A stretch of 64,000 nt of DNA from Acholoe squamosa (taxonomy: Eukaryota; Annelida; Polychaeta; Phyllodocida; Polynoidae): positions 47,989,777 through 48,053,776 of the forward strand of contig OX439050.1 of assembly GCA_949317995.1 (NCBI GenBank). Direction: 5' to 3'. Each line of letters opens with the position of its first letter. Within the stretch, counting starts at the first letter, position 1. The position numbers were made by a program, and so were the translations under genes. Positions 1 to 64,000 of the stretch are shown piece after piece. The notes beneath the pieces were generated by a model. That model had not been told where the DNA came from, made no database searches, and was given only the letters and a program-made list of their open reading frames with translations.

Positions 1-765
1 TTCCCTGAGTTGTACTACATGTACCGGGGGAATGGGTCATGGGTTGACCAAGAAGGATCATTGGGTAAATTGCTAATTTTGAAAAAAATCGAAATGGCCC
101 ATGTGTTTGACGTCATGCGGATAAGCAGATATATGTATAAAAAAGAAAGACAATATGTGCATAATAAGTAGCGTCACATGAATAGGATTGTTCATAAACA
201 CATTCCATATTAGTTGGATAAGTTGCTGAGTGATAGCTAGAATGATAATTAGCGGACCATGTGACCGGGTTGGCACAGGTAAGCCTGCCAAAAACAAACA
301 TACAAAGATTACTGTAGTGCACATATAATGAATGGCATGCAGTATCTGTCATGTCCATTTTATCCGGTGGAACTCTCGATTATAGAAGTTGTCATAGAAT
401 AAACTACTTCTGGATCAAGCAATCGCAGTGGGTTTGTGTATTGAAAGCAATTTCGATCTAAATCCATCCCTGCAGAAAACAGCTGCAGATGTGACAATGG
501 CGACGAGGATGGGATGACTGCCCAAACAAGATATATGCGGCAGTAAGTTCAGAGCTTTGTGCCATTGGGTATGTAGTACTGCGAGTTACTGGACTGGTGA
601 TACCCAAGAAAACTAAGACCAAGAGTGCTAGCCTTAGCACATGAAAGACATCTTGGAATTGTAGGTACTGAATAAAACCTACCGATAAAGGTCTGGTAGC
701 CAAACATGGAGAACTGGCAGAAATGTACTGCCAAGCATGCCATGGGTGTAGATCACCAGTAAACC
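1..765. other. No gene seen
   Basis: AT-rich sequence without a convincing exon, element or repeat. One weak LDL-receptor-like peptide was rejected. Confidence 0.6.
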
Positions 766-777
766 AGACCAGTCTGA

Positions 778-956
778 GTGAGTGAGTAATAGATGTTTAA
801 CGCCATTTCGACAGCTGAGGTCATATTCATGGCGAGAATGACATTACACAATTTCACAGAGGAATGTGTCGGTGCCCGCGCATATGTGCACCACACACAT
901 CTGAGGGGATAGGAAAGAGGAGATCTAGACCCTTTTAAGTGGGCTAGGGAAGCCCA
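778..956 (+). mobile_element. SINE-like element, copy 1
   Basis: Full-length ~180-bp copy: head GAGTGAGTGAGTAATAG then TTTAACGCCATTTCGACAGC, middle GCATATGTGCACCACACACAT, tail TTTTAAGTGGGCTAGGGAAG. It is flanked by a 12-bp duplication with one mismatch (766-777 AGACCAGTCTGA; 957-968 AGACCAGCCTGA). Confidence 0.9.
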
Positions 957-1328
957 AGACCAGCCTGAACCCATCAGACCAAGTATGACCATTGTGATCA
1001 GAGACCATACTGGGTACATGATAAGCCACAGGTAAATACAGTCAGGCCTGCAGGTAACCAAACCTGGAGTGATGGGGGAGTGAATTATTTTTAAATAAAG
1101 TGTTTTCTTCATAAATGGATCAATGCCCTCTATAAATAGGCCAGGGATCTGTTTGGGCTGAGGTAAAGCTGTATAAGAGGGTTCATTTTTGTTTTGTTTT
1201 ATAAATGAAGGTTGTATTGCTACTATTACTCCAATTGAGAAAACTTAGACGATCAGTGGTTCAATAAAATAAGACATTCGGAGTCTTATCAGTCTGTTTT
1301 GCCACATATATTTCACTACTCACAGAAA

Positions 1329-3864
1329 CCTAGGTGTTGGGTTCCATTATGTCCACCCATTCCAATGTATCCACCAGATCCTTCATTCTGTTTCGTCCAC
1401 CATCTTTTGTTCCAAAATGTCCGCCAAAAATTTCTTATTCCATTGTGTCCACTAGGTTTTGTTTCAAAACATCCACATTGTGTCCACCAGCTCTTGTTCT
1501 GAAATGTTCACCAAAAGCGTTGAAATTCCATTGTGTCCACCAGCTCTTGTTCCAATATCCGCAAAAATGTCAAAATTCCATTAAGTCTGTCAGGTTTTCT
1601 TCCGAAACATCCGCAAAACGTTCAAAATTCCTTTTTGTCCACTAGTTTTTAGTTCAATATGTCCACCAAAAGTGTCTAGATTCCATTCTATCCACCAGCT
1701 CTTGTTCCAAAATGTCAACAAACAGTTCCAAAGTCCATTTTACCCCCGGGGTTTAGTTCCAAATTGTCCACAAAAATGCCCAGATTCCATTGTGTCCACC
1801 AGGTTTTTTTCCGAAACGTCCGCAAAAAGTTCCAAATTGTCCACAAGCATTTGTTCCAAAATGTCCGTAAAATTGTCCACATTCCATTGTGTCCAAAATG
1901 TCCACTAACAGTGGTTAATTCCATTTTGTCCATCAAGCTTTGTTCCAAAATGTCCTCAAATTTCATTTTGTCCACAATGTTTTGTTCCAAAATGTCCGCT
2001 AATTCCATTTTGTCTGCAAATATTTAGATGCCATTCTGTCCACCAAAATTTGTTCTGTAATGTCCGCCAATTCCATATAGTCAGACATGTTCTTTTCTAA
2101 AATGATTTGATATCTGATGAGGCCTCAGTGGTTGAAATAGTCTGATAGCCACCATCAATGGTGTCCCTATAGAGGCCTATTGAGCAGGAAAAAAATTGGC
2201 CCTACCTCTGAACCCGACATCAGCACAGGTTTTGATTTTTAACTCCACTTTTTTGGTCTTGTGCATGTCAGGCTCATTTTGGTAATATGCTATATCACAG
2301 GGGATTGTTTCTGGGGACAGGTAAAAAAATCATTAAAAGTTTACAAAAAATCTTAGAAATTCTCAAAAATAAATCTCTGAAATTCTCAAAAGTTTATGGT
2401 TGGAAACAAACATTTTTTTTCTTATTTGGCCTGATATTGATGCGGTTATTGCTCTAAAACAAAAGTAGAACCTGTTTTGGGTATGCAGTTGTAGCTAAAA
2501 ATTGAGAGAGGGTCAATCTATTATTAATAGACAGATTTTCAGAACTTTCCCCACATGACCCAGTTAGAAGTGAATGATTTTTCTTTACCATGCAGTTTTG
2601 GTTGATTTTACCTCCACTATTACTACTTAAATCTTCCTTTACCAGATTATTTCAGAGCAAAGTCAGGTTATATTATAACTAATAAAGTGGTTTTCTGATG
2701 AGAAAGATTTTGTCTCAAGTTTGCAAGACTGCCAAAGAGAAAGTATATAAAAGGTATAGACTAGTTGTTTGGACTGTATGGAGAACCCAACTCAGTGTTT
2801 GGCCACAACAGAAATCTAAGAGTTTAAGAGAATTTTGAGGAAGTTACAGGGTGCTCAAAATTGGTAAAAAATTGGCCCAAACTACGCATAAATGCGTAAT
2901 CAGTAAAGGAAGACTTAAAAGTTAGTAGAGTTTCTGTGGTTCGCAGCTATATAGCTATATCAGAAACAACAGTCTAAAAATATCCTAAATAGCCTATTTA
3001 CATCCATCAATCATGACTTTCTTGGAATGTTAAAAAAATCAGACCATTTCAACCAGTGAGTGCTCATCAGATATTAAATCATTTTAGAAGAGAACCTGGC
3101 TGACTATTTGGAATTGGCAGAATTTTAGAACAAATTTTAGTGGACAGAATGGCATCTAAATATTTGCAGACAAAATAGAATTAGCGGACGTTTTGGAACA
3201 AAACGTGTACAAAATGGAATTTGAGGACATTTTGGAACAAAGCTTGATGGACAAAATGGAATTAACCACTGTTAGTGACACAATGGAATGTGGACAATTT
3301 TGTGGTCATTTTGGAACAAATGTCTGTGGACAAAGTGGAATTTGGAACTTTTTACGGACGTTTTGGAACAAAACCTGGTGGACACAATAGAATCTGGGGA
3401 TTTTTGCGGACAATTTGGAACCAAACCCCGGGGACAAAATGGACTCTGGAACTGTTTGTGGACATTTTGGAACAAAACCTAGTGACACAATGGAATTAGG
3501 ACATTTTTGCGGACATTTTGGAACAAGAGCTGGTGGATAGAATGGAATCTGGACACTTTTGGTGGACATACTGGACCAAAAAGTGGTGGAGAAAATGAAA
3601 TTTTGAACCTTTTGTGGATGTTTCGGAAGAAAACCTGGTAGACACAATGGGACTGAGATTTTTCGCGGATATTTTTGAACAAGAGCTGTTGGACACAATG
3701 GAATTTTGACACTTTTGGTGGACGTTTTAGGACAAAACCTGGTGGACACAATGGTATAAGTAAATTTTGGCGGACATTTTGAAACAAAAGATGGTGGACA
3801 GAATGGAATTAAGTATCTGGCAGATACATTGGAATGGGTGGGCATAATGGAACCAAACACTAGG
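1329..3864. mobile_element. Foldback-like element, 2.5 kb, arms made of degenerate tandem repeats
   Basis: A left arm (about 1,329-2,143) and a right arm (about 3,037-3,864) are inverted copies. Each consists of many degenerate units of the form CCATTGTGTCCACCAGSTYTTGTTCCAAAATGTCCGC (written in parts: CCATTGTGTCCACCAG, then TTGTTCCAAAATGTCCGC). The outer ends match as CCTAGGTGTTGGGTTCC / CCTAGTGTTTGGTTCC, the inner ends as ATCTGATGAG...GTTGAAAT. The ~900-bp centre shows weaker inverted similarity and no coding frame. Long inverted ends built of short repeats are the definition of Foldback elements. Open frames within the arms (up to 205 codons) are by-products of the repeat. CACAG occurs just outside both ends (1,321-1,325; 3,867-3,871) but not flush, so no target duplication is claimed. 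Confidence 0.85.
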
Positions 3865-3939
3865 CCCACAGGCCTCTCATTCCATACAACATACCGCAGT
3901 GGTCCGTATAAGCACCCAGGCACTCATTGATTTAATCCT

Positions 3940-4130
3940 CACTGTACCCCCAGTGCTTATACGAGACAGGCACTTATTTGAATACTGCTTTTAGTGCTTA
4001 AGAGTAAACCCCCGGCGCTTTTTCGAGACCGGCACTTATTTGAATACTGCTTTTTGTGCTTAAGAGTAAACCCCTGGCGCTTTTTCGAGACCTGCACTTA
4101 TTTGAGAGCCCAGTGCATAAACAAGCTATT
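3940..4130. repeat. 62-bp tandem repeat, ~2.5 units, dispersed family
   Basis: Units contain GTAAACCCCCGGCGCTTTTT and CGAGACCGGCACTTATTTGA. It ends in TTACGGTAGTG, as does the MITE at 31,024-31,261. A further fragment (CCCCCAGCGCTTAATCGAGA) is at 63,948-63,985. Confidence 0.7.
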
Positions 4131-4160
4131 ACGGTAGTGTTTTCCCTCCTTTCTACAAGT

Positions 4161-4235
4161 TGTAGTTCTCGCCATGAATATGACCTTAGCTGTCGGAATG
4201 GTGTTAAACATTTATCACTCACTCACTCACTCACC
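4161..4235 (-). mobile_element. SINE-like element, copy 2, truncated
   Basis: Only the first ~75 bp of the element (head through GGTCATATTCATGGCGAGAA), in minus orientation. The flanking 13-bp duplication is exact: CCTTTCTACAAGT at 4,148-4,160 and 4,236-4,248, so the copy was inserted already short. Confidence 0.9.
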
Positions 4236-4248
4236 CCTTTCTACAAGT

Positions 4249-5548
4249 CGTTCTCTAAGTATTGCATAAACATGACGTACACAGTGGTGATATTAAATCC
4301 AAAGGTTAACATCGACTCATTCTGTTATTTTTAGCAGACATACTATTTTCAGCATAAAGCTCATGTGTTCCAAATCTCATATATCCTTTATATGAGTGAG
4401 GACATTGAACTGTTGAAGCCCATAACATGAGAGTACAATTTTTTGCATCTCATGCCACTGAGAATATGACTGTTGAATCCACCAGGGATCCTCATAAAAC
4501 TGAACAGAGAACCACTGCAATTGTATTACAGTGAACCAGAGTAGGCTTTACAAGAATACCCAGGTGGGAGTACGATGGTACAAGAAATCACTGTGAAAAG
4601 AACGAAGGATCTCTGGCAGCTTTTGGACAATGATTCTGCTGTTATTTTGACGACTTCTATTTACAACGGTGCTTATCTCTTTTCTTGTGTTCTGAAGTCT
4701 GCTGACCCCACAGAAGATCATCATAAATGATGTACACATGGTATTTCATTGTGTACCATATAGAATGTCTGGCTAGCATTTGGTCTATGTAGGAAATGCA
4801 TTGAACTGATGTATAGCTGTATCTGTTTTAATCAAACTGACTTGTTCTCTCTTATATGTTTATTACATCGCTTGCTGGAGATACAGAAAGATATCTAGAA
4901 TTTCTATATACCCTTAATAATATTATTATACAAGAGACTTGGAATGTGAATGAGGGAAAACCTCTTGCTGTAAGAATTCAATTTGTTATAATGAATGCAT
5001 GCTCTGTCTTTTTATATAGACGCTCTTTGATAGCAAATCATATTGAAATCTACGGTGAAATAGGTTAAAATAACAGGACCAACAACAGGAAAACATAAAC
5101 AGGACCAACATAATCTCCATTGATGTCTATTGTTTTGTAAGAATAATTTATTTCCCACAGAAAACTGAGTTGGGCGACTCCTGACATTATCTGATTATAG
5201 CTGAACAAACTGCCACCTAAATGCTGAGAGATAGAGCCCTGGACCCCAATTCCGGACAGACCCTAATTCCAGACACCCTGGCTAGAACAGCCAATTGATA
5301 ACTGATTGATACTAATCAAATATATCAACTACTTCAGATATAATAGGTTTTCATCAGAAGACATGAATAAACGTGTGGTTGTCATATGCTGAGGTTCAGG
5401 TGAATGCATAAAATGATTCTAACTAACCACCCAAGTAAGCCTGGACTCTCTGTTTATGGATAATATGGTGCCTAGAATGCTATAGAAGCTCAAACATTAA
5501 GTATCAAAATAATTATGCATCCATCAAAAACCATAAAATGTGTTATTT
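4249..5548. other. No gene seen
   Basis: Between SINE-like copies 2 and 3; only short open frames without family motifs or matched splice sites. Confidence 0.6.
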
Positions 5549-5561
5549 GTAGGAGTTTTGA

Positions 5562-5884
5562 GAGTGAGTGAGTAATAGATGTTTAACGCCATTTCGACAT
5601 CTAAGGTCATATTCATGGCGAGAACAACATTACACAATTTCACAGAGGGATGTGTTGGTGCCCGCGCATATGTGCACCATACACATCCTGAGGGGATAGA
5701 AAAGAGGAGAAATAGACCCTTTTAAGTGGGCTAGGGAAGCCCAATTGAATGAAGATGAAGGTCAGGGGATAAGAGGACAGAAAAAGGGAGACCAGACCCC
5801 TTTTAAAAATGGGTTGGGGAGACCCGCTGAGTGGATAGGAAAGAAGAGAAAAAGACCCTTTTAAGTGGGCTAGGGAAGCCCGTA
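5562..5884 (+). mobile_element. SINE-like element, copy 3, long variant
   Basis: Head and middle as in copy 1, but the tail module ending AAGTGGGCTAGGGAAGCCC appears three times in diverged form (ends near 5,741, 5,833 and 5,881). Exact 13-bp duplication GTAGGAGTTTTGA at 5,549-5,561 and 5,885-5,897. Confidence 0.9.
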
Positions 5885-6492
5885 GTAGGAGTTTTGACAT
5901 TGAAATAAATACTATTACATTTCATGAATGACCTTACCTAACACTAAACCACCTGATTCAGGACACCCTTCTATATATTTATATGGATGAATACTGGGTT
6001 TATTATAGTATATCTGTCTATCATATGAATTCAATTCTATATCAGTAACATCATGGATTAATTCACAAATGACAAATACTGCCTGGGCAGTCATATACTA
6101 ATCACCAGATCTTATAGACCCCCCTCCCCTTAATACTAACCAGGAATGACGTATGTTGAACCCAGAGAAAGTGCTTGTATAGATGATCTTGTAGGATGAC
6201 AAATCCCAAAGAAAATCTTATCTTTTTTTACATTTTATCAAAAGGATAATTTCCCATTAGGGGCATGTGTGCGGTATTGGGGGCCATCTTGACATATTCA
6301 ATGACCCATAATTCACAATGAAAATATTACCTATAAGAAAATTGTTCTGATAGGTGTTAAAATAGATAGGTACCCATAATATATCAAAAGTTGGAGATAA
6401 TCAGACAGAATCAAACACAGGCAACCACTAACTGTCCGGAAATTGGGTCTTTTCCTCTAGATATGTATGTGTGTGATGGTGGGGGGACTTAC

Positions 6493-6771
6493 CATCGTAT
6501 AGAGCTCCCAAACCACGGTACGTAGCAAATCCCTACTGGAGACTCCCTGACGTAGCAGCCCCCTCACGTCACCCCTCAGCTGCTCCAGGGTCAGTACCCA
6601 CCTCTCACCCCTACAGCAGCGCGCACACGGCCATGGCTCTGTCACCATGTCCTCCAGGGCTTGCAGGGCGCTGGACAGGCGCTCCAGGGTGCTCCTGGAG
6701 GCGGTGGTCAGTGGTAGTTTGGTGATGGTGAGGAGGGCGGTGGCAACCAGGGAGATGACCCCCGCCCTGGT
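6493..6771 (-). CDS. GC-rich exon of an unidentified gene
   Basis: 279 nt (93 codons, phase 0 both ends) between a GCCCCAG acceptor and a consensus ATG|GTAAGT donor. Base use is much richer in GC than its surroundings and biased as in real coding sequence. The product is leucine-rich and helical (AGVISLVATALLTITKLPLT, then TLERLSSALQALEDMV), with a CARCC cysteine cluster and VSSRDLLRTVVWELYTM at the end. I do not recognise the family. The open frame extends upstream to about 6,940 without a stop, so the 5' border is uncertain. No partner exon was identified on either side. Confidence 0.65.
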
Positions 6772-8040
6772 CTGGGGCGTCCATGTCAATGTAAGCAACA
6801 TGATGGTGGAGAAGTGAACTTCAACAAAGCTGCCCTGAATAACTTTTCGATCTTCAAGTTGACTGTCCTCCAGTGCGAGTGGCCATTTACTTCTACTAAG
6901 GGTGTCGAGATAACAGCTATCAGCGGTCTATCAGGATGGGTGCTATTAATCCACTAGAGAAGCAAGAGGTAATTGACAGGGAATTATTTAATTCGTCTAG
7001 AATCTATCCAGTCAATGATCCATGGCGCCCTAAATGCCTCACAGTCAACAATGCTGAAGCAGCGTTCACAAAGCAATGGGTGTTCTTTTTCTTTGAGATC
7101 TAACTCACCATCCTAAATAAATAGTCCTATGTATCACCATCATAACAATATCATTTAAAACAAATCGAAAAAAGAAAGCATCCAAGGAAATTCCCCACAA
7201 GTTATTCCTCAAGGTCAGATGAGTTGTAGAGTATATCTTCACAGATGTTATCAGAGCTGCTCATTCCTTTAGTACAAGAGTAGGAGCAGCTCAGTGATAG
7301 ATCAAAAGGTGTGAGTAGCTCACTCCATGTTGATGGGGTATTGCCTCCAGATCTTCACTAACTCCAATCACTGTGTCCTGTCTGCAGCGCCTTTTTGCTG
7401 TCCTCAAAGCACACTCGGTGGAAGCAGTGTGAAAGTTGCAGTAGTGACTCGGCCCTGTGTCTCACTGAGCGTGCTGGGTAAGGTATGGTGGGAGGGGCTA
7501 CTGTCCTGACGGTCAGTTTATACCTGCCTCTACGGCCCACCTACACTCACTACACGTGGTTGCTGGTTTACTAAGGGCTGAGCAACTCCATATAAGAGCA
7601 ACTCACCGTGCCAGATGTCTTGCTCGTGGTGCTGGGACTGCTCAGGAATGTCGTTGCATGGCCTATTGTCCACATACTCAATGCTTAGCCGTCATTCAAA
7701 AGCCACAAATAAGATTAATGCATTATGTCTTTCCATTGATCTCATACTAAATGATAAACAGCTGTTTCACCTGGATTTACCTCATAATCATTTTCAAAGG
7801 CCAATTCAGGAGGAAACATTTAGTGTCTCTATGTGTGAATATTCTTCATTAACCTCCTTAATCACGCCCATTTACTTGAAAATCTCAAGGCGTTCACAAA
7901 ATTATGTGCACAAGATATGTAGCTTTCTCTTATGTGGTCTTGTGACCAAAGGCATTTTTTATCTGAATTAAATTCCAAATTAAGTGCCTATAAGATTATT
8001 TGATCGTTCTCTCCTAATGGTTATTGAACTTCAGCCACTT
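6772..8040. other. Weakly coding-like stretch upstream of the GC-rich exon
   Basis: Minus-strand 7,358-7,540 (YKLTVRTVAPPTIPYPARSV ...) has GC-richer, coding-like composition but no clean acceptor/donor pair; it might be an upstream exon of the gene at 6,493. Otherwise nothing seen. Confidence 0.25.
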
Positions 8041-8557
8041 CCAAAGTAATGCACCCAGTCCCTTACCAAAGTAATGCACCCGGTCCCTTACCAAAGTGAT
8101 GCACTCAGACCCTTACCAAAGTGATGCACTCAGACCCTTATCAAAGTGGTGCATCGAGTCCCTTACCAAAGCGATATACCCAGTCCCTTATCAAAGTGAT
8201 GCACTCAGACCCTTATCAAAGTGGTGCATCCAGTCCCTTACCAAAGTGGTGCACCCAATCCCTTACCAAAGTGATGCACCCAGTCCCTAACGAAAGTGAT
8301 GCATCATATCCTTTACCAAAGTGGTGCATCCTGTCCCTTACCAAAGTGATGCACTCAATCCCTTATCAAAGTGATACACCCAATCCCTTACCAAAGTGGT
8401 GCATCCAGTCCCTTACCAAAGTGATACACTCAATCCCTTATCAAAGTGATACACCAAATCCCTTACCAAAGTGATGCATCCAGTCCCTTATCAAAGTGGT
8501 GCACTTAGACCCTTACCAAAGTGATGCACTCTGTCCCTTGCCAAAGTGATGCACCCT
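8041..8557. repeat. 26-bp minisatellite, ~20 units
   Basis: Unit CCAAAGTGATGCACCCAGTC plus CCTTAC, with variants GTGGTGCATC, GTGATACACC and CAGACCC. Open frames here are artefacts of the repeat. Confidence 0.95.
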
Positions 8558-9288
8558 ATCTAGGCAAAATAACGTGAGAGTTTCCGAGATCAGAACTGAT
8601 ATGACCTTGTGTATAGGTATGAAACCTCACTATAGCATAGAATATGTAAAACATCCAGATGTACGACTGATTGAAAATACTCCTTGAAAATCTGAAGGCA
8701 TTTACTACAGTTGCACTTCATAGAAAAAGGCTTTTATGAAGGTCTGTGCATGTACAAGATTAGTAGCTTAGTGTCATTCAGTCTTGTGATCAGGAGCCTT
8801 TTGTCTGAAGCAAGTTCTATATATTATAGTGCCTTTATGACTATTTCACATGGAGGTGCATTCTGTCCTAGGGGTTATTGAACCGGATTCCCTACACTGT
8901 AAAAAGGAAATGTCATCGAAATAACGATGGAATCCTCGTCCCAAAGCTGCCAGAAATCTCTAGTAATGTCCATAGAGATTCCTTGTACATTGGGTAACAC
9001 TGTACTGCCACCTGGGGCTTATTATAAAAACTTCACTACTTCACTGCATTGTGATTATGGTAATTCAATGTTCAGTGATCTCTGATAGATTCAGCAGTTA
9101 TCTTTAGAGTGTATGCAGGTTAGTCACTTCCAAAGTGTAGGGCTGATTGGTGGATTGGAGGTGCTCTATAACACTATTAACAGGGATCATGTGCCAGGGA
9201 CTAAACTAGAATAAGTCCATAAGGTTTGGGCCCTCTAATTTAGAAGCTTTGGTGGCGATGGTATAGAATTAACTATTTTAGCATCCTT

Positions 9289-9470
9289 CAGTGAGTGAGC
9301 AATAAATGTTTAACGCCATTTCGACAGCTAAGGTCATATCCATGGCGAGAATTACATTACACAATTTCACAGGGGAATGTGTCAGTGCCCGCACATATGT
9401 GCACCACACACATCCCGAGGGGATAGGAAAGAGGAGAAATAGACCCTTTTAAGTGGGCTAGGGAGGCCCG
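9289..9470 (+). mobile_element. SINE-like element, copy 4 (first of a tandem pair)
   Basis: Full-length copy with a CAGTGAGTGAGCAATAAATG head. AGCATCCTT lies immediately before it (9,280-9,288) and again after it (9,471-9,479), where the next copy starts. Confidence 0.9.
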
Positions 9471-9479
9471 AGCATCCTT

Positions 9480-9659
9480 AAGTGAGTGAGCAATAAATGT
9501 TTAACGCCATTTCGACAGCTAAGGTCATATTCATGGTGAGAACTACATTACACAATTTCAGAGAAATGTGTCAGTGCCCGCGCATATGTGCACCACACAC
9601 ATCCTGAGGGGATAGGAAAGAGGAGAAACAGACCCTTTTAAGTGGGCTAGGGAAGCCCG
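9480..9659 (+). mobile_element. SINE-like element, copy 5 (second of a tandem pair)
   Basis: Full-length copy starting 10 bp after copy 4, flanked by AGCATCCTT (9,471-9,479) and TTCATCCTT (9,660-9,668). Confidence 0.9.
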
Positions 9660-10242
9660 TTCATCCTTTAAAAGGAACTGCTAGTCTGGTTACAAGAATC
9701 GACTATTAAGCCTACAAGTAGACAAATGCATTGAAACATTCTTTACTAATCTTACGCCATCTTTATTCATCTATTAGGATAGTAGTCATAGTCCCTACTG
9801 TGGCTTTATTGCTGCTAGGTCAATACATTCCTCAACTGGAGATTAGTTTTTGATGAAGAGAAACAGGAGAAATGCACATTGTACAATTAGTGAGGGGGAT
9901 TTAGAGCAGTCCGCCCACTATTTATTAAACAAGGAAAACATGGAACACACTTAGTAGCATATCTCCCGGTGATTTATTTATTCTTCCAGTCTGTGCATAT
10001 TGTGTAACTGTGAGAGTAGTTACAATTCTAATCATGGACTTCACTAGTATTCAACGGCCATTGCACTACATGTACACATTCACATGCTTATATTATGATA
10101 GGACCAGGAGGCTATTTCAGAATGTACCAACATGTACCACTACTATTTGAAACCTGCCAAATATTAATGAGTGACCATAAATGCCTTCCTATGACTGCTT
10201 TGTACATTGTGTATATAAAAGGATTTGGTAGGGCTCCAGTAG

Positions 10243-10432
10243 CAGGGGTGTCAGAAGCAACGTGACTTTGGGTGGGTGGCAGAGCCTTGAGCAGGAATTG
10301 TAAGCAATCCTAAGAAGTGTATACTGGTTTCCTAATATTTTTGGAGGGGGAGGGGGACATGTCCTGTGCCCCGCCCTCACGTATGAGTTGGCAAGTATGG
10401 AACCCTGCCCCCCCCCTGTTGCTACACCCCTG
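10243..10432. mobile_element. hAT-like MITE
   Basis: 190 bp with inverted ends CAGGGGTGTCAGAAGCAAC / CAGGGGTGTAGCAACAGG and a flush AGTAG duplication (10,238-10,242; 10,433-10,437). CAGGGGTGT ends are common in hAT elements; a 5-bp rather than 8-bp duplication is less usual for them. No coding sequence. Confidence 0.65.
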
Positions 10433-11392
10433 AGTAGCAATGTGAATATATGTATTAGTAGTCACTAGGCCTAATGTAGCCTAGGCATCCTAATGAGTTA
10501 TATTGAGAAATTTCACTATGTTTTGATCATTTTCTTCATTAGTCCATTCTGCAATACGCTCCTGGGGAAGCGGAATCCGATGATTTCTCTCCTGGTTTGA
10601 CATAATAGAATGGAGAAACACTTAATAAGCGGAAATTGGGGAATGTTCTCCCCATGGGCAATGGTCTTAATGAACATCCTGTTGTTACTGCTATCAATAT
10701 AATTATAGAATTCATATTTAATAGTGATAATATATAATACTACTCCCAACATCTCGTAACAAAGCAATCCATGATGATGCGTACAATGCTTCTTATTGTA
10801 TGGGAATTGAGTACCATGAACAAAATCGTGGGGGGGTGGGGTCTTTTAGCAATGTAATGTATAGTGCCCATGTCAAATACCCATTGGGCTTCCAAGTCCG
10901 CCATATGCTGCCATCAGCTAAACCAAATCGAGCTTAGAAATTAGTCTGATTTAAAAAGCATGATTATAGAGGTGTCCTATGGTTAAAGTTTTCAGGTAGA
11001 CTCCATTTAAGAATCACCTTAAAATGAGACTCTTGTATCAAGGTCCCGGATCACTGATCACTGGTTTACTTTCATCTATCGTTTATTTCTTGGTATGTAC
11101 TAAATCAATTGCATCTGACCAATTAGTTTATTTAACAATTATGTAATAAGAGCATTTATCAGCCTTTATGCCCGGTATCGTAATTACCTCTGGCGTCACT
11201 GTAATTTGAAACTTTTATGAAATGCTTGCAAGATTTATTATTGTGTGAAGAGTTGTCTGACAACATTTTTGTATCTTTGAACCTTATTTCTGATCACTGT
11301 GTTTTGATTGTTATCTTTTGTTCCCAAAACTTTCATGTTTTTTTTCCGGGTTGGTCTCTGGAGTTTCATACATGTTGTGTTTTGGGAGTTGA

Positions 11393-13385
11393 TTTATTTT
11401 GGTGTTTCTTGTGCATCTGCATCTAAACCATCAAAAGTGGTCTTGCTCGGTCCTGGTGTGGGAGGGGAGTGGGAAGTGGAGGTTTGCCAGTTTTGTTTGT
11501 TGTTGGTGTAGAATGTGGTGTCGGAATTTGAGATTTGTGTGGTTTTCCTGTGTTTTCTTTTACAGGTGGCGTTTTGACATTCTCGTTTTGGTCATCTGAT
11601 TTGGGATGTTTTGAAAGTGTTGAAGTTTCATTATCAAAATTGCTTTGTTCATCAAAGTTGTCCATGAAAGGATCAAGATTGTTCAGGAACTCGTTCCGCA
11701 GGAATTGGTTAAGTGTATCATCTTGTTCAGTATCTTGAGCATGAGATTCCACAAGTTCGCAGAAGTCAATTGGGTATGAAGTATCGAGATTTAATTGTGA
11801 TGGAAGCTACAATTAGCTTCATGATTCTCTTCGCCACTTGACAATGCTTTAACATCCATTGGGCATAGGGATCTCAGCTGTGTAGCATCCAGTTTCTGAT
11901 AATTTTCCAGAAGAGTTTCAACAAGAACCTCATGTCTTATTGAACGTCTGTGTTGAGTATCATCAATGACAATGCTGATTGAAAGCCACCCAGGTTTGGT
12001 GCCCGTGTCATTAGCTTGGATGGTGCCTATTTCAACTTTGCTTTCAGCTGCACTGACCTGAAATTAGGAGATCATATATCTTATGTTGAAAAAAAGATAG
12101 AGTATGTACAAGTAGTTTGTTGTGATAATTGTTATACAGTTCACCTTTTTCAGGTAAGTATAATATTGTAAAATCTGTAAAATATTCATTGAAAAATATG
12201 AAGTCATGAACAAGTTTACTATGTATGTGAACTTACTATAACGTTATCACGTTCAGTGCCTTGATCCCTGTGTTTGTATGGGTGTTTAAGTTGAACTCCA
12301 CAATTAATTTCAACTTTGATGAGAGCTGATGTGTCCCATAGTACAACTACAATCCGTTTGCCACTATTTGCATCAAAAATTTAGGTTTCTGTGTTTGAAA
12401 AAAAGGTAAGGAGAATATTTGACATCAATGGTTATTTTATTATTAGTATACTTTAAACCTGATTGCAGATTGCCACTACTGGATTGGCTGATCATAATAA
12501 GTTTAACAATGTGTGTTGATGTGTGATCCAGTCAATATGAAATGTGTTTGATCTTTTTGAAAAGATGACTATATATATGGCTAAGTACTTATTGAATGTG
12601 GCCCATAAGTATTTTCATAAAATCATTTTTGTTTTAGGATAATGTTTGGCTGGAGCTTATAGGAGGGTATTTAGCCATATTGAACAGTATTAAATCCCCA
12701 TATTTCATGTCTTAGATGTACCTTAAAAAATGCTCATAAAGTGAGAGTGTGGCTTATATGAGGGATGCAGGTAGTATGAGAGAATTTATAGTATAAGATG
12801 AAAGAGAATGAAAGTTACCTTTTCTGAGAAGTTTTTTGGTGTCTAGGGATTTAGGAGCTGGGGCTTTTTTTCATTTCTCCGACCTTTGTTACTATTCCCT
12901 GAGTGCTAAGAAGAGTACCATTTTCGTAGTGTTTGGGTACCAATGTTGATATTGCAGTATATGGACGAATCGGTATATGGAGGATTGTAGTAGCCACAAC
13001 TTTGGAGTTCTGTGACACAGTTACATTGCCTCCTCTGTTAAAAGAAAAGAAGATATTAAGCAATTTCCATTTCTGATGTAATTTTGTCTATTTTTTAATT
13101 GCGTATTGCAGTAAATTAGAGGTCAAGTAGTTCATTGAACAAGTTAGAACCTTTTATGGGATCATTGTTTTAAACATGGAATTGTGTTCTGAAAAGGGCA
13201 AAACTAATAACAGATTCTCACCTGCCGATAGTAGTTTGTGAGAAAGTGTTGATTCGTTGATATGTAGTAGCAAAGTTTATCACGATCAGTATATATCTCC
13301 TATTTCTGCCCTAAATTCCTCCTTTGGATCTTTTCCGTTGATCAGTGTCATAATCATCCCTGTTTGGTCTCCACGAACCAATCTA
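11393..13385 (-). pseudogene. Broken spliced gene, OB-fold (RPA-like) candidate
   Basis: Four minus-strand exon-like blocks with good splice sites: 13,222-13,385, 12,819-13,034, 12,237-12,388 and 11,423-12,057, followed by AATAAA at 11,393-11,398. Readable segments include QTGMIMTLINGKDP, LIVINFATTYQRINTFSQTT, LLSTQGIVTKVGEMKKAP, KRIVVVLWDTSALIKVEINC and EIGTIQANDTGTKPGW. The GIVTKVGEMK ... VVVLWD ... pattern resembles OB-fold units of replication protein A and similar single-strand DNA binders; this is inference from pattern. Breaks: a frame change near 13,300, a seven-A run at 12,865-12,871, a TAA early in the third block, and a frame change near 11,800. The last block ends in a proline/threonine-rich tail. 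It could instead be a live gene with assembly errors. Confidence 0.45.
11423..12057 (-). pseudogene. Last exon of the OB-fold-like gene
   Basis: Begins after TTTCAG with VSAAESKVEIGTIQ and reads through SIVIDDTQHRRSIRHEVLVE and LDATQLRSLCPMDVKALS to a TAA; a second frame resumes with LDTSYPIDFCELVESHAQ and runs 110 codons (acidic, then PTPHSTPTTNKTGKPPLPTP) to TAG at 11,423-11,425. The two pieces are joined only by a frame change near 11,800. Confidence 0.5.
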
Positions 13386-13933
13386 GTTTTTTTGGACGTG
13401 TTTATTTTACAGCAATGCATGGTTAGTTGCATTTAAATCAGAAACGTACCTTTTTCATTTTCAAATAGCAAACAATATAATCGAAATAGTCAACAGTGTA
13501 TAATACATGAATGTGGATCCTGATTTACAACCAATGACTGATGGTAATTCACTGGATTTTTGTTAGGGGTAATAGATGTCACAATGTCAGTACTAGAGCT
13601 TTAGAAGCATTGGAGAAAGCTTTGCCTATTAAGAGCAATCCACATAATTGTCTAAATTAACATGATAACATTTCAAGTACGGCTCAGCTACCCGAACCTG
13701 TAATGATCATAATGTATTTGCGTCACGGCTCAGATACCCAAACCTGTGACATTATAATCCTACATTAATGCACTTTACAAATATGGTATTACAAGAGATC
13801 AATATAATAGTTATAGTGCAAAAGCTTATTTTGATATAAATTGTAGAAAAGCAAGTAGTGAACAATATTACATAAGAGTAAGCACATAAATATCAACACA
13901 CAATCATGTATAATGCAAGATATTCTGTACGGC

Positions 13934-14400
13934 TCAGATACCCAAACTTGTACGCACATTAATTGTATCCTTCTTCATATTGATCCTCAGATCCTTTATT
14001 TTAGATACTTCTTCCTTGAACCTAACCTTAGTGGTGGCCCTCTAAACACCCACTCGAAGCAAATCCCACAGAACAACACCCCTATAATAGGGAGATCTTT
14101 TATAAACTCTCGTGATCTTCCTACATAATGGAAACTTAATTTTTAAGGTTGATCTCATTTCATAAGTGTGATCTTCCTCAGCAACTTCTTTAGATCTTTT
14201 ACACATAACATTTAATAACATACAGTCAAACCGTCTTTGAACCTTTTCAATGTCGCAAATTTGGTATAACTCGTCTATATATGGTATTTGGCAATGTTAC
14301 AGCATAAACATATCCTAAGTGCCCTATTTTGCAATATTTGTAACAATTTCATCGCCTCCTTTGGGCCGCCATAGCTAAATAAATATTGGTCCGACATATG
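13934..14400 (-). pseudogene. Non-LTR retrotransposon relic, C-terminal end only
   Basis: Minus-strand text YGGPKEAMKLLQILQNRALR is the typical sequence after the reverse-transcriptase domain of jockey/CR1-like elements. After one frame change it continues DIEKVQRRFDCMLLNVMCKR, TLKIKFPLCRK, KRSPYYRGVVLWDLLR and KVRFKEEVSKIKDLR. The catalytic domain is missing. Confidence 0.7.
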
Positions 14401-15748
14401 CAAATTTGCCGTCTTCTTGGTGGCAAACATGTTTTTTTTTTCAAATGAGACCATAAATAGGAAGATTGGTTGAACAATATTTATTCTGGAGCCACATGTA
14501 TCCAAAAAGACCCCAAAAACCCAAAGGTGGAGCAGTTCACAGTAATCGCCCATGTACTATTTCGACAGAACAATAATTGGAAATTGCAATTAGATAGGGA
14601 ATTATAGCGTAGTCCACGGACAGCATGATGCTGAGAACCTCAAAGTATTAACAACTGTGTGATCGCCTTTTTGATTTTGGACACTTGTCTCAGAGAGCGC
14701 GAATTGGGCGTTAAATGACACTGAAGCATGTCAATGGAGTATTTTCATCGAATTACTCGAAATACCAAGATAATTGGGTATCAAAATGTAGTCCACAGAC
14801 AGCAGGATGCTGATAACCTCAAAATAGAAAGGTTTTTGGTATAGTTACCTCTTGTTGTTTTGCAGTAAATATGGATTTCCTTATTCGTACGTGCTCGCTC
14901 GGCAAAGTTGGCAGCAATAAATTCAAAATGGCGTAGTCTACTTTTATATGGGAAAATTAGGTCAGAGACTTCTCGCACACTTTTCAAATGCATCAAAACC
15001 GGAACTTGAATGCGACAAAGCGTCTCAATTTTAGACAGTTGAGGCGAAGGATGGTGACTGAAAATGATCATCATATGGAAGAAACAAAGAGAGAATAGAA
15101 GTCTCATTCGTAGTAGGCCCTATGGAGAAGTCTCCCACACGGAAATGAAGATTTTTAAAATGCAGTTTGGAAAAAGGTGTATAATTTGAGCACATATACA
15201 TATTTTGAATCTGAGAATGGGCATAGATAAACTTAGATATGTTTATCACACATGGATCACATAATTTTAATCAGATAAATTACTTTTAATGAAAAAAAAC
15301 CCTGTAAATTCGAAATTGGTAACTTTGGATTGGGGAACCACACCGCCGACCCGGCGGTATAGACTCAGGGAGGTCCCTGAGCCAATGATGTAGGTATGTT
15401 GAGACCACAAACGCTACAAAACCACTGCCTTCAGTGTGCTGGCAAATTTCTAACCAGTCGATATAACTCGTGATGAGTACATCAGAGTGTTTAGAACTGT
15501 TTTCGCGGCTCTCTACTTTGGCGACTATAAAAGGTATACCTGTATGATTGTCTCTGCAAACAAAAGCGTTCTATAACAATTAATGATGGCATGTGGATTC
15601 ACATGGAGACTTACCTCATATTGCATCATATACTGACACTCCCACTACATAGCCACTTAGAGAGCCACCCTATGCCACACTACAGTCACTGTTAATCAAT
15701 TAAATGCAACGTGTTCCCGAATTATTTGTGTCCAAAAAAGTACAATCA
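14401..15748. other. No clear gene; small direct repeat
   Basis: A ~45-bp direct repeat (TAGTCCACRGACAGCAKGATG) lies at 14,605 and 14,785. Minus-strand frames at 14,781-15,249 look partly coding but match nothing I know. Confidence 0.4.
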
Positions 15749-15828
15749 GTTATTTCAATATCCCTGGCGACAACATAGTGGGTATATCCTCCGTGGACTT
15801 TGTTGACGCCAGGGATATTGAAATAAAC
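15749..15828. repeat. Near-perfect 27-bp stem hairpin
   Basis: Arms 15,749-15,775 and 15,801-15,828 pair over TTATTTCAATATCCCTGGCG and CAACA with one mismatch and one extra base; loop of 25 nt. Could be a minimal inverted-repeat element or a small-RNA hairpin. Confidence 0.85.
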
Positions 15829-17157
15829 CGTTGAACTGTCAGATGTTTTGTAATTTGCTCTTCATGCATAGTCAATAGGCATAGGTGCCCTCGATCCTTG
15901 CATATATATAGCGAACTAGGGGGATGTATCAAAAACAATAAAATAATTCCCTCTATTCACTGCGGAATTCTCAGGGGCCAACTGGCACTCATCTGATAAC
16001 TCTTGTGGGAGTTAGAGCTCGCAGGTAACCAGCTACAGCAATGGCTTCGCCCGCTGGACATTCCACAACTTCGGTATCTGACTCTAGCTGTACCTTATAG
16101 TGGTCAATCCTTTTGTCCAGTTGGCGCAGCCATTACTACAGCTGAAACTGGCGCAAAGGGCATTGATAGAACCTTCATGCTGTTTTACCCCTATTAAAGA
16201 ACCCAACAGAGAATGGTTGTTTCTCCTACCTCGCCAAAACGCTATCGCCTCAGTCTGAATGCCTTTGTATGTGAGGTTTTACTTCAAACAGCATAAAATT
16301 GGTCAAAATGAAGTCTCATGTGTGACACATAAGATTTAATAAAACCTGGGGTACATGTCATATCTAAAGGGCGTCTTAAGCGACAGATTTAGGGTATAAT
16401 ATTATCTCTGGCAATGCAGTTGCAGACGTTTTACAGCAAGTATAGAGACTCAAATATAGAAGTCAAGTTATGTGGCACTTTCAGTTTCACCCAGTAAATA
16501 TTGCTACAGTTTGAAAGCGGTATGTAGTTATCAATTGAAACATTCATAGCCAATACCTTACTGTCCTAAATCAATACTTTCGCTTTGATTTCCAAAATAA
16601 AATAATAAGCCGATAAAAATAGCTATTCTGAATCACACAAACTTGAATGTGGAAAAGAGCATAATGTACATTGAAGTATGGTACACTTATATCATTTTAG
16701 TTATGGGAACTGCAATATGATGGTCTGTTGTTGCTCTAGCGTAGAATTGGGCTCGGACTATGCTTACCATGCATTAATCCATAATATCGAATCCATTCTC
16801 CCAATTCACATTCTACTAATTGGATTTTCATAGAAATATCATATAATGAGTCTGAAAGCGTTGTTTTTTTACATAGACCCTAGAAAATTAGTCCATGTAC
16901 ATTTCTCCTATTACATCATTAGAAAATAATGCTGACCTTTGCCTATGATTTCCACACTTCAATTGCCAATTAATGCTGTTAAAATGCAAATTACTGTCAG
17001 TCTTTGTCGAGGTTTATTATTAGGGTTATCTCGTTTCCTACGCGAGATATATAACTAGCCGCGAAATGGTACGCTCTCATATATGATTAGCTATAATTGT
17101 TAGAAGTGCTGACTGTGCAATCTTCTGTCCTGTGTTCAACTGAATTCACTTCTTTTG
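15829..17157. other. No gene seen
   Basis: AT-rich; a 64-codon plus-strand frame at 16,003 has no family motif. Confidence 0.5.
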
Positions 17158-17620
17158 TACTCACCCAGTGAGAGCCCTCAGTATTCCAGTGAAAACTGTT
17201 CATATACTACTTAGGCTACTAAAGTTCCAGTGTACATGTATGGTACCCACCCAGTGACAACTCTTCATATACTTTTTACCATACTTTTGCTATTTTTTGA
17301 AGATGGATCCACTGTGCAGGTCTCTGCCCATGTAGATTATTTTCATCGGAATAACACAGGAGAAATTGAGCAATTCCGATGGAAACTGCAATTTACAACA
17401 CTTTGACCTCTTATAATATAAATATATTCACATCTAAAGTAAAGTGGTGTATGACTTGCATGTAATTTACCACAACCGAAGTACTCAACCAGTGACAACC
17501 GTTTATAATTATACTAGTCAATGTAATTTTACTGTGCAAGTATGGTACACAACTAGTGACAACTGTTCATAAACTACTCAACATACTTTTACTGTGCAAG
17601 TATACATGGTACCCACCCAG
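17158..17620. repeat. Degenerate ~80-bp tandem repeat
   Basis: Words CACCCAGTGACAACTGTTCA, ATACTTTTACTGTGCAAGTA and TGGTACCCACCCAGTGA recur four to five times with gaps. Confidence 0.6.
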
Positions 17621-18289
17621 TGACATTGAATGACTGCCCCATTAGTTTATGGACATGAAGTCATTTCTTTCGCAGTCTGGACAGATATTTAAAAGCTGCT
17701 TGTCCATATAGCTAGACACCCACAAAATGTGAACAGAGAAGAGGAGAGATAGACCCAATTAGGATTGGCCAGATAATCCCAGCCTTTTTGTTGATAGTAT
17801 ATATCATCAGGCTCAATCAGGGGGATGCTTTGGGGAAAGGTGAAACTTCGTCTGTCCGCCAACTTTACTTGCGGCCACGCAGGCTCTGTAGCTCTATATA
17901 GTTACTATCATTAGTGAGATTTCCTTTATCCTTCATTGCTTTTCTTTTCAACAACAAATGCTGTGCCTGACCTATGCCATATTTCCATCCCTTTCAGTAG
18001 AGCATTGGGACTGCTCCTTCTAGTATATTAGGGGATTAGCACAACCACCTGAGAATTTGGAATCTTCTCCAGCATAAATCCCTAAATTTGATGGGTAAGG
18101 CAGAAAATAACATTGAAAACGCCCCTTGAAGTCAATCACTGCTGTACAGTTAAAGGGTGATGAATTACTGTTCCTAAAGAGCTCTTGCAAGCTTTACTAG
18201 ATAACATCAATTATAAAAATACTGCTTTTGATTACCAGCTTGCTGGTGATGTATATTCCTTAAGGCTAAATAAGAGTGGAATGTAGAGT

Positions 18290-19295
18290 AAAGGGTGGGA
18301 GTAGTATAGGCAGAGCAACTGCCCAAGTGGGGGTGGCGTCAGGGAGTGTGAGTATTATAGGGAGAGTTGGAGTAGTGTCAGGGTGTGAGTAGTATAGGCA
18401 GAGTGAGGGTAGTGTCAGGGTGTGAGTAGTATAGGCAGAGTTGGGGTAGTGTCAGGGTGTGAGTAGTATAGGCAGAGTGAGGGTAGTGTCAGGGTGTGAG
18501 TAGTATAGGCAGAGTGAGGGTAGTGTCAGGGTGTGAGTAGTATAGGCAGAGTTGGGGTAGTGTCAGGGTGTGAGTAGTATAGGCAGAGTGAGGGTAGTGT
18601 CAGGGTGTGAGTAGTATAGGCAGAGTGAGGGTAGTGTCAGGGTGTGAGTAGTATAGGCAGAATGGGGATGGCATCTAAGTGTGAGTAGTATAGGCAGAGT
18701 GAGAGTAGTGTCAGGGTGTGAGTAGTATAGGCAGAGTGAGGGTAGTGTCAGGGTGTGAGTAGTATAGGCAGAATGGGGATGGCATCCAAGTGTGAGTAGT
18801 ATAGGCAGAGTGAGGGTAGTGTCAGGGTGTGAGTAGTATAGGCAGAGTGAGGGTAGTGTCAGGGTGTGAGTAGTATAGGCAGAATGGGGATGGCATCCAA
18901 GTGTGAGTAGTATAGGCAGAGTGAGAGTAGTGTCAGGGTGTAAGTAGTATAGGCAGAGTGAGGGTAGTGTCAGGGTGTGAGTAGTATAGGCAGAGTGAGG
19001 GTAGTGTCAGGGTGTGAGTAGTATAGGCAGAATGGGGATGGCATCCAAGTGTGAGTAGTATAGGCAGAGTGAGAGTAGTGTCAGGGTGTGAGTAGTATAG
19101 GCAGAGTGTGGGCAGTGTCAAGGTGTGAGTAGTATAGGCAGAGTGAGAGTAGTGTCATGGTGTGAGTAGTATAGGCAGAGTGTGGGCAGTGTCAGGGTGT
19201 GAGTAGTATAGGCAGAGTGGGGGTAGTGTCAGGGTGTGAGTAGTATAGGCAGAGTGTGGGCAGTGTCAGGGTGTGAGTAGTATAGAGTGGGGGTT
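18290..19295. repeat. 37-bp minisatellite with higher-order structure, ~27 units
   Basis: Unit GTGTCAGGGTGTGAGTAGTA plus TAGGCAGAGTGAGGGTA. A variant unit (GAATGGGGATGGCATC) recurs at 18,660, 18,771, 18,881 and about 19,030, that is every three or four units. Confidence 0.95.
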
Positions 19296-19509
19296 GTATC
19301 ATCATCAGATGACTAAATTTTAGTTTTAAGCCGTCTGTAGCAGACTCATCTAATGCATCTAATGACGTCACACGTAGGCAAAATGTATTCTAGTAGTGCT
19401 TGAACAAGGCTATTCTGATAGTATTAATTCTTTTTATTTTCTTAGACAGAATAACCAAACAGAAGGTTAGTATACAATATCATACTAGTGCATACTTCAC
19501 ATTTCCAAT

Positions 19510-20640
19510 AGAAACACATTTCACCATTTTTGCTGTAAGTGCTTACTTGGATATGGTTTATGAAACCTTAACAATAGGAAAACTACCTTCTCTATCTTTA
19601 TTGACTATAAAAAGGCATTTGATACTGTTTCCCACCCCATACTAATACAATAATTATCTGACTATGGACTTAGTGACAATACATGTGATTGGTTTAAGTC
19701 TTACCTGACAGATAGGACCCAGGAAGTTGGTGTGAATAACAAATTTTCTAAGACCATGCCTATAATGTATGGAGTTCCACAAGGCTCAACAGCAGGTCCT
19801 ATTTTATTCATTATCTATATAAATGACCTGGTGAAGCAGGTAGGAAACTGCAATATAGTTCTTTATGCTGATGATGCTGTGATTTCCCCCCACTGATCTG
19901 AGGGAGCTACAAGTTGCTTTAAATAAGTTGTCAAGTTGGTGTATTATGAACAGTCTTACAATAAATCAGAAAAAAATTCATTGGCCCACCACCGGCCATA
20001 CATCCCAATTTCTATATTAGCTAGGGAGTTCAACTGGAAGTAGTACAAACCTTCAAATATCTGGGTGTAATCTTAGATAAACATATTAGTACTGTATATG
20101 ATAGGGTAAACTCCAAGGTTATACAATTAGCTAAAATTAAGAAAGCATACAGATGTTAATAGTGCTCTGTATATCTATACCAGCACCATTCTTCCTCATT
20201 ATGACTTTTGTGCTGTAATCTATGATGATAATTGTAAGGACCAACTCAAAGACTTGCAGCTCCTTCAAAACAAGGCGTTGAGAATAGTATATAATGTCAG
20301 GCTTGGACCTAACCCAAGCATGATCACAAGACAAACAGTCATGATAGGGCCAATGTCAAAAGTCTGAGAGAGAAGGTATATTTACTATGCCTATGATCTA
20401 AAAAGTAATGTTGATCTCATTGACAATAGTGATTTAGCAACCAGGTGTTTTGACGGTACGAGGTACCATTACACTTGCATCAAACATCCTGTATATGGTA
20501 AATCAGCCAAATTTAGAGCGATAAACTGCTGGAATAACCTCTGTGCAAAATACACTAATATTATGGGGAAAGAATTATTCAAAAACACAATCCAAAAGGA
20601 TTTCCCAAATGGTTTTATTATACCAATTAATACAGACTGA
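19510..20640 (+). pseudogene. Non-LTR retrotransposon relic with reverse-transcriptase core
   Basis: Fragments in shifting frames give, in order, SAYLDMVYETLTIGKLPSLS, FIDYKKAFDTVSHPIL (motif A), GVPQGSTAGPILFIIYINDL (motif B), LYADDAV (catalytic YADD), LSSWCIMNSLTINQKK, FKYLGVILDKHIS, LPHYDFCAVIYDD, LQLLQNKALRIVYNVRLG, and the end FPNGFIIPINTD with TGA at 20,638-20,640. Frame changes near 19,590 and 19,900 and several in-frame stops make it inactive. Neither the 5' end nor the endonuclease is present. Confidence 0.85.
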
Positions 20641-22276
20641 TTTAGGTAAGTCTAGTAGCTGGTATTACCACTTCTAGACAATAATCTTATTTGCCACTGT
20701 AGCAGCTGGTATTTACCACTGCTCGTTGTTTCATTATCTATGTCTTTTCATACTGTATTGTCTATGATATTATCACTGTTTTACTGTTGCTCCATAATTA
20801 TGTCTATGTCCTTTATATTGCATTCTCTATTCATTTGAAGGTATGACACATGGTATTACCACAGTCATTATGGATAACTGACATTTACGCTCGGAACTGA
20901 TAATTATGGGGTCTTCTCCTATGATAAGAGGTTTTTTGGCAATGTAGTAATTACTACTATGCCTTATGTTCATACTATGCACACTTACATATTTTTGTAC
21001 TATATTTATCTTGTTTTTCAAAATACCATATACTAAGTTGAATTCTCCAGGTACAGTAATAGATCTCTTCCTCATGTTAATTTTCTTTTGCTTCCCTCTT
21101 TCTCTGTTCCTATGTTGATGTCATTGTGCTAATAGCAATAGCTTTTTCTGGCACTGATCAAGTCAAACCTGAGTGTACTGGAGTCTCTAAGAGCTACAGA
21201 AACTATACCTCAGGATGTAAAATATCACACTATGACATTATACTAAACCCTATCCACGATTTCAAACTCCCTTCATCCCCCACCCCCTCTTCCCTTCCCC
21301 AAGGCCACTAAATGGTTTCACTAACAGTATAATGTGAATGCCTGGAGCCTTGGACTTCTCTGATTTTTCTGATTTATCATGTGTAAACATTATTGTTAGA
21401 ACTAAAGCTATTTTCTCTGCTTTATGGTCCACTGAAGATAATACTATTACTCGCCGCTGTACCAATTGTCTATATAGGAGGCTGAAATGAGGGCCCAGAT
21501 GGAAGAACAGCCAGACCGAATTCTGGTATTTATCATTATACCCAACTGATATGTTTTGCCCGATTGTGACATCATCAGATACATCAGATAATCTATAGGT
21601 CTGCTGCTTTCCTTTACAGTGTTACATGAACTACTGTCTGTGCCACACTGTTATTTTTTGACAGACAGAGCTATCAAAATATGAAAGCATGGTGCCATTT
21701 TTCTTTAAATGAACCTAAATCTGACGACGGAGGGGAGTAGACACGTATCAATACACATATTTCTCCCATAGTTTGGACGACAAAGGAAGGGCGTGGGATG
21801 CATTTTGTGTAATGTGCTGGTAGTGTTTATAAAAGCAGTGAGAACTAATACAATAACGTTCCACGCCTTACCTAACTGTGGTACTATAAACACTAGAACA
21901 CCAGGGCCCAATTATCTTATCTTAGATAACGTGGCACCAAATCACACATCACACCAGCCTGTAATTTAGGGATGGTGTGTGATTTGCATCACTGCCAAAA
22001 TAACCCTTTCAAAGATGATTTTTACCAATCTAATTCATATTCTAATGGGTATAAATCATGGAAGTTCTTGAAACATATATCCTCTGTTGTACCTTTTCAA
22101 GTTTTACCCTTAGAATTAGTTTATAAAGAGAAAAGATGATTTTCACTCTATATTATGTCCCAAATTCATCACAACCCATTTCATATCTTATTTGCTAATC
22201 CTTTAAGCTTTTTACTAAAAAATGTAATGTGTATCAATAATTAAAACAACATCCCAGTAAGCTACTCACAAAAAAC
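20641..22276. other. Retrotransposon 3' flank and unassigned sequence
   Basis: The first ~200 bp after the dead retrotransposon repeat TAGCAGCTGGTATTACCACT and may be its 3' untranslated end. A small inverted repeat (AATCACACATCACACCA / TGGTGTGTGATT) lies at 21,939-21,984. No gene seen. Confidence 0.5.
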
Positions 22277-22288
22277 CCAAAGTGATCT

Positions 22289-22467
22289 GGAGTGAGTAAT
22301 AGATGTTTAACGCCATTTCGACAGCTAAGGCCATATTCATGGTGAGAACTACATTACACAATTTCACAGAAGAATGTGTCAGTGCCCACGCATATGTGCA
22401 TCACACACATCTGAGGGGATAGGAAAGAGGAGAAATAAGACCCTTTTAAGTGGGCTACGGAAGCCCT
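22289..22467 (+). mobile_element. SINE-like element, copy 6
   Basis: Full-length copy with exact 12-bp duplication CCAAAGTGATCT at 22,277-22,288 and 22,468-22,479. Confidence 0.9.
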
Positions 22468-22998
22468 CCAAAGTGATCTAATCAGTCATTAGTGATAAAT
22501 GCCATGTTACAATACACATGCGATAATATAAAACAGTGCAGCATAGTAGGTTTTCCTACTGATGCCTTTTCTTGCACTGACAGCTTTTCTTTTTTGCACT
22601 GATATAGAAAAAAAAACATCACCACCTTGGGAGAACAGTGTGTAAAACGGCAACAGGGTGTGATTTCCTACTGAGGTGTAAATAAGGTAGTTGCTCAGAC
22701 CTGTCCATTGCCTGAACACACATTCCGATAAAATATCCCTTTATTAGGACTAAAACATTCCACTTTCAGCTTAGATAGTCCTGCTGTGTTAGAAGTTCAT
22801 ATTGAGCTAATTGATAGATTCGAGAATACCAGATATCATAAAGGTAAAGGTCGCCTTCTCTGCCATATTGTATTACACACACAGGCCTATATGGAGATAG
22901 CCCATCCCAGTGATATAGCTGTATTAATATATGACAACGACAAAGGAGAGGCATGCTATGGAGTCTTAATAAGGCGATCAGTTCAAGACTTGATCTAA

Positions 22999-23304
22999 GG
23001 GAGTGATCATTCTTTAACAACAGGGGGGGCTGGTGGGTTTGCGCGAAAAATATTTTGACCCCCCCCTCTCGAAGGGGTAAAATTTTTTGACCCCCCCATA
23101 AGGGACAAAAATCGAGCGCGAACGTCCCCTTTTAGCCTATAGTAATGCGCGGGGTTTTCCACTGAAAACAGGTGAAATTATTTTGACCCTACCCCCATCA
23201 GAGGTATTGAAAAAACTCTGACCCCCCCGGTCAAGGGGTTGAAAAAATTCTGACCCCCCCTCAAACCCACCGCCCCCCCCTGTTGTTAAAAAATGATCAC
23301 TCCC
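22999..23304. mobile_element. Harbinger-like MITE, copy 1
   Basis: 306 bp with inverted ends GGGAGTGATCATTCTTTAAC / reverse-complement GGGAGTGATCATTTTTTAAC, and 3-bp duplication TAA (22,996-22,998; 23,305-23,307). Interior has runs of C and TTTTGACCCCCC. TWA duplication and GGG-starting ends are PIF/Harbinger traits. Confidence 0.8.
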
Positions 23305-23307
23305 TAA

Positions 23308-24612
23308 TTGTAGTGTGGGTTGGCTGAGGAAGCTGCAGTCTTGTCAGCGTATTCGGAACCCTGCAGACTTACTCACCTGGGGTGGGGGTTTAATTAACAC
23401 ATTCCTTCACTGAGGTCTGGCTGATCAGTGGGATTGTCAGGCAAAGGGCAATGACACCATTTGGTACACAATATATTCCTAGTTAACAGGACTCGAGGTG
23501 TACAGCGCCATACACTGGTACTTAGTACCTAGCGTCATATAATGACACTAGTAAGCACCAGCATGGCTCTGAACTTGAAACTCTGCAAGCATATCTTTCA
23601 GACTGCAAAAATGCAAAAATGCAACCTATGCTTGAAGAGTGAGTAGTATTTAGAGTTCCATTTCCTGATCCTCTGGCTGGAAGCAAGGCATGGTGGTAGT
23701 CTTATACAGTAAACTCCCACTATTCCTTGATGCTTCCTGTACGGTGGTACTCTGAGGGTTTATACCTCAGGGCACCAGAGTAACAGCGCCATTGCTTAAC
23801 CTGGAACTGGCACAGAAATCAGGCATGATGGGTTACCAGCTAATATTGGACAGCCAATTGAGGAAATTGTCTGATTAGTCTAAGATGCTTTCCCCTGGGT
23901 GCCTAATTTAGCATTTATAATTATGTATACATTTAGGAACATTTTTGCACTTTCACTGGGATAAAAATAACTGATCAAACAATTCCATGGTCCTGAATTC
24001 AGAAGGTATAATGAAATTGCTAGGTTTCCTTTCATTTCTGAGCTATTTCACATTTTATATTATATCGTGATAAAACAGCCAATACTAGATTTGGTAAGAA
24101 GCTTTTTTTGGCGTTAGATTCACGTACTGTGGGAAATACATATCTTCAACACAAGATGTGGTATATAGTCACTAAGAACCTATTCATTACCTTTAAAATA
24201 ACGATTTTCATCTTAAGAGCTGTTCAATTCGCTGTTCACACACTTCATCAAATGAACTGAATATTTTCCTGCGTGGTTTCTCTTGCACTGACAAAAAATG
24301 CTAAATAATCATCATAACAATATTCTGTTCCCCTAAGATATTCAGGGATATACACTTACACTGGCCCGGGGGCCAATGGCCAGTACTTTTGAGTGCTAGC
24401 CAGTGGCCAAGTAGGCTTTCATCCACTCATATCTACTGCATCACTTAGAAAATGCCATCATAATTACAAGGATTCATTCAAATAAATGCCATATTTCAGG
24501 CATTTTGTGCATTATTGGGATCAGAGAACCATGCTGTATTTGCAGGTTTTGATGAGATTTGGGGTTTAAAAATGCAATTGAGCAGTGCTAAAAGGAACTG
24601 AGTAACTAATGG
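23308..24612. other. No gene seen
   Basis: No exon, element or array recognised. Confidence 0.5.
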
Positions 24613-24775
24613 GAGTGAGTAATAGATGTTTAATGCCATTTTGACAGCTAAGGTCATATTCATGGCAAGAACGACATTTCACAATTTCACTGAGGAATGT
24701 GTCGGTGCCCGCACATATGTGCACCACACACATCATGAGGGGATAGGAAAGAAGAGATATAGACCCCTTTTAAGT
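24613..24775 (+). mobile_element. SINE-like element, copy 7, no target duplication seen
   Basis: Head and middle are well preserved; the copy stops at CCCTTTTAAGT before the usual GGGCTAGGGAAGCCC. No flanking duplication found. A 180-codon open frame begins inside it (see findings). Confidence 0.85.
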
Positions 24776-27700
24776 TTTAGTAAGAAAAGGACAGCTCATA
24801 GCTCCTCACACAAGTCAACTAAGAAGTTAGTGGCCACTTCCTTTAACCAGAACACTTGTAACAAGCATAGACGAAACAAACACTTGTCCTTGACATACCA
24901 ACAAGTTTTATTTCCAATCAACATGAGTAAACACCTCGGGAATAAACACTGCAGATTCTCTCTACTCACTAAAGGTAATGCTTCACCAAAAATAGTAAGT
25001 ACGGAACAATATCTCGGTTATCAATTTGGGTCAATGCCATCCTATAAAGAAGCATTTATTATAGTTATTCTGGTAGTTCTCACGCCTAATTCATTTTCAC
25101 AACAGAAAGACCCAACAATGCTTAATGGGTCAAAACTGTATTGTAACTTGGGAGTATACATCATATAGATAAGTTAATTTTATAATTCGTTATTGCACTT
25201 GGATTGCTATGGATTTGGTGTATTTACAGTGTTATATTCTAGTACCACTATGTGGGATGGGTATGATGGGGTATTGCTGTTATACCAGGGGGCTATTCCA
25301 ATAGATGCTACAACTGACCCCCTTTAAACCATAGTCCTCTCTCCGTGATAACCCTTTAAGTAGAGCAGTGTGTTTTTAAACACTGCATCCCCTTTGCTAG
25401 TAAGATGCATGAATGCAGGACTGGCGAGTAACACGCCCGTGTCGTGTTCATGCATGAACATACAGGATTGATTTACCCCTGAGGTAAGCGCACCAAACCA
25501 GTCCTGGTGAGTAACTCGCCAGTTCTACATGGCCATACCACCCAGTGGCCACAGAACATTGAACCAACATTAGAAAATTGATCACCGTTATTTCAACGTC
25601 AATTCAACTTTCTGCGCCCACAAATAGACAATGAACTTTGAGGCATGTATACTGTTCCTAATAGAGCTACTGACTGTGTTAGAGATACATTAATATATAC
25701 ACAAATTTCAGACTATTTCAATGCTATCACTTGCTTAGTATCATGAGTCATAGTAAACCGCAGTGTCTAAATGAATATCATCTAATGTCATCGAAATCAA
25801 TAAAACTATTCCCTTGACCTACATTCTGTATTAACTTAAAGAGATTAAATCTTATCCCTATAGCTCACATTTTCGACTACTGCTATATTTCAGTACCGTA
25901 ACATATGATCGTTATAATCACAAACCTTTAGACTTCCAAATTTTCACTTCGATAATTGTGCCTTTTGCCAGAATGAAAAAAAAAAGTTTATATAATAGAA
26001 TAACAAACACCCTAGAGAAACAAACTGTGTCTCGATATAATATTATTGACTAATAAATGTAATTGATCAAACTACAATCTATTGCAGCATCACATATTGC
26101 ACATTTTATCTGTACTGAACTTCATAATAATTGGGTATTTAGCTCAACCTGTGAACACATGATAAACATCAAACTACTAACTAGCCTTTTACAGACTGGT
26201 AGTGCATTAATGCATCGTGCCCATTGGTTGTCATGATGCATGAATGCAGCCCTGAGTACCGGCCCCCATGGGGTTGATACACTCCCAGAAGGTCGGCCTG
26301 ATGCACCAGTGGGTATGATGCATTAATGCATTAGTGGCCCTGAAAGGGTTAGAGATTTACCAAGGTAGAAGGTGTATACATGATGGATGAATAAAAGTAA
26401 CCCATTAGACTATACTCATGAGATATATGTCTTTGAGCTAACAATTATTCTCCATTATAGCCTTAAGGGATTTCAAACAGTTTCATGCATCATGCCCCCG
26501 CTGCATGAATACAGCGGCGGCATCATTTGTGCATCATACTGATCATGAAACGGATTTAGACACTCTCATGTTTAAATGCCGACGCTGCATTGATGCATCA
26601 TGCCGGCAAATTGTTCCTTGATACATGATGCCTTCCGAGGGTGGCACGGGTGCTGGGTAAAGAGAGTGCTGGTAAGTAGTGAGGACGACCTAAAGTTGGA
26701 CATAGGGTTTTGAGACTGGGGACTTTGCCGGTGGCGCCCCCTTGTATCAATAGGCGCTTTTGATATCATATCTTTACACTGTGGCGCTTGTCGTGGTTGT
26801 ATTTGGAACTAACGCCATGGTACATATATTTCCATAGGAGACAGGGCATCTGAAAGCCTTTTAAATCCTAGTAAAATTATTTGAATAGAATATAATGGAG
26901 CGTTTTTTTTCATACTCTGACTACATGATTCAGTACACATTTTGAGCCATGTACAATAGATAACAGCTAAAATGTAATATCAAGAGGACTTCCATTATTA
27001 CCCGATAGGTAACAAAGGGGAGGGGAGGGGGTAGTTTTAGGATGGAGGGAAGGAGGGGACCCAGCACCAAGGGGATACATGTTAAGACAATGATTATAGC
27101 ATCTGTAGCATCCTTCATGATTAGAACAATGGAAATTATAAATAACAGGATAATATTTATAGAGGAACAATAAGCTTCATCATCAATGTTGGTCATAGGT
27201 ACATGAAATAAATAATAATTTTATTGACCTTCCCGAGCAAACCTGATATCATTTAACAAAGTAGGTATCCTGGCCCCTGATTGTTCAAATCCTTGGAACA
27301 TAAGTATCCTACTCAAATCACAGATGTGTGTCACATTTAGATAAGTATCACTAAACTCTCAACATTTTAAATCATCAAATCTCAATTCATATCATCTGTA
27401 AAATCTCGTGGTCGATTTAGGAAAATCTCCCAATCTCGGATTACCTCGTTTATAGCAGTCATTATTTCGTTAACCATTTGTGACACGATCTGCGAAAAAG
27501 GACCTTATTTCAGGGGGACTAAGGACCCTTTTCTCAGTCCAGGTCATTTTAGTTACATTTAAGATGAGAGACTCTAAACCACAGTGCTGAGGGCCAACCC
27601 TTAAACACCACATAGCATTGAACTCGTGTTTTATTCATTTATCTATTTTAAAAAATCATTTTTGTCTTCATGGTGTCCCAGGAGTTCCTGGTGTGCATGA

Positions 27701-29079
27701 CGCTGTATTGGTGCACCATGCCCGAGCTTAAGGGGTGTCTACTTTGACCATCTGTTTGCCAAATGTACTGACATTATGGGCCGAGAAGGAGAAAGCATGA
27801 TCCCTTTATTCCTCTTTCAAGGCGGCAACACAAAAGATATCATGAACAGTTGCTTGGGCTCTCTGATACTCAACCCAATAATAACACTAATAATCATGTC
27901 TAGTTTTGTGACCCTGCACATGTCTAGACACAGCAATTCATGAAGAATTTTAGAGTTTATCTAAAATTCGTGAAGCCTATCCTTTTGATGCTACGATTAT
28001 TTCTTTTTAAATTAGATTCCAGAAAAAGAAAACAAGAAGGGAAGGAATGCCACCTTGATCGTCCAGAGCCAAAAAGCAGGCTAACTAAAACAGGAAAGGT
28101 TTGGACTAGTTTACTCGTTCGACATATCTAAACCAGACAATACCAGGTACACTAACATTTTAGTATTGCACAAGGTCAGGAGAACTATGGAACCAGTGAT
28201 TATATGGATCTTTAAATGCAGTTATGATTTTGATATTATCAATGTCATGCCGCATGTGAACAAACTTATTAATTAACAACCTCTTCATTAATCAATCTTT
28301 CAGCTTTCAGTTTTAAGAAAAATAGAGTGCAATGTTTTTTTTATATGTATATGTATTTACAAGACAATTTCTACTCATCTTTTAATTTTGTTACAACTAG
28401 TTACAATATCATTATCCGATTCTTAAAAATAATTCATGTACATATGTATTTAATGAAACGGCCATCCGAAGACCCCTGTACCGATTGATCCAGGTTTGAT
28501 ATCATTTGAAAGCCTTTATAATATATCAAGAAAAATAGCATTATTACAAAAGTCAGCTGTATATATTTATATGTTAACTGTGACTGCATGGAATTCTTTA
28601 CTTTTACTTAAGGAATATTCCCTCTGTGTATTATTGGTTACTGGGGAAGTAGACGAACCTCACAATAATAGATGAATATAATATACCCAGTTCTCAAATA
28701 GTTAAATAGCAATGCTTACATTGACATAGAAAATGACAAGAAATCTCACATCGTTTTCATTCAGCTTCTCTATTCCATCTCACCCCCTTTTTCACCCATT
28801 ATAACTAAAGAAGAGCGAATTAGATTCATATATATATATATATGGAATGTATGTATTGAACTGTACTGAACTCTCCAAATCACTCTTATTCCTCCAACCA
28901 CCAATGACTAGATTCTGTCCTCCATTATATGTCAGCACTTCCCTGACTCCAGGAGACGATTATATATTTTATACTCAGGGAATTAAATCCATAATATTTT
29001 ACCATGAAATGCCTTGTAACTGTAAGAAATTGGCATATGGTAGGATGAGATTTCCTGTATACTATATTAATTTAAATAA
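24776..29079. other. Intergenic: MITE fragments, no gene seen
   Basis: Holds piggyBac-like MITE fragments (25.35-26.63 kb), G/C-rich runs at 27.0 kb, a hairpin near 27,490-27,537 (GCGAAAAAGGACCTTA / AAGGACCCTTTTCTC) and the 3' flank of the ANO7-like gene. Confidence 0.5.
26179..26352. mobile_element. Probable decayed copy of the piggyBac-like MITE
   Basis: Degenerate ends (CTAGCCTTTTACAGACTG and CTGAAAGGGTTAG) around GTGCATTAATGCATC and CATGATGCATGAATGCAG. Related fragments with the same GATGCATNAATGCA text occur near 25,350-25,530, 26,460-26,625, 27,660-27,740, 34,975-35,110, 58,530-58,620 and 59,210-59,340. Confidence 0.5.
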
Positions 29080-29157
29080 CTAGGGGCGTTTTTTAGCTGG
29101 TATAGTGACACCCATGTCAGCTTCATCAGCCTCCTCATCCTCCTCCCGTCGTGCGAT
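29080..29157 (-). CDS. ANO7: ANO7-like exon 20, C-terminus and stop
   Basis: 78 nt after a CAG acceptor, phase 0: [20 protein letters not shown] then AKKRP and TAG. A charged cytosolic tail. It is assigned by splice site, frame and position rather than by motif. No AATAAA was found in the next kilobase downstream; ATTAAA occurs on the minus strand at 28,449-28,454 and 28,381-28,386. Confidence 0.75.
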   Translation of the reverse strand: MARREEDEEADEADMGVTIPAKKRP

Positions 29158-32100
29158 CTGTTTAACAAAAAGAGAAGAGTGTATTAAGATTTATAAGTAG
29201 CATTGAAATGTTTATATTGCACCTATATGTTATTTAGATTTTCAACACTCTGTCATATAAATAAAGTAAATGTATACAAAATTCTCCGGGATAACCCTGG
29301 AACTAGGGACATGATATATGTAGTAAGAATGATAAGAAATGACAACCTAATATTTAAGCTATTACCACAATATTAAGGTAAGGTAGAGGTACCATAGATC
29401 AATCATCATCATGGAAATGGAGAACGCATAGGCATATAGGCTACTATATAATGTAGATTAAGAAGTTCCATCAGCTAACCTATTCTTTATTATGTTAATG
29501 GATAAGTGACACCAATGATTAATCAATACTTTCTGAGGTAAATCAAAGAGCGACATTATCCCATTATCACAAACAACATCAGTTAACATGTTCTTTACCA
29601 TATGTATGGACAAGTGACATCCTTTTACCTTATCATAATAATCAATATAGGGGCACTGAAAATGCAATCATGTAAACTAACAAGAGGGTATTTTCAATCA
29701 CTTGACTAATATTGTGGACATTAGGGAGTGGTCATTATTATCAACAGGGGGGTGTGGTGGGTTTTCGGGGATGCGTGAAAATTCTTTACGCCCCCCTCAA
29801 TGGCAGTCAAAATCTTTTGCACCCCCCCGTGCTGGAGATGCAGAGAGTTTTTGCACACCTCTTTGATCTATGGTAGCACACAGGCTTTTTTGCTAAAAAG
29901 AGGGTGAATTTGTTTCCCCCGCCCTCAAGAGGGACCAAAATTTTTTACGCCCCCCCTCAAACCCACCACACCCTCTGTGGATAATTTATGATGACCACTC
30001 CCTTATGGAGTGTGATTTATCAGATTTATGTGTGTTAAGATTGCTGTACTCATATAACAAGTTGTAAATGGTTTACACACATACACTGAAAACTTATACA
30101 TATATAAAAGTAATCATTGAAGATGACTTTTGTTCATCATTTGAAAATGATGACCCTATCTCATCAAAGTGATGGCACAGAGTCATCATTTTGATGACAT
30201 ACTTCTGCCACTAGGGGCCTCCACTATACAAAAATACAGGATAGGAACTATCTAAAGGTAATCTATGAATCAATAGTTGCATTAATCCAGACAATAAATG
30301 TCTGTGAAATGAAAGGTTATCATAAAACCATCTCATAGGGACTCAATTGATTCAAGAAAGAAAAAAATGGCAAAAATTCCAATGACATTAAATGATTTAG
30401 CAATTGTTTACACATAGACACCTCTCCTGTCTCTGAAATGATAGTAACAACTGGGGGAATAAATTCTTGCTTGTTATACATATTGATATATATTATATGA
30501 CCAATCATGATGCTTAGGAGGGTCAAGGATAAAGACCTACCAGTACCAGGAGGGGGGGGGGAGGTAATTATAAACATATTTGAAACCTGACAAAATGCCC
30601 AATTTGGCTGTACACCTATCAATCTGAGCATGTAAGCTATATTGTAAAATGTAATCAATATGATGACCCTTTGTAATCACATATGATTACCCAAATGATG
30701 ACAAGGTGCTCCCCCCAGACGGCATCAAGCTGAGCACCCTAAAGTGATCTACACTGATTAGTTTATACAGCTATAAGTTTTCAGTGTACAAGTAAATTAT
30801 ACTGTATAACTATCATCTTCACTACACTAACATTCATAATCTAGATCAAGCCAAATCTCAACCACTTTTCGCCATCTCTCAATGGACCATAGCATATTGG
30901 TGCTGTTTTATCTCTTCTAGATTAGATACACAACCTTAGGCTAGTGAAGTCCAAATGGACGAAACTGCTCACCAAGTGCAATTGACTCTAGTACAAAGTT
31001 TCCCTTTTCGATGATAGGGGGAACTACCATAATCTCCCGCGCAGAAGACGCGCTGCGCGTATAAGACGCACCCTAAACTTAGCACATGCATTTTCGCGTA
31101 TAAGACGCACATTTTAATGCTAAAATTTGTAAGATTAGTACTGTTCTATAGTAAAATTACCCCCCGTATAAGACGCACCCTTAACTTTAGAAAATCCTAT
31201 AAGACGCACAAGGCATTTGTTTGGCGTAGAGGACGCGTCTTATACGCGAGAGATTACGGTAGTGCCCGTTAACTGGTACGATAATTATATCTATAGACAC
31301 AAGGTGGCAGCACTGGGGTGGCCTGATGGGGCCTGATGTATTGAGGTATATTATGGGATTGGCTAAAGTAAAACTTCATTGACAATACTTTCTTATATAA
31401 TATTATGTCACCACTATACCGACATGCTGTGCTCAGAATTGACATCTTATCCACTCAATACATGTGCTAGTGAAACATCCTATAACTGTAGGCATTTTTG
31501 TGCTGACAATTTTAGCAGTCACTCAATGTGTGCTAAAATAATAACACATCTTGACACTTATAATGCTGTATGATTGGTGTCAAATTGACACATCTTGACA
31601 CTTATAATGCTACATAATTGGTGACAAATTGACAGCATGTGTTCTCATAGACAACATATTGACAAACTGTGCTAACATATTGACATACACCTCTATGTTG
31701 ATAAGGAAGCACTATTCCCATACACATAACATGTACTAGGTACAAACCTCCTGATAAGACAATCAGATGGAAGCAATATTGATGAAAATAATTAAAAAGT
31801 TTTAATGTAGCTGCAACCAGAGGAATTGTTGCGACATGTTGATGTCCAAGAATGTTGATTAGATAATGAAACAAAACCGAATGTAATCAAAATTGCAATG
31901 TGTTATTCTGTAATGCAGAAAGTTATGAAACGGGCTTTCGCATACATGACAAAATGTTGGGCATATCCTAAACACTCCTTAATCCATTCTCCACTTTGCC
32001 TATGGACTTATCATTATATCTCTGAATTGTACTTTTAGATTATGGTATATGTAGCATCGAGATAAAGGAGTTTGCAATATTAACGTACCAACATAGCAAT

Positions 32101-35100
32101 ATTATGTAGGATAAAGAATGCAAGATATTCATAATGTAGCTGAAGAAATTCAACAAATCCTACATTAACAAGTATCTCCTTCAATGCTATATGGACGTTG
32201 AATGCAAAATGTAAAGATAGAAGCTAATAGGATATCTGTGTTAGAGGTAGATTTCTAAGTCAGAGATGAAAAATGTATTTCTCGGAGTTATTGCAAGTCA
32301 TAACAAAAAAAGAAAAGAAAATCATATTTTTTTTTTGCGTGCACTTTGATTCTAAACACAGTTGCTGTCAAAAACATCATGATTGTTTTATTTCCATAAT
32401 TGCTTTATTTCTATCGGTCTTGGAACCAATGCTCCAAATGTTGTACTGCCAAATTACGGGATAAAAACCACCTTAGGATTATATTATGCACTATTATAAT
32501 TACCAAAAAGTTGACCTACCTTCATGATGGTGTCCGTGTCAGCCAGGGCTTGTTTGGCCAGGTAACGTTCACGTTTGATCTTGATCTCCAGACTCTCAGG
32601 GACGTCCGGTACAAGGATGTCAATCAGTCGGCATATACCGAACACTATGTGCTGTAAGGTGGCATATGCATATATTAATATTACTCCGAGAGAGATTGAT
32701 TGATTGATCGGTTTGACTGATTTCACGTCCCAACCAGGGTCTGGCAATGCTAATCAAACTTGTTCTGAAACTGACTCCCACACACAAAGAAACGCACAAG
32801 GATCATCCATTCTTGTTCGAAAGTTTGTTGCTTTCTTTTTCTCGTGATCTATTTAAATACTGCCTAGCCGATATAGCACATGACCGGATCCTTCTTGGAC
32901 ATGAAATAGGGTGCATATATACTACCATATTGAGTATAGTCAAGATAAAAATTAAGACCAGATATTGAACATTAATGTTAACACATCCACCAATGAACAG
33001 TGGTGATAGGGTACCACTCGTTACAGATGATCAAAATATCATGAAAACTATTACATGAAAAATTGAGTAGTCAAGGCTGTAAGAACTCACCTCGAATACA
33101 ATAACGAACAAGAGTCGAACACACAGTAGTTGGAAGTAAAACATGGTATAGTTTCCGTATTCGTCACGATAGTCTTTATACCTGTAATTGAATACTCTTT
33201 GTTAGTAAGCCAGCATCATCAGACACATTGTATGTCTAAAAGAATTGTACAGGAGTCATTGATGTTAACTGATTATATTTTCACTGCTACTCCACACTTC
33301 CATGACTTTGCCAAATCTCTAAAAGTTTGTAAGGTCTCCAAACCATATCCCTCACAATACATCCAAAACGGGTTGAGGCAGAACGAAATAATACCTTTAT
33401 AAGTACATGTAGATACCATGTACGCATCATATATCATTGAGCACTATTCTCTGCAAAAAAAAAGAAGAAAAAAGCAGCATGGGTACCTCCTCCACCAGAA
33501 AAGAAAACCACCCCCTGCCTATGATGATGATAACGATGATGATGGACACGTAAAGGAGCCCCTCCCCCTGCCGCATGCTGTCATTCACATAATGGAATAA
33601 AAATGTGAGTGAGTGAGTGAGTAATAGGTGTTTCGACAGCTAAGGTCATATTTATGGCGATAACGACATTACACAATTCCACAGAGGAATGTGTCAATGC
33701 CCACACATATGTGCACCACACACATCCTGAAGGGATAGAAAAGAGGAGAAATAAACCCTTTTAAGTGGGCTAGGGAAGCCCGGAATAGAAATGTAAAAGC
33801 TTGACGAAGGGGGGAGGATTAAAGTGACGTTATTTATGGATGGCCCCCTACCTGCAGGGTTGAGATAAAGTGCCATTAGGTGCCGTGGTGAGGGTAAAGT
33901 CGACGTAGCCGGTCAGGTCCCAGTTATACTGGTACTGGTACAAGAGTCGTGGCAGGAACTCGGACGTAAACGCGATCAAGAAAGCCTGAATAGAATAGAT
34001 CATAATGGTTAGAGCTTATTGCTACAAGATCATGGGTATAAATTTCAGAATTTCAAATGTATTCTTTTATAATTTACAAATTTCGACTTTAAGAACATTG
34101 TATCTGCGTCAGCAGTGGAATCCATTAACATGGAGCAGCATAGGGCCAGACAAAATTTGCTTTATAATAATTATTATAACCAAAGTGCCCTGTAATAAAC
34201 CATACTATTCCTAGCGGATTTATCGGAAATAGCAAAGTGGAACCCTTTAGATTTTGCTCCTAGATAATTATAGGTAGGTTTCAATACTCAAATTAATTAA
34301 GTCTTCAACAGATCCCAACATCTTGCTGCAGCTGCTCTTTTATTTGAGCCACTTTTCACTACATATTTTTCGTTTAGTAAATATTGCAATTTAATTTGAG
34401 CCCAAAAATAAAAATTATTTTGTACCTTTACAGAAAAAAATCTACTTACATTACTAATGACAGCTAGTTGTGCAAGTGCATCCAGAATGGTAAACCAGAC
34501 TCCTATGTCCTGTGCACGCTCTGCGATGGGGCGGCGCGTCTCACACACAAACTTGTGGGCATCAAGTCGTATTTCTAGCCAGTTGTTGAGCAGGGCAAAG
34601 AGGGGGGCCAATGGGAAGGCAGCCACGAAGATAGTGATGAAGCCAAACTGCAAAACTGATAAGGAAACAAAAGTCTTTTGATTAACAGTAATGTCTTGTC
34701 CATTTTGGAGGGGTATGTGATAACTGTAGTTTAGTGCCTTTTGGTCACATGGCATTGTTTAAGGCAAGAAGATCTATGCGAGACTGCCTCTAGATATGCC
34801 ATCGAATACATTTTTAAAACATTTATTGCGCATATATAGAGATGAAAATATGATATTCAAAGAATAAATTTCCCATAAATTACTGTCCTCAATTCAATGT
34901 TCATAATACTTAGGTACTTTTTAAGGTAGTAAAGGTTTTTTTCAGTATCTTTACTACTTGCTTTTAAAAGGAAGTTGGCGCATTAATGCATATTGCCATC
35001 CTACAGGGTTGATACATGCACACCCCTTATGGTCGGCATGATGCATAAATGAAATTCCAGCCAGCACGTCACTGGAGCATCAGGCCCATCAATGGACAGG

Positions 35101-38100
35101 ATGCACACATGTATAAGCAACCTTTGAAATGTAGATTAACAAGTACAGTACTCACCCATCTCCAGGTACTAATCAAACAGGTTCTCTCCCTCTATAAGCT
35201 ATAAATGTGGATTAATGAGTAGTACTCACCCATCTCCAGGTACTCATCAAACAGACCCTCTCCCTCTATAAGCTATAAATGTGGATTAACGAGTAGTACT
35301 CACCCATCTCCAGGTACTACTCAAACAGACCCTCTCCCTCTATAAGCTATAAATGTGGATTAACGAGTAGTACTCACCCATCTCCAGGTACTACTCAAAC
35401 AGGTCCTCTCCCTCTATAAGCTATAAATGTGGATTAACGAGTAGTACTCACCCATCTCCAGGTACTCATCAAACAGGCCCTCTCCCTCTATAAGCTATAA
35501 ATGTGGATTAACAAGTGTACTCACCCATCTCCAGGTACTCATCAAACAGACCCTCTCCCTCTATAAGCTATAAATGTGGATTAACAAGTAGTACTCACCC
35601 ATCTCCAGGTACTCATCAAACAGACCCTCTCCCTCTATAAGCTATAAATGTGGATTAACAAGTGTACTCACCCATCTCCAGGTACTCATCAAACAGACCC
35701 TCTCCCTCTATAAGCTATAAATGTGGATTAACGAGTAGTACTCACCCATCTCCAGGTACTCATCAAACAGACCCTCTCCCTCTATAAGCTATAAATGTGG
35801 ATTAACAAGTAGTACTCACCCATCTCCAGGTACTCATCAAACAGACCCTCTCCCTCTATAAGCAATAAATGTGGATTAACGAGTAGTACTCACCCATCTC
35901 CAGGTACTACTCAAACAGGTCCTCTCCCTCTATAAGCTATAAATGTGGATTAACGAGTAGTACTCACCCATCTCCAGGTACTCATCAAACAGACCCTCTC
36001 CCTCTATAAGCTATAAATGTGGATTAACGAGTAGTACTCACCCATCTCCAGGTACTCATCAAACAGACCCTCTCCCTCTATAAGCAATAAATGTGGATTA
36101 ACGAGTAGTACTCACCCATCTCCAGGTACTACTTAAACAGGTCCTCTCCCTCTATAAGCTATAAATGTGGATTAACGAGTAGTACTCACCCATCTCCAGG
36201 TACTACTCAAACAGACCCTCTCCCTCTATAAGCTATAAATGTGGATTAACGAGTAGTACTCACCCATCTCCAGGTACTAATCAAACAGACCCTCTCCCTC
36301 TATAAGCTATAAATGTGGATTAACGAGTAGTACTCACCCATCTCCAGGTACTAATCAAACAGACCCTCTCCCTCTATAAGCTATAAATGTGGATTAACGA
36401 GTAGTACTCACCCATCTCCAGGTACTACTCAAACAGACCCTCTCCCTCTATAAGCTATAAATGTGGATTAACGAGTAGTACTCACCCATCTCCAGGTACT
36501 AATCAAACAGACCCTCTCCCTCTATAAGCTATAAATGTGGATTAGCGAGTAGTACTCACCATCTCCAGGTACTACTCAAACAGGTCCTCTCCCTCTATAA
36601 GCTATAAATGTGGATTAGCGAGTAGTACTCACCCATCGCCAGGTACTCATCAAACAGGCCCTCTCCCTCTATAAGCAATAAATGTGGATTAACGAGTAGT
36701 ACTCACCCATCTCCAGGTACTACTCAAACAGGTCCTCTCCCTCTATAAGCTATAAATGTGGATTAACGAGTAGTACTCACCCATCTCCAGGTACTCATCA
36801 AACAGACCCTGTCCCTCTATAAGCTATAAATGTGGATTAACAAGTGTACTCACCCATCTCCAGGTACTCATCAAACAGACCCTGTCCCTCTATAAGCTAT
36901 AAATGTGGATTAACAAGTGTACTCACCCATCTCCAGGTACTCATCAAACAGACCCTCTCCCTCTATAAGCTCATAGTCCTCCTCCCAACGCGTTTTGTCT
37001 GGGTTCTTCATCAGTCCGCCCAGCTTCCAGTGGTGGATCCACAACTTAATTTTCCTGCAGCATAAAGGGTAAAACAGTCAGCTTACACAGATCAGTTTCT
37101 TTTTCATCAGTGTAGATGAGTTATTATAGTGTATTGTATATGAATTTCCACACATCGCCCCTCTGATCTTGAGATATACTGGTCCCCTGCAGGTATTGAT
37201 GGCATAGAGATACCCCAGCATACAGGCTGGTAGACAGTCAACGTACACAGGGTGCTATGAAATGAAGGCTACCTCGGACACCTTTCAACCCCTAGTATTT
37301 GTACAAAATGCCATATTCTGTTTCAGGGGGCATCTATTTTGTTTCAGGTAGCTGTTTCAGAGCGGCCTTGGTACCATGTCCATGGAACATAGAGTATAAT
37401 ATGCAAGTGTCCTGGAAGAAATCATAGTATTATTCTCTGCACAGGACCCAATCGTTTTAACCAGCTTACTTATAGCATAATGTATTGACAATCCTCTTTT
37501 ACATTCACTACTGTATTGTACTTACGGGACCATAAGTTCCTGAGCATTGTTGATCATTTGTTTGCCGATCATAATGACTCCTAACTGCATGGCCAGCTCA
37601 ATTAGACAGCCGCCATTCTGACACTGTAATGAGGGGTAAATGGAAATATAAAGAATACAAAGAAGGTATTGTTTTAGCTTATTTGTCAAGAGGTTCTTTT
37701 CATGTCAAAAATCTAAAATTGAATTCAGGTTTTGAAGACTATGCTTTAGGTGAGAATAATAAACCTGAGTATTACACCATTCATTGATCACTTAGTATCT
37801 CCAATAAATTCAAATATAATAGGGAAAAAATATTATCTTTTTATTACTGTAAGTAAGTACAACAAGGTGTACCAGTCAAATTGGTTTATATAGTTTAAGT
37901 ACATCTGGTTCCTTATATCGCACACGATTGGCATGATTAGAACCGACCTCTTCATTTCTGAGTCCAAAGAAGCGTGTGTAGTGACCGGGATAGCCGATAA
38001 AGCGCCCCTTGAAGAAGCCGACATAGATGATGGATGAATAGAAGTTGACAAATTGGAAGATGAACACTTTAAAAATCAGCTGATCCTCAAACTCAGTCTG

Positions 38101-39558
38101 TGTTCGGTGCATTTCTGTTGGAATATAAATATGAATTTCTTCAGTAACAATGACTATAGAACCGTCCCTAAAACCCATAGCAGGAATTTTATTCAATGTA
38201 GAATTGATATGAAATAGAGCATTTGGGACATGATTAGAGGTGTTATGTATGGGTGGAAAGAAATGCCACAATAGGAAGAGGCAGAAGCAGAAATGTACAT
38301 GTATCTACATCTCCCTGCTTTTTCCCTGGACTGAAATGTTCATTTCCCTGCCAGAGGCCCCAGATTAAATAAAGTTAGTGGGTGTGCCCCCTGCTCTCTT
38401 TTCAAAGAATCCAAAATCCTGGATCCTCTATTGGAGGACTACCCCAGATTATGAGCTTGGATCATATGCAGATGCCTGATGTACCTCACTGTGTGGACTT
38501 TATTCAGTCTGTATTAAATTCTGTATCCATTGTTTGAGGGCTTCCCTAGCCCACTTAAAAGGGTCTATATCTCCTCTTTCCTATTCCATTGGATGTGTGT
38601 GGTGCACATATGAGCAGGCACCGACACATTCCTCTGTGAAATAGTGCAATATAGTTCTTGCCATGAATATGAGCTTAGCTGTCAAAATGGCATTAAACAT
38701 CAATTACTCACTCACTCCGATTGTTTGAGCTTAGTCTTTTTCATCTCTAACTCTCACTTACCCCACTGTGTGAGCTTGAGGGCCAATTTCTGATATACCT
38801 GCCCCAGGGCCATGATGAGAATCAGATTGACGACCGCTGAGGACAGCGAGGCTACAGTGGCCGCCATAGATCGGATCTCATCGACCTTGAAAAGGGGGAT
38901 GCTGATCAGGACTCGGTACATGATGACAGCGATGATGAAGATCACCACCAGGATCATCTGCAAAAACACAATTATACATGTCAGATAGGCAAGGTAGAAG
39001 ACTATTTATTCCAATTCAAATTAGTGACATTTAGGCCTAACAAAAAGATATTTGTGAGAATGTACTTTAAGACTTTTTGTGCTGTTCCTGTGAAGAGTGT
39101 CGAAATTATGCCTTTTGGGGACCATGTATCATAAGGCAAAATTTCTTTTTATACGCTTATCACTCGTGAAATCAAAAGCTTCTGATAACTTCTTATCTTT
39201 GTTTCATTTTTGTATTAACCCATGGTGACACCATATAGAAAGAAAGAATTTTGTGATTATAATATGTATCCATGGGATATTCAATCAAACCACATCCAAG
39301 GTGTTTCATATTTTGGATTGATAATATGAATAATCCCTTATGAAACTAAAACTTGCTATTGAGTAAGAGGCTACCGATATCTTACCATGATTACGATAAC
39401 AGCGACTCCTGAGATGATACGTGGTATCCGCTCCCGTTGCGGAAAGTAGGGTTCTCGTACCCCGGTAATGGGGTTCTTCTCCATCGTAGGTGCCATGGCT
39501 GCATACTCCGGTCGAGGGCGCTCCTGTGATGAAAATTAAGAACAAGTAATGAACAATT

Positions 39559-39619
<61 letters not shown>

Positions 39620-42600
39620 AGATCAATTTTCTGAGCAGGTCGAGTTTGTCAATTATGTAGAAAGGTAGGATGGGAACAGAGTGTATGATAAGGCGTTCTA
39701 ACTACCAAATCTTTTCTACATGTAGTTACTAAAAGTATAAGGCAGAACTATAAAGCTTTTATGCCCCCTTTTGGCATCTAGTATAAGACTACAATTAGGA
39801 TGGAAAGATCTCTAGACGAACTGGGGAGAATAGTACGATCTACTGCTGAATCTTGTTGGATACTGGAGACTGGCTGTGCCATTTTATGTCTACAGTTCCT
39901 ACTGACAGATGTGTGTCCTTATAAATTAGATGAATGCACCTAAATGGCAAGTAAGCAATGCATCAAGCACTTAAATGTAGATTATGAAGATGTTATTATA
40001 AACGGAACAAGTAAAATACTGCAATCCATATCAAGGAGATTCATATGACACAGTCTCTTAGTAAAACTGAAAGAACATGATACCATGTAGAGGTTAGTTC
40101 CCTTGTAAGGCTAGATATCCCAAAGCGTCAGGTACAGCAGGATGGAATCTCCTCATGCTAAAGGGTTCTTTCTATCGGTAAGGTACACATAAGGTGCCTA
40201 TGCTTTTTTTCTGTTTTAAAATTTCCCCATATCCATAGATGTGTTTTAGGAGGGATGTGTATGTTATTTGTGTCACCTAGAGGAGGAAGGGAAGGTGACT
40301 CATGGTGCCCTTTGACCACCTTAGGAATTAACCCTATAAAGAAAGAGACAAGTCTATGTTTATGATGACTTCTTTTCATAGTATTTTCATTGCATAAAAA
40401 GTTTCAGTCATACTTTCTAGCAAATCTACTATTGTAAGGGCAGGAAGGAGACCTCTCTGATACAGAGTCTCCGATACAGAGTATGACGTCACAGGAGGCC
40501 AGATGCAGCCCAGTATTAACTTACAGCACTGACCGTCTACACATAGATGGTGTTTACAACTGTCTGTAGACCCTGTGGTCATATTTCCTTTCATTACTAG
40601 CACTATATAGTCCCATTGAGTTACCCTACATCATAAAAGGCTTTTGTACACCTTACTTTTATATTTAACAAACATGTCTTGTAGCACCCTCCATATTCAA
40701 ACAATGCAATGCCTGATGCATCTGGTCTCTTGTGAAGTCATACTCTGTGTCAGGGAGGCCTCCCTCCTGCTCTTACAACAGCAGATTTGCTAGAAAGTAT
40801 GACTAAATCTTTTTATTCAATGAAAATACTACTAAATGAAGACATAATAAAAATAGGCTTGTTTTTTTTCTTTTAAGGAAGGCATGATTCCCTGGACTAG
40901 TTAGAGTGTACTTGGAATCAATCCTTGACCTTGTTCATGTATTACCCATTGACAATTGGAGGGATATAGCAAAAAAGAAATATAAATCTCTGAAGTTGCT
41001 AGCAACTTTAATATTAGATGCACTTATTGACAGTTGACACAATGCTTAAGGTAGCAACCCCTTCAAACTCAGTGTATGAAGTAGCAGCACCTTCAATCAC
41101 CAGTAAACACAATGCCAAAGGTAGTAGCATCTTTAAACAAAATGTGGCTGAGGTAGCAGCACCTGCAGGAGTCAGAGGTAGCAGCACCTCTAAAACACAG
41201 TGATTGAGGTAGCAAAACACATTTAAACACATTTGCTGAGGTAGCAGCACATTTAAACACAGTGCTGAGGTAGCAGTACCTTTAAACACACAGTGACTGA
41301 GGTTGCATTACCTTTAAACACAGCGGCTGAGGTAGCAGCACCTCTAAAACACAGTGGTTAAGGTAGCAGCACCTTTGAACACAGTGGCTTAGGTAGCAGT
41401 ACCTTTAAACACAGTGGCTGAGGTAGCAGTACCTTTAAACACCCAGTGACTGAGGTTGCATTACCTTTAAACACAGTGGCTGAGGTAGCAGCACCTCTAA
41501 AACACAGTGGTTAAGGTAGCAGCACCTTTAAACACAGTGGCTTAGGTAGCAGCACTAACACAGTGGCTGAGGTAGCAGTACCTTTAAACACAGCGGCTGA
41601 GGTAGCAGTACCTTTAAACACAGTGGCTGAGGTAGCAGTACCTTTAAAACATAGTGGCTGAGGTAGCAGTTCCTTTAAACACACAGTAGAGAGGTTAAGA
41701 TTAAGGAATGTATACCTGTATGGGTATGGCAAGTGATAGAAGTACAGGTCCCAGCACAGGTACAGGTATAGTAATTAAGATTTAAAGTCTTTTATGACCC
41801 TATCAACACCTCAGACCCCTGTGCCTGGCCCCAGGTGAGCAAGGTGTATGGTGTAAACAACCTATAATTACACACAGATATAATTAACCCATATACAATC
41901 CATGGTTGCAGTAGATACTCACATACCTTAGAACCCATTTGCCAAGTCAATTATATTTTTATACATTTTTTATCCATAATATCTATTCTCCTTTCATATA
42001 CATGTAGAACACCCTCTACACGTTGAGAACTTCTAGTCTACAAGTTGTATACTGCTGGCTTGGGATTCCCCCCACGTGACCTATGACGTTACAGGTAGCC
42101 GTACCCGTACACGAAGCTATCTTAACCTCCCTAGTTACTGAGGTTGCATTACCGTTAAACACAGTGGCTGAGGTAGCAGCACCTCTAAAACACAGTGGTT
42201 AAGGTAGCAGAACCTCTAAAACACAGTGGCTAAGGTAGCAGAACCTCTAAAACACAGTGGTTAAGGTAGCAGAACCTCTAAAACACAGTGGTTAAGGTAG
42301 CAGAACCTCTAAAACACAGTGATTAAGGTAGCAGAACCTCTAAAACACAGTGGTTAAGGTAGCAGAACCTCTAAAACACAGTGGTTAAGGTAGCAGAACC
42401 TCTAAAACACAGTGGTTAAGGTAGCAGAACCTCTAAAACACAGTGGTTAAGGTAGCAGCACCTCTAAAACACAGTTGCTGAGGTAGCAGTACCTTCAATC
42501 ACAATTGCTGAGGTAGCAGTGACTTGAAAACACAGTGGCTGAGGTAGTAGCACCTCTATAACACAGTGACAGAGGTAGCAGTACCTGCAAACATGGTGTC

Positions 42601-45600
42601 CAAGTTAGAGTAAAGTATTAATGAGTAATTCTGTAAATACAACTATGCATGCAAATATGAAGCTGCCAGCACCTTAAGAAACTGGTGACAAACTTGTGAG
42701 ACATCCTGCACCAACAATGTGTGAATGGTGTGGGGAAACATAATACCATGCATGACAGCTCAGGCCATCTAACACTTACCATGACAGAACAGAATCTCAT
42801 TAGACAAGGATACAGCGTGTGTGTGGATGTGGGTTCTCAACGTATGCCAGCACGAACATCAATATTAAAGTAAACTTCACTCACCGGATTTATAATCACA
42901 ACAAGGTAACTCTCCAATGTTTTATTTTGGATGATCACAACCCTAGGCAGACCTCACATAGCAGAATGTTTCTCTTTTCTCATTCACAGAACTATCAATT
43001 CTCCTTTTCAAAATATTCTTTTTATTCATTTTCTTTTCATCAGTCTGAATGAGACTATAATTATTCATCACAATTTCTCATGCAGAATTAATAAAGTGAA
43101 AAATGTTCCCACTTGTACCATTTGAATTTGGGAATTAATGGAGAGAAAGGTGAAATCTGACCAAATTAATGAGGATTGCCTTGGGTTGAATTAAACATTG
43201 GAGGAAACGTTAATCACAGAATGCTAACTAATCATACAGTCCACGAGTCACAACGTCCAAACGTATGATGTGTGGTCGTTTTTACTTCTTAGTGAGACCA
43301 ACTAAATAGAAATAACACACAAAAATATCTAAAACTCTGCTCAACTACTTGACAATATTTACAAAAACAAAGTGCAAATAGAAATAACATTGGGTTTGAT
43401 TAGATATTCAATTGTTCTCCAAATGTTAGAATTATATAGAGCAGATGATTGTTTCTGACTAGTTGAGGTAGTACCTTGTGTATAGGACATGGCGTATACA
43501 TGGTACAAACCCAAATACAGAATCAGATTATGGTAATTTCCCAAAGTCAAAATTTTGTTAGAAGATGGAGTTTAGTTTCTATCATATCTAACTTAAGGTA
43601 ATTGAAACCAACCCCCATGTGCGACAAATAGCTTTCTCTCTAATCCTCGGTGTCTCGCTTATATACAATGTGTCGCTTATACACGAGGTTCTCGGAATAC
43701 AACATAAACTTTTACATTGACAATTTCCCATCGGTGATTTGATATCTAGGGGCCTAGGTGTCTGATCTACACTTACAAACAACATCCATGGGTGTTTAGG
43801 TTTGATATCGTAATCAAAACGAAAATGAACTTACCTCTTCCTCTTCAAAATCTAAGCAGTCCCAGTGATGAGCCAAACTAGCATTCTTACGTTTCCAATA
43901 CTCTAGGAATGTCACGGCTGTGGAGAGAAAGACAGCAATATCTTGAGTAGATGCAGACTTTTAATAGGAATGCTAGAAATATTTCAGGGCCAAATCCACT
44001 GTAAACGTTTTGACTGCCGGGCGCACGTTATTCCAAAATGCTGATGTATGACTATCCCTTGGTCAAAAAAGTGTTGGTGGAATTAGCCCTTATAAGGGAA
44101 TACAATAGAAATGATTTGTTTTCTTTTTTTTTATTTCGATTATGATACTAAAAGGGTCTCTACTCAATGTTACTTGGTTGGGTATTCCTTTTTTTGCCTG
44201 ATTATTGATAAACATACTGTGATGTGATGATTTCTCTCTCTACATTTTATCAAAAATGATTGGTTCAGCATTTGTTGGGTGGCTGATCGGTCCGTCGGTC
44301 GGCCTTTAAGAAGGTCAGTCAGTCAGTCAGTTGGTCAGAGTTTTAAACCTAATGGAATGCACACTTTAGGCTGCCCCTTGAATCAAAACAGTCATGACAA
44401 TAAACAAGAGTAGACCTTAAACCACGGTGACATCTTAGAACAAAGGAAACAATTATGCTGTGGATATTTCATGTAACTAAGGTTTAAGCCAGTTAACCAG
44501 TGCCTCAAGTGGCCAATCCAAGGTCACACCATGGATCGGCCACTTGAGTGAGTGAGTGAGTAATAGATGTTTAACGCCATTTTGACAGCTAAGGTCATAT
44601 TCATGGCAAGAACTTCATTACACAATTTCACAGGGGAATGTGTCAGTGCCCGCTCATATGTGCACCACACACATCCTGAGGGGATAGGAAAGAGGAGATA
44701 TAGACCCTTTTAAGTGGGCTAGGGAAGCCCGGGCCACTTGAGACACTGGTTATACCTATAACCCTACACAACTGTTGATAAGCTGATACTTACCCCAGAA
44801 GGAGACGAAGATGGCATAGAAGACGGTGCCCGGGTGATCAAAGAGGTAGCTGATCTTGGAGAAAAGACAGACGTCAGAGAGGTACCAGTACTGACATCCT
44901 ATCTCCTCGTCACATTGTGGGCACATCTTGAACGACTTGCCGCTGTCACACACCTCATTCCTAAAATATTACACGTACAATACAAAGTCATAAGATGCAC
45001 AGGGTTTGATACAGGGCACCTCTGGCCTACAATATTACACAACCCAAAGTCATAAGATGCATAGGGTTGGATACAGGGCACCTCTGTCCTAGAATACTAG
45101 ACAATTTAAAGTCTGATAATGCACACAACATGGTAAGACATGGGTGTAGGGATGTATTATGGCGCTCCAAAACAGTGCACACCTCTATCCTACAATACAC
45201 ATCACACAGTCACCATTCTTTTTGCCTTTGTGGCCTCTAGAAATGTATTAGCAAATGATCCTAGGCGAACGTATATATGTATAAGTCATTCTAAGTAAAT
45301 CATGATTTGTGTTTGTGTTTTGATATTTCCTTTTTCGTGCAAGAAGACAATTAAAGCAAAAAAAAAAGGAGACGCAATTAAAATTAACTTTTTTTTTGGG
45401 GTGGGGGTGAGAGTAGGCATACTCACGCTGGTACATAGGATGCCATGGTGAAGACTCCATACATGAAGACCAGGAACCCAACCACGGCAGCAGGCAGCAG
45501 CCAGGCTGTATAGAAGCCTACAATATACACGGACATAATGTACACGCTTTGGTAAAGTATCAATAACATGTATCTAGCAGGTATATATAACGTATTTCTA

Positions 45601-48600
45601 TAAACTGCTTAAATTTCTATAAACCCTCAAGCAATTTAATGTAGACAGACCTGGTTTGATAAGAATCAGCCAGTGTTATATGGGAGATTGCACTGAGTCT
45701 AGGACTATGGAAGTTTATCAACAGATGCTTTATGCTTGATACGAGGAATCGCAGGGCTTAACATTGATTCCTGTATCAAGCTACTTCCTGTCTAAAGTGT
45801 CTGTATCAGGCAAAAACCTTTCATGTATCAAGCTACTTCCTGTTTGCAAAAAACGACGTTTGTAGGTAAAATAAATGCTTGTTTTAGCCTTTATTCTTGA
45901 TATAGAAGCATTTATTGATAAATATAAGAATGGTAAAGTGTCAGCACTTTGCCGTTCTTATATACCTACCTAGTTATCTTATATAATATATCCATACGCT
46001 TATACTAAATCGCAGATTACCAGAATATAACATTATAATTAGTAAAATGCTATCAGAGCCTCAGAACGTACTCTGATGCGAAATCACAGATTACCAGAAA
46101 ATGACATTATAAGGGGTAAATGCTCTCAGTGATTCGGAACATATTGACAAAAAGAAGCAGCCTACCTAGCCAAGCAAAGTAAATGCCGATTTTCTCCCCA
46201 AAGTACTCCTTGATGTGATCTAGAGGCTGGTATTTGTACCATCGGGACCAGCGGCCCCAGTACTGGAACAGCAGCTGGCGGGGGTTGTACGCCTCAGGAC
46301 TGATCATTGGGTCATCTGGGGGCTCATACCCTCCCTGTATAGGAGGAGAACAATGGACATTGAGTTTCTGAATCATTGCGAATTGAAAGGAAACAATATA
46401 AAAGGTACAGGCTCTAAGGGAACGTTCAACAGTTACGTCACTGCTTAGGTGGTGGTGGTGGTGATGGTGGGGGGGGGTCTTTGGGATCCTCTATATGTTC
46501 CATACAAAAACAGTGACAAGGGGTAGGGTGGGTGCTGAGAAATGCTTAAATAACAGTGACGTAATTGTTGAGCGTTCCTTATAGAATATCTGTTTGTTCT
46601 AACGCAGGTCAATAATTGCAAAATTGCATAATGGAGAAATAAGCAGTTCTAAACATCGTTCAATGTTCTAACTGCATCTTCTCCATAAGAACATGGCCCT
46701 GTGCCGTTGTATGGGTAGGTCTATGATATAAAAGATGAATATATATTCTTCTTTTTTCCCCAGATATATACCCTAATACTTCGTGCATAAAGGGCAATGC
46801 GCCAATATTTCAATGAACTGCTCTATGGCGCAGCTAATTCTTAGCTGTCTCATACTATACATGATATAATATTTCACTTCTGATGAGACTTCAGGCAGAT
46901 TCTACAAGGCGGAGTCAGAGAGATATGAGTAGGCTCTATATGTTACTATCTTTCTGGCGCAGCGGGAAACCACCATCGCATATAGGACTTAGTATGGAGT
47001 CTTAGTGGAGTCACCATCTTGAATTTCGCTGGTTGAGCTAAAACCCACTGATAAGACATAAAGGGCTGCGTCCACTGCAACGGATGAACCATCCGTCTCC
47101 CTTCATCCGTCATTTTCCCCATAGAAATCAATGATAAATACGACGGATGAAACCGACAGATGGTCCATCCATCAGCAGTGGATGCACCCCTGTACATGAT
47201 GGGTACCTTGTCCCTGGTTAACACCCACTTCCAGGGACATGCTGGTCCCATCTGATCAGTTCTTATCAGTGTGTGTCGCCGGAACCAGCTCCAGACCAGC
47301 CAGTGGCCAATGAGGCCTGGCTTATACGCGAGTTACTTTAGTCCAACACTTATAGTATCAGGTATACATGCTCAGGATTTACAAACAAAATTGTCAAATG
47401 GCTCACATCGTGTAGTGGGAAAGCAGCTGCATAGACACCTTCCTCTGTGAGGCGTTCTATGCCAATCTCTGCACGTTTCCGTTTGCCGTATGCAGTCGTG
47501 GCCAGGATCTCGTACATTAAACGTTGTCGGTCCTTGTTGAGGAAATACGTGTCGTGGTTATCACTCCCAAGGAACCTGAACAAAATTATGTAGACTTTGA
47601 GAAAAGTTGCCCAATGAAGGGGAGAGGTTTTTACAAAGTCTGTGCAGAAGAGGAAAGTGGTGCCATAGAAACCAAGATAGAATTCAAGATTGAAAGGCGG
47701 GTCGGCATCTTTACATATCAATTCAATACATCAATTCAGAGGAAAGAGATAAAGCCTTACGTTCTTTAAGAAAAGTAGATGAAAGTTAACATTTGAACAC
47801 TTAAACAAAAATGTAATTCGCTGTATTACGGTTCCCGTAAGCATGGCACTTTCTCGCCTCTTTTCCCGAAATTGCTCAGGTTCCGGTCTATGACCGCAGT
47901 ATGACATGTCTGTTTGCAATTGTCATTAAAACTTTAATCTCAATTTTCTACATGAAACACTGGGGTAATATTGTAAAGTAGACCATCATTTACCATATTA
48001 TAACTGCATCATTGTATAGATAATTGTAAACAATCATGCAAACAAATAAGTCATACTGCGGTCATTGACCAGAACCTGAGCAACTTCGGGAAAGGAGGCG
48101 AGAAAGTGCTACACTCGCGGGAAACGTTATACGGCGAATATCACAAATGAATAGAATTGTACCAATCAGATTGGGCCCATCAGATTGGTTAATCTTACCT
48201 GTCAAGTTTTGAGCGTTTGAAGGCGCATGTGTAGTAGTCTAACGGCTTTTTGGGCACATCCTCCTCCATGATATTGGGGATCTTAAGGGTGGCCAGGATC
48301 TTCTCTGACCAGTTGGAGCTGGGGTTAGGGTGGGCCTGGAGAGGGGCCCTCAGACTCAGGTCTTCAGCATAGAAACACAGCAGGTCCCACGGTGCATGGA
48401 GTTTGATGAAGTATACCATCTTCTTACCTTCTGTTGTTTCCTGATAAGCAAGATAAGGGAAAATTATCTCAGTATATTGATGTTGTTGTTAAAGGTGAAG
48501 GTGAAAAATTCCATGTGGACAGGGTAATTCAAAATAAATAGGCGACTTTTTTTTATAAATACAATAATGAAGGCCTTTTAAGGGTTTAAAACCATGTTTT

Positions 48601-51600
48601 GATCAGATTGTGAATATATTTGTGAAGAAATCATTACTATATTGTGAAGAAAAGATGTGTTTTTTTTCTGGCCGATGGAAGCTGGCAACCTGAAATGAAA
48701 CGTGTTCATGTGCCCATGATGATAACTGCATATTTGACCCTTTTCCTTATCAGCTGTTTCTCTATGAACACAATTCCATGTAGTGTTCATCCGAATGGAT
48801 TCGATGGCCAACAAAGACACTAATATGAATTTACTTGTAACATCTTAGGAATTTGGAATAATAGCACATGTATTATGCTTTGTGCCTTACCTTAATTAGA
48901 CAATATAAATATTATATGATCTTGATAATTCTTATCGCCATTCATCCTTATCTTTTTTTTTATACTATATCTTTCAAAAGGGATATATACCAGCACCCGC
49001 ATATAAACAATATCAATCAAGGATAAGCCCATGTTATCAAATAGACAACAGCATGTTCCTTATGACCAAGCCATTTGATTTAGAGATATTTTAGAGACAG
49101 CCAGATACATGGGTGTTAGGAAACACGAAGCAACTTTGTTATCTTACATCAAAGGGTATTGGTTTTGATATTCTCCAATAGAAATAGGCTGTTTAGACTA
49201 TACATTAATACTAACATGCATCTGAAACTTAATTAATATAACTGTGTGTGGTTATACTACTTTACCTATCTGTAATACACTTGTTAGAATATGTTACAAG
49301 TTGTGAGCTGTGCATGTGAGACAATGTTAAAAGCCATCATATAGAGATTCACCGTCTGACCTACAGGACACTAGAAGCGTTTGTCTAATAGATATGCAAT
49401 CTCTAATTTGCCTCTCATCACTGGGTCATCAGATTCTCTTGGGTTCCAATTCCTGAGATGAGCAGTGATGGAGAAATTGGAGAAAATACAAGGACAACCA
49501 GTGAATACGATACAACTATTATTCCTAATCTCATCTACCTAGCCAGGTTCACTTTGTATATATACACATGATATTCTGAGAAGATAAACCTACCTGTTCC
49601 TGGGGATAGAATTACAGGAAAGTATTGTAGCAAATCATTCCATTGTAATTCCAAAATAATAAAAGATACATAACGGGGGGTAAATACTTAAAAAGGGTTA
49701 TCTATATTCTCATCATTATACCAAGAATACAAGGATCAATATAGAATTCCATATACCACGTAGGAGGTGAACTTAAGAATAGGTTATTTAGTTAGAGGTG
49801 AAGACTGTGATCGTTATGTGAAGCCACCTAACGATGTTATTTATGGCATATAAAGTAAGTTGGAAATATACCAACCCTGTAGTACTGCGATAAAATCAAA
49901 ACATGAATTATATATTTTTCTAAATGGGGAAGACATAAATATTTTCAGGGAAGGGCATCAATTACCTCTCCATAAATACAAAGGTATTTTAAATGATGAC
50001 ATACAATAAATAAGGTGTAGATATCAAAATCAAATGTGACTATAATTGCTACTCTTTATTAAAATAACATCACTCAAAACCGTATGGTAAATGTTACACT
50101 TACGTATGTAATGAAGGGACCTACCCAAATATTATAAATGGTAGGGGATGGGCAGAGGGAATATAAACTAGTATTGCGATCATAGAACAAGAGAGAGTGA
50201 CTTTCCAGAGATATTATTGATTGTTCTATGGCTAGGCGGAAAATAATACAAACATCACACTCCTGTAAATTCATTTCTAATTAGAAGAAAAGATGTGCCC
50301 TGTGAAATGAGATGTTTGTATTTGCAGAAAAATGAAAGCCAAGTCACCCTTTCTTACTGCATGACCTTTTTGATAGGCATACAGAAACTCCATCCTAAGT
50401 GTAGCAGGTTGCAAATATACAGCCTATTACATAGAAAACTGTTATTTTGTATTGGCTGACTTATCGACCAATCAAAGACATGCAAAGTCGAGCTAATCCC
50501 AGGCATCTCTGAGTCTGCATGTGGCATTCTATATACATACATATACAGAAAATAAAAGAGAAGAATAGAAGAGAAAATATAGTGGTCTAAATGGTAGCCA
50601 GCAACACCCACCTCTTCCATCTCCACTCCGGCCTTTCGCAGGTTCGATAAAAACTTTTGTCTCCACATTTCATGTTTGTCTTTCGTGGACATTTTGGTTT
50701 TGTCAGCCTTCTTGCCGATTTTCCCCTCCTTCTTTTGCTCCAAGGTCTCCATATCATCCTCGTATACAAGTACGAAGTCTGAAACCAAGGAAGCCGTTAT
50801 TGTAAATACATAGGAGAAGTAGCTGATTCGACTGAAATTTAAATCTACAAACACAATACACTATTCTATATTGGAACACTTCCAGCACATTCTATTGGTT
50901 ATCAAAGTATTACTGTACCTTTATACGATTTCACCCAAGTGAGACACATGCCAGATTAAAGTTTTATTCTAATCCGTTCTGACGACAGGGAGTTTTCTAG
51001 AACGCACCAGGCCCAGCATACTGTTACACTCAATATCCTGTATCTGATACCCTGATACGAACTCTATCAGCTGTGAGAGCAAGACTCATAGTTGCCTATC
51101 TATCGTTCTCCTTCCACACTGTCATCCGTATCATTTCTTTCTAATATCATAGAAAAGAGTAACCTTATATCCTTTAGACAGCAGATACGACTGAGCGTGA
51201 TTTGGACTGAATTGATTTTGGTTTCACTGTGTAGATGAAGTAGCTAATTTCGACTGAAAGAAGGCGGTTTTCTATTCAAGTGAGATTATCTGGGTCTCAT
51301 AATCTGTAATCTTGGGACCTTGGGCTACATTTTTTTTTACAGCTAGCAAATCGAACCATTATCAAGATTCTTACAGCCCAAAACAAAAGACATTAGTGTT
51401 TATTAAGGTTTACTTTATTAAGTTAAGTGATTAAAATAGTGAGTAAATTCTTGTTTTCATTATTTCTTTCATGACAATAATAATCTTGACGTATTCTCTC
51501 CCACTAAAATCAATCCGGGCCTGTGGAATGATAAAGTCTGCAGGACCGAATGGCCTGCAAGGGGAAAATTTTTCATATAGGCTGAAATCTCTAAACAGTG

Positions 51601-54600
51601 TGATTTATGTGATACTTCCTTTTACTGCACCTCGAGGGCCCAATCTGTACACATAGTGAGAAACTGCTGCTATTTATGGGTAGATCCACCCCCCACCTCC
51701 TGCCACAACCACCCCTTATGTCTAGATAGAGACCATGAATTGCCACATCTCCAATGGATCCCATGCTATCCAGTGGGCATTCCCAGTGAGAGCCACCCGT
51801 GGGAACCCATCCTTATGATAGGCAGAACTATAAATTGGAGACAATATTTGGAATACTGAGACCCAGCATCACCTGAAGCAGAATATTGCATCAAGGGTCA
51901 GCAGATATAATATTCTCTGCCAACTGCTGCCATTTATACCTTAGTAGGAAGATCGGGAGAGATAAGGAGCAGACCACCAGAGGGAGATAGTGCCTCCTAA
52001 CAATATTACAATGATGAGCTTCAGGGGATAGCAGTGGTCCGCTGAGGGATGGGATTTGCCTGCTTGCCTAATGATCAGTCATACAATATGTCACTGCAGT
52101 ATTGTATAACGCGGGGTGGCGTCTTCTGGGCAGGTCAGTGGTCAGAAGTTATAAATGCATGGTCACAGTCAAGTCCCTTCTTCAAAATAATGCAGGGTTG
52201 TACATAAGATGTGTACATCTCTGTCAAATACACATGGATAACTGAGCTTTATTTGAATTTCCAATACAAAAGATCACCTAACAAGAAGAAGAAGCCTTCT
52301 TTCCTTTTTAATCGGATACTTTACATCCCAACATATTCCTTACATCAGTTGTTCACATGAAAAGGTAGCATTATAAAATTCACCAGAGTCATTTTAGATC
52401 AGATCCATGATATTCACTTCTACTGTCATTGAGGAAAGATCATCCATATGTTTCTTTACTCTATTCAGAAGTATGCATCAATGAAAGGATGTGGTTTGCA
52501 CAGAATTGAGTGAGGATTAGCTGGACATGTGTAGTATCCAATTCAAAAGGGAAAAGACAGTTTTCTACCCTTATGAGATAGCCTAGTGGAAAGCCAGGTC
52601 TCGTATTGCAATAGTATCATTGGCTAGCTTACATTCCCCCTTGGGGGATTGTCTGCCTGCAATCGCCAGCAAGGGAAAACTCATTCCCGTAAATTTACTC
52701 TCTTACGAGTCATTCGCACTGGCATAGTGATTAGGACCTTTCAAGAGTCCAGCAGACTCTCCTCCAGAGTCTAGACATATCTCAGAAGCGTGATTGAGGT
52801 GAGAGCTTGTACTCTTGCTTGAAGGTCCGATCTGTGCAGGTAGTGAGAAAGGGCGGCTATTTGTGGGAACATCAAACCCTCCCACAAACCAATCCTTATG
52901 TCTATATAGACACCAAGAATAGCCACATCCCTAATTGATCTATGCCTTTCGGTAGACATTCCCAGTGAGAGCCACCCATGGGAACCCACATTATAGTGGT
53001 ACACGGGGCATATAGATGTATGTACCAAAAAGGAGAAAAGGCCAATTTTCTTTCAAGATAAGCCGTCTGATACAATTGGGGTATATTGTTTGAGTAATTG
53101 TTTGAATTGTATCTAGGCACTAAGTTTATATTGGAATCTAGTGCTCATAGAAACCATGTTTTCTTACAGCCAAAATAATATAATGGTTGTCATCCTTACA
53201 AGTTGTGATGTAATTTATTGGTGGTATGTTGATATAACTGTACTTGTTTGACTGTGAATTAACAGCTTCCTTGTCAATACTCTTGGTCAATACAAATCTT
53301 ACAGTCAATCTTACAATCTTCATGCCTCTGTCCCGTGTACCACTCTTACAGCAATGTCCCGTGTACCATCCTGCTTGTGCAAATAAGGATCTTATTTGCA
53401 ACAGAACCCGGTGCGAATATTGCTCCCCGGGAACCCATCCTGATAAGGGGTGCATCCACTGCCGATGGATGGGCCATCCGTCGATTTTAGCATTGTTTTC
53501 TATGGAGCAAAACACGGATGAAGGGAGACGGATGGTCCATCCGTCGCAGTGGACGCAGCCCTATACAGTGGAACATTGTATGCGATATTGGAAATTCTGA
53601 GACCCAGCATCAACTGAGGCGGAATATTGCATCATGTGTCAGCAGCAGCTGGTTGGCAGATATAATATTGGCTGCCAATTGCTGCAATTTATAGCTTAGG
53701 AGGAGGATCAGGGGGAAGATACAAGGGATAAGGAGGAGGCACCACAGGGAGATAGCAGTGTGCCTCATATCAATATTACAATGATGAGCTTCAGGGGATA
53801 GCGGTGGTCCACCCGGGATGGGATTTGCTTGCTTGCCTATCGACTAACTCAGCCACACAATATGGTCACTGTAGCATTGTATAATATGTGGAAGAGTGGC
53901 TTCTTGGGTAGGCCTGTAGTCAGAAGTTGTGTAAGGTCACAGTCGAGTTCCTTCGCCAAAACAATGTAGGATTGTATTTCTCAATAAGATCTATATCTTT
54001 CATACATACATTGGGACTGGCCAATATATTTGTATTGTGTCACTGACCAATACTCCACATGTGCTGCTGATAATCGCCTGTCTTTCCTGCAATGTTTAGT
54101 TTATCAATAATGGATGATAGATGCTTGTCAGCCACCCATACATATTCACTGGCAATGTTTGATGTTTAGATGTTTGGATGATCTCCATACAAAATGGGAG
54201 TGTTTCTCATGCTTCATTAAAAGCCTACCTGTTCTGGCCAATCCCGTGTCACACGGGTATAGCAGATACTAATTCGTCATTTATTCATGGTCATGTCAAA
54301 GATATGTGCTTGTCAATGATCACTTTCCTGTATAATAGCTTGTCTTGTCACTCATTTTAAGCACACCAGTTTCCAACAGACATCATGCTATACAGATGCT
54401 AGATACTCTTGTACAACACACACACACACACACACATAAATCAAAATCAATTCTTGTGACTGTTTGATGAGACACTGCTAGTCCTCCCCATAATTGCCAT
54501 CTTCACACCCACCCACCACCCCTTCAAAATGAGGATGGATGCACCCATCAGACCCCGGAAATAGAACAGGACCGAATAAAACATGCATGAAGCCAGCACT

Positions 54601-57600
54601 GGGTGTCTCTGCAGACTTGTGTAAGTCACCAATGTTGGCTTCTGGGCCTATGTCTATGTCTGGCTGCTGACTCATAAGCCAGATATACTGTACTTTATTG
54701 CAAGAGCTTTCCTACCAGGAAGGTCTGGATTACTTTTGTAATTAGTCTGGACCAGGTCCTAGTTGATGTTTATAATTGATCCTGATTTTGTGTAAGACTA
54801 GATTATTAAGGAGTGGTCATTATTTATCAACAGGGTGGAGAGTTTTCTCGTGTCCGCATGAAATGTTTTTACATCCCGTCCTTGACAGGGGTCAGAATTT
54901 TCTTGTGCCCTCCCCCATGACAGAGTCACCGGAAATCTTCACAGCCCTCTTTGATCTATAAAGTAGCACACAGGCTTTTTCGCTAAAAAGAGGCTAATGT
55001 TTTATACCCTCCTTCAAGAGGGGTCATAAGTTTTACGTCCCCTCTCAGGAGGAATCAAAGGTTTTTACGCCCCTCCCCCTCAAACCCACCACCCCCCTCT
55101 TGATAAATAATCACCACTCCCTTATAAATACATGTAGATTATTCAACTTTGTCGGATGCCAACATGGCTAGACTCCTGTACTGGCATATGCCAACATAAC
55201 TAGATCTTACACTGTCGTATGCTAACCTGACTAGATCCTAATCCAATGAGATGTCAGTATGGATAGAATCTACTCACCAATCTTCCTTTTACCATCTCTG
55301 AAGTAACAGCCCGACTCTCTTTGCCGGTCATAAGCCGTCTTCGTGGCCAGTCCATTGTCCGATTCATTGTCTCCCTGTGGGATACAAAATCAAATTTTAG
55401 ACTGAAATGAATTGATATAATGAAGCCTTAATGTGCGATGTCAGATCAAATTTGTGTAGAAAACCAGGTGCTCGTGCGTCCAAGCACATTCAATTATCAC
55501 ACTGAAATGAATCAGGCATAACAGAAGCAGATTTGACTTAAGGCATATTTCATGGTTACCTCCAATCTAATCAGAAATCAGTCTCTTTCACTAAATATTA
55601 CAGAGTACGCGATCATAGATAGGCTTTATATGAAAATCTACATTGATAATCTCAGAAAAAAATACATCTGGAATAACTGAGGTTTGTTCGCCACCAGGGA
55701 AGAAAGGGACGCATGATGGTGCCGATGGACCTGTGTGTTCAGTGGAAAATTCAGGTGTGTGGATAAAGACAGACAATTGACACTAGTATAACATATGGGA
55801 TGGACTTTTATCCCAAGTCTTTGTCCAAGGAGGATATGCCCTGCACCATAAGAAGATACAGATGTTTGCCATTGAATGTGGTGAAAACGAATTCCCTCTT
55901 ATAATATTATGCCATACTTTTACACCAGCTAGGCGCTATACAGTTTATCTAGCTTATAAATGATAGACAGTAGAAAATAAGGGAGAAGTCTTGGTATGAT
56001 CTTAATGCAGTGTCGAGAGAGAAAGTAATAATAACTTGCTGAAAACAGGAGATAAACAGAAGAACCACCACACAACAGAATCGGATGCATGTAGTCTCAA
56101 ACAGTCGCAAAGTCTGACATTGAAATTGCCAATGAGTGCTCCAATCTTTTCATCAGGAGATATCTGGTTGAAGCTCAGCCAAATTTTCTGTGTGACACCA
56201 ATTAGCCAGCATCAACTCAGTTTTCAAAGATGCCATGAAGAATCTTAGTCCATTTTTCAATGGCTTGGCATGAGATGACAGTTAAGAAGAGCAAATCTAA
56301 TTCCTTCAAGATCTTGAAGAAATAGTACTCCTTCTGCAGTTAACCCTTTAAGGATGACAGGCTGCTTTAAGCGCCATCCCCATATATGACATCTTAATGC
56401 ATCAATGAAGGATGTGTAACTCACCGATGCTGCTAGGGTGCATAATGCATGATGCATGAATGTATCCTGTAGCTCGCCATTGCTGCATTTATGCACAATG
56501 CAGACAAATGAACGCCCCCAAATAGAAATGCGACATTCAAGCATCATACAGTCTTTAAGGGGTTAACTAAGCAGATTGTCATATCTCACAAGTACTGGGG
56601 GCCTACAGATTAATGTTAACCCTTTAAGGACTGTATAATATCTACAGATTCATGTTCCCTTGTCGGCAGGATGCAACAATGTAGTTATGTGCCAGCCCTG
56701 CATTGATGCATCAAGCTAAATCACTGGGAGCGAATCACCGCCTTAGGGTTGGCATTGATATACCAATGCACACCTGCCAAGTTACTCAACAAGGCTGCAT
56801 ACCAGCATTTTGACTACAAATGAACATAGTAAATAAAAACACCCTCTTAAAGGGGTCTAACACTATTCCTGTAACAGGCCCAATCACCTTGTTGGAAACC
56901 ACCACCACTGGAAACAGTCAGTGACATTTCTTTATAATACTTACCGGCCTAGGGACCAGGGGGTCGGCCATACCACCCCCTTTACTCTGAAATAGAAGGT
57001 GAGTGGGGACCTGTCATTAGTAATCCTAACCATTGGATTATTAGTAGTAGAGAGAATAACTTGGGCCTAAGCTTGGCTATGACTTACTGCACTCTAAAAT
57101 ATACCTGTTAAATCTACCATGGATTCTGGTAGAACAGAACAGTGGACCATTGTATTTGCATTACAGTGAAGCAGTGTAGTTTCTACAATGAAGCAGTACA
57201 CTGTAGTACAAGGGGTCTTCATGAAAGGAATCATGTCAGCTACAATCATGTCAGTTTTAAGCTTTCCTAAGTATTGCTCCATAGGGCTATCTGTTTGGAC
57301 GAAAGAGAATACAAATTATGTTCCAAGATTCCTGATCTTTATGGTTAAGATGGTTAACATTAGTTTGGTAGAATTCTGACCATATGGAAGGACATGCCTA
57401 AATCGGCATCTTATGTACGTAGTTGTTGTATTTCAATTCCATGTTCATCTTCAAACGGCTTAGTCAAAATAATAATCTCCCAACCTCCCATATTAAAATG
57501 AAAACTGAAACAGACACTGCCTGATATGTCTCCTGCTGGCATCTCATTAGTTATCTATCCCAATTAATACCAGTCTTTAATTTCTTAATCACGAGCACGA

Positions 57601-60600
57601 TTCGATTCAATAATTATTTTGGATTTTGCATTTAATCCTTCTTGTCATGCAAGGTGACGTCATTTGGTAAATTATCCCTAACGCAGATGCTACTGGCTCT
57701 CATCAAACGTCACTTTCTTCCTTTCAGACTCAAAATAATAGGGATATTGAAATGGTTATAGTTAATGCTCATTCACAAATAGAATAGTATAATTTATATG
57801 AGATGATCACAGACCGATGAAGGTTGGTTTCTAGGTCTTCGTTTTATATCAACATAATATTATATGAGGCCTAAAAAAGGTTTGTTTCCACTCACCCGAC
57901 CGACCCTAGCAAAACAGGGTTGACCCCATATTTTTTTTCTTATTTTGGTAATTTTAGACATTTTTGAGGAATTTGTAGGCATTTTTTCCTGTAATTCTAT
58001 AAATCTTTTAGCGCCTCCCACGCCGCGTAGCAGCGGTACCGCGAAGCGGTACGGGAGTGCGCTATGATGATTTCATTTGCCCCATGTGATGAGGTCTCAC
58101 AATACAAAATAACAGTGGGAGGCGTTTTTTTACGCGGTCACAACGGCATTTCTTGTTATGGAGCTGATCTAGGCCTTCATCGTTTGGTATACAGTTCATA
58201 ACAGTCATTCATATCTTTACATATGCTTCACATTTCTTATGTTTTTCATATTCCTACTGTAAACTCATATGATCCAACATGTCTGCCCATACATTTCTAT
58301 ACAAAAACAAAAGAAGATCCGACCTACCGACCCTAGATTTTTAAGCCATGTTACTGAAAACACACAATATTTTTCTTTTGGCCTGATATAGGATATTTTG
58401 GGGAGGGGCTTTGTGACCTCTCCGCCATTTTTCGATTAGATTGTAAAGCCCAACCCTTTCCCCCACTACGATATTTTAGAACAATATTCAGATGCTACAA
58501 GATCTGTCTGAGAAAGCTATAACTGCCTGGCACCATGTTGGTGTATCATGCCTGTAACAATGCCTTCCTAACATGTAGGAGTGCATCAACCCACCTGGCC
58601 ATCATGATGCATCAGGGTGACACAAATGAGTTTTCTCTCTGCGCTTCATTCATTCACCATCCTAGCAAACCAACAAATGTCAGTTCAGGCTGTTTCTTCA
58701 TGAATGGTTTGTCAGCCTATCTCCCACAAGGCCGTAGGAAAAAGGAATCTGAGTTGAACTCTATTTATTTCATGTTTTGTAAGTAAAGATCCCTCGAAAA
58801 TAACTTTTGGTTAAGGGGTTTGAGGCTATTTTGATGATGTCACAGTGGAGAACGGGGCATTGGAGAATGGGATCTATTTTCTTCACGCCCTGCTGGGGAA
58901 TGGGTGTTCCCATACAAATCTATAGCTCGTTCTCAACATGAAATAAAAGCTCTATGCTGCTAATTGAGGGTTACAAAGTAGTGACATAAACTTTGCTTTA
59001 TTGAGCAAGATCAGGCGAGCTCACACACATAATTATTGTGAGTTCAGCTTAGCCCGTGCCCATCTGATAGGGGATGATCTTTATGATCAGTTATTCTGGT
59101 AATAAATAAATTACTACCTTCTGAGGTGACACCACCTGAGCTGGGCCCTGGATTCGGTTAAAAATCCAATTTAATTCTTTGACCTCTTTAGGACAACATA
59201 ATTCATTGAGACTCTTCATGTGTCACAATCATCCACTGGTGGAGTGCCAAGCATTGGGGGAGTGCATCAGTCACCCTTGTAGAGTTGGCATGATACACGG
59301 ATGCAGCTCTGGTCAGATGACTCACCATGCCTTCATTTAGGCATCACGATGACTGCCTTCTTGACACAATTGTGCTGCCAGCTTATTTATAGAATGCAGC
59401 AGACAATACATTTATGTAATGCACTTCTAGGTGATGTAATTTATCTTTTTTGGAGTTGCAAGCCGCGTAAGCGGCCGGGAGCATAGTGACTGTGCAACTC
59501 CATTATGTTTTCGGTTTGCCTATGACGTCACTAGTGACGTCATGCAGCCGCCGTGACATCATCCGTGGCAACTACTATCCCTGGTCCTTGCCACATTTTT
59601 CTTGTTTATAAGGGGTTTTGCACCATTTTCTAGAATATTTTGGCTTGAGGATAGCTAGTGGCTAAGACATATCTAAGCTTTATTCCCGGACCAAAATGCA
59701 GTAGAAATGCAGCACTAAAGCAGCTGGGAAACAGTGTGGTGTGACAGCAGTGATTCAGTGTGAAAGCAGCATCAGAAACAGTATTGTATCAGCATCTACT
59801 GTCATTCTACTGCTCAGCACCACAAAACTTGCAGCAGTGGTACAGTAGTAGAACAGTAGTATTAGCAGCATGCAAGCAGTATTGAATCAGTTGTCCCAAT
59901 TATGTAAATTAGATGGCAGCATTTGAACAGTATCTACTTATTTAATGCTGCATGACCATATATGGGGTTGGGGCAGTGTTCAATCAGCACTACTGAATGG
60001 CTGCTGCTATAGCAGTAGTTGAGCAGTAGATCATACTGAAAACTACTGCTGGGGGCAGGTAGAAGCATAAAAGAAGCAGCCGCTGTTCTAGTACTGGCAC
60101 TACCAATGCCTCTCTAGGTGGTCCTTGCTGGATTTGAACTTGGGATCTTCTGATTACTCTACCAACGCATTAGCCCCCTGAGCCACCGCCCCATCAGCTA
60201 TGTGGAGCGGTTACTACTTCCTAGTAGTGCATGCAAATCATGTAGGAGGGGGCTAGGGCAGTATTGATTCAGTAGTACTGGGTAACTCTTACCATAGGAA
60301 AAGGGTAAGAGTAGACATATCTATAGAGTGATTCTATAGTATAATGCCTTTCGGTTTACTGATGTTAAGGTGATGAGACAAGCACTTTGCAATTATCAAT
60401 GATACATGGATACTATGTAAAAAAGAATGTCATGATGGGGACCAAAAGATTCAGTATATTTGTACCCTATATAAAGTCAGTGAGTAATTCCTCACTTTCA
60501 TACACCCCAACATCCATGTGTATCCATTACTGGCACTGAATAAGATATTCATATGCAAAGGGGTGAAGTATACTTGTCTCCACAAACACTGGATAGTTTC

Positions 60601-63514
60601 ATTATTACATTACTGAATCTTTTGATTGCTGTTCACAACCATACTGACATTCACACTATGGACTGTCTTAGGAGCATCAGGTAAATAATCCGTGAATGGA
60701 CAGTCATACCAGTAGATGGTCAGTAGACTACTGCATCTATGCTGCTGCACAGAGTGTATAATTTCTGGTATCTATTAACATTCAGTTGAGAGTCAGTAGA
60801 CTACTGATTCTAGTCTGAAATGCAGTGCATATTCAGTTGATAGTCAGTACACTACTGAGTGTAGACTGAAAATGCAGTGTGGAGTCAGCTGTTTCGGAAG
60901 TATTTCAGCAGTACCTACTGCAATATGCAGTTGTTGATCAGCATATTCTCAGTAGCCACTGATAGGAGAAGTAGATACTGCCTTCTGGTCCGGGTTAGGA
61001 CCACGATGACATCACTAGCAAGTGATTTTGCATAGTGACACTGTGCACTTTCACTCTGAACAGGTGCCAAGTGTGCTGCGGACCAGAGAAGTCAGTCCCT
61101 AGCAGGGCCTTATGGGTCTGAATAAATGAATAACATCTGTTTTAATTGGACTATATTGATCAGAAGGCAAGTCTGGTACAGTGGTTCGGTTAATGTCCGC
61201 CAGGCGGTTCTGACAACCACCACCTGCGTCTGTGGCCGATACAGAAACCACCTGCTACTTCATTTTGCAGCACCAAAGCCATTGCTTTAAGAACCAATTT
61301 TGGTAACAGTAAACCTATATGTTTTTCAGGTCCAAGTCCTGTGAAAAAGAAACAGATCTATGCCTCAACATGACAGAGACGTCAATATGTCCATAATTTT
61401 GAAGTGATCCAATGTATGATTTTACTTTGAAGCTTCTATTGGAGCACCCGGGTCGGAGCTCACTTTGGGTGCAAATTCATTCCTAGCTATACACATTACA
61501 TTTTTATTAGAAACCCACAAACGGTTCTGCAAATCAGTGCAAATAGAGTTCCTGTTAGAACAAGTTTTGATATTTCTTTTTGTCAATTTATGCAATGGGA
61601 GCTCAATTCAACTGAACAATGCTATCTATAACCTATTTCTTCGTGCTCTTCCTATAGAAGATCGCTTACGGTAGTTCACAGCGAAGCTACCACTTAGCCG
61701 ATTGATACCGTTACAATGGCAGTTCTCAGTTTCACAGAACCCTCTCTGCTATCAATACACCAATTGGTGCTCTTTCTATAGGCTGGTTCTGGCAGCATTT
61801 AGGTTCTGATGAGATGGAGACAAGCTTGTCCCTGAAAGTGGGTGTTATCCACAGACAGGGTACTCACCATATAACGAATTTTTCTGATGATTTTTTTTTT
61901 GTAAAAACCAGCAAATTCAAAATGGTAGACCCACTGGGTGTTGGTCTAGTGTACTGTAGGAGTTTTGTCTGTTTATCAACCAATGAGTGCTCTTATGGAA
62001 GAGGTGTGAATTACTATCTATTTCTACATTTCTCACCCAATCTGCCACATTACTAACATATTCATAGCACGAGGACTGAGAATGAACAATCTTCTCGGCC
62101 TAAGCCACACTGGTAATATCAATGGTAATGGGCAGGGGATATTGAATCGCTGCCATTGCATAGTAAGACGATGATTTATTTAGTATCCCTAAGAGGCCTT
62201 GAAAAGTACAGACCCGATTCTATCAGTGTCTACTCCTTGTCACACGGGTAGAATTATTTATACAGAAAGTATTACTGTAAGAAACAGTAATACATTACAT
62301 GTTCTGACAGTGCAATCCCAGGTTGCACAAAGACATTGACATAACGTTGGCCCAACGTTGGCCCAACCATCAGCTTTACATGGGCTGCCCATCCTGTCGA
62401 CTTTAGGCCCGACATTACCAACCAAATGCCAATATATGCCTAACATTGGCATTTGGTCGGCACACATCAGCATTGGCAAATAGTCGGCCACTTTTGCGAA
62501 TGCCCTGCCAGCATTTGGCCAATGTTGGCATTTGGTTGGCAAAATGCCAATGGCTGTCCATATACCTCGCCCCAATGGGCAGCCAATGTTGGTCCGATGT
62601 CATCGTCAAATATTTGTGTGCTACCTTGGATATGTTTTCTTCAATGCCCAGTAATGAGATTCACATTACATTGGCAAAAAAATATTAAAAAAATCTTTGA
62701 AATTCCTGCAATGAACATTATCGATCCGAAGAGATTGCTCTATGGAACCAATATCTAGGTTCCAATATCTATTAGAAGCCTGTCCATTTATCAGACAGTG
62801 TAACATGAATGAAGATATGCTGCAAATGAACTAGACGATTTAAAAAAGCTTGAATATGTATAGAAATAAGTCGAGTATATTTCACATACAAATGCTTACA
62901 GACAACACATGATCGAAAACACGTACACCAGCGGCTAAGTAAGGCAAAAAAAGAAACTTCGATAAATGTATAGCAAAATGCCAAAGTGAGACGCAACAAG
63001 AAAATATGCTCAACAAATCAACAGTTCGTTTACGCTGTATAAACCCTACTTTGCTGAAACAGCTTTTCTTTCAAATATAAAAGGGAAAAGGGACAGTGAT
63101 TGTGTCTGTTAACTGTCAAATTTGTAATAAAATCCAATAAAGAGGACTCTCAAGGGTGTGTCCAGAGGCTTTGAAGTATTTAGTATGATGAGGTGTGATA
63201 ACTCACTACCACGTTACCCGGGTAAATTGATAAAAAGAGCTAATAAAAATCGTAGCCAACTAGAAACTGTTTTCTTTTGATAGGAATCCTCCTATTCAAA
63301 GTGATAAATATTTTAGAAAACACACTCTGCATGCAGGATTGAAGACACAAATACATATTCAAATTGAGCAAAAAATGGATTTCGTGAAAATGGAATAGAA
63401 ACATGATAAGAAGGACTGTAAAAGTAAGCTAAAATAACACTGTGCCTTCTTTACCTTTAGCTCATTAAACTGTTCACTGCTCCAAAACGCAGATCCAAAA
63501 TGGATATGGTGACG
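29080..63514 (-). CDS. ANO7: Anoctamin (TMEM16), ANO7-like; 20 exons, whole-gene entry
   Basis: TMEM16 proteins are ten-segment membrane proteins acting as calcium-activated chloride channels or lipid scramblases; which one this is cannot be read from sequence. Twenty minus-strand exons join without a frame break into 884 residues, against roughly 900 for the family. Hallmarks in order: [16 protein letters not shown] start of the cytosolic domain (residues about 58-73), FAAFPLHD-type end (AAAFPLHD, 252-259), [30 protein letters not shown] (TM1), TRxx-like acidic turn EEEEERPRPEY, FVNFYSS (TM5), GKQMINN (TM6), DEYLEMVLQFGF (TM7), [10 protein letters not shown] (TM8) and IPES-type [15 protein letters not shown] after TM10. 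Calcium ligands equivalent to mouse ANO1 N650, E654, E702, E705, E734 and D738 are N621, E625, E667, E670, E699 and D703. Family membership is certain. The ANO7 assignment rests on remembered matches such as RFLGSDN, FGLRNEEC and [13 protein letters not shown]. The first exon, and whether more lies outside the window, are uncertain. Confidence 0.94.
29467..29623. repeat. Diverged direct repeat, 111-bp spacing
   Basis: ATCAGCTAACCTATTCTTTA...GGATAAGTGACA at 29,467 and ATCAGTTAACATGTTCTTTA...GGACAAGTGACA at 29,578. Confidence 0.7.
29724..30002. mobile_element. Harbinger-like MITE, copy 2
   Basis: 279 bp, ends GGGAGTGGTCAT / ATGACCACTCCC, TTA duplication at 29,721-29,723 and 30,003-30,005. Interior TTTTACGCCCCCCTCAAACC as in the other copies. 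Lies in the last ANO7-like intron. Confidence 0.8.
30084..30786. mobile_element. Mariner-like MITE candidate
   Basis: 703 bp bounded by TA and inverted ends CACTGAAAACTTATA, with inverted similarity continuing ~45 bp (TAATCATTGAAGATGAC / TAATCAGTGTAGATCAC) and ATGATGACCCT motifs inside. TA target fits Tc1/mariner. No transposase frame. Confidence 0.5.
31024..31261. mobile_element. MITE with ATAAGACGC repeats
   Basis: About 238 bp with inverted ends CTACCATAATCTCCCGCG / CTACCGTAATCTCTCGCG. The interior repeats GTATAAGACGCAC five or more times. No clear target duplication. Confidence 0.65.
32520..32651 (-). CDS. ANO7: ANO7-like exon 19, TM10 and C-terminal helix
   Basis: 132 nt, phase 0 both ends. 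[20 protein letters not shown] then [35 protein letters not shown] matches the conserved sequence just after TM10. The next intron (3.4 kb) holds a Harbinger-like MITE and two further inverted-repeat elements. Confidence 0.97.
33091..33181 (-). CDS. ANO7: ANO7-like exon 18, TM10 start
   Basis: 91 nt, ATTACAG acceptor and TTCGAG|GTGAG donor. [20 protein letters not shown] then [10 protein letters not shown]. The RYxDYRDExG sequence before the last helix is a family hallmark. Confidence 0.97.
33607..33781 (+). mobile_element. SINE-like element, copy 8, in the intron after ANO7-like exon 17
   Basis: Near full length with a small deletion of the TTTAACGCCA segment. The 13-bp duplication has one mismatch: GGAATAAAAATGT (33,594-33,606) and GGAATAGAAATGT (33,782-33,794). 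Confidence 0.9.
33852..33985 (-). CDS. ANO7: ANO7-like exon 17, TM9 end and outer loop
   Basis: 134 nt, ATTCAG acceptor and TGCAG|GTAGG donor. [20 protein letters not shown] then [23 protein letters not shown] is a possible glycosylation site on the outer loop. A SINE-like copy is in the next intron, 70 nt away. Confidence 0.96.
34450..34655 (-). CDS. ANO7: ANO7-like exon 16, TM7, TM8 and start of TM9
   Basis: 206 nt, TATCAG acceptor and AGTAAT|GTAAGT donor. [20 protein letters not shown] (TM7), [20 protein letters not shown] (TM8; E699 and D703 are the remaining calcium ligands), then [20 protein letters not shown] (TM9). Confidence 0.98.
35153..36926 (-). repeat. Minisatellite of exon end plus splice donor, ~73-bp unit, ~24 copies
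   Basis: Tandem units of 70-73 bp fill most of the intron after exon 15. Read on the minus strand, each unit contains the last ~37-43 nt of exon 15 (codons [12 protein letters not shown]), the donor ATGG|GTGAGT, and ~30 nt of intron ending in TTATAG. I counted 24 intronic units plus the genuine exon copy. Units differ by few substitutions (CTC/ACTC/AATC after GGTACT; 3-nt deletions in some), so the array is young or homogenised. The exon-like part stays open in the exon frame in nearly all copies. Confidence 0.95.
36927..37054 (-). CDS. ANO7: ANO7-like exon 15, pre-TM7; source of the minisatellite
   Basis: 128 nt, CTGCAG acceptor and ATGG|GTGAGT donor, phase 2 to 1. [20 protein letters not shown] then [20 protein letters not shown] and EM. 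The two glutamates of DEYLEM (667, 670) match the calcium ligands E702/E705 of mouse ANO1. The last ~40 nt of this exon and its donor are tandemly copied about 24 times in the intron that follows. Confidence 0.97.
37526..37623 (-). CDS. ANO7: ANO7-like exon 14, TM6 with calcium ligands
   Basis: 98 nt, TTACAG acceptor and CC|GTAAGT donor. [20 protein letters not shown] then [13 protein letters not shown]. The N and E spaced i, i+4 in NNAQE (residues 621 and 625) correspond to the first two calcium-binding residues of mouse ANO1 (N650, E654). Confidence 0.97.
37948..38114 (-). CDS. ANO7: ANO7-like exon 13, TM5
   Basis: 167 nt, CAACAG acceptor and AATGAAGAG|GTCGGT donor. [20 protein letters not shown] then [20 protein letters not shown] and [16 protein letters not shown] and FVNFYSS are among the most conserved anoctamin sequences. 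Confidence 0.98.
38539..38719 (-). mobile_element. SINE-like element, copy 9, minus strand, in the intron after exon 12
   Basis: Full-length, same strand as the host gene. Exact 10-bp duplication ATTGTTTGAG at 38,529-38,538 and 38,720-38,729. Confidence 0.9.
38762..38957 (-). CDS. ANO7: ANO7-like exon 12, TM3 and TM4
   Basis: 196 nt, phase 0 to 1. [20 protein letters not shown] completes TM3 and [20 protein letters not shown] is TM4, which lines the ion/lipid groove in TMEM16 structures. A minus-strand SINE-like copy lies in the next intron, 43 nt from this donor. Confidence 0.97.
39386..39523 (-). CDS. ANO7: ANO7-like exon 11, intracellular loop and TM3 start
   Basis: 138 nt, phase 0 both ends. 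[20 protein letters not shown] then [15 protein letters not shown], then the hydrophobic [16 protein letters not shown] and EPYFP are family motifs. Nothing notable in the next, short intron. Confidence 0.97.
39561..39617. repeat. TA dinucleotide microsatellite
   Basis: 57 bp of uninterrupted AT alternation, ending 38 bp upstream (in gene sense) of ANO7-like exon 11. Confidence 0.99.
40330..40890. mobile_element. Long palindromic element, ~560 bp
   Basis: Arms about 40,330-40,510 and 40,720-40,890 are inverted copies sharing AGTATTTTCATTG, AGTCATACTTTCTAGCAAAT, GTAAGGGCAGGA-type text and CAGAGTATGAC. In the intron after exon 10. No coding content. Confidence 0.75.
41038..41690. repeat. ~30-bp minisatellite, first block
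   Basis: Degenerate units GAGGTAGCAGCACCTTTAAA plus CACAGTGGCT in the intron after ANO7-like exon 10. Confidence 0.95.
42126..42600. repeat. ~30-bp minisatellite, second block
   Basis: Same family as the block at 41,038 but with nearly identical units AAGGTAGCAGAACCTCTAAA plus ACACAGTGGTT. The ~430 bp between the blocks is unrelated. Confidence 0.95.
43835..43917 (-). CDS. ANO7: ANO7-like exon 10, TM2 end and acidic loop
   Basis: 83 nt, CCACAG acceptor and GAGGAAGAG|GTAAG donor. It encodes [20 protein letters not shown] then LDFEEEE. The following 4.3-kb intron holds a 30-bp minisatellite, a long palindrome and a TA microsatellite that abuts the next exon. Confidence 0.96.
44549..44731 (+). 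mobile_element. SINE-like element, copy 10, in the intron after exon 9
   Basis: Full-length copy with exact 11-bp duplication GGCCACTTGAG at 44,538-44,548 and 44,732-44,742. Confidence 0.9.
44794..44960 (-). CDS. ANO7: ANO7-like exon 9, first outer loop and TM2
   Basis: 167 nt, TTTTAG acceptor and TGGG|GTAAG donor. The extracellular loop has six cysteines ([20 protein letters not shown] ... DVC), as expected of the disulphide-rich loop of anoctamins, followed by [16 protein letters not shown], the start of TM2. A SINE-like copy lies in the next intron. Confidence 0.97.
44961..45205 (-). repeat. Tandem copies of the exon 9 splice-acceptor region
   Basis: Units of about 62-66 bp (the last ~100) occupy half of the intron before exon 9. 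On the minus strand each ends in a TAG acceptor-like site: the real one at 44,961-44,962 and copies at 45,027, 45,089 and 45,190. Shared text includes CATAAGATGCA and ATACAGGGCACCTCTG (plus strand). Copies are diverged. Confidence 0.75.
45427..45517 (-). CDS. ANO7: ANO7-like exon 8, TM1
   Basis: 91 nt, TGTAG acceptor and GC|GTGAGT donor. It reads [20 protein letters not shown] then [11 protein letters not shown]: the first membrane helix with its LLPAAVVG motif. The next intron is only 466 nt and consists largely of repeats of its own 3' splice region. Confidence 0.97.
45924..45965. repeat. Hairpin, 18-bp stem, 4-nt loop
   Basis: TATAAGAATGGTAAAGTG - TCAG - CACTTTGCCGTTCTTATA, two wobble positions. 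In the intron after exon 7. Confidence 0.8.
46166..46334 (-). CDS. ANO7: ANO7-like exon 7, pre-TM1
   Basis: 169 nt, phase 0 to 1. It encodes [20 protein letters not shown], then [20 protein letters not shown] and [16 protein letters not shown], the conserved entry to the first membrane segment. Next intron: a short hairpin (45,924-45,965) and two small direct repeats. Confidence 0.97.
47062..47191. mobile_element. Short MITE, GGATG family, copy 1
   Basis: 130 bp palindromic element, ends AGGGCTGCGTCCACTGC / AGGGGTGCATCCACTGC, rich in GGATG and CATCC. Same family as 53,456-53,562, opposite orientation. In the intron after exon 6. Confidence 0.75.
47407..47575 (-). CDS. ANO7: ANO7-like exon 6, cytosolic domain
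   Basis: 169 nt, phase 2 to 0, donor GAT|GTGAGC. It reads [20 protein letters not shown] and continues through [19 protein letters not shown]. The RFLGSDN start (R supplied across the junction) is typical of ANO7. The following intron contains a 130-bp MITE. Confidence 0.96.
47816..48139. mobile_element. Inverted-repeat element, ~324 bp
   Basis: Arms of ~100 bp (47,816-47,920 and 48,030-48,139) are inverted copies sharing GCACTTTCTCGCCTC, TTTCCCGAA, TTGCTCAGGTTC and GACCGCAGTATGAC. Ends ATTCGCTGTATTACG / ATTCGCCGTATAACG. AT-rich centre. In the intron after exon 5. Confidence 0.75.
48199..48440 (-). CDS. ANO7: ANO7-like exon 5, cytosolic domain
   Basis: 242 nt, TATCAG acceptor and GACAG|GTAAG donor, phase 0 to 2. 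It carries [20 protein letters not shown] and [14 protein letters not shown], family motifs, then [20 protein letters not shown]. This is the largest exon found. The next intron contains a 324-bp inverted-repeat element. Confidence 0.96.
50612..50778 (-). CDS. ANO7: ANO7-like exon 4, cytosolic domain
   Basis: 167 nt, TTTCAG acceptor and GAAGAG|GTGGGT donor. It begins [15 protein letters not shown] and ends [15 protein letters not shown], the usual linker and start of the anoctamin dimerisation fold, with a lysine-rich stretch between ([14 protein letters not shown]). The next intron (48,441-50,611) holds no element I recognise. Confidence 0.95.
51640..53972. repeat. Diverged intronic duplication
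   Basis: The segment 51,640-52,196 is matched by 52,820-53,000 plus 53,583-53,972. Shared text includes TTCCCAGTGAGAGCCACCC, TGAGACCCAGCATCA, ACAATGATGAGCTTCAGGGG and GTCAGAAGTT. The second copy is split by ~580 bp that include a GGATG-family MITE. Small open frames in both copies are not conserved. Confidence 0.8.
53456..53562. mobile_element. Short MITE, GGATG family, copy 2
   Basis: 107 bp, ends AGGGGTGCATCCACTGC / AGGGCTGCGTCCACTGC. It lies inside the second half of the intronic duplication, which it helps to interrupt. Confidence 0.75.
54415..54436. repeat. CA microsatellite
   Basis: About ten CA units. Confidence 0.95.
54809..55121. mobile_element. Harbinger-like MITE, copy 3
   Basis: 313 bp, ends AGGAGTGGTCATTATTTATC and its reverse (CCACTCCC right end), TTA duplication at 54,806-54,808 and 55,122-55,124. 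In the intron after ANO7-like exon 3. Confidence 0.8.
55278..55374 (-). CDS. ANO7: ANO7-like exon 3, start of the cytosolic domain
   Basis: 97 nt, CAG acceptor and ATTG|GTGAG donor, phase 0 to 1. It ends in YFRDGKRKI, the family signature that leads into the dimerisation domain. The preceding [12 protein letters not shown] is low-complexity, as usual for this variable part. The following 4.5-kb intron contains a diverged internal duplication and two MITEs. Confidence 0.9.
56344..56562. mobile_element. piggyBac-like MITE, copy A
   Basis: 219 bp, ends CCCTTTAAGGATG / CCCCTTAAAGACTG, flush TTAA at both sides (56,340-56,343; 56,563-56,566). Interior carries GCATGATGCATGAATG-type palindromic text shared with many other spots in the window. 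TTAA target plus CCC ends fit piggyBac. Confidence 0.75.
56620..56855. mobile_element. piggyBac-like MITE, copy B, decayed right end
   Basis: Left end TTAA (56,616-56,619) then CCCTTTAAGGACTG; right end CTTAAAGGGG followed by TCTAA, a mutated TTAA. Interior contains GCATTGATGCATCAAGC. It lies 50 bp from copy A. Confidence 0.6.
56945..56986 (-). CDS. ANO7: ANO7-like exon 2
   Basis: A 42-nt exon, TTTCAG acceptor and CCG|GTAAG donor, phase 0 at both ends: [14 protein letters not shown]. It contains an ATG that could be the start codon of a shorter form (MADPLVPRP). The assignment rests on splice sites, GC-rich coding-like sequence and frame. The next intron holds two piggyBac-like MITEs. Confidence 0.6.
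58012..58124. repeat. GC-rich hairpin repeat, copy 1
   Basis: Inverted ends CGCCTCCCAC / GTGGGAGGCG; the left part contains GCCGCGTAGCAGCGGTACCG and CGGGAGTGCGCTATGA, shared in outline with 59,452-59,501. Confidence 0.6.
59452..59501. repeat. GC-rich hairpin repeat, copy 2
   Basis: Inverted ends GGAGTTGCA / TGCAACTCC around GCCGCGTAAGCGGCCGGGAG and CATAGTGA, resembling the core of the copy at 58,012. Confidence 0.6.
59522..59543. promoter_or_regulatory. Double CRE-like palindrome
   Basis: Two TGACGTCA octamers (59,523-59,530 and 59,535-59,542) separated by CTAG form a perfect 22-bp palindrome. TGACGTCA is the consensus CREB/ATF site. It lies in the first ANO7-like intron next to a GC-rich hairpin; function unknown. 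Confidence 0.6.
59676..60998. mobile_element. Candidate composite inverted-repeat element
   Basis: Inverted ends CCCGGACCAAAATGCAGTAG / CCCGGACCAGAAGGCAGTA. The left ~380 bp and right ~330 bp are rich in GCAGT/CAGTA words; a tRNA-like sequence lies in the centre. No frame of note. Confidence 0.4.
60118..60192 (-). other. tRNA-like sequence (probable tRNA-derived SINE head or tRNA relic)
   Basis: Minus strand has an A-box-like GGTGGCTCAGGGGGC (60,173-60,188) and a B-box-like GTTCAAATCC (60,130-60,139) at tRNA spacing, 75 nt overall. The first and last seven bases do not pair and I could not fold a clean anticodon arm, so I do not call it a functional tRNA. Confidence 0.55.
62317..62629. mobile_element. 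Inverted-repeat element rich in TTGGC motifs
   Basis: Bounded by CCCAGGTTGCACAAAGACAT and inverted CCAAGGTAGCACACAAA; the interior repeats CCAATGTTGGC, GCATTTGG and TTGGCCCAAC on both strands. About 313 bp, in the first ANO7-like intron. Confidence 0.6.
63455..63514 (-). CDS. ANO7: ANO7-like exon 1 (first seen), N-terminal
   Basis: Sixty nt between a TTCCAG acceptor and an AAG|GTAAAG donor read as 20 residues, [20 protein letters not shown], in phase 0 with the next exon. An alternative acceptor (CTCAG) 14 nt upstream would lengthen it. I do not recognise the peptide as an anoctamin motif; the exon is assigned by borders, phase and position only. There is no ATG here, so the start codon lies upstream outside the window, or translation starts at the ATG in exon 2. 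The following 6.5-kb intron (56,987-63,454) holds several inverted-repeat elements listed separately. Confidence 0.5.
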
Positions 63515-64000
63515 CTGGAAGGGTGAAGCTGAGAATTAGATTAAGTAAACTATTAAATTTCATCTCCTGAGGTGTAATATTAGTATCTCAATTTGAATCA
63601 AAGTTTTCATCCTCCTACTTTGAATCCACCATATAAGCTATATAACATAAACTATACTCAGAATAACTGTATCAATGGCACGTATATAGCTAGAGAAAAA
63701 CTGAAAACATTGTTTTCATGAGCACTGGAAAAGTCAACGCAATAAGACGATTCTATCATTTTACACCCTTAATTATCGCGAAGGACTCCGCAGTCTGAAT
63801 TCCTCAGGGGGAACTTGAGCGCGAAACACCAAGACATGAAATAATCACATACGTGGGTTTTTACTGTAGACCGGCTGATGTAAAAGACCGGCTGTTATCC
63901 AAGACTTGGATCATAGTGAATTTTCAAATTCCAATACCCTTGTACCCCCAGCGCTTAATCGAGACCCATGCTTATTCGAACACCCTCCTCCTATACAGGC
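63515..64000. other. Upstream of first seen ANO7-like exon
   Basis: No further exon recognised; ends in a fragment of the CGCTTAATCGAGA dispersed repeat. The true first exon may lie beyond the window. Confidence 0.4.

Follow-up and report, generated by a model that had tools for sequence, protein, structure and literature searches.

The window analysed here, a stretch of 64,000 nucleotides from the polychaete Acholoe squamosa, contains an anoctamin gene with a 25-copy minisatellite built from the 3' end of one coding exon and its splice donor. The array appears to be a striking new case of a kind of repeat published in amphioxus genes under the name of mirages. On balance, the array is likely to be a donor-side mirage that is nearly neutral, with exon definition selecting the donor of copy 1 and the decoy copies being spliced out.

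The host gene and the repeated junction

Fifteen exons with AG and GT flanks join in a single open frame. The gene model is incomplete at both ends, and exon ranks given below refer to the joined exons only. From the fourth exon onward, 559 residues match Anoctamin-1 (6bgi) in a phmmer search of the PDB with E=3.7e-153, and further matches include Anoctamin-6, Anoctamin-10, and fungal scramblases, with 20 distinct sequences in all. Pfam assigns the Anoctamin domain PF04547 (E=9.9e-154) as well as PF16178 (E=3.2e-06). By these matches of its predicted protein, the gene is an anoctamin (TMEM16). ANO7 is absent among the 20 matched PDB sequences, and the matches establish no more than membership in the anoctamins; ANO7-like is the name given in an earlier sequence-only reading of this DNA. 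The features that define the repeated junction, all on the minus strand, are as follows.

36927-37054, minus strand: anoctamin exon of 128 bp, 12th of the 15 found (GT-AG flanks, open-frame join, phmmer match to Anoctamin-1)
36919-36926, minus strand: authentic donor GTGAGTAC, copy 1 (in-frame join to exon 34450-34655)
35127-36971, minus strand: minisatellite of 73/74-bp units, 25 copies (Tandem Repeats Finder and unit list)
34450-34655, minus strand: downstream anoctamin exon, the splice partner (GT-AG, open frame, phmmer)

Tandem Repeats Finder describes the interval 35127-36971 with a period of 74, 25.0 copies, 95% matches, and a score of 3266. Cut at a fixed word, the array yields 25 units, 19 of 74 bp, 5 of 73 bp, and a terminal one that continues into unique intron. 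The final 41 bases of exon 36927-37054 form the opening of copy 1. Read on the minus strand, the units run from the exon end (…GAGGGTCTGTTTGATGAGTACCTGGAGATGG) through the GTGAGTAC donor and ∼20 further intronic bases to the start of the next unit, each unit combining the exon end and donor with ∼30 bp of intron. The word GTGAGTAC is present in all 25 units and occurs 27 times on the minus strand of the whole window, compared to no occurrence on the plus strand. Alignment of the exon-donor junction with its own intron reaches a score of 140, and the best of 300 Markov shuffles reaches 37, which places the repetition far above chance. The 24 copies after copy 1 occupy about four fifths of the 2,271-bp intron. 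The gene model, the repeat search, and the unit list thus bear out the minisatellite of an exon 3' end and donor, with 24 copies besides the first, that the sequence-only reading had proposed for this anoctamin gene. Its unit length of ∼73 bp needs slight adjustment to 73/74 bp, its span of 35153-37054 has misplaced borders, starting inside the last donor word and ending at the exon acceptor, and the exon that it numbered 15 is the 12th of those joined here.

Variation among the copies

The 25 units comprise 15 distinct sequences, with copies 1, 18, and 20 being identical and a mean pairwise identity of 0.955 among the 24 full units. Within the one sequence at hand, this diversity together with the return of copy 1 at positions 18 and 20 is compatible with turnover. 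Adjacent units are slightly closer to each other than permuted ones (2.83 versus 3.32 differences; p=0.07), similarity at lags 2 to 7 along the 25-unit array gives no signal, and only one two-unit block recurs; neighbor, lag, and block comparisons reveal no firm higher-order structure in the unit order. These data also bear on the proposal that the array is an assembly artefact, a false expansion of a short repeat. The array is known from a single sequence, and the cited sections of the amphioxus literature describe mirage regions as misassembled or different between assemblies. Fifteen distinct units in an irregular order with one repeated two-unit block are nevertheless unlike a mechanical stutter, making an artefact very unlikely.

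The exon-derived part of the units contains the motif DEYLEM, the glutamates of which align with E702 and E705 of the 960-residue ANO1 chain. These ANO1 residues, which we take to be calcium binding, place the copied codons at TMEM16 calcium-site positions, as previously suggested. The suggestion that the units copy DEYLEM itself applies to 12 of the 25 copies, among them copy 1. A single copy encodes DEYLAM, and in the other 12, the first glutamate codon is replaced by TAG. Copy 6, one of the stop-bearing copies, is additionally one base short before the donor.

The stop codons coincide with an imperfect inverted repeat that spans the donor, in which the exonic GATGAGTAC and the intronic GTACTACTC pair at 7 of 9 positions. 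The change of GATGAG to GATTAG, found in 4 copies, raises the pairing with GTACTACTC from 7 to 8 of 9, and the change to (G/A)AGTAG, found in 8 copies, raises it up to 9 of 9, with the full pairing reached by the GAGTAG copies. All 8 double changes lie in copies with GTACTACTC, which is present in 18 of the 25 copies (hypergeometric probability of 0.04, a value inflated by shared descent); copy 25 carries GATTAG without GTACTACTC. Template switching between inverted repeats perfects imperfect arms according to the cited portions of the quasipalindrome literature. The stop-making changes raise the pairing of the arms, as expected for such template switching, and the pattern is no more than suggestive of hairpin-perfecting, quasipalindrome-templated mutation within the array.

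The same arms could also hide the decoy donors, with the exonic arm pairing with the intronic arm in many copies and the true donor being left open. Around the donor, 7 of the 25 copies have a perfect 9-bp inverted repeat, compared to 6 of 9 paired positions in copy 1, and the local fold has an energy of about -12.3 kcal/mol in six of these seven copies and -12.5 in the seventh, compared to -7.5 for copy 1. Against such masking, six decoys also pair at 6 of 9 positions, equal to copy 1, the donor of which lies within a stem region of the minimum-energy fold as well. Nor is copy 1 consistently the most open of the 25 donors, with ranks of 5, 16, 11, 3, 2, and 9 in six window settings; a comparison with two settings gave mixed results as well. 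The effect is not robust, and masking of the decoys by hairpins is regarded as highly improbable.

Competition among donors of equal predicted strength

Two further features, which both lie within the array on the minus strand, bear on the predicted outcome of splicing.

35148-36853, minus strand: 24 decoy donors, with the +1 position at 36853 in copy 2 and at 35155 in copy 25 (unit list)
36910-36912, minus strand: in-frame TAA for any transcript passing donor 1, within every exon-to-decoy-donor product

All 25 donors score 8.2 with a matrix derived from the other 14 donors of the gene, so that the predicted strength cannot separate them. Among the 15 donors of the gene, which range from 4.2 to 12.5 in a leave-one-out calculation, this value ranks eighth from the top; donor and acceptor matrices alike are built on 14 to 15 sites of this one gene. 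The candidate introns measure 500 to 2,271 nt and the upstream intron measures 471 nt. Use of donor 1 would give an exon of 128 nt, compared to 201 to 1,899 nt for the decoys.

The sequence-only reading had left the choice of the donor wholly open, and published work gives a likely answer. The cited sections of a study of human introns place the switch from intron to exon definition at ∼250 nt and report that of two near-equal donors under exon definition, the upstream one is preferred (PMC9225289). Five minigenes, with introns of 365 nt and a pair of identical strong donors, used the upstream donor exclusively, and weakening of both donors led to exon skipping in the larger constructs; among all human events, with donors of unequal strengths, ∼60% prefer the downstream donor (PMC9225289). 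The introns of 471 and 500 to 2,271 nt exceed this boundary, and exon definition with use of the upstream donor is thus expected here. The minigene donors of those sections, CAG/guaagu, are stronger than the TGG/gugagu donors of the array, and the exon-proximity rule was described for two competing donors, compared to 25 in the array. By analogy with this rule, splicing probably uses the copy 1 donor. Reverse transcription-PCR (RT-PCR) of amphioxus mirage genes points in the same direction, with the cited parts of the report suggesting regular splicing (PMC3087553).

We therefore favor a sequence of events in which a short exon-intron junction stretch was tandemly duplicated and later grew and rearranged in the manner of ordinary minisatellites. 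The acceptor at 37054 would pair with the nearest donor, that of copy 1, by exon definition, and copies 2 to 25 would leave as intron. Beyond donor 1, the reading frame continues with the five codons of GEYTC before the TAA. This codon lies in every decoy product, and the full protein is consequently never made via a decoy donor; occasional decoy use would retain the TAA and produce a truncated and probably decayed mRNA. Near neutrality would explain the persistence of the array. A shift of any of the 12 stop-bearing copies to the first place would break the gene, while the identity of copies 18 and 20 with copy 1 means that some unit gains and losses leave the exon unchanged.

The array length could alternatively act as a rheostat, with the decoy-spliced share of transcripts lost to nonsense-mediated decay and the copy number tuning expression. 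At least 56 nt separate the TAA at 36912-36910 from the end of the decoy exon (56 nt with decoy 2 and more with the others), in keeping with this proposal. The exon-proximity rule predicts little use of the decoys (PMC9225289), and the RT-PCR results for the published mirages again speak for regular splicing, both as far as the cited sections extend, which makes a rheostat unlikely. The titration of U1 raised in the sequence-only reading, by which the donors would form a sink for U1 snRNP, finds a starting point in 25 equal donors within 1.8 kb. The decoy donors show no sign of constraint above that of the rest of the unit: special conservation is not seen in the 24-unit alignment, in which 10 of 66 nine-column windows are fully invariant. 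U1 ranks with the most abundant RNAs of the nucleus, and the nascent transcripts of a single gene are far fewer than the U1 snRNP particles. A U1 sink is unsupported and scarcely credible.

A further reading concerns the decoy bodies as possible microexons. Each unit junction creates ATTTATAGCTTATAG ahead of the exon-derived part, and the stretch between the AG of the unit's TATAG and the donor measures exactly 36 nt, which preserves the phase, in 23 of the 24 decoys and 35 nt in copy 6. Splicing in of the decoy bodies would add 12 in-frame residues, a repetition of the calcium-ligand segment, in 12 of the 24 cases and a stop in the other 12; nine of the inserts share one sequence, with one change in each of the others. 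The decoy AG has an acceptor score of 4.1 in 21 decoys and 5.4 in 3 (copies 5, 13, and 16), compared to in-sample scores of 7.0 to 12.7 for 14 of the 15 real acceptors and 2.5 for the remaining one. Of 3,735 minus-strand AG sites, 914 score at least 3.0 and 341 score at least 5.4. The decoy AGs are thus weak and common acceptor-like sites, and their use is unlikely. With a weak acceptor-like AG in each copy, the decoy bodies still do not lack exon signals entirely. There is a slim chance that the array holds a stock of microexons poised for use, with some transcripts or individuals carrying anoctamins with one or more duplicated calcium-site segments. If true, this would be exon birth in progress, for which one strengthening mutation may suffice in some individuals.

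Relationship to known splice-site repeats

The primary report of mirages is reportedly that of Canestro (2002). A human parallel is said to have been described by Turri, Cuin, and Porter (1995), namely, a minisatellite with multiple splice donors in IFI6 (6-16), where a unit of about 12 bp lies at the exon end and more than one donor is used. The units of the array are longer (73/74 bp), and use of its decoys would truncate the protein. Amphioxus mirages are described in the cited sections as minisatellite-like tandem duplications of exon-intron boundaries on either side of the intron and have been proposed as a source of new introns (PMC3087553). A later report, in the portion cited here, adds a mirage in PGBD5 and refers to those of Adh and troponin C (PMC3902484). 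The amphioxus genes named in these sections are Adh3, the globins BflGb6 and BflGb9, troponin C, and PGBD5, with units of 10 to 72 bp in Adh3, about 150 to 160 bp in the globins, and 60 and 108 bp in PGBD5. Two marks of a mirage are found in the array, tandem minisatellite-like units and a unit that straddles the junction of a coding exon and its intron, splice signal included; many mirage units likewise carry AG/GT signals in these descriptions. By this resemblance to the cases in the cited sections, all of them from cephalochordates, the array may be called a mirage. It differs in its host gene, an anoctamin, and in its copy number of 25, compared to 3 and 6 in the BflGb6 haplotypes and 2 to 7 in PGBD5 in the cited sections. 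The literature matches listed for mirages, minisatellites, multiple donors, intron gain, exon definition, and quasipalindromes include no splice-site minisatellite in an anoctamin gene.

The Rogers model of intron gain, by tandem duplication of exon sequence containing AG/GT, and the model in Figure 7 of the globin paper share with the array, as far as the cited parts describe them, a common raw material, the repeated exon end and donor. Contrary to these models, the array lies within an intron joining conserved exons, and no new intron is evident from the sequence.

A search of the exon junctions against their own introns shows a further repeat of this type in the same gene.

44944-45113, minus strand: decayed splice-site repeat of two 62-bp units, the authentic acceptor, and the first bases of exon 44794-44960 (Tandem Repeats Finder, 44977-45113, and junction alignment)

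At their ends, the 62-bp units repeat, with differences, this acceptor and the opening bases of the exon. The alignment score of 48 is reached by none of 3,000 Markov shuffles, the maximum of which is 30. From this alignment, the repeat is read as a second, decayed case in the anoctamin gene, on the acceptor side. Only this acceptor (48) and the array (140) stand out clearly among 28 such tests. The acceptor of exon 36927-37054, with a look-alike around 37250 on the minus strand, scores 28 (1 of 300 shuffles), and the donor of exon 38762-38957, with a look-alike at 38732-38762 on the minus strand, scores 24 (3 of 300 and 31 of 3,000); both are marginal among 28 tests and are not claimed. For the remaining 24 junctions, at least 12 of 300 shuffles reach the score of the match to their own intron.

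Other repeats occur in the window. Related minisatellites of 30/31 bp lie at 41175-41683 and 42157-42586 within a 4.3-kb anoctamin intron; the neighboring splice junctions align with this intron no better than shuffled sequences do. Two 52-bp minisatellites at 1476-1888 and 3277-3809, ∼1.4 kb apart and in opposite orientation, apparently belong to one family, judging from their consensus units by eye. A 25-bp minisatellite with 20.6 copies is found at 8041-8556, and a 37-bp minisatellite at 18326-19285 closely precedes a reverse transcriptase fragment on the plus strand (19654-19893; PF00078, E=2.5e-11). A dispersed repeat at about 1.0, 5.6, 24.6, 33.6, and 44.7 kb on the minus strand has similar open-frame translations (…GCVWCTY…THS…KLCN…).

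Beyond the sequence-only reading, this analysis adds the second decayed repeat, the hairpin-perfecting mutation pattern, and the 36-nt decoy bodies. The second case supports the view that splice-site repeats repeatedly arise and fade. The array itself represents a natural 25-way contest of donors of equal predicted strength, far larger than the two-donor minigenes in the cited sections of the published work. The contest takes place in a minisatellite on calcium-site codons, and with stops in half of its copies, any exchange that involves copy 1 could amount to a null mutation.
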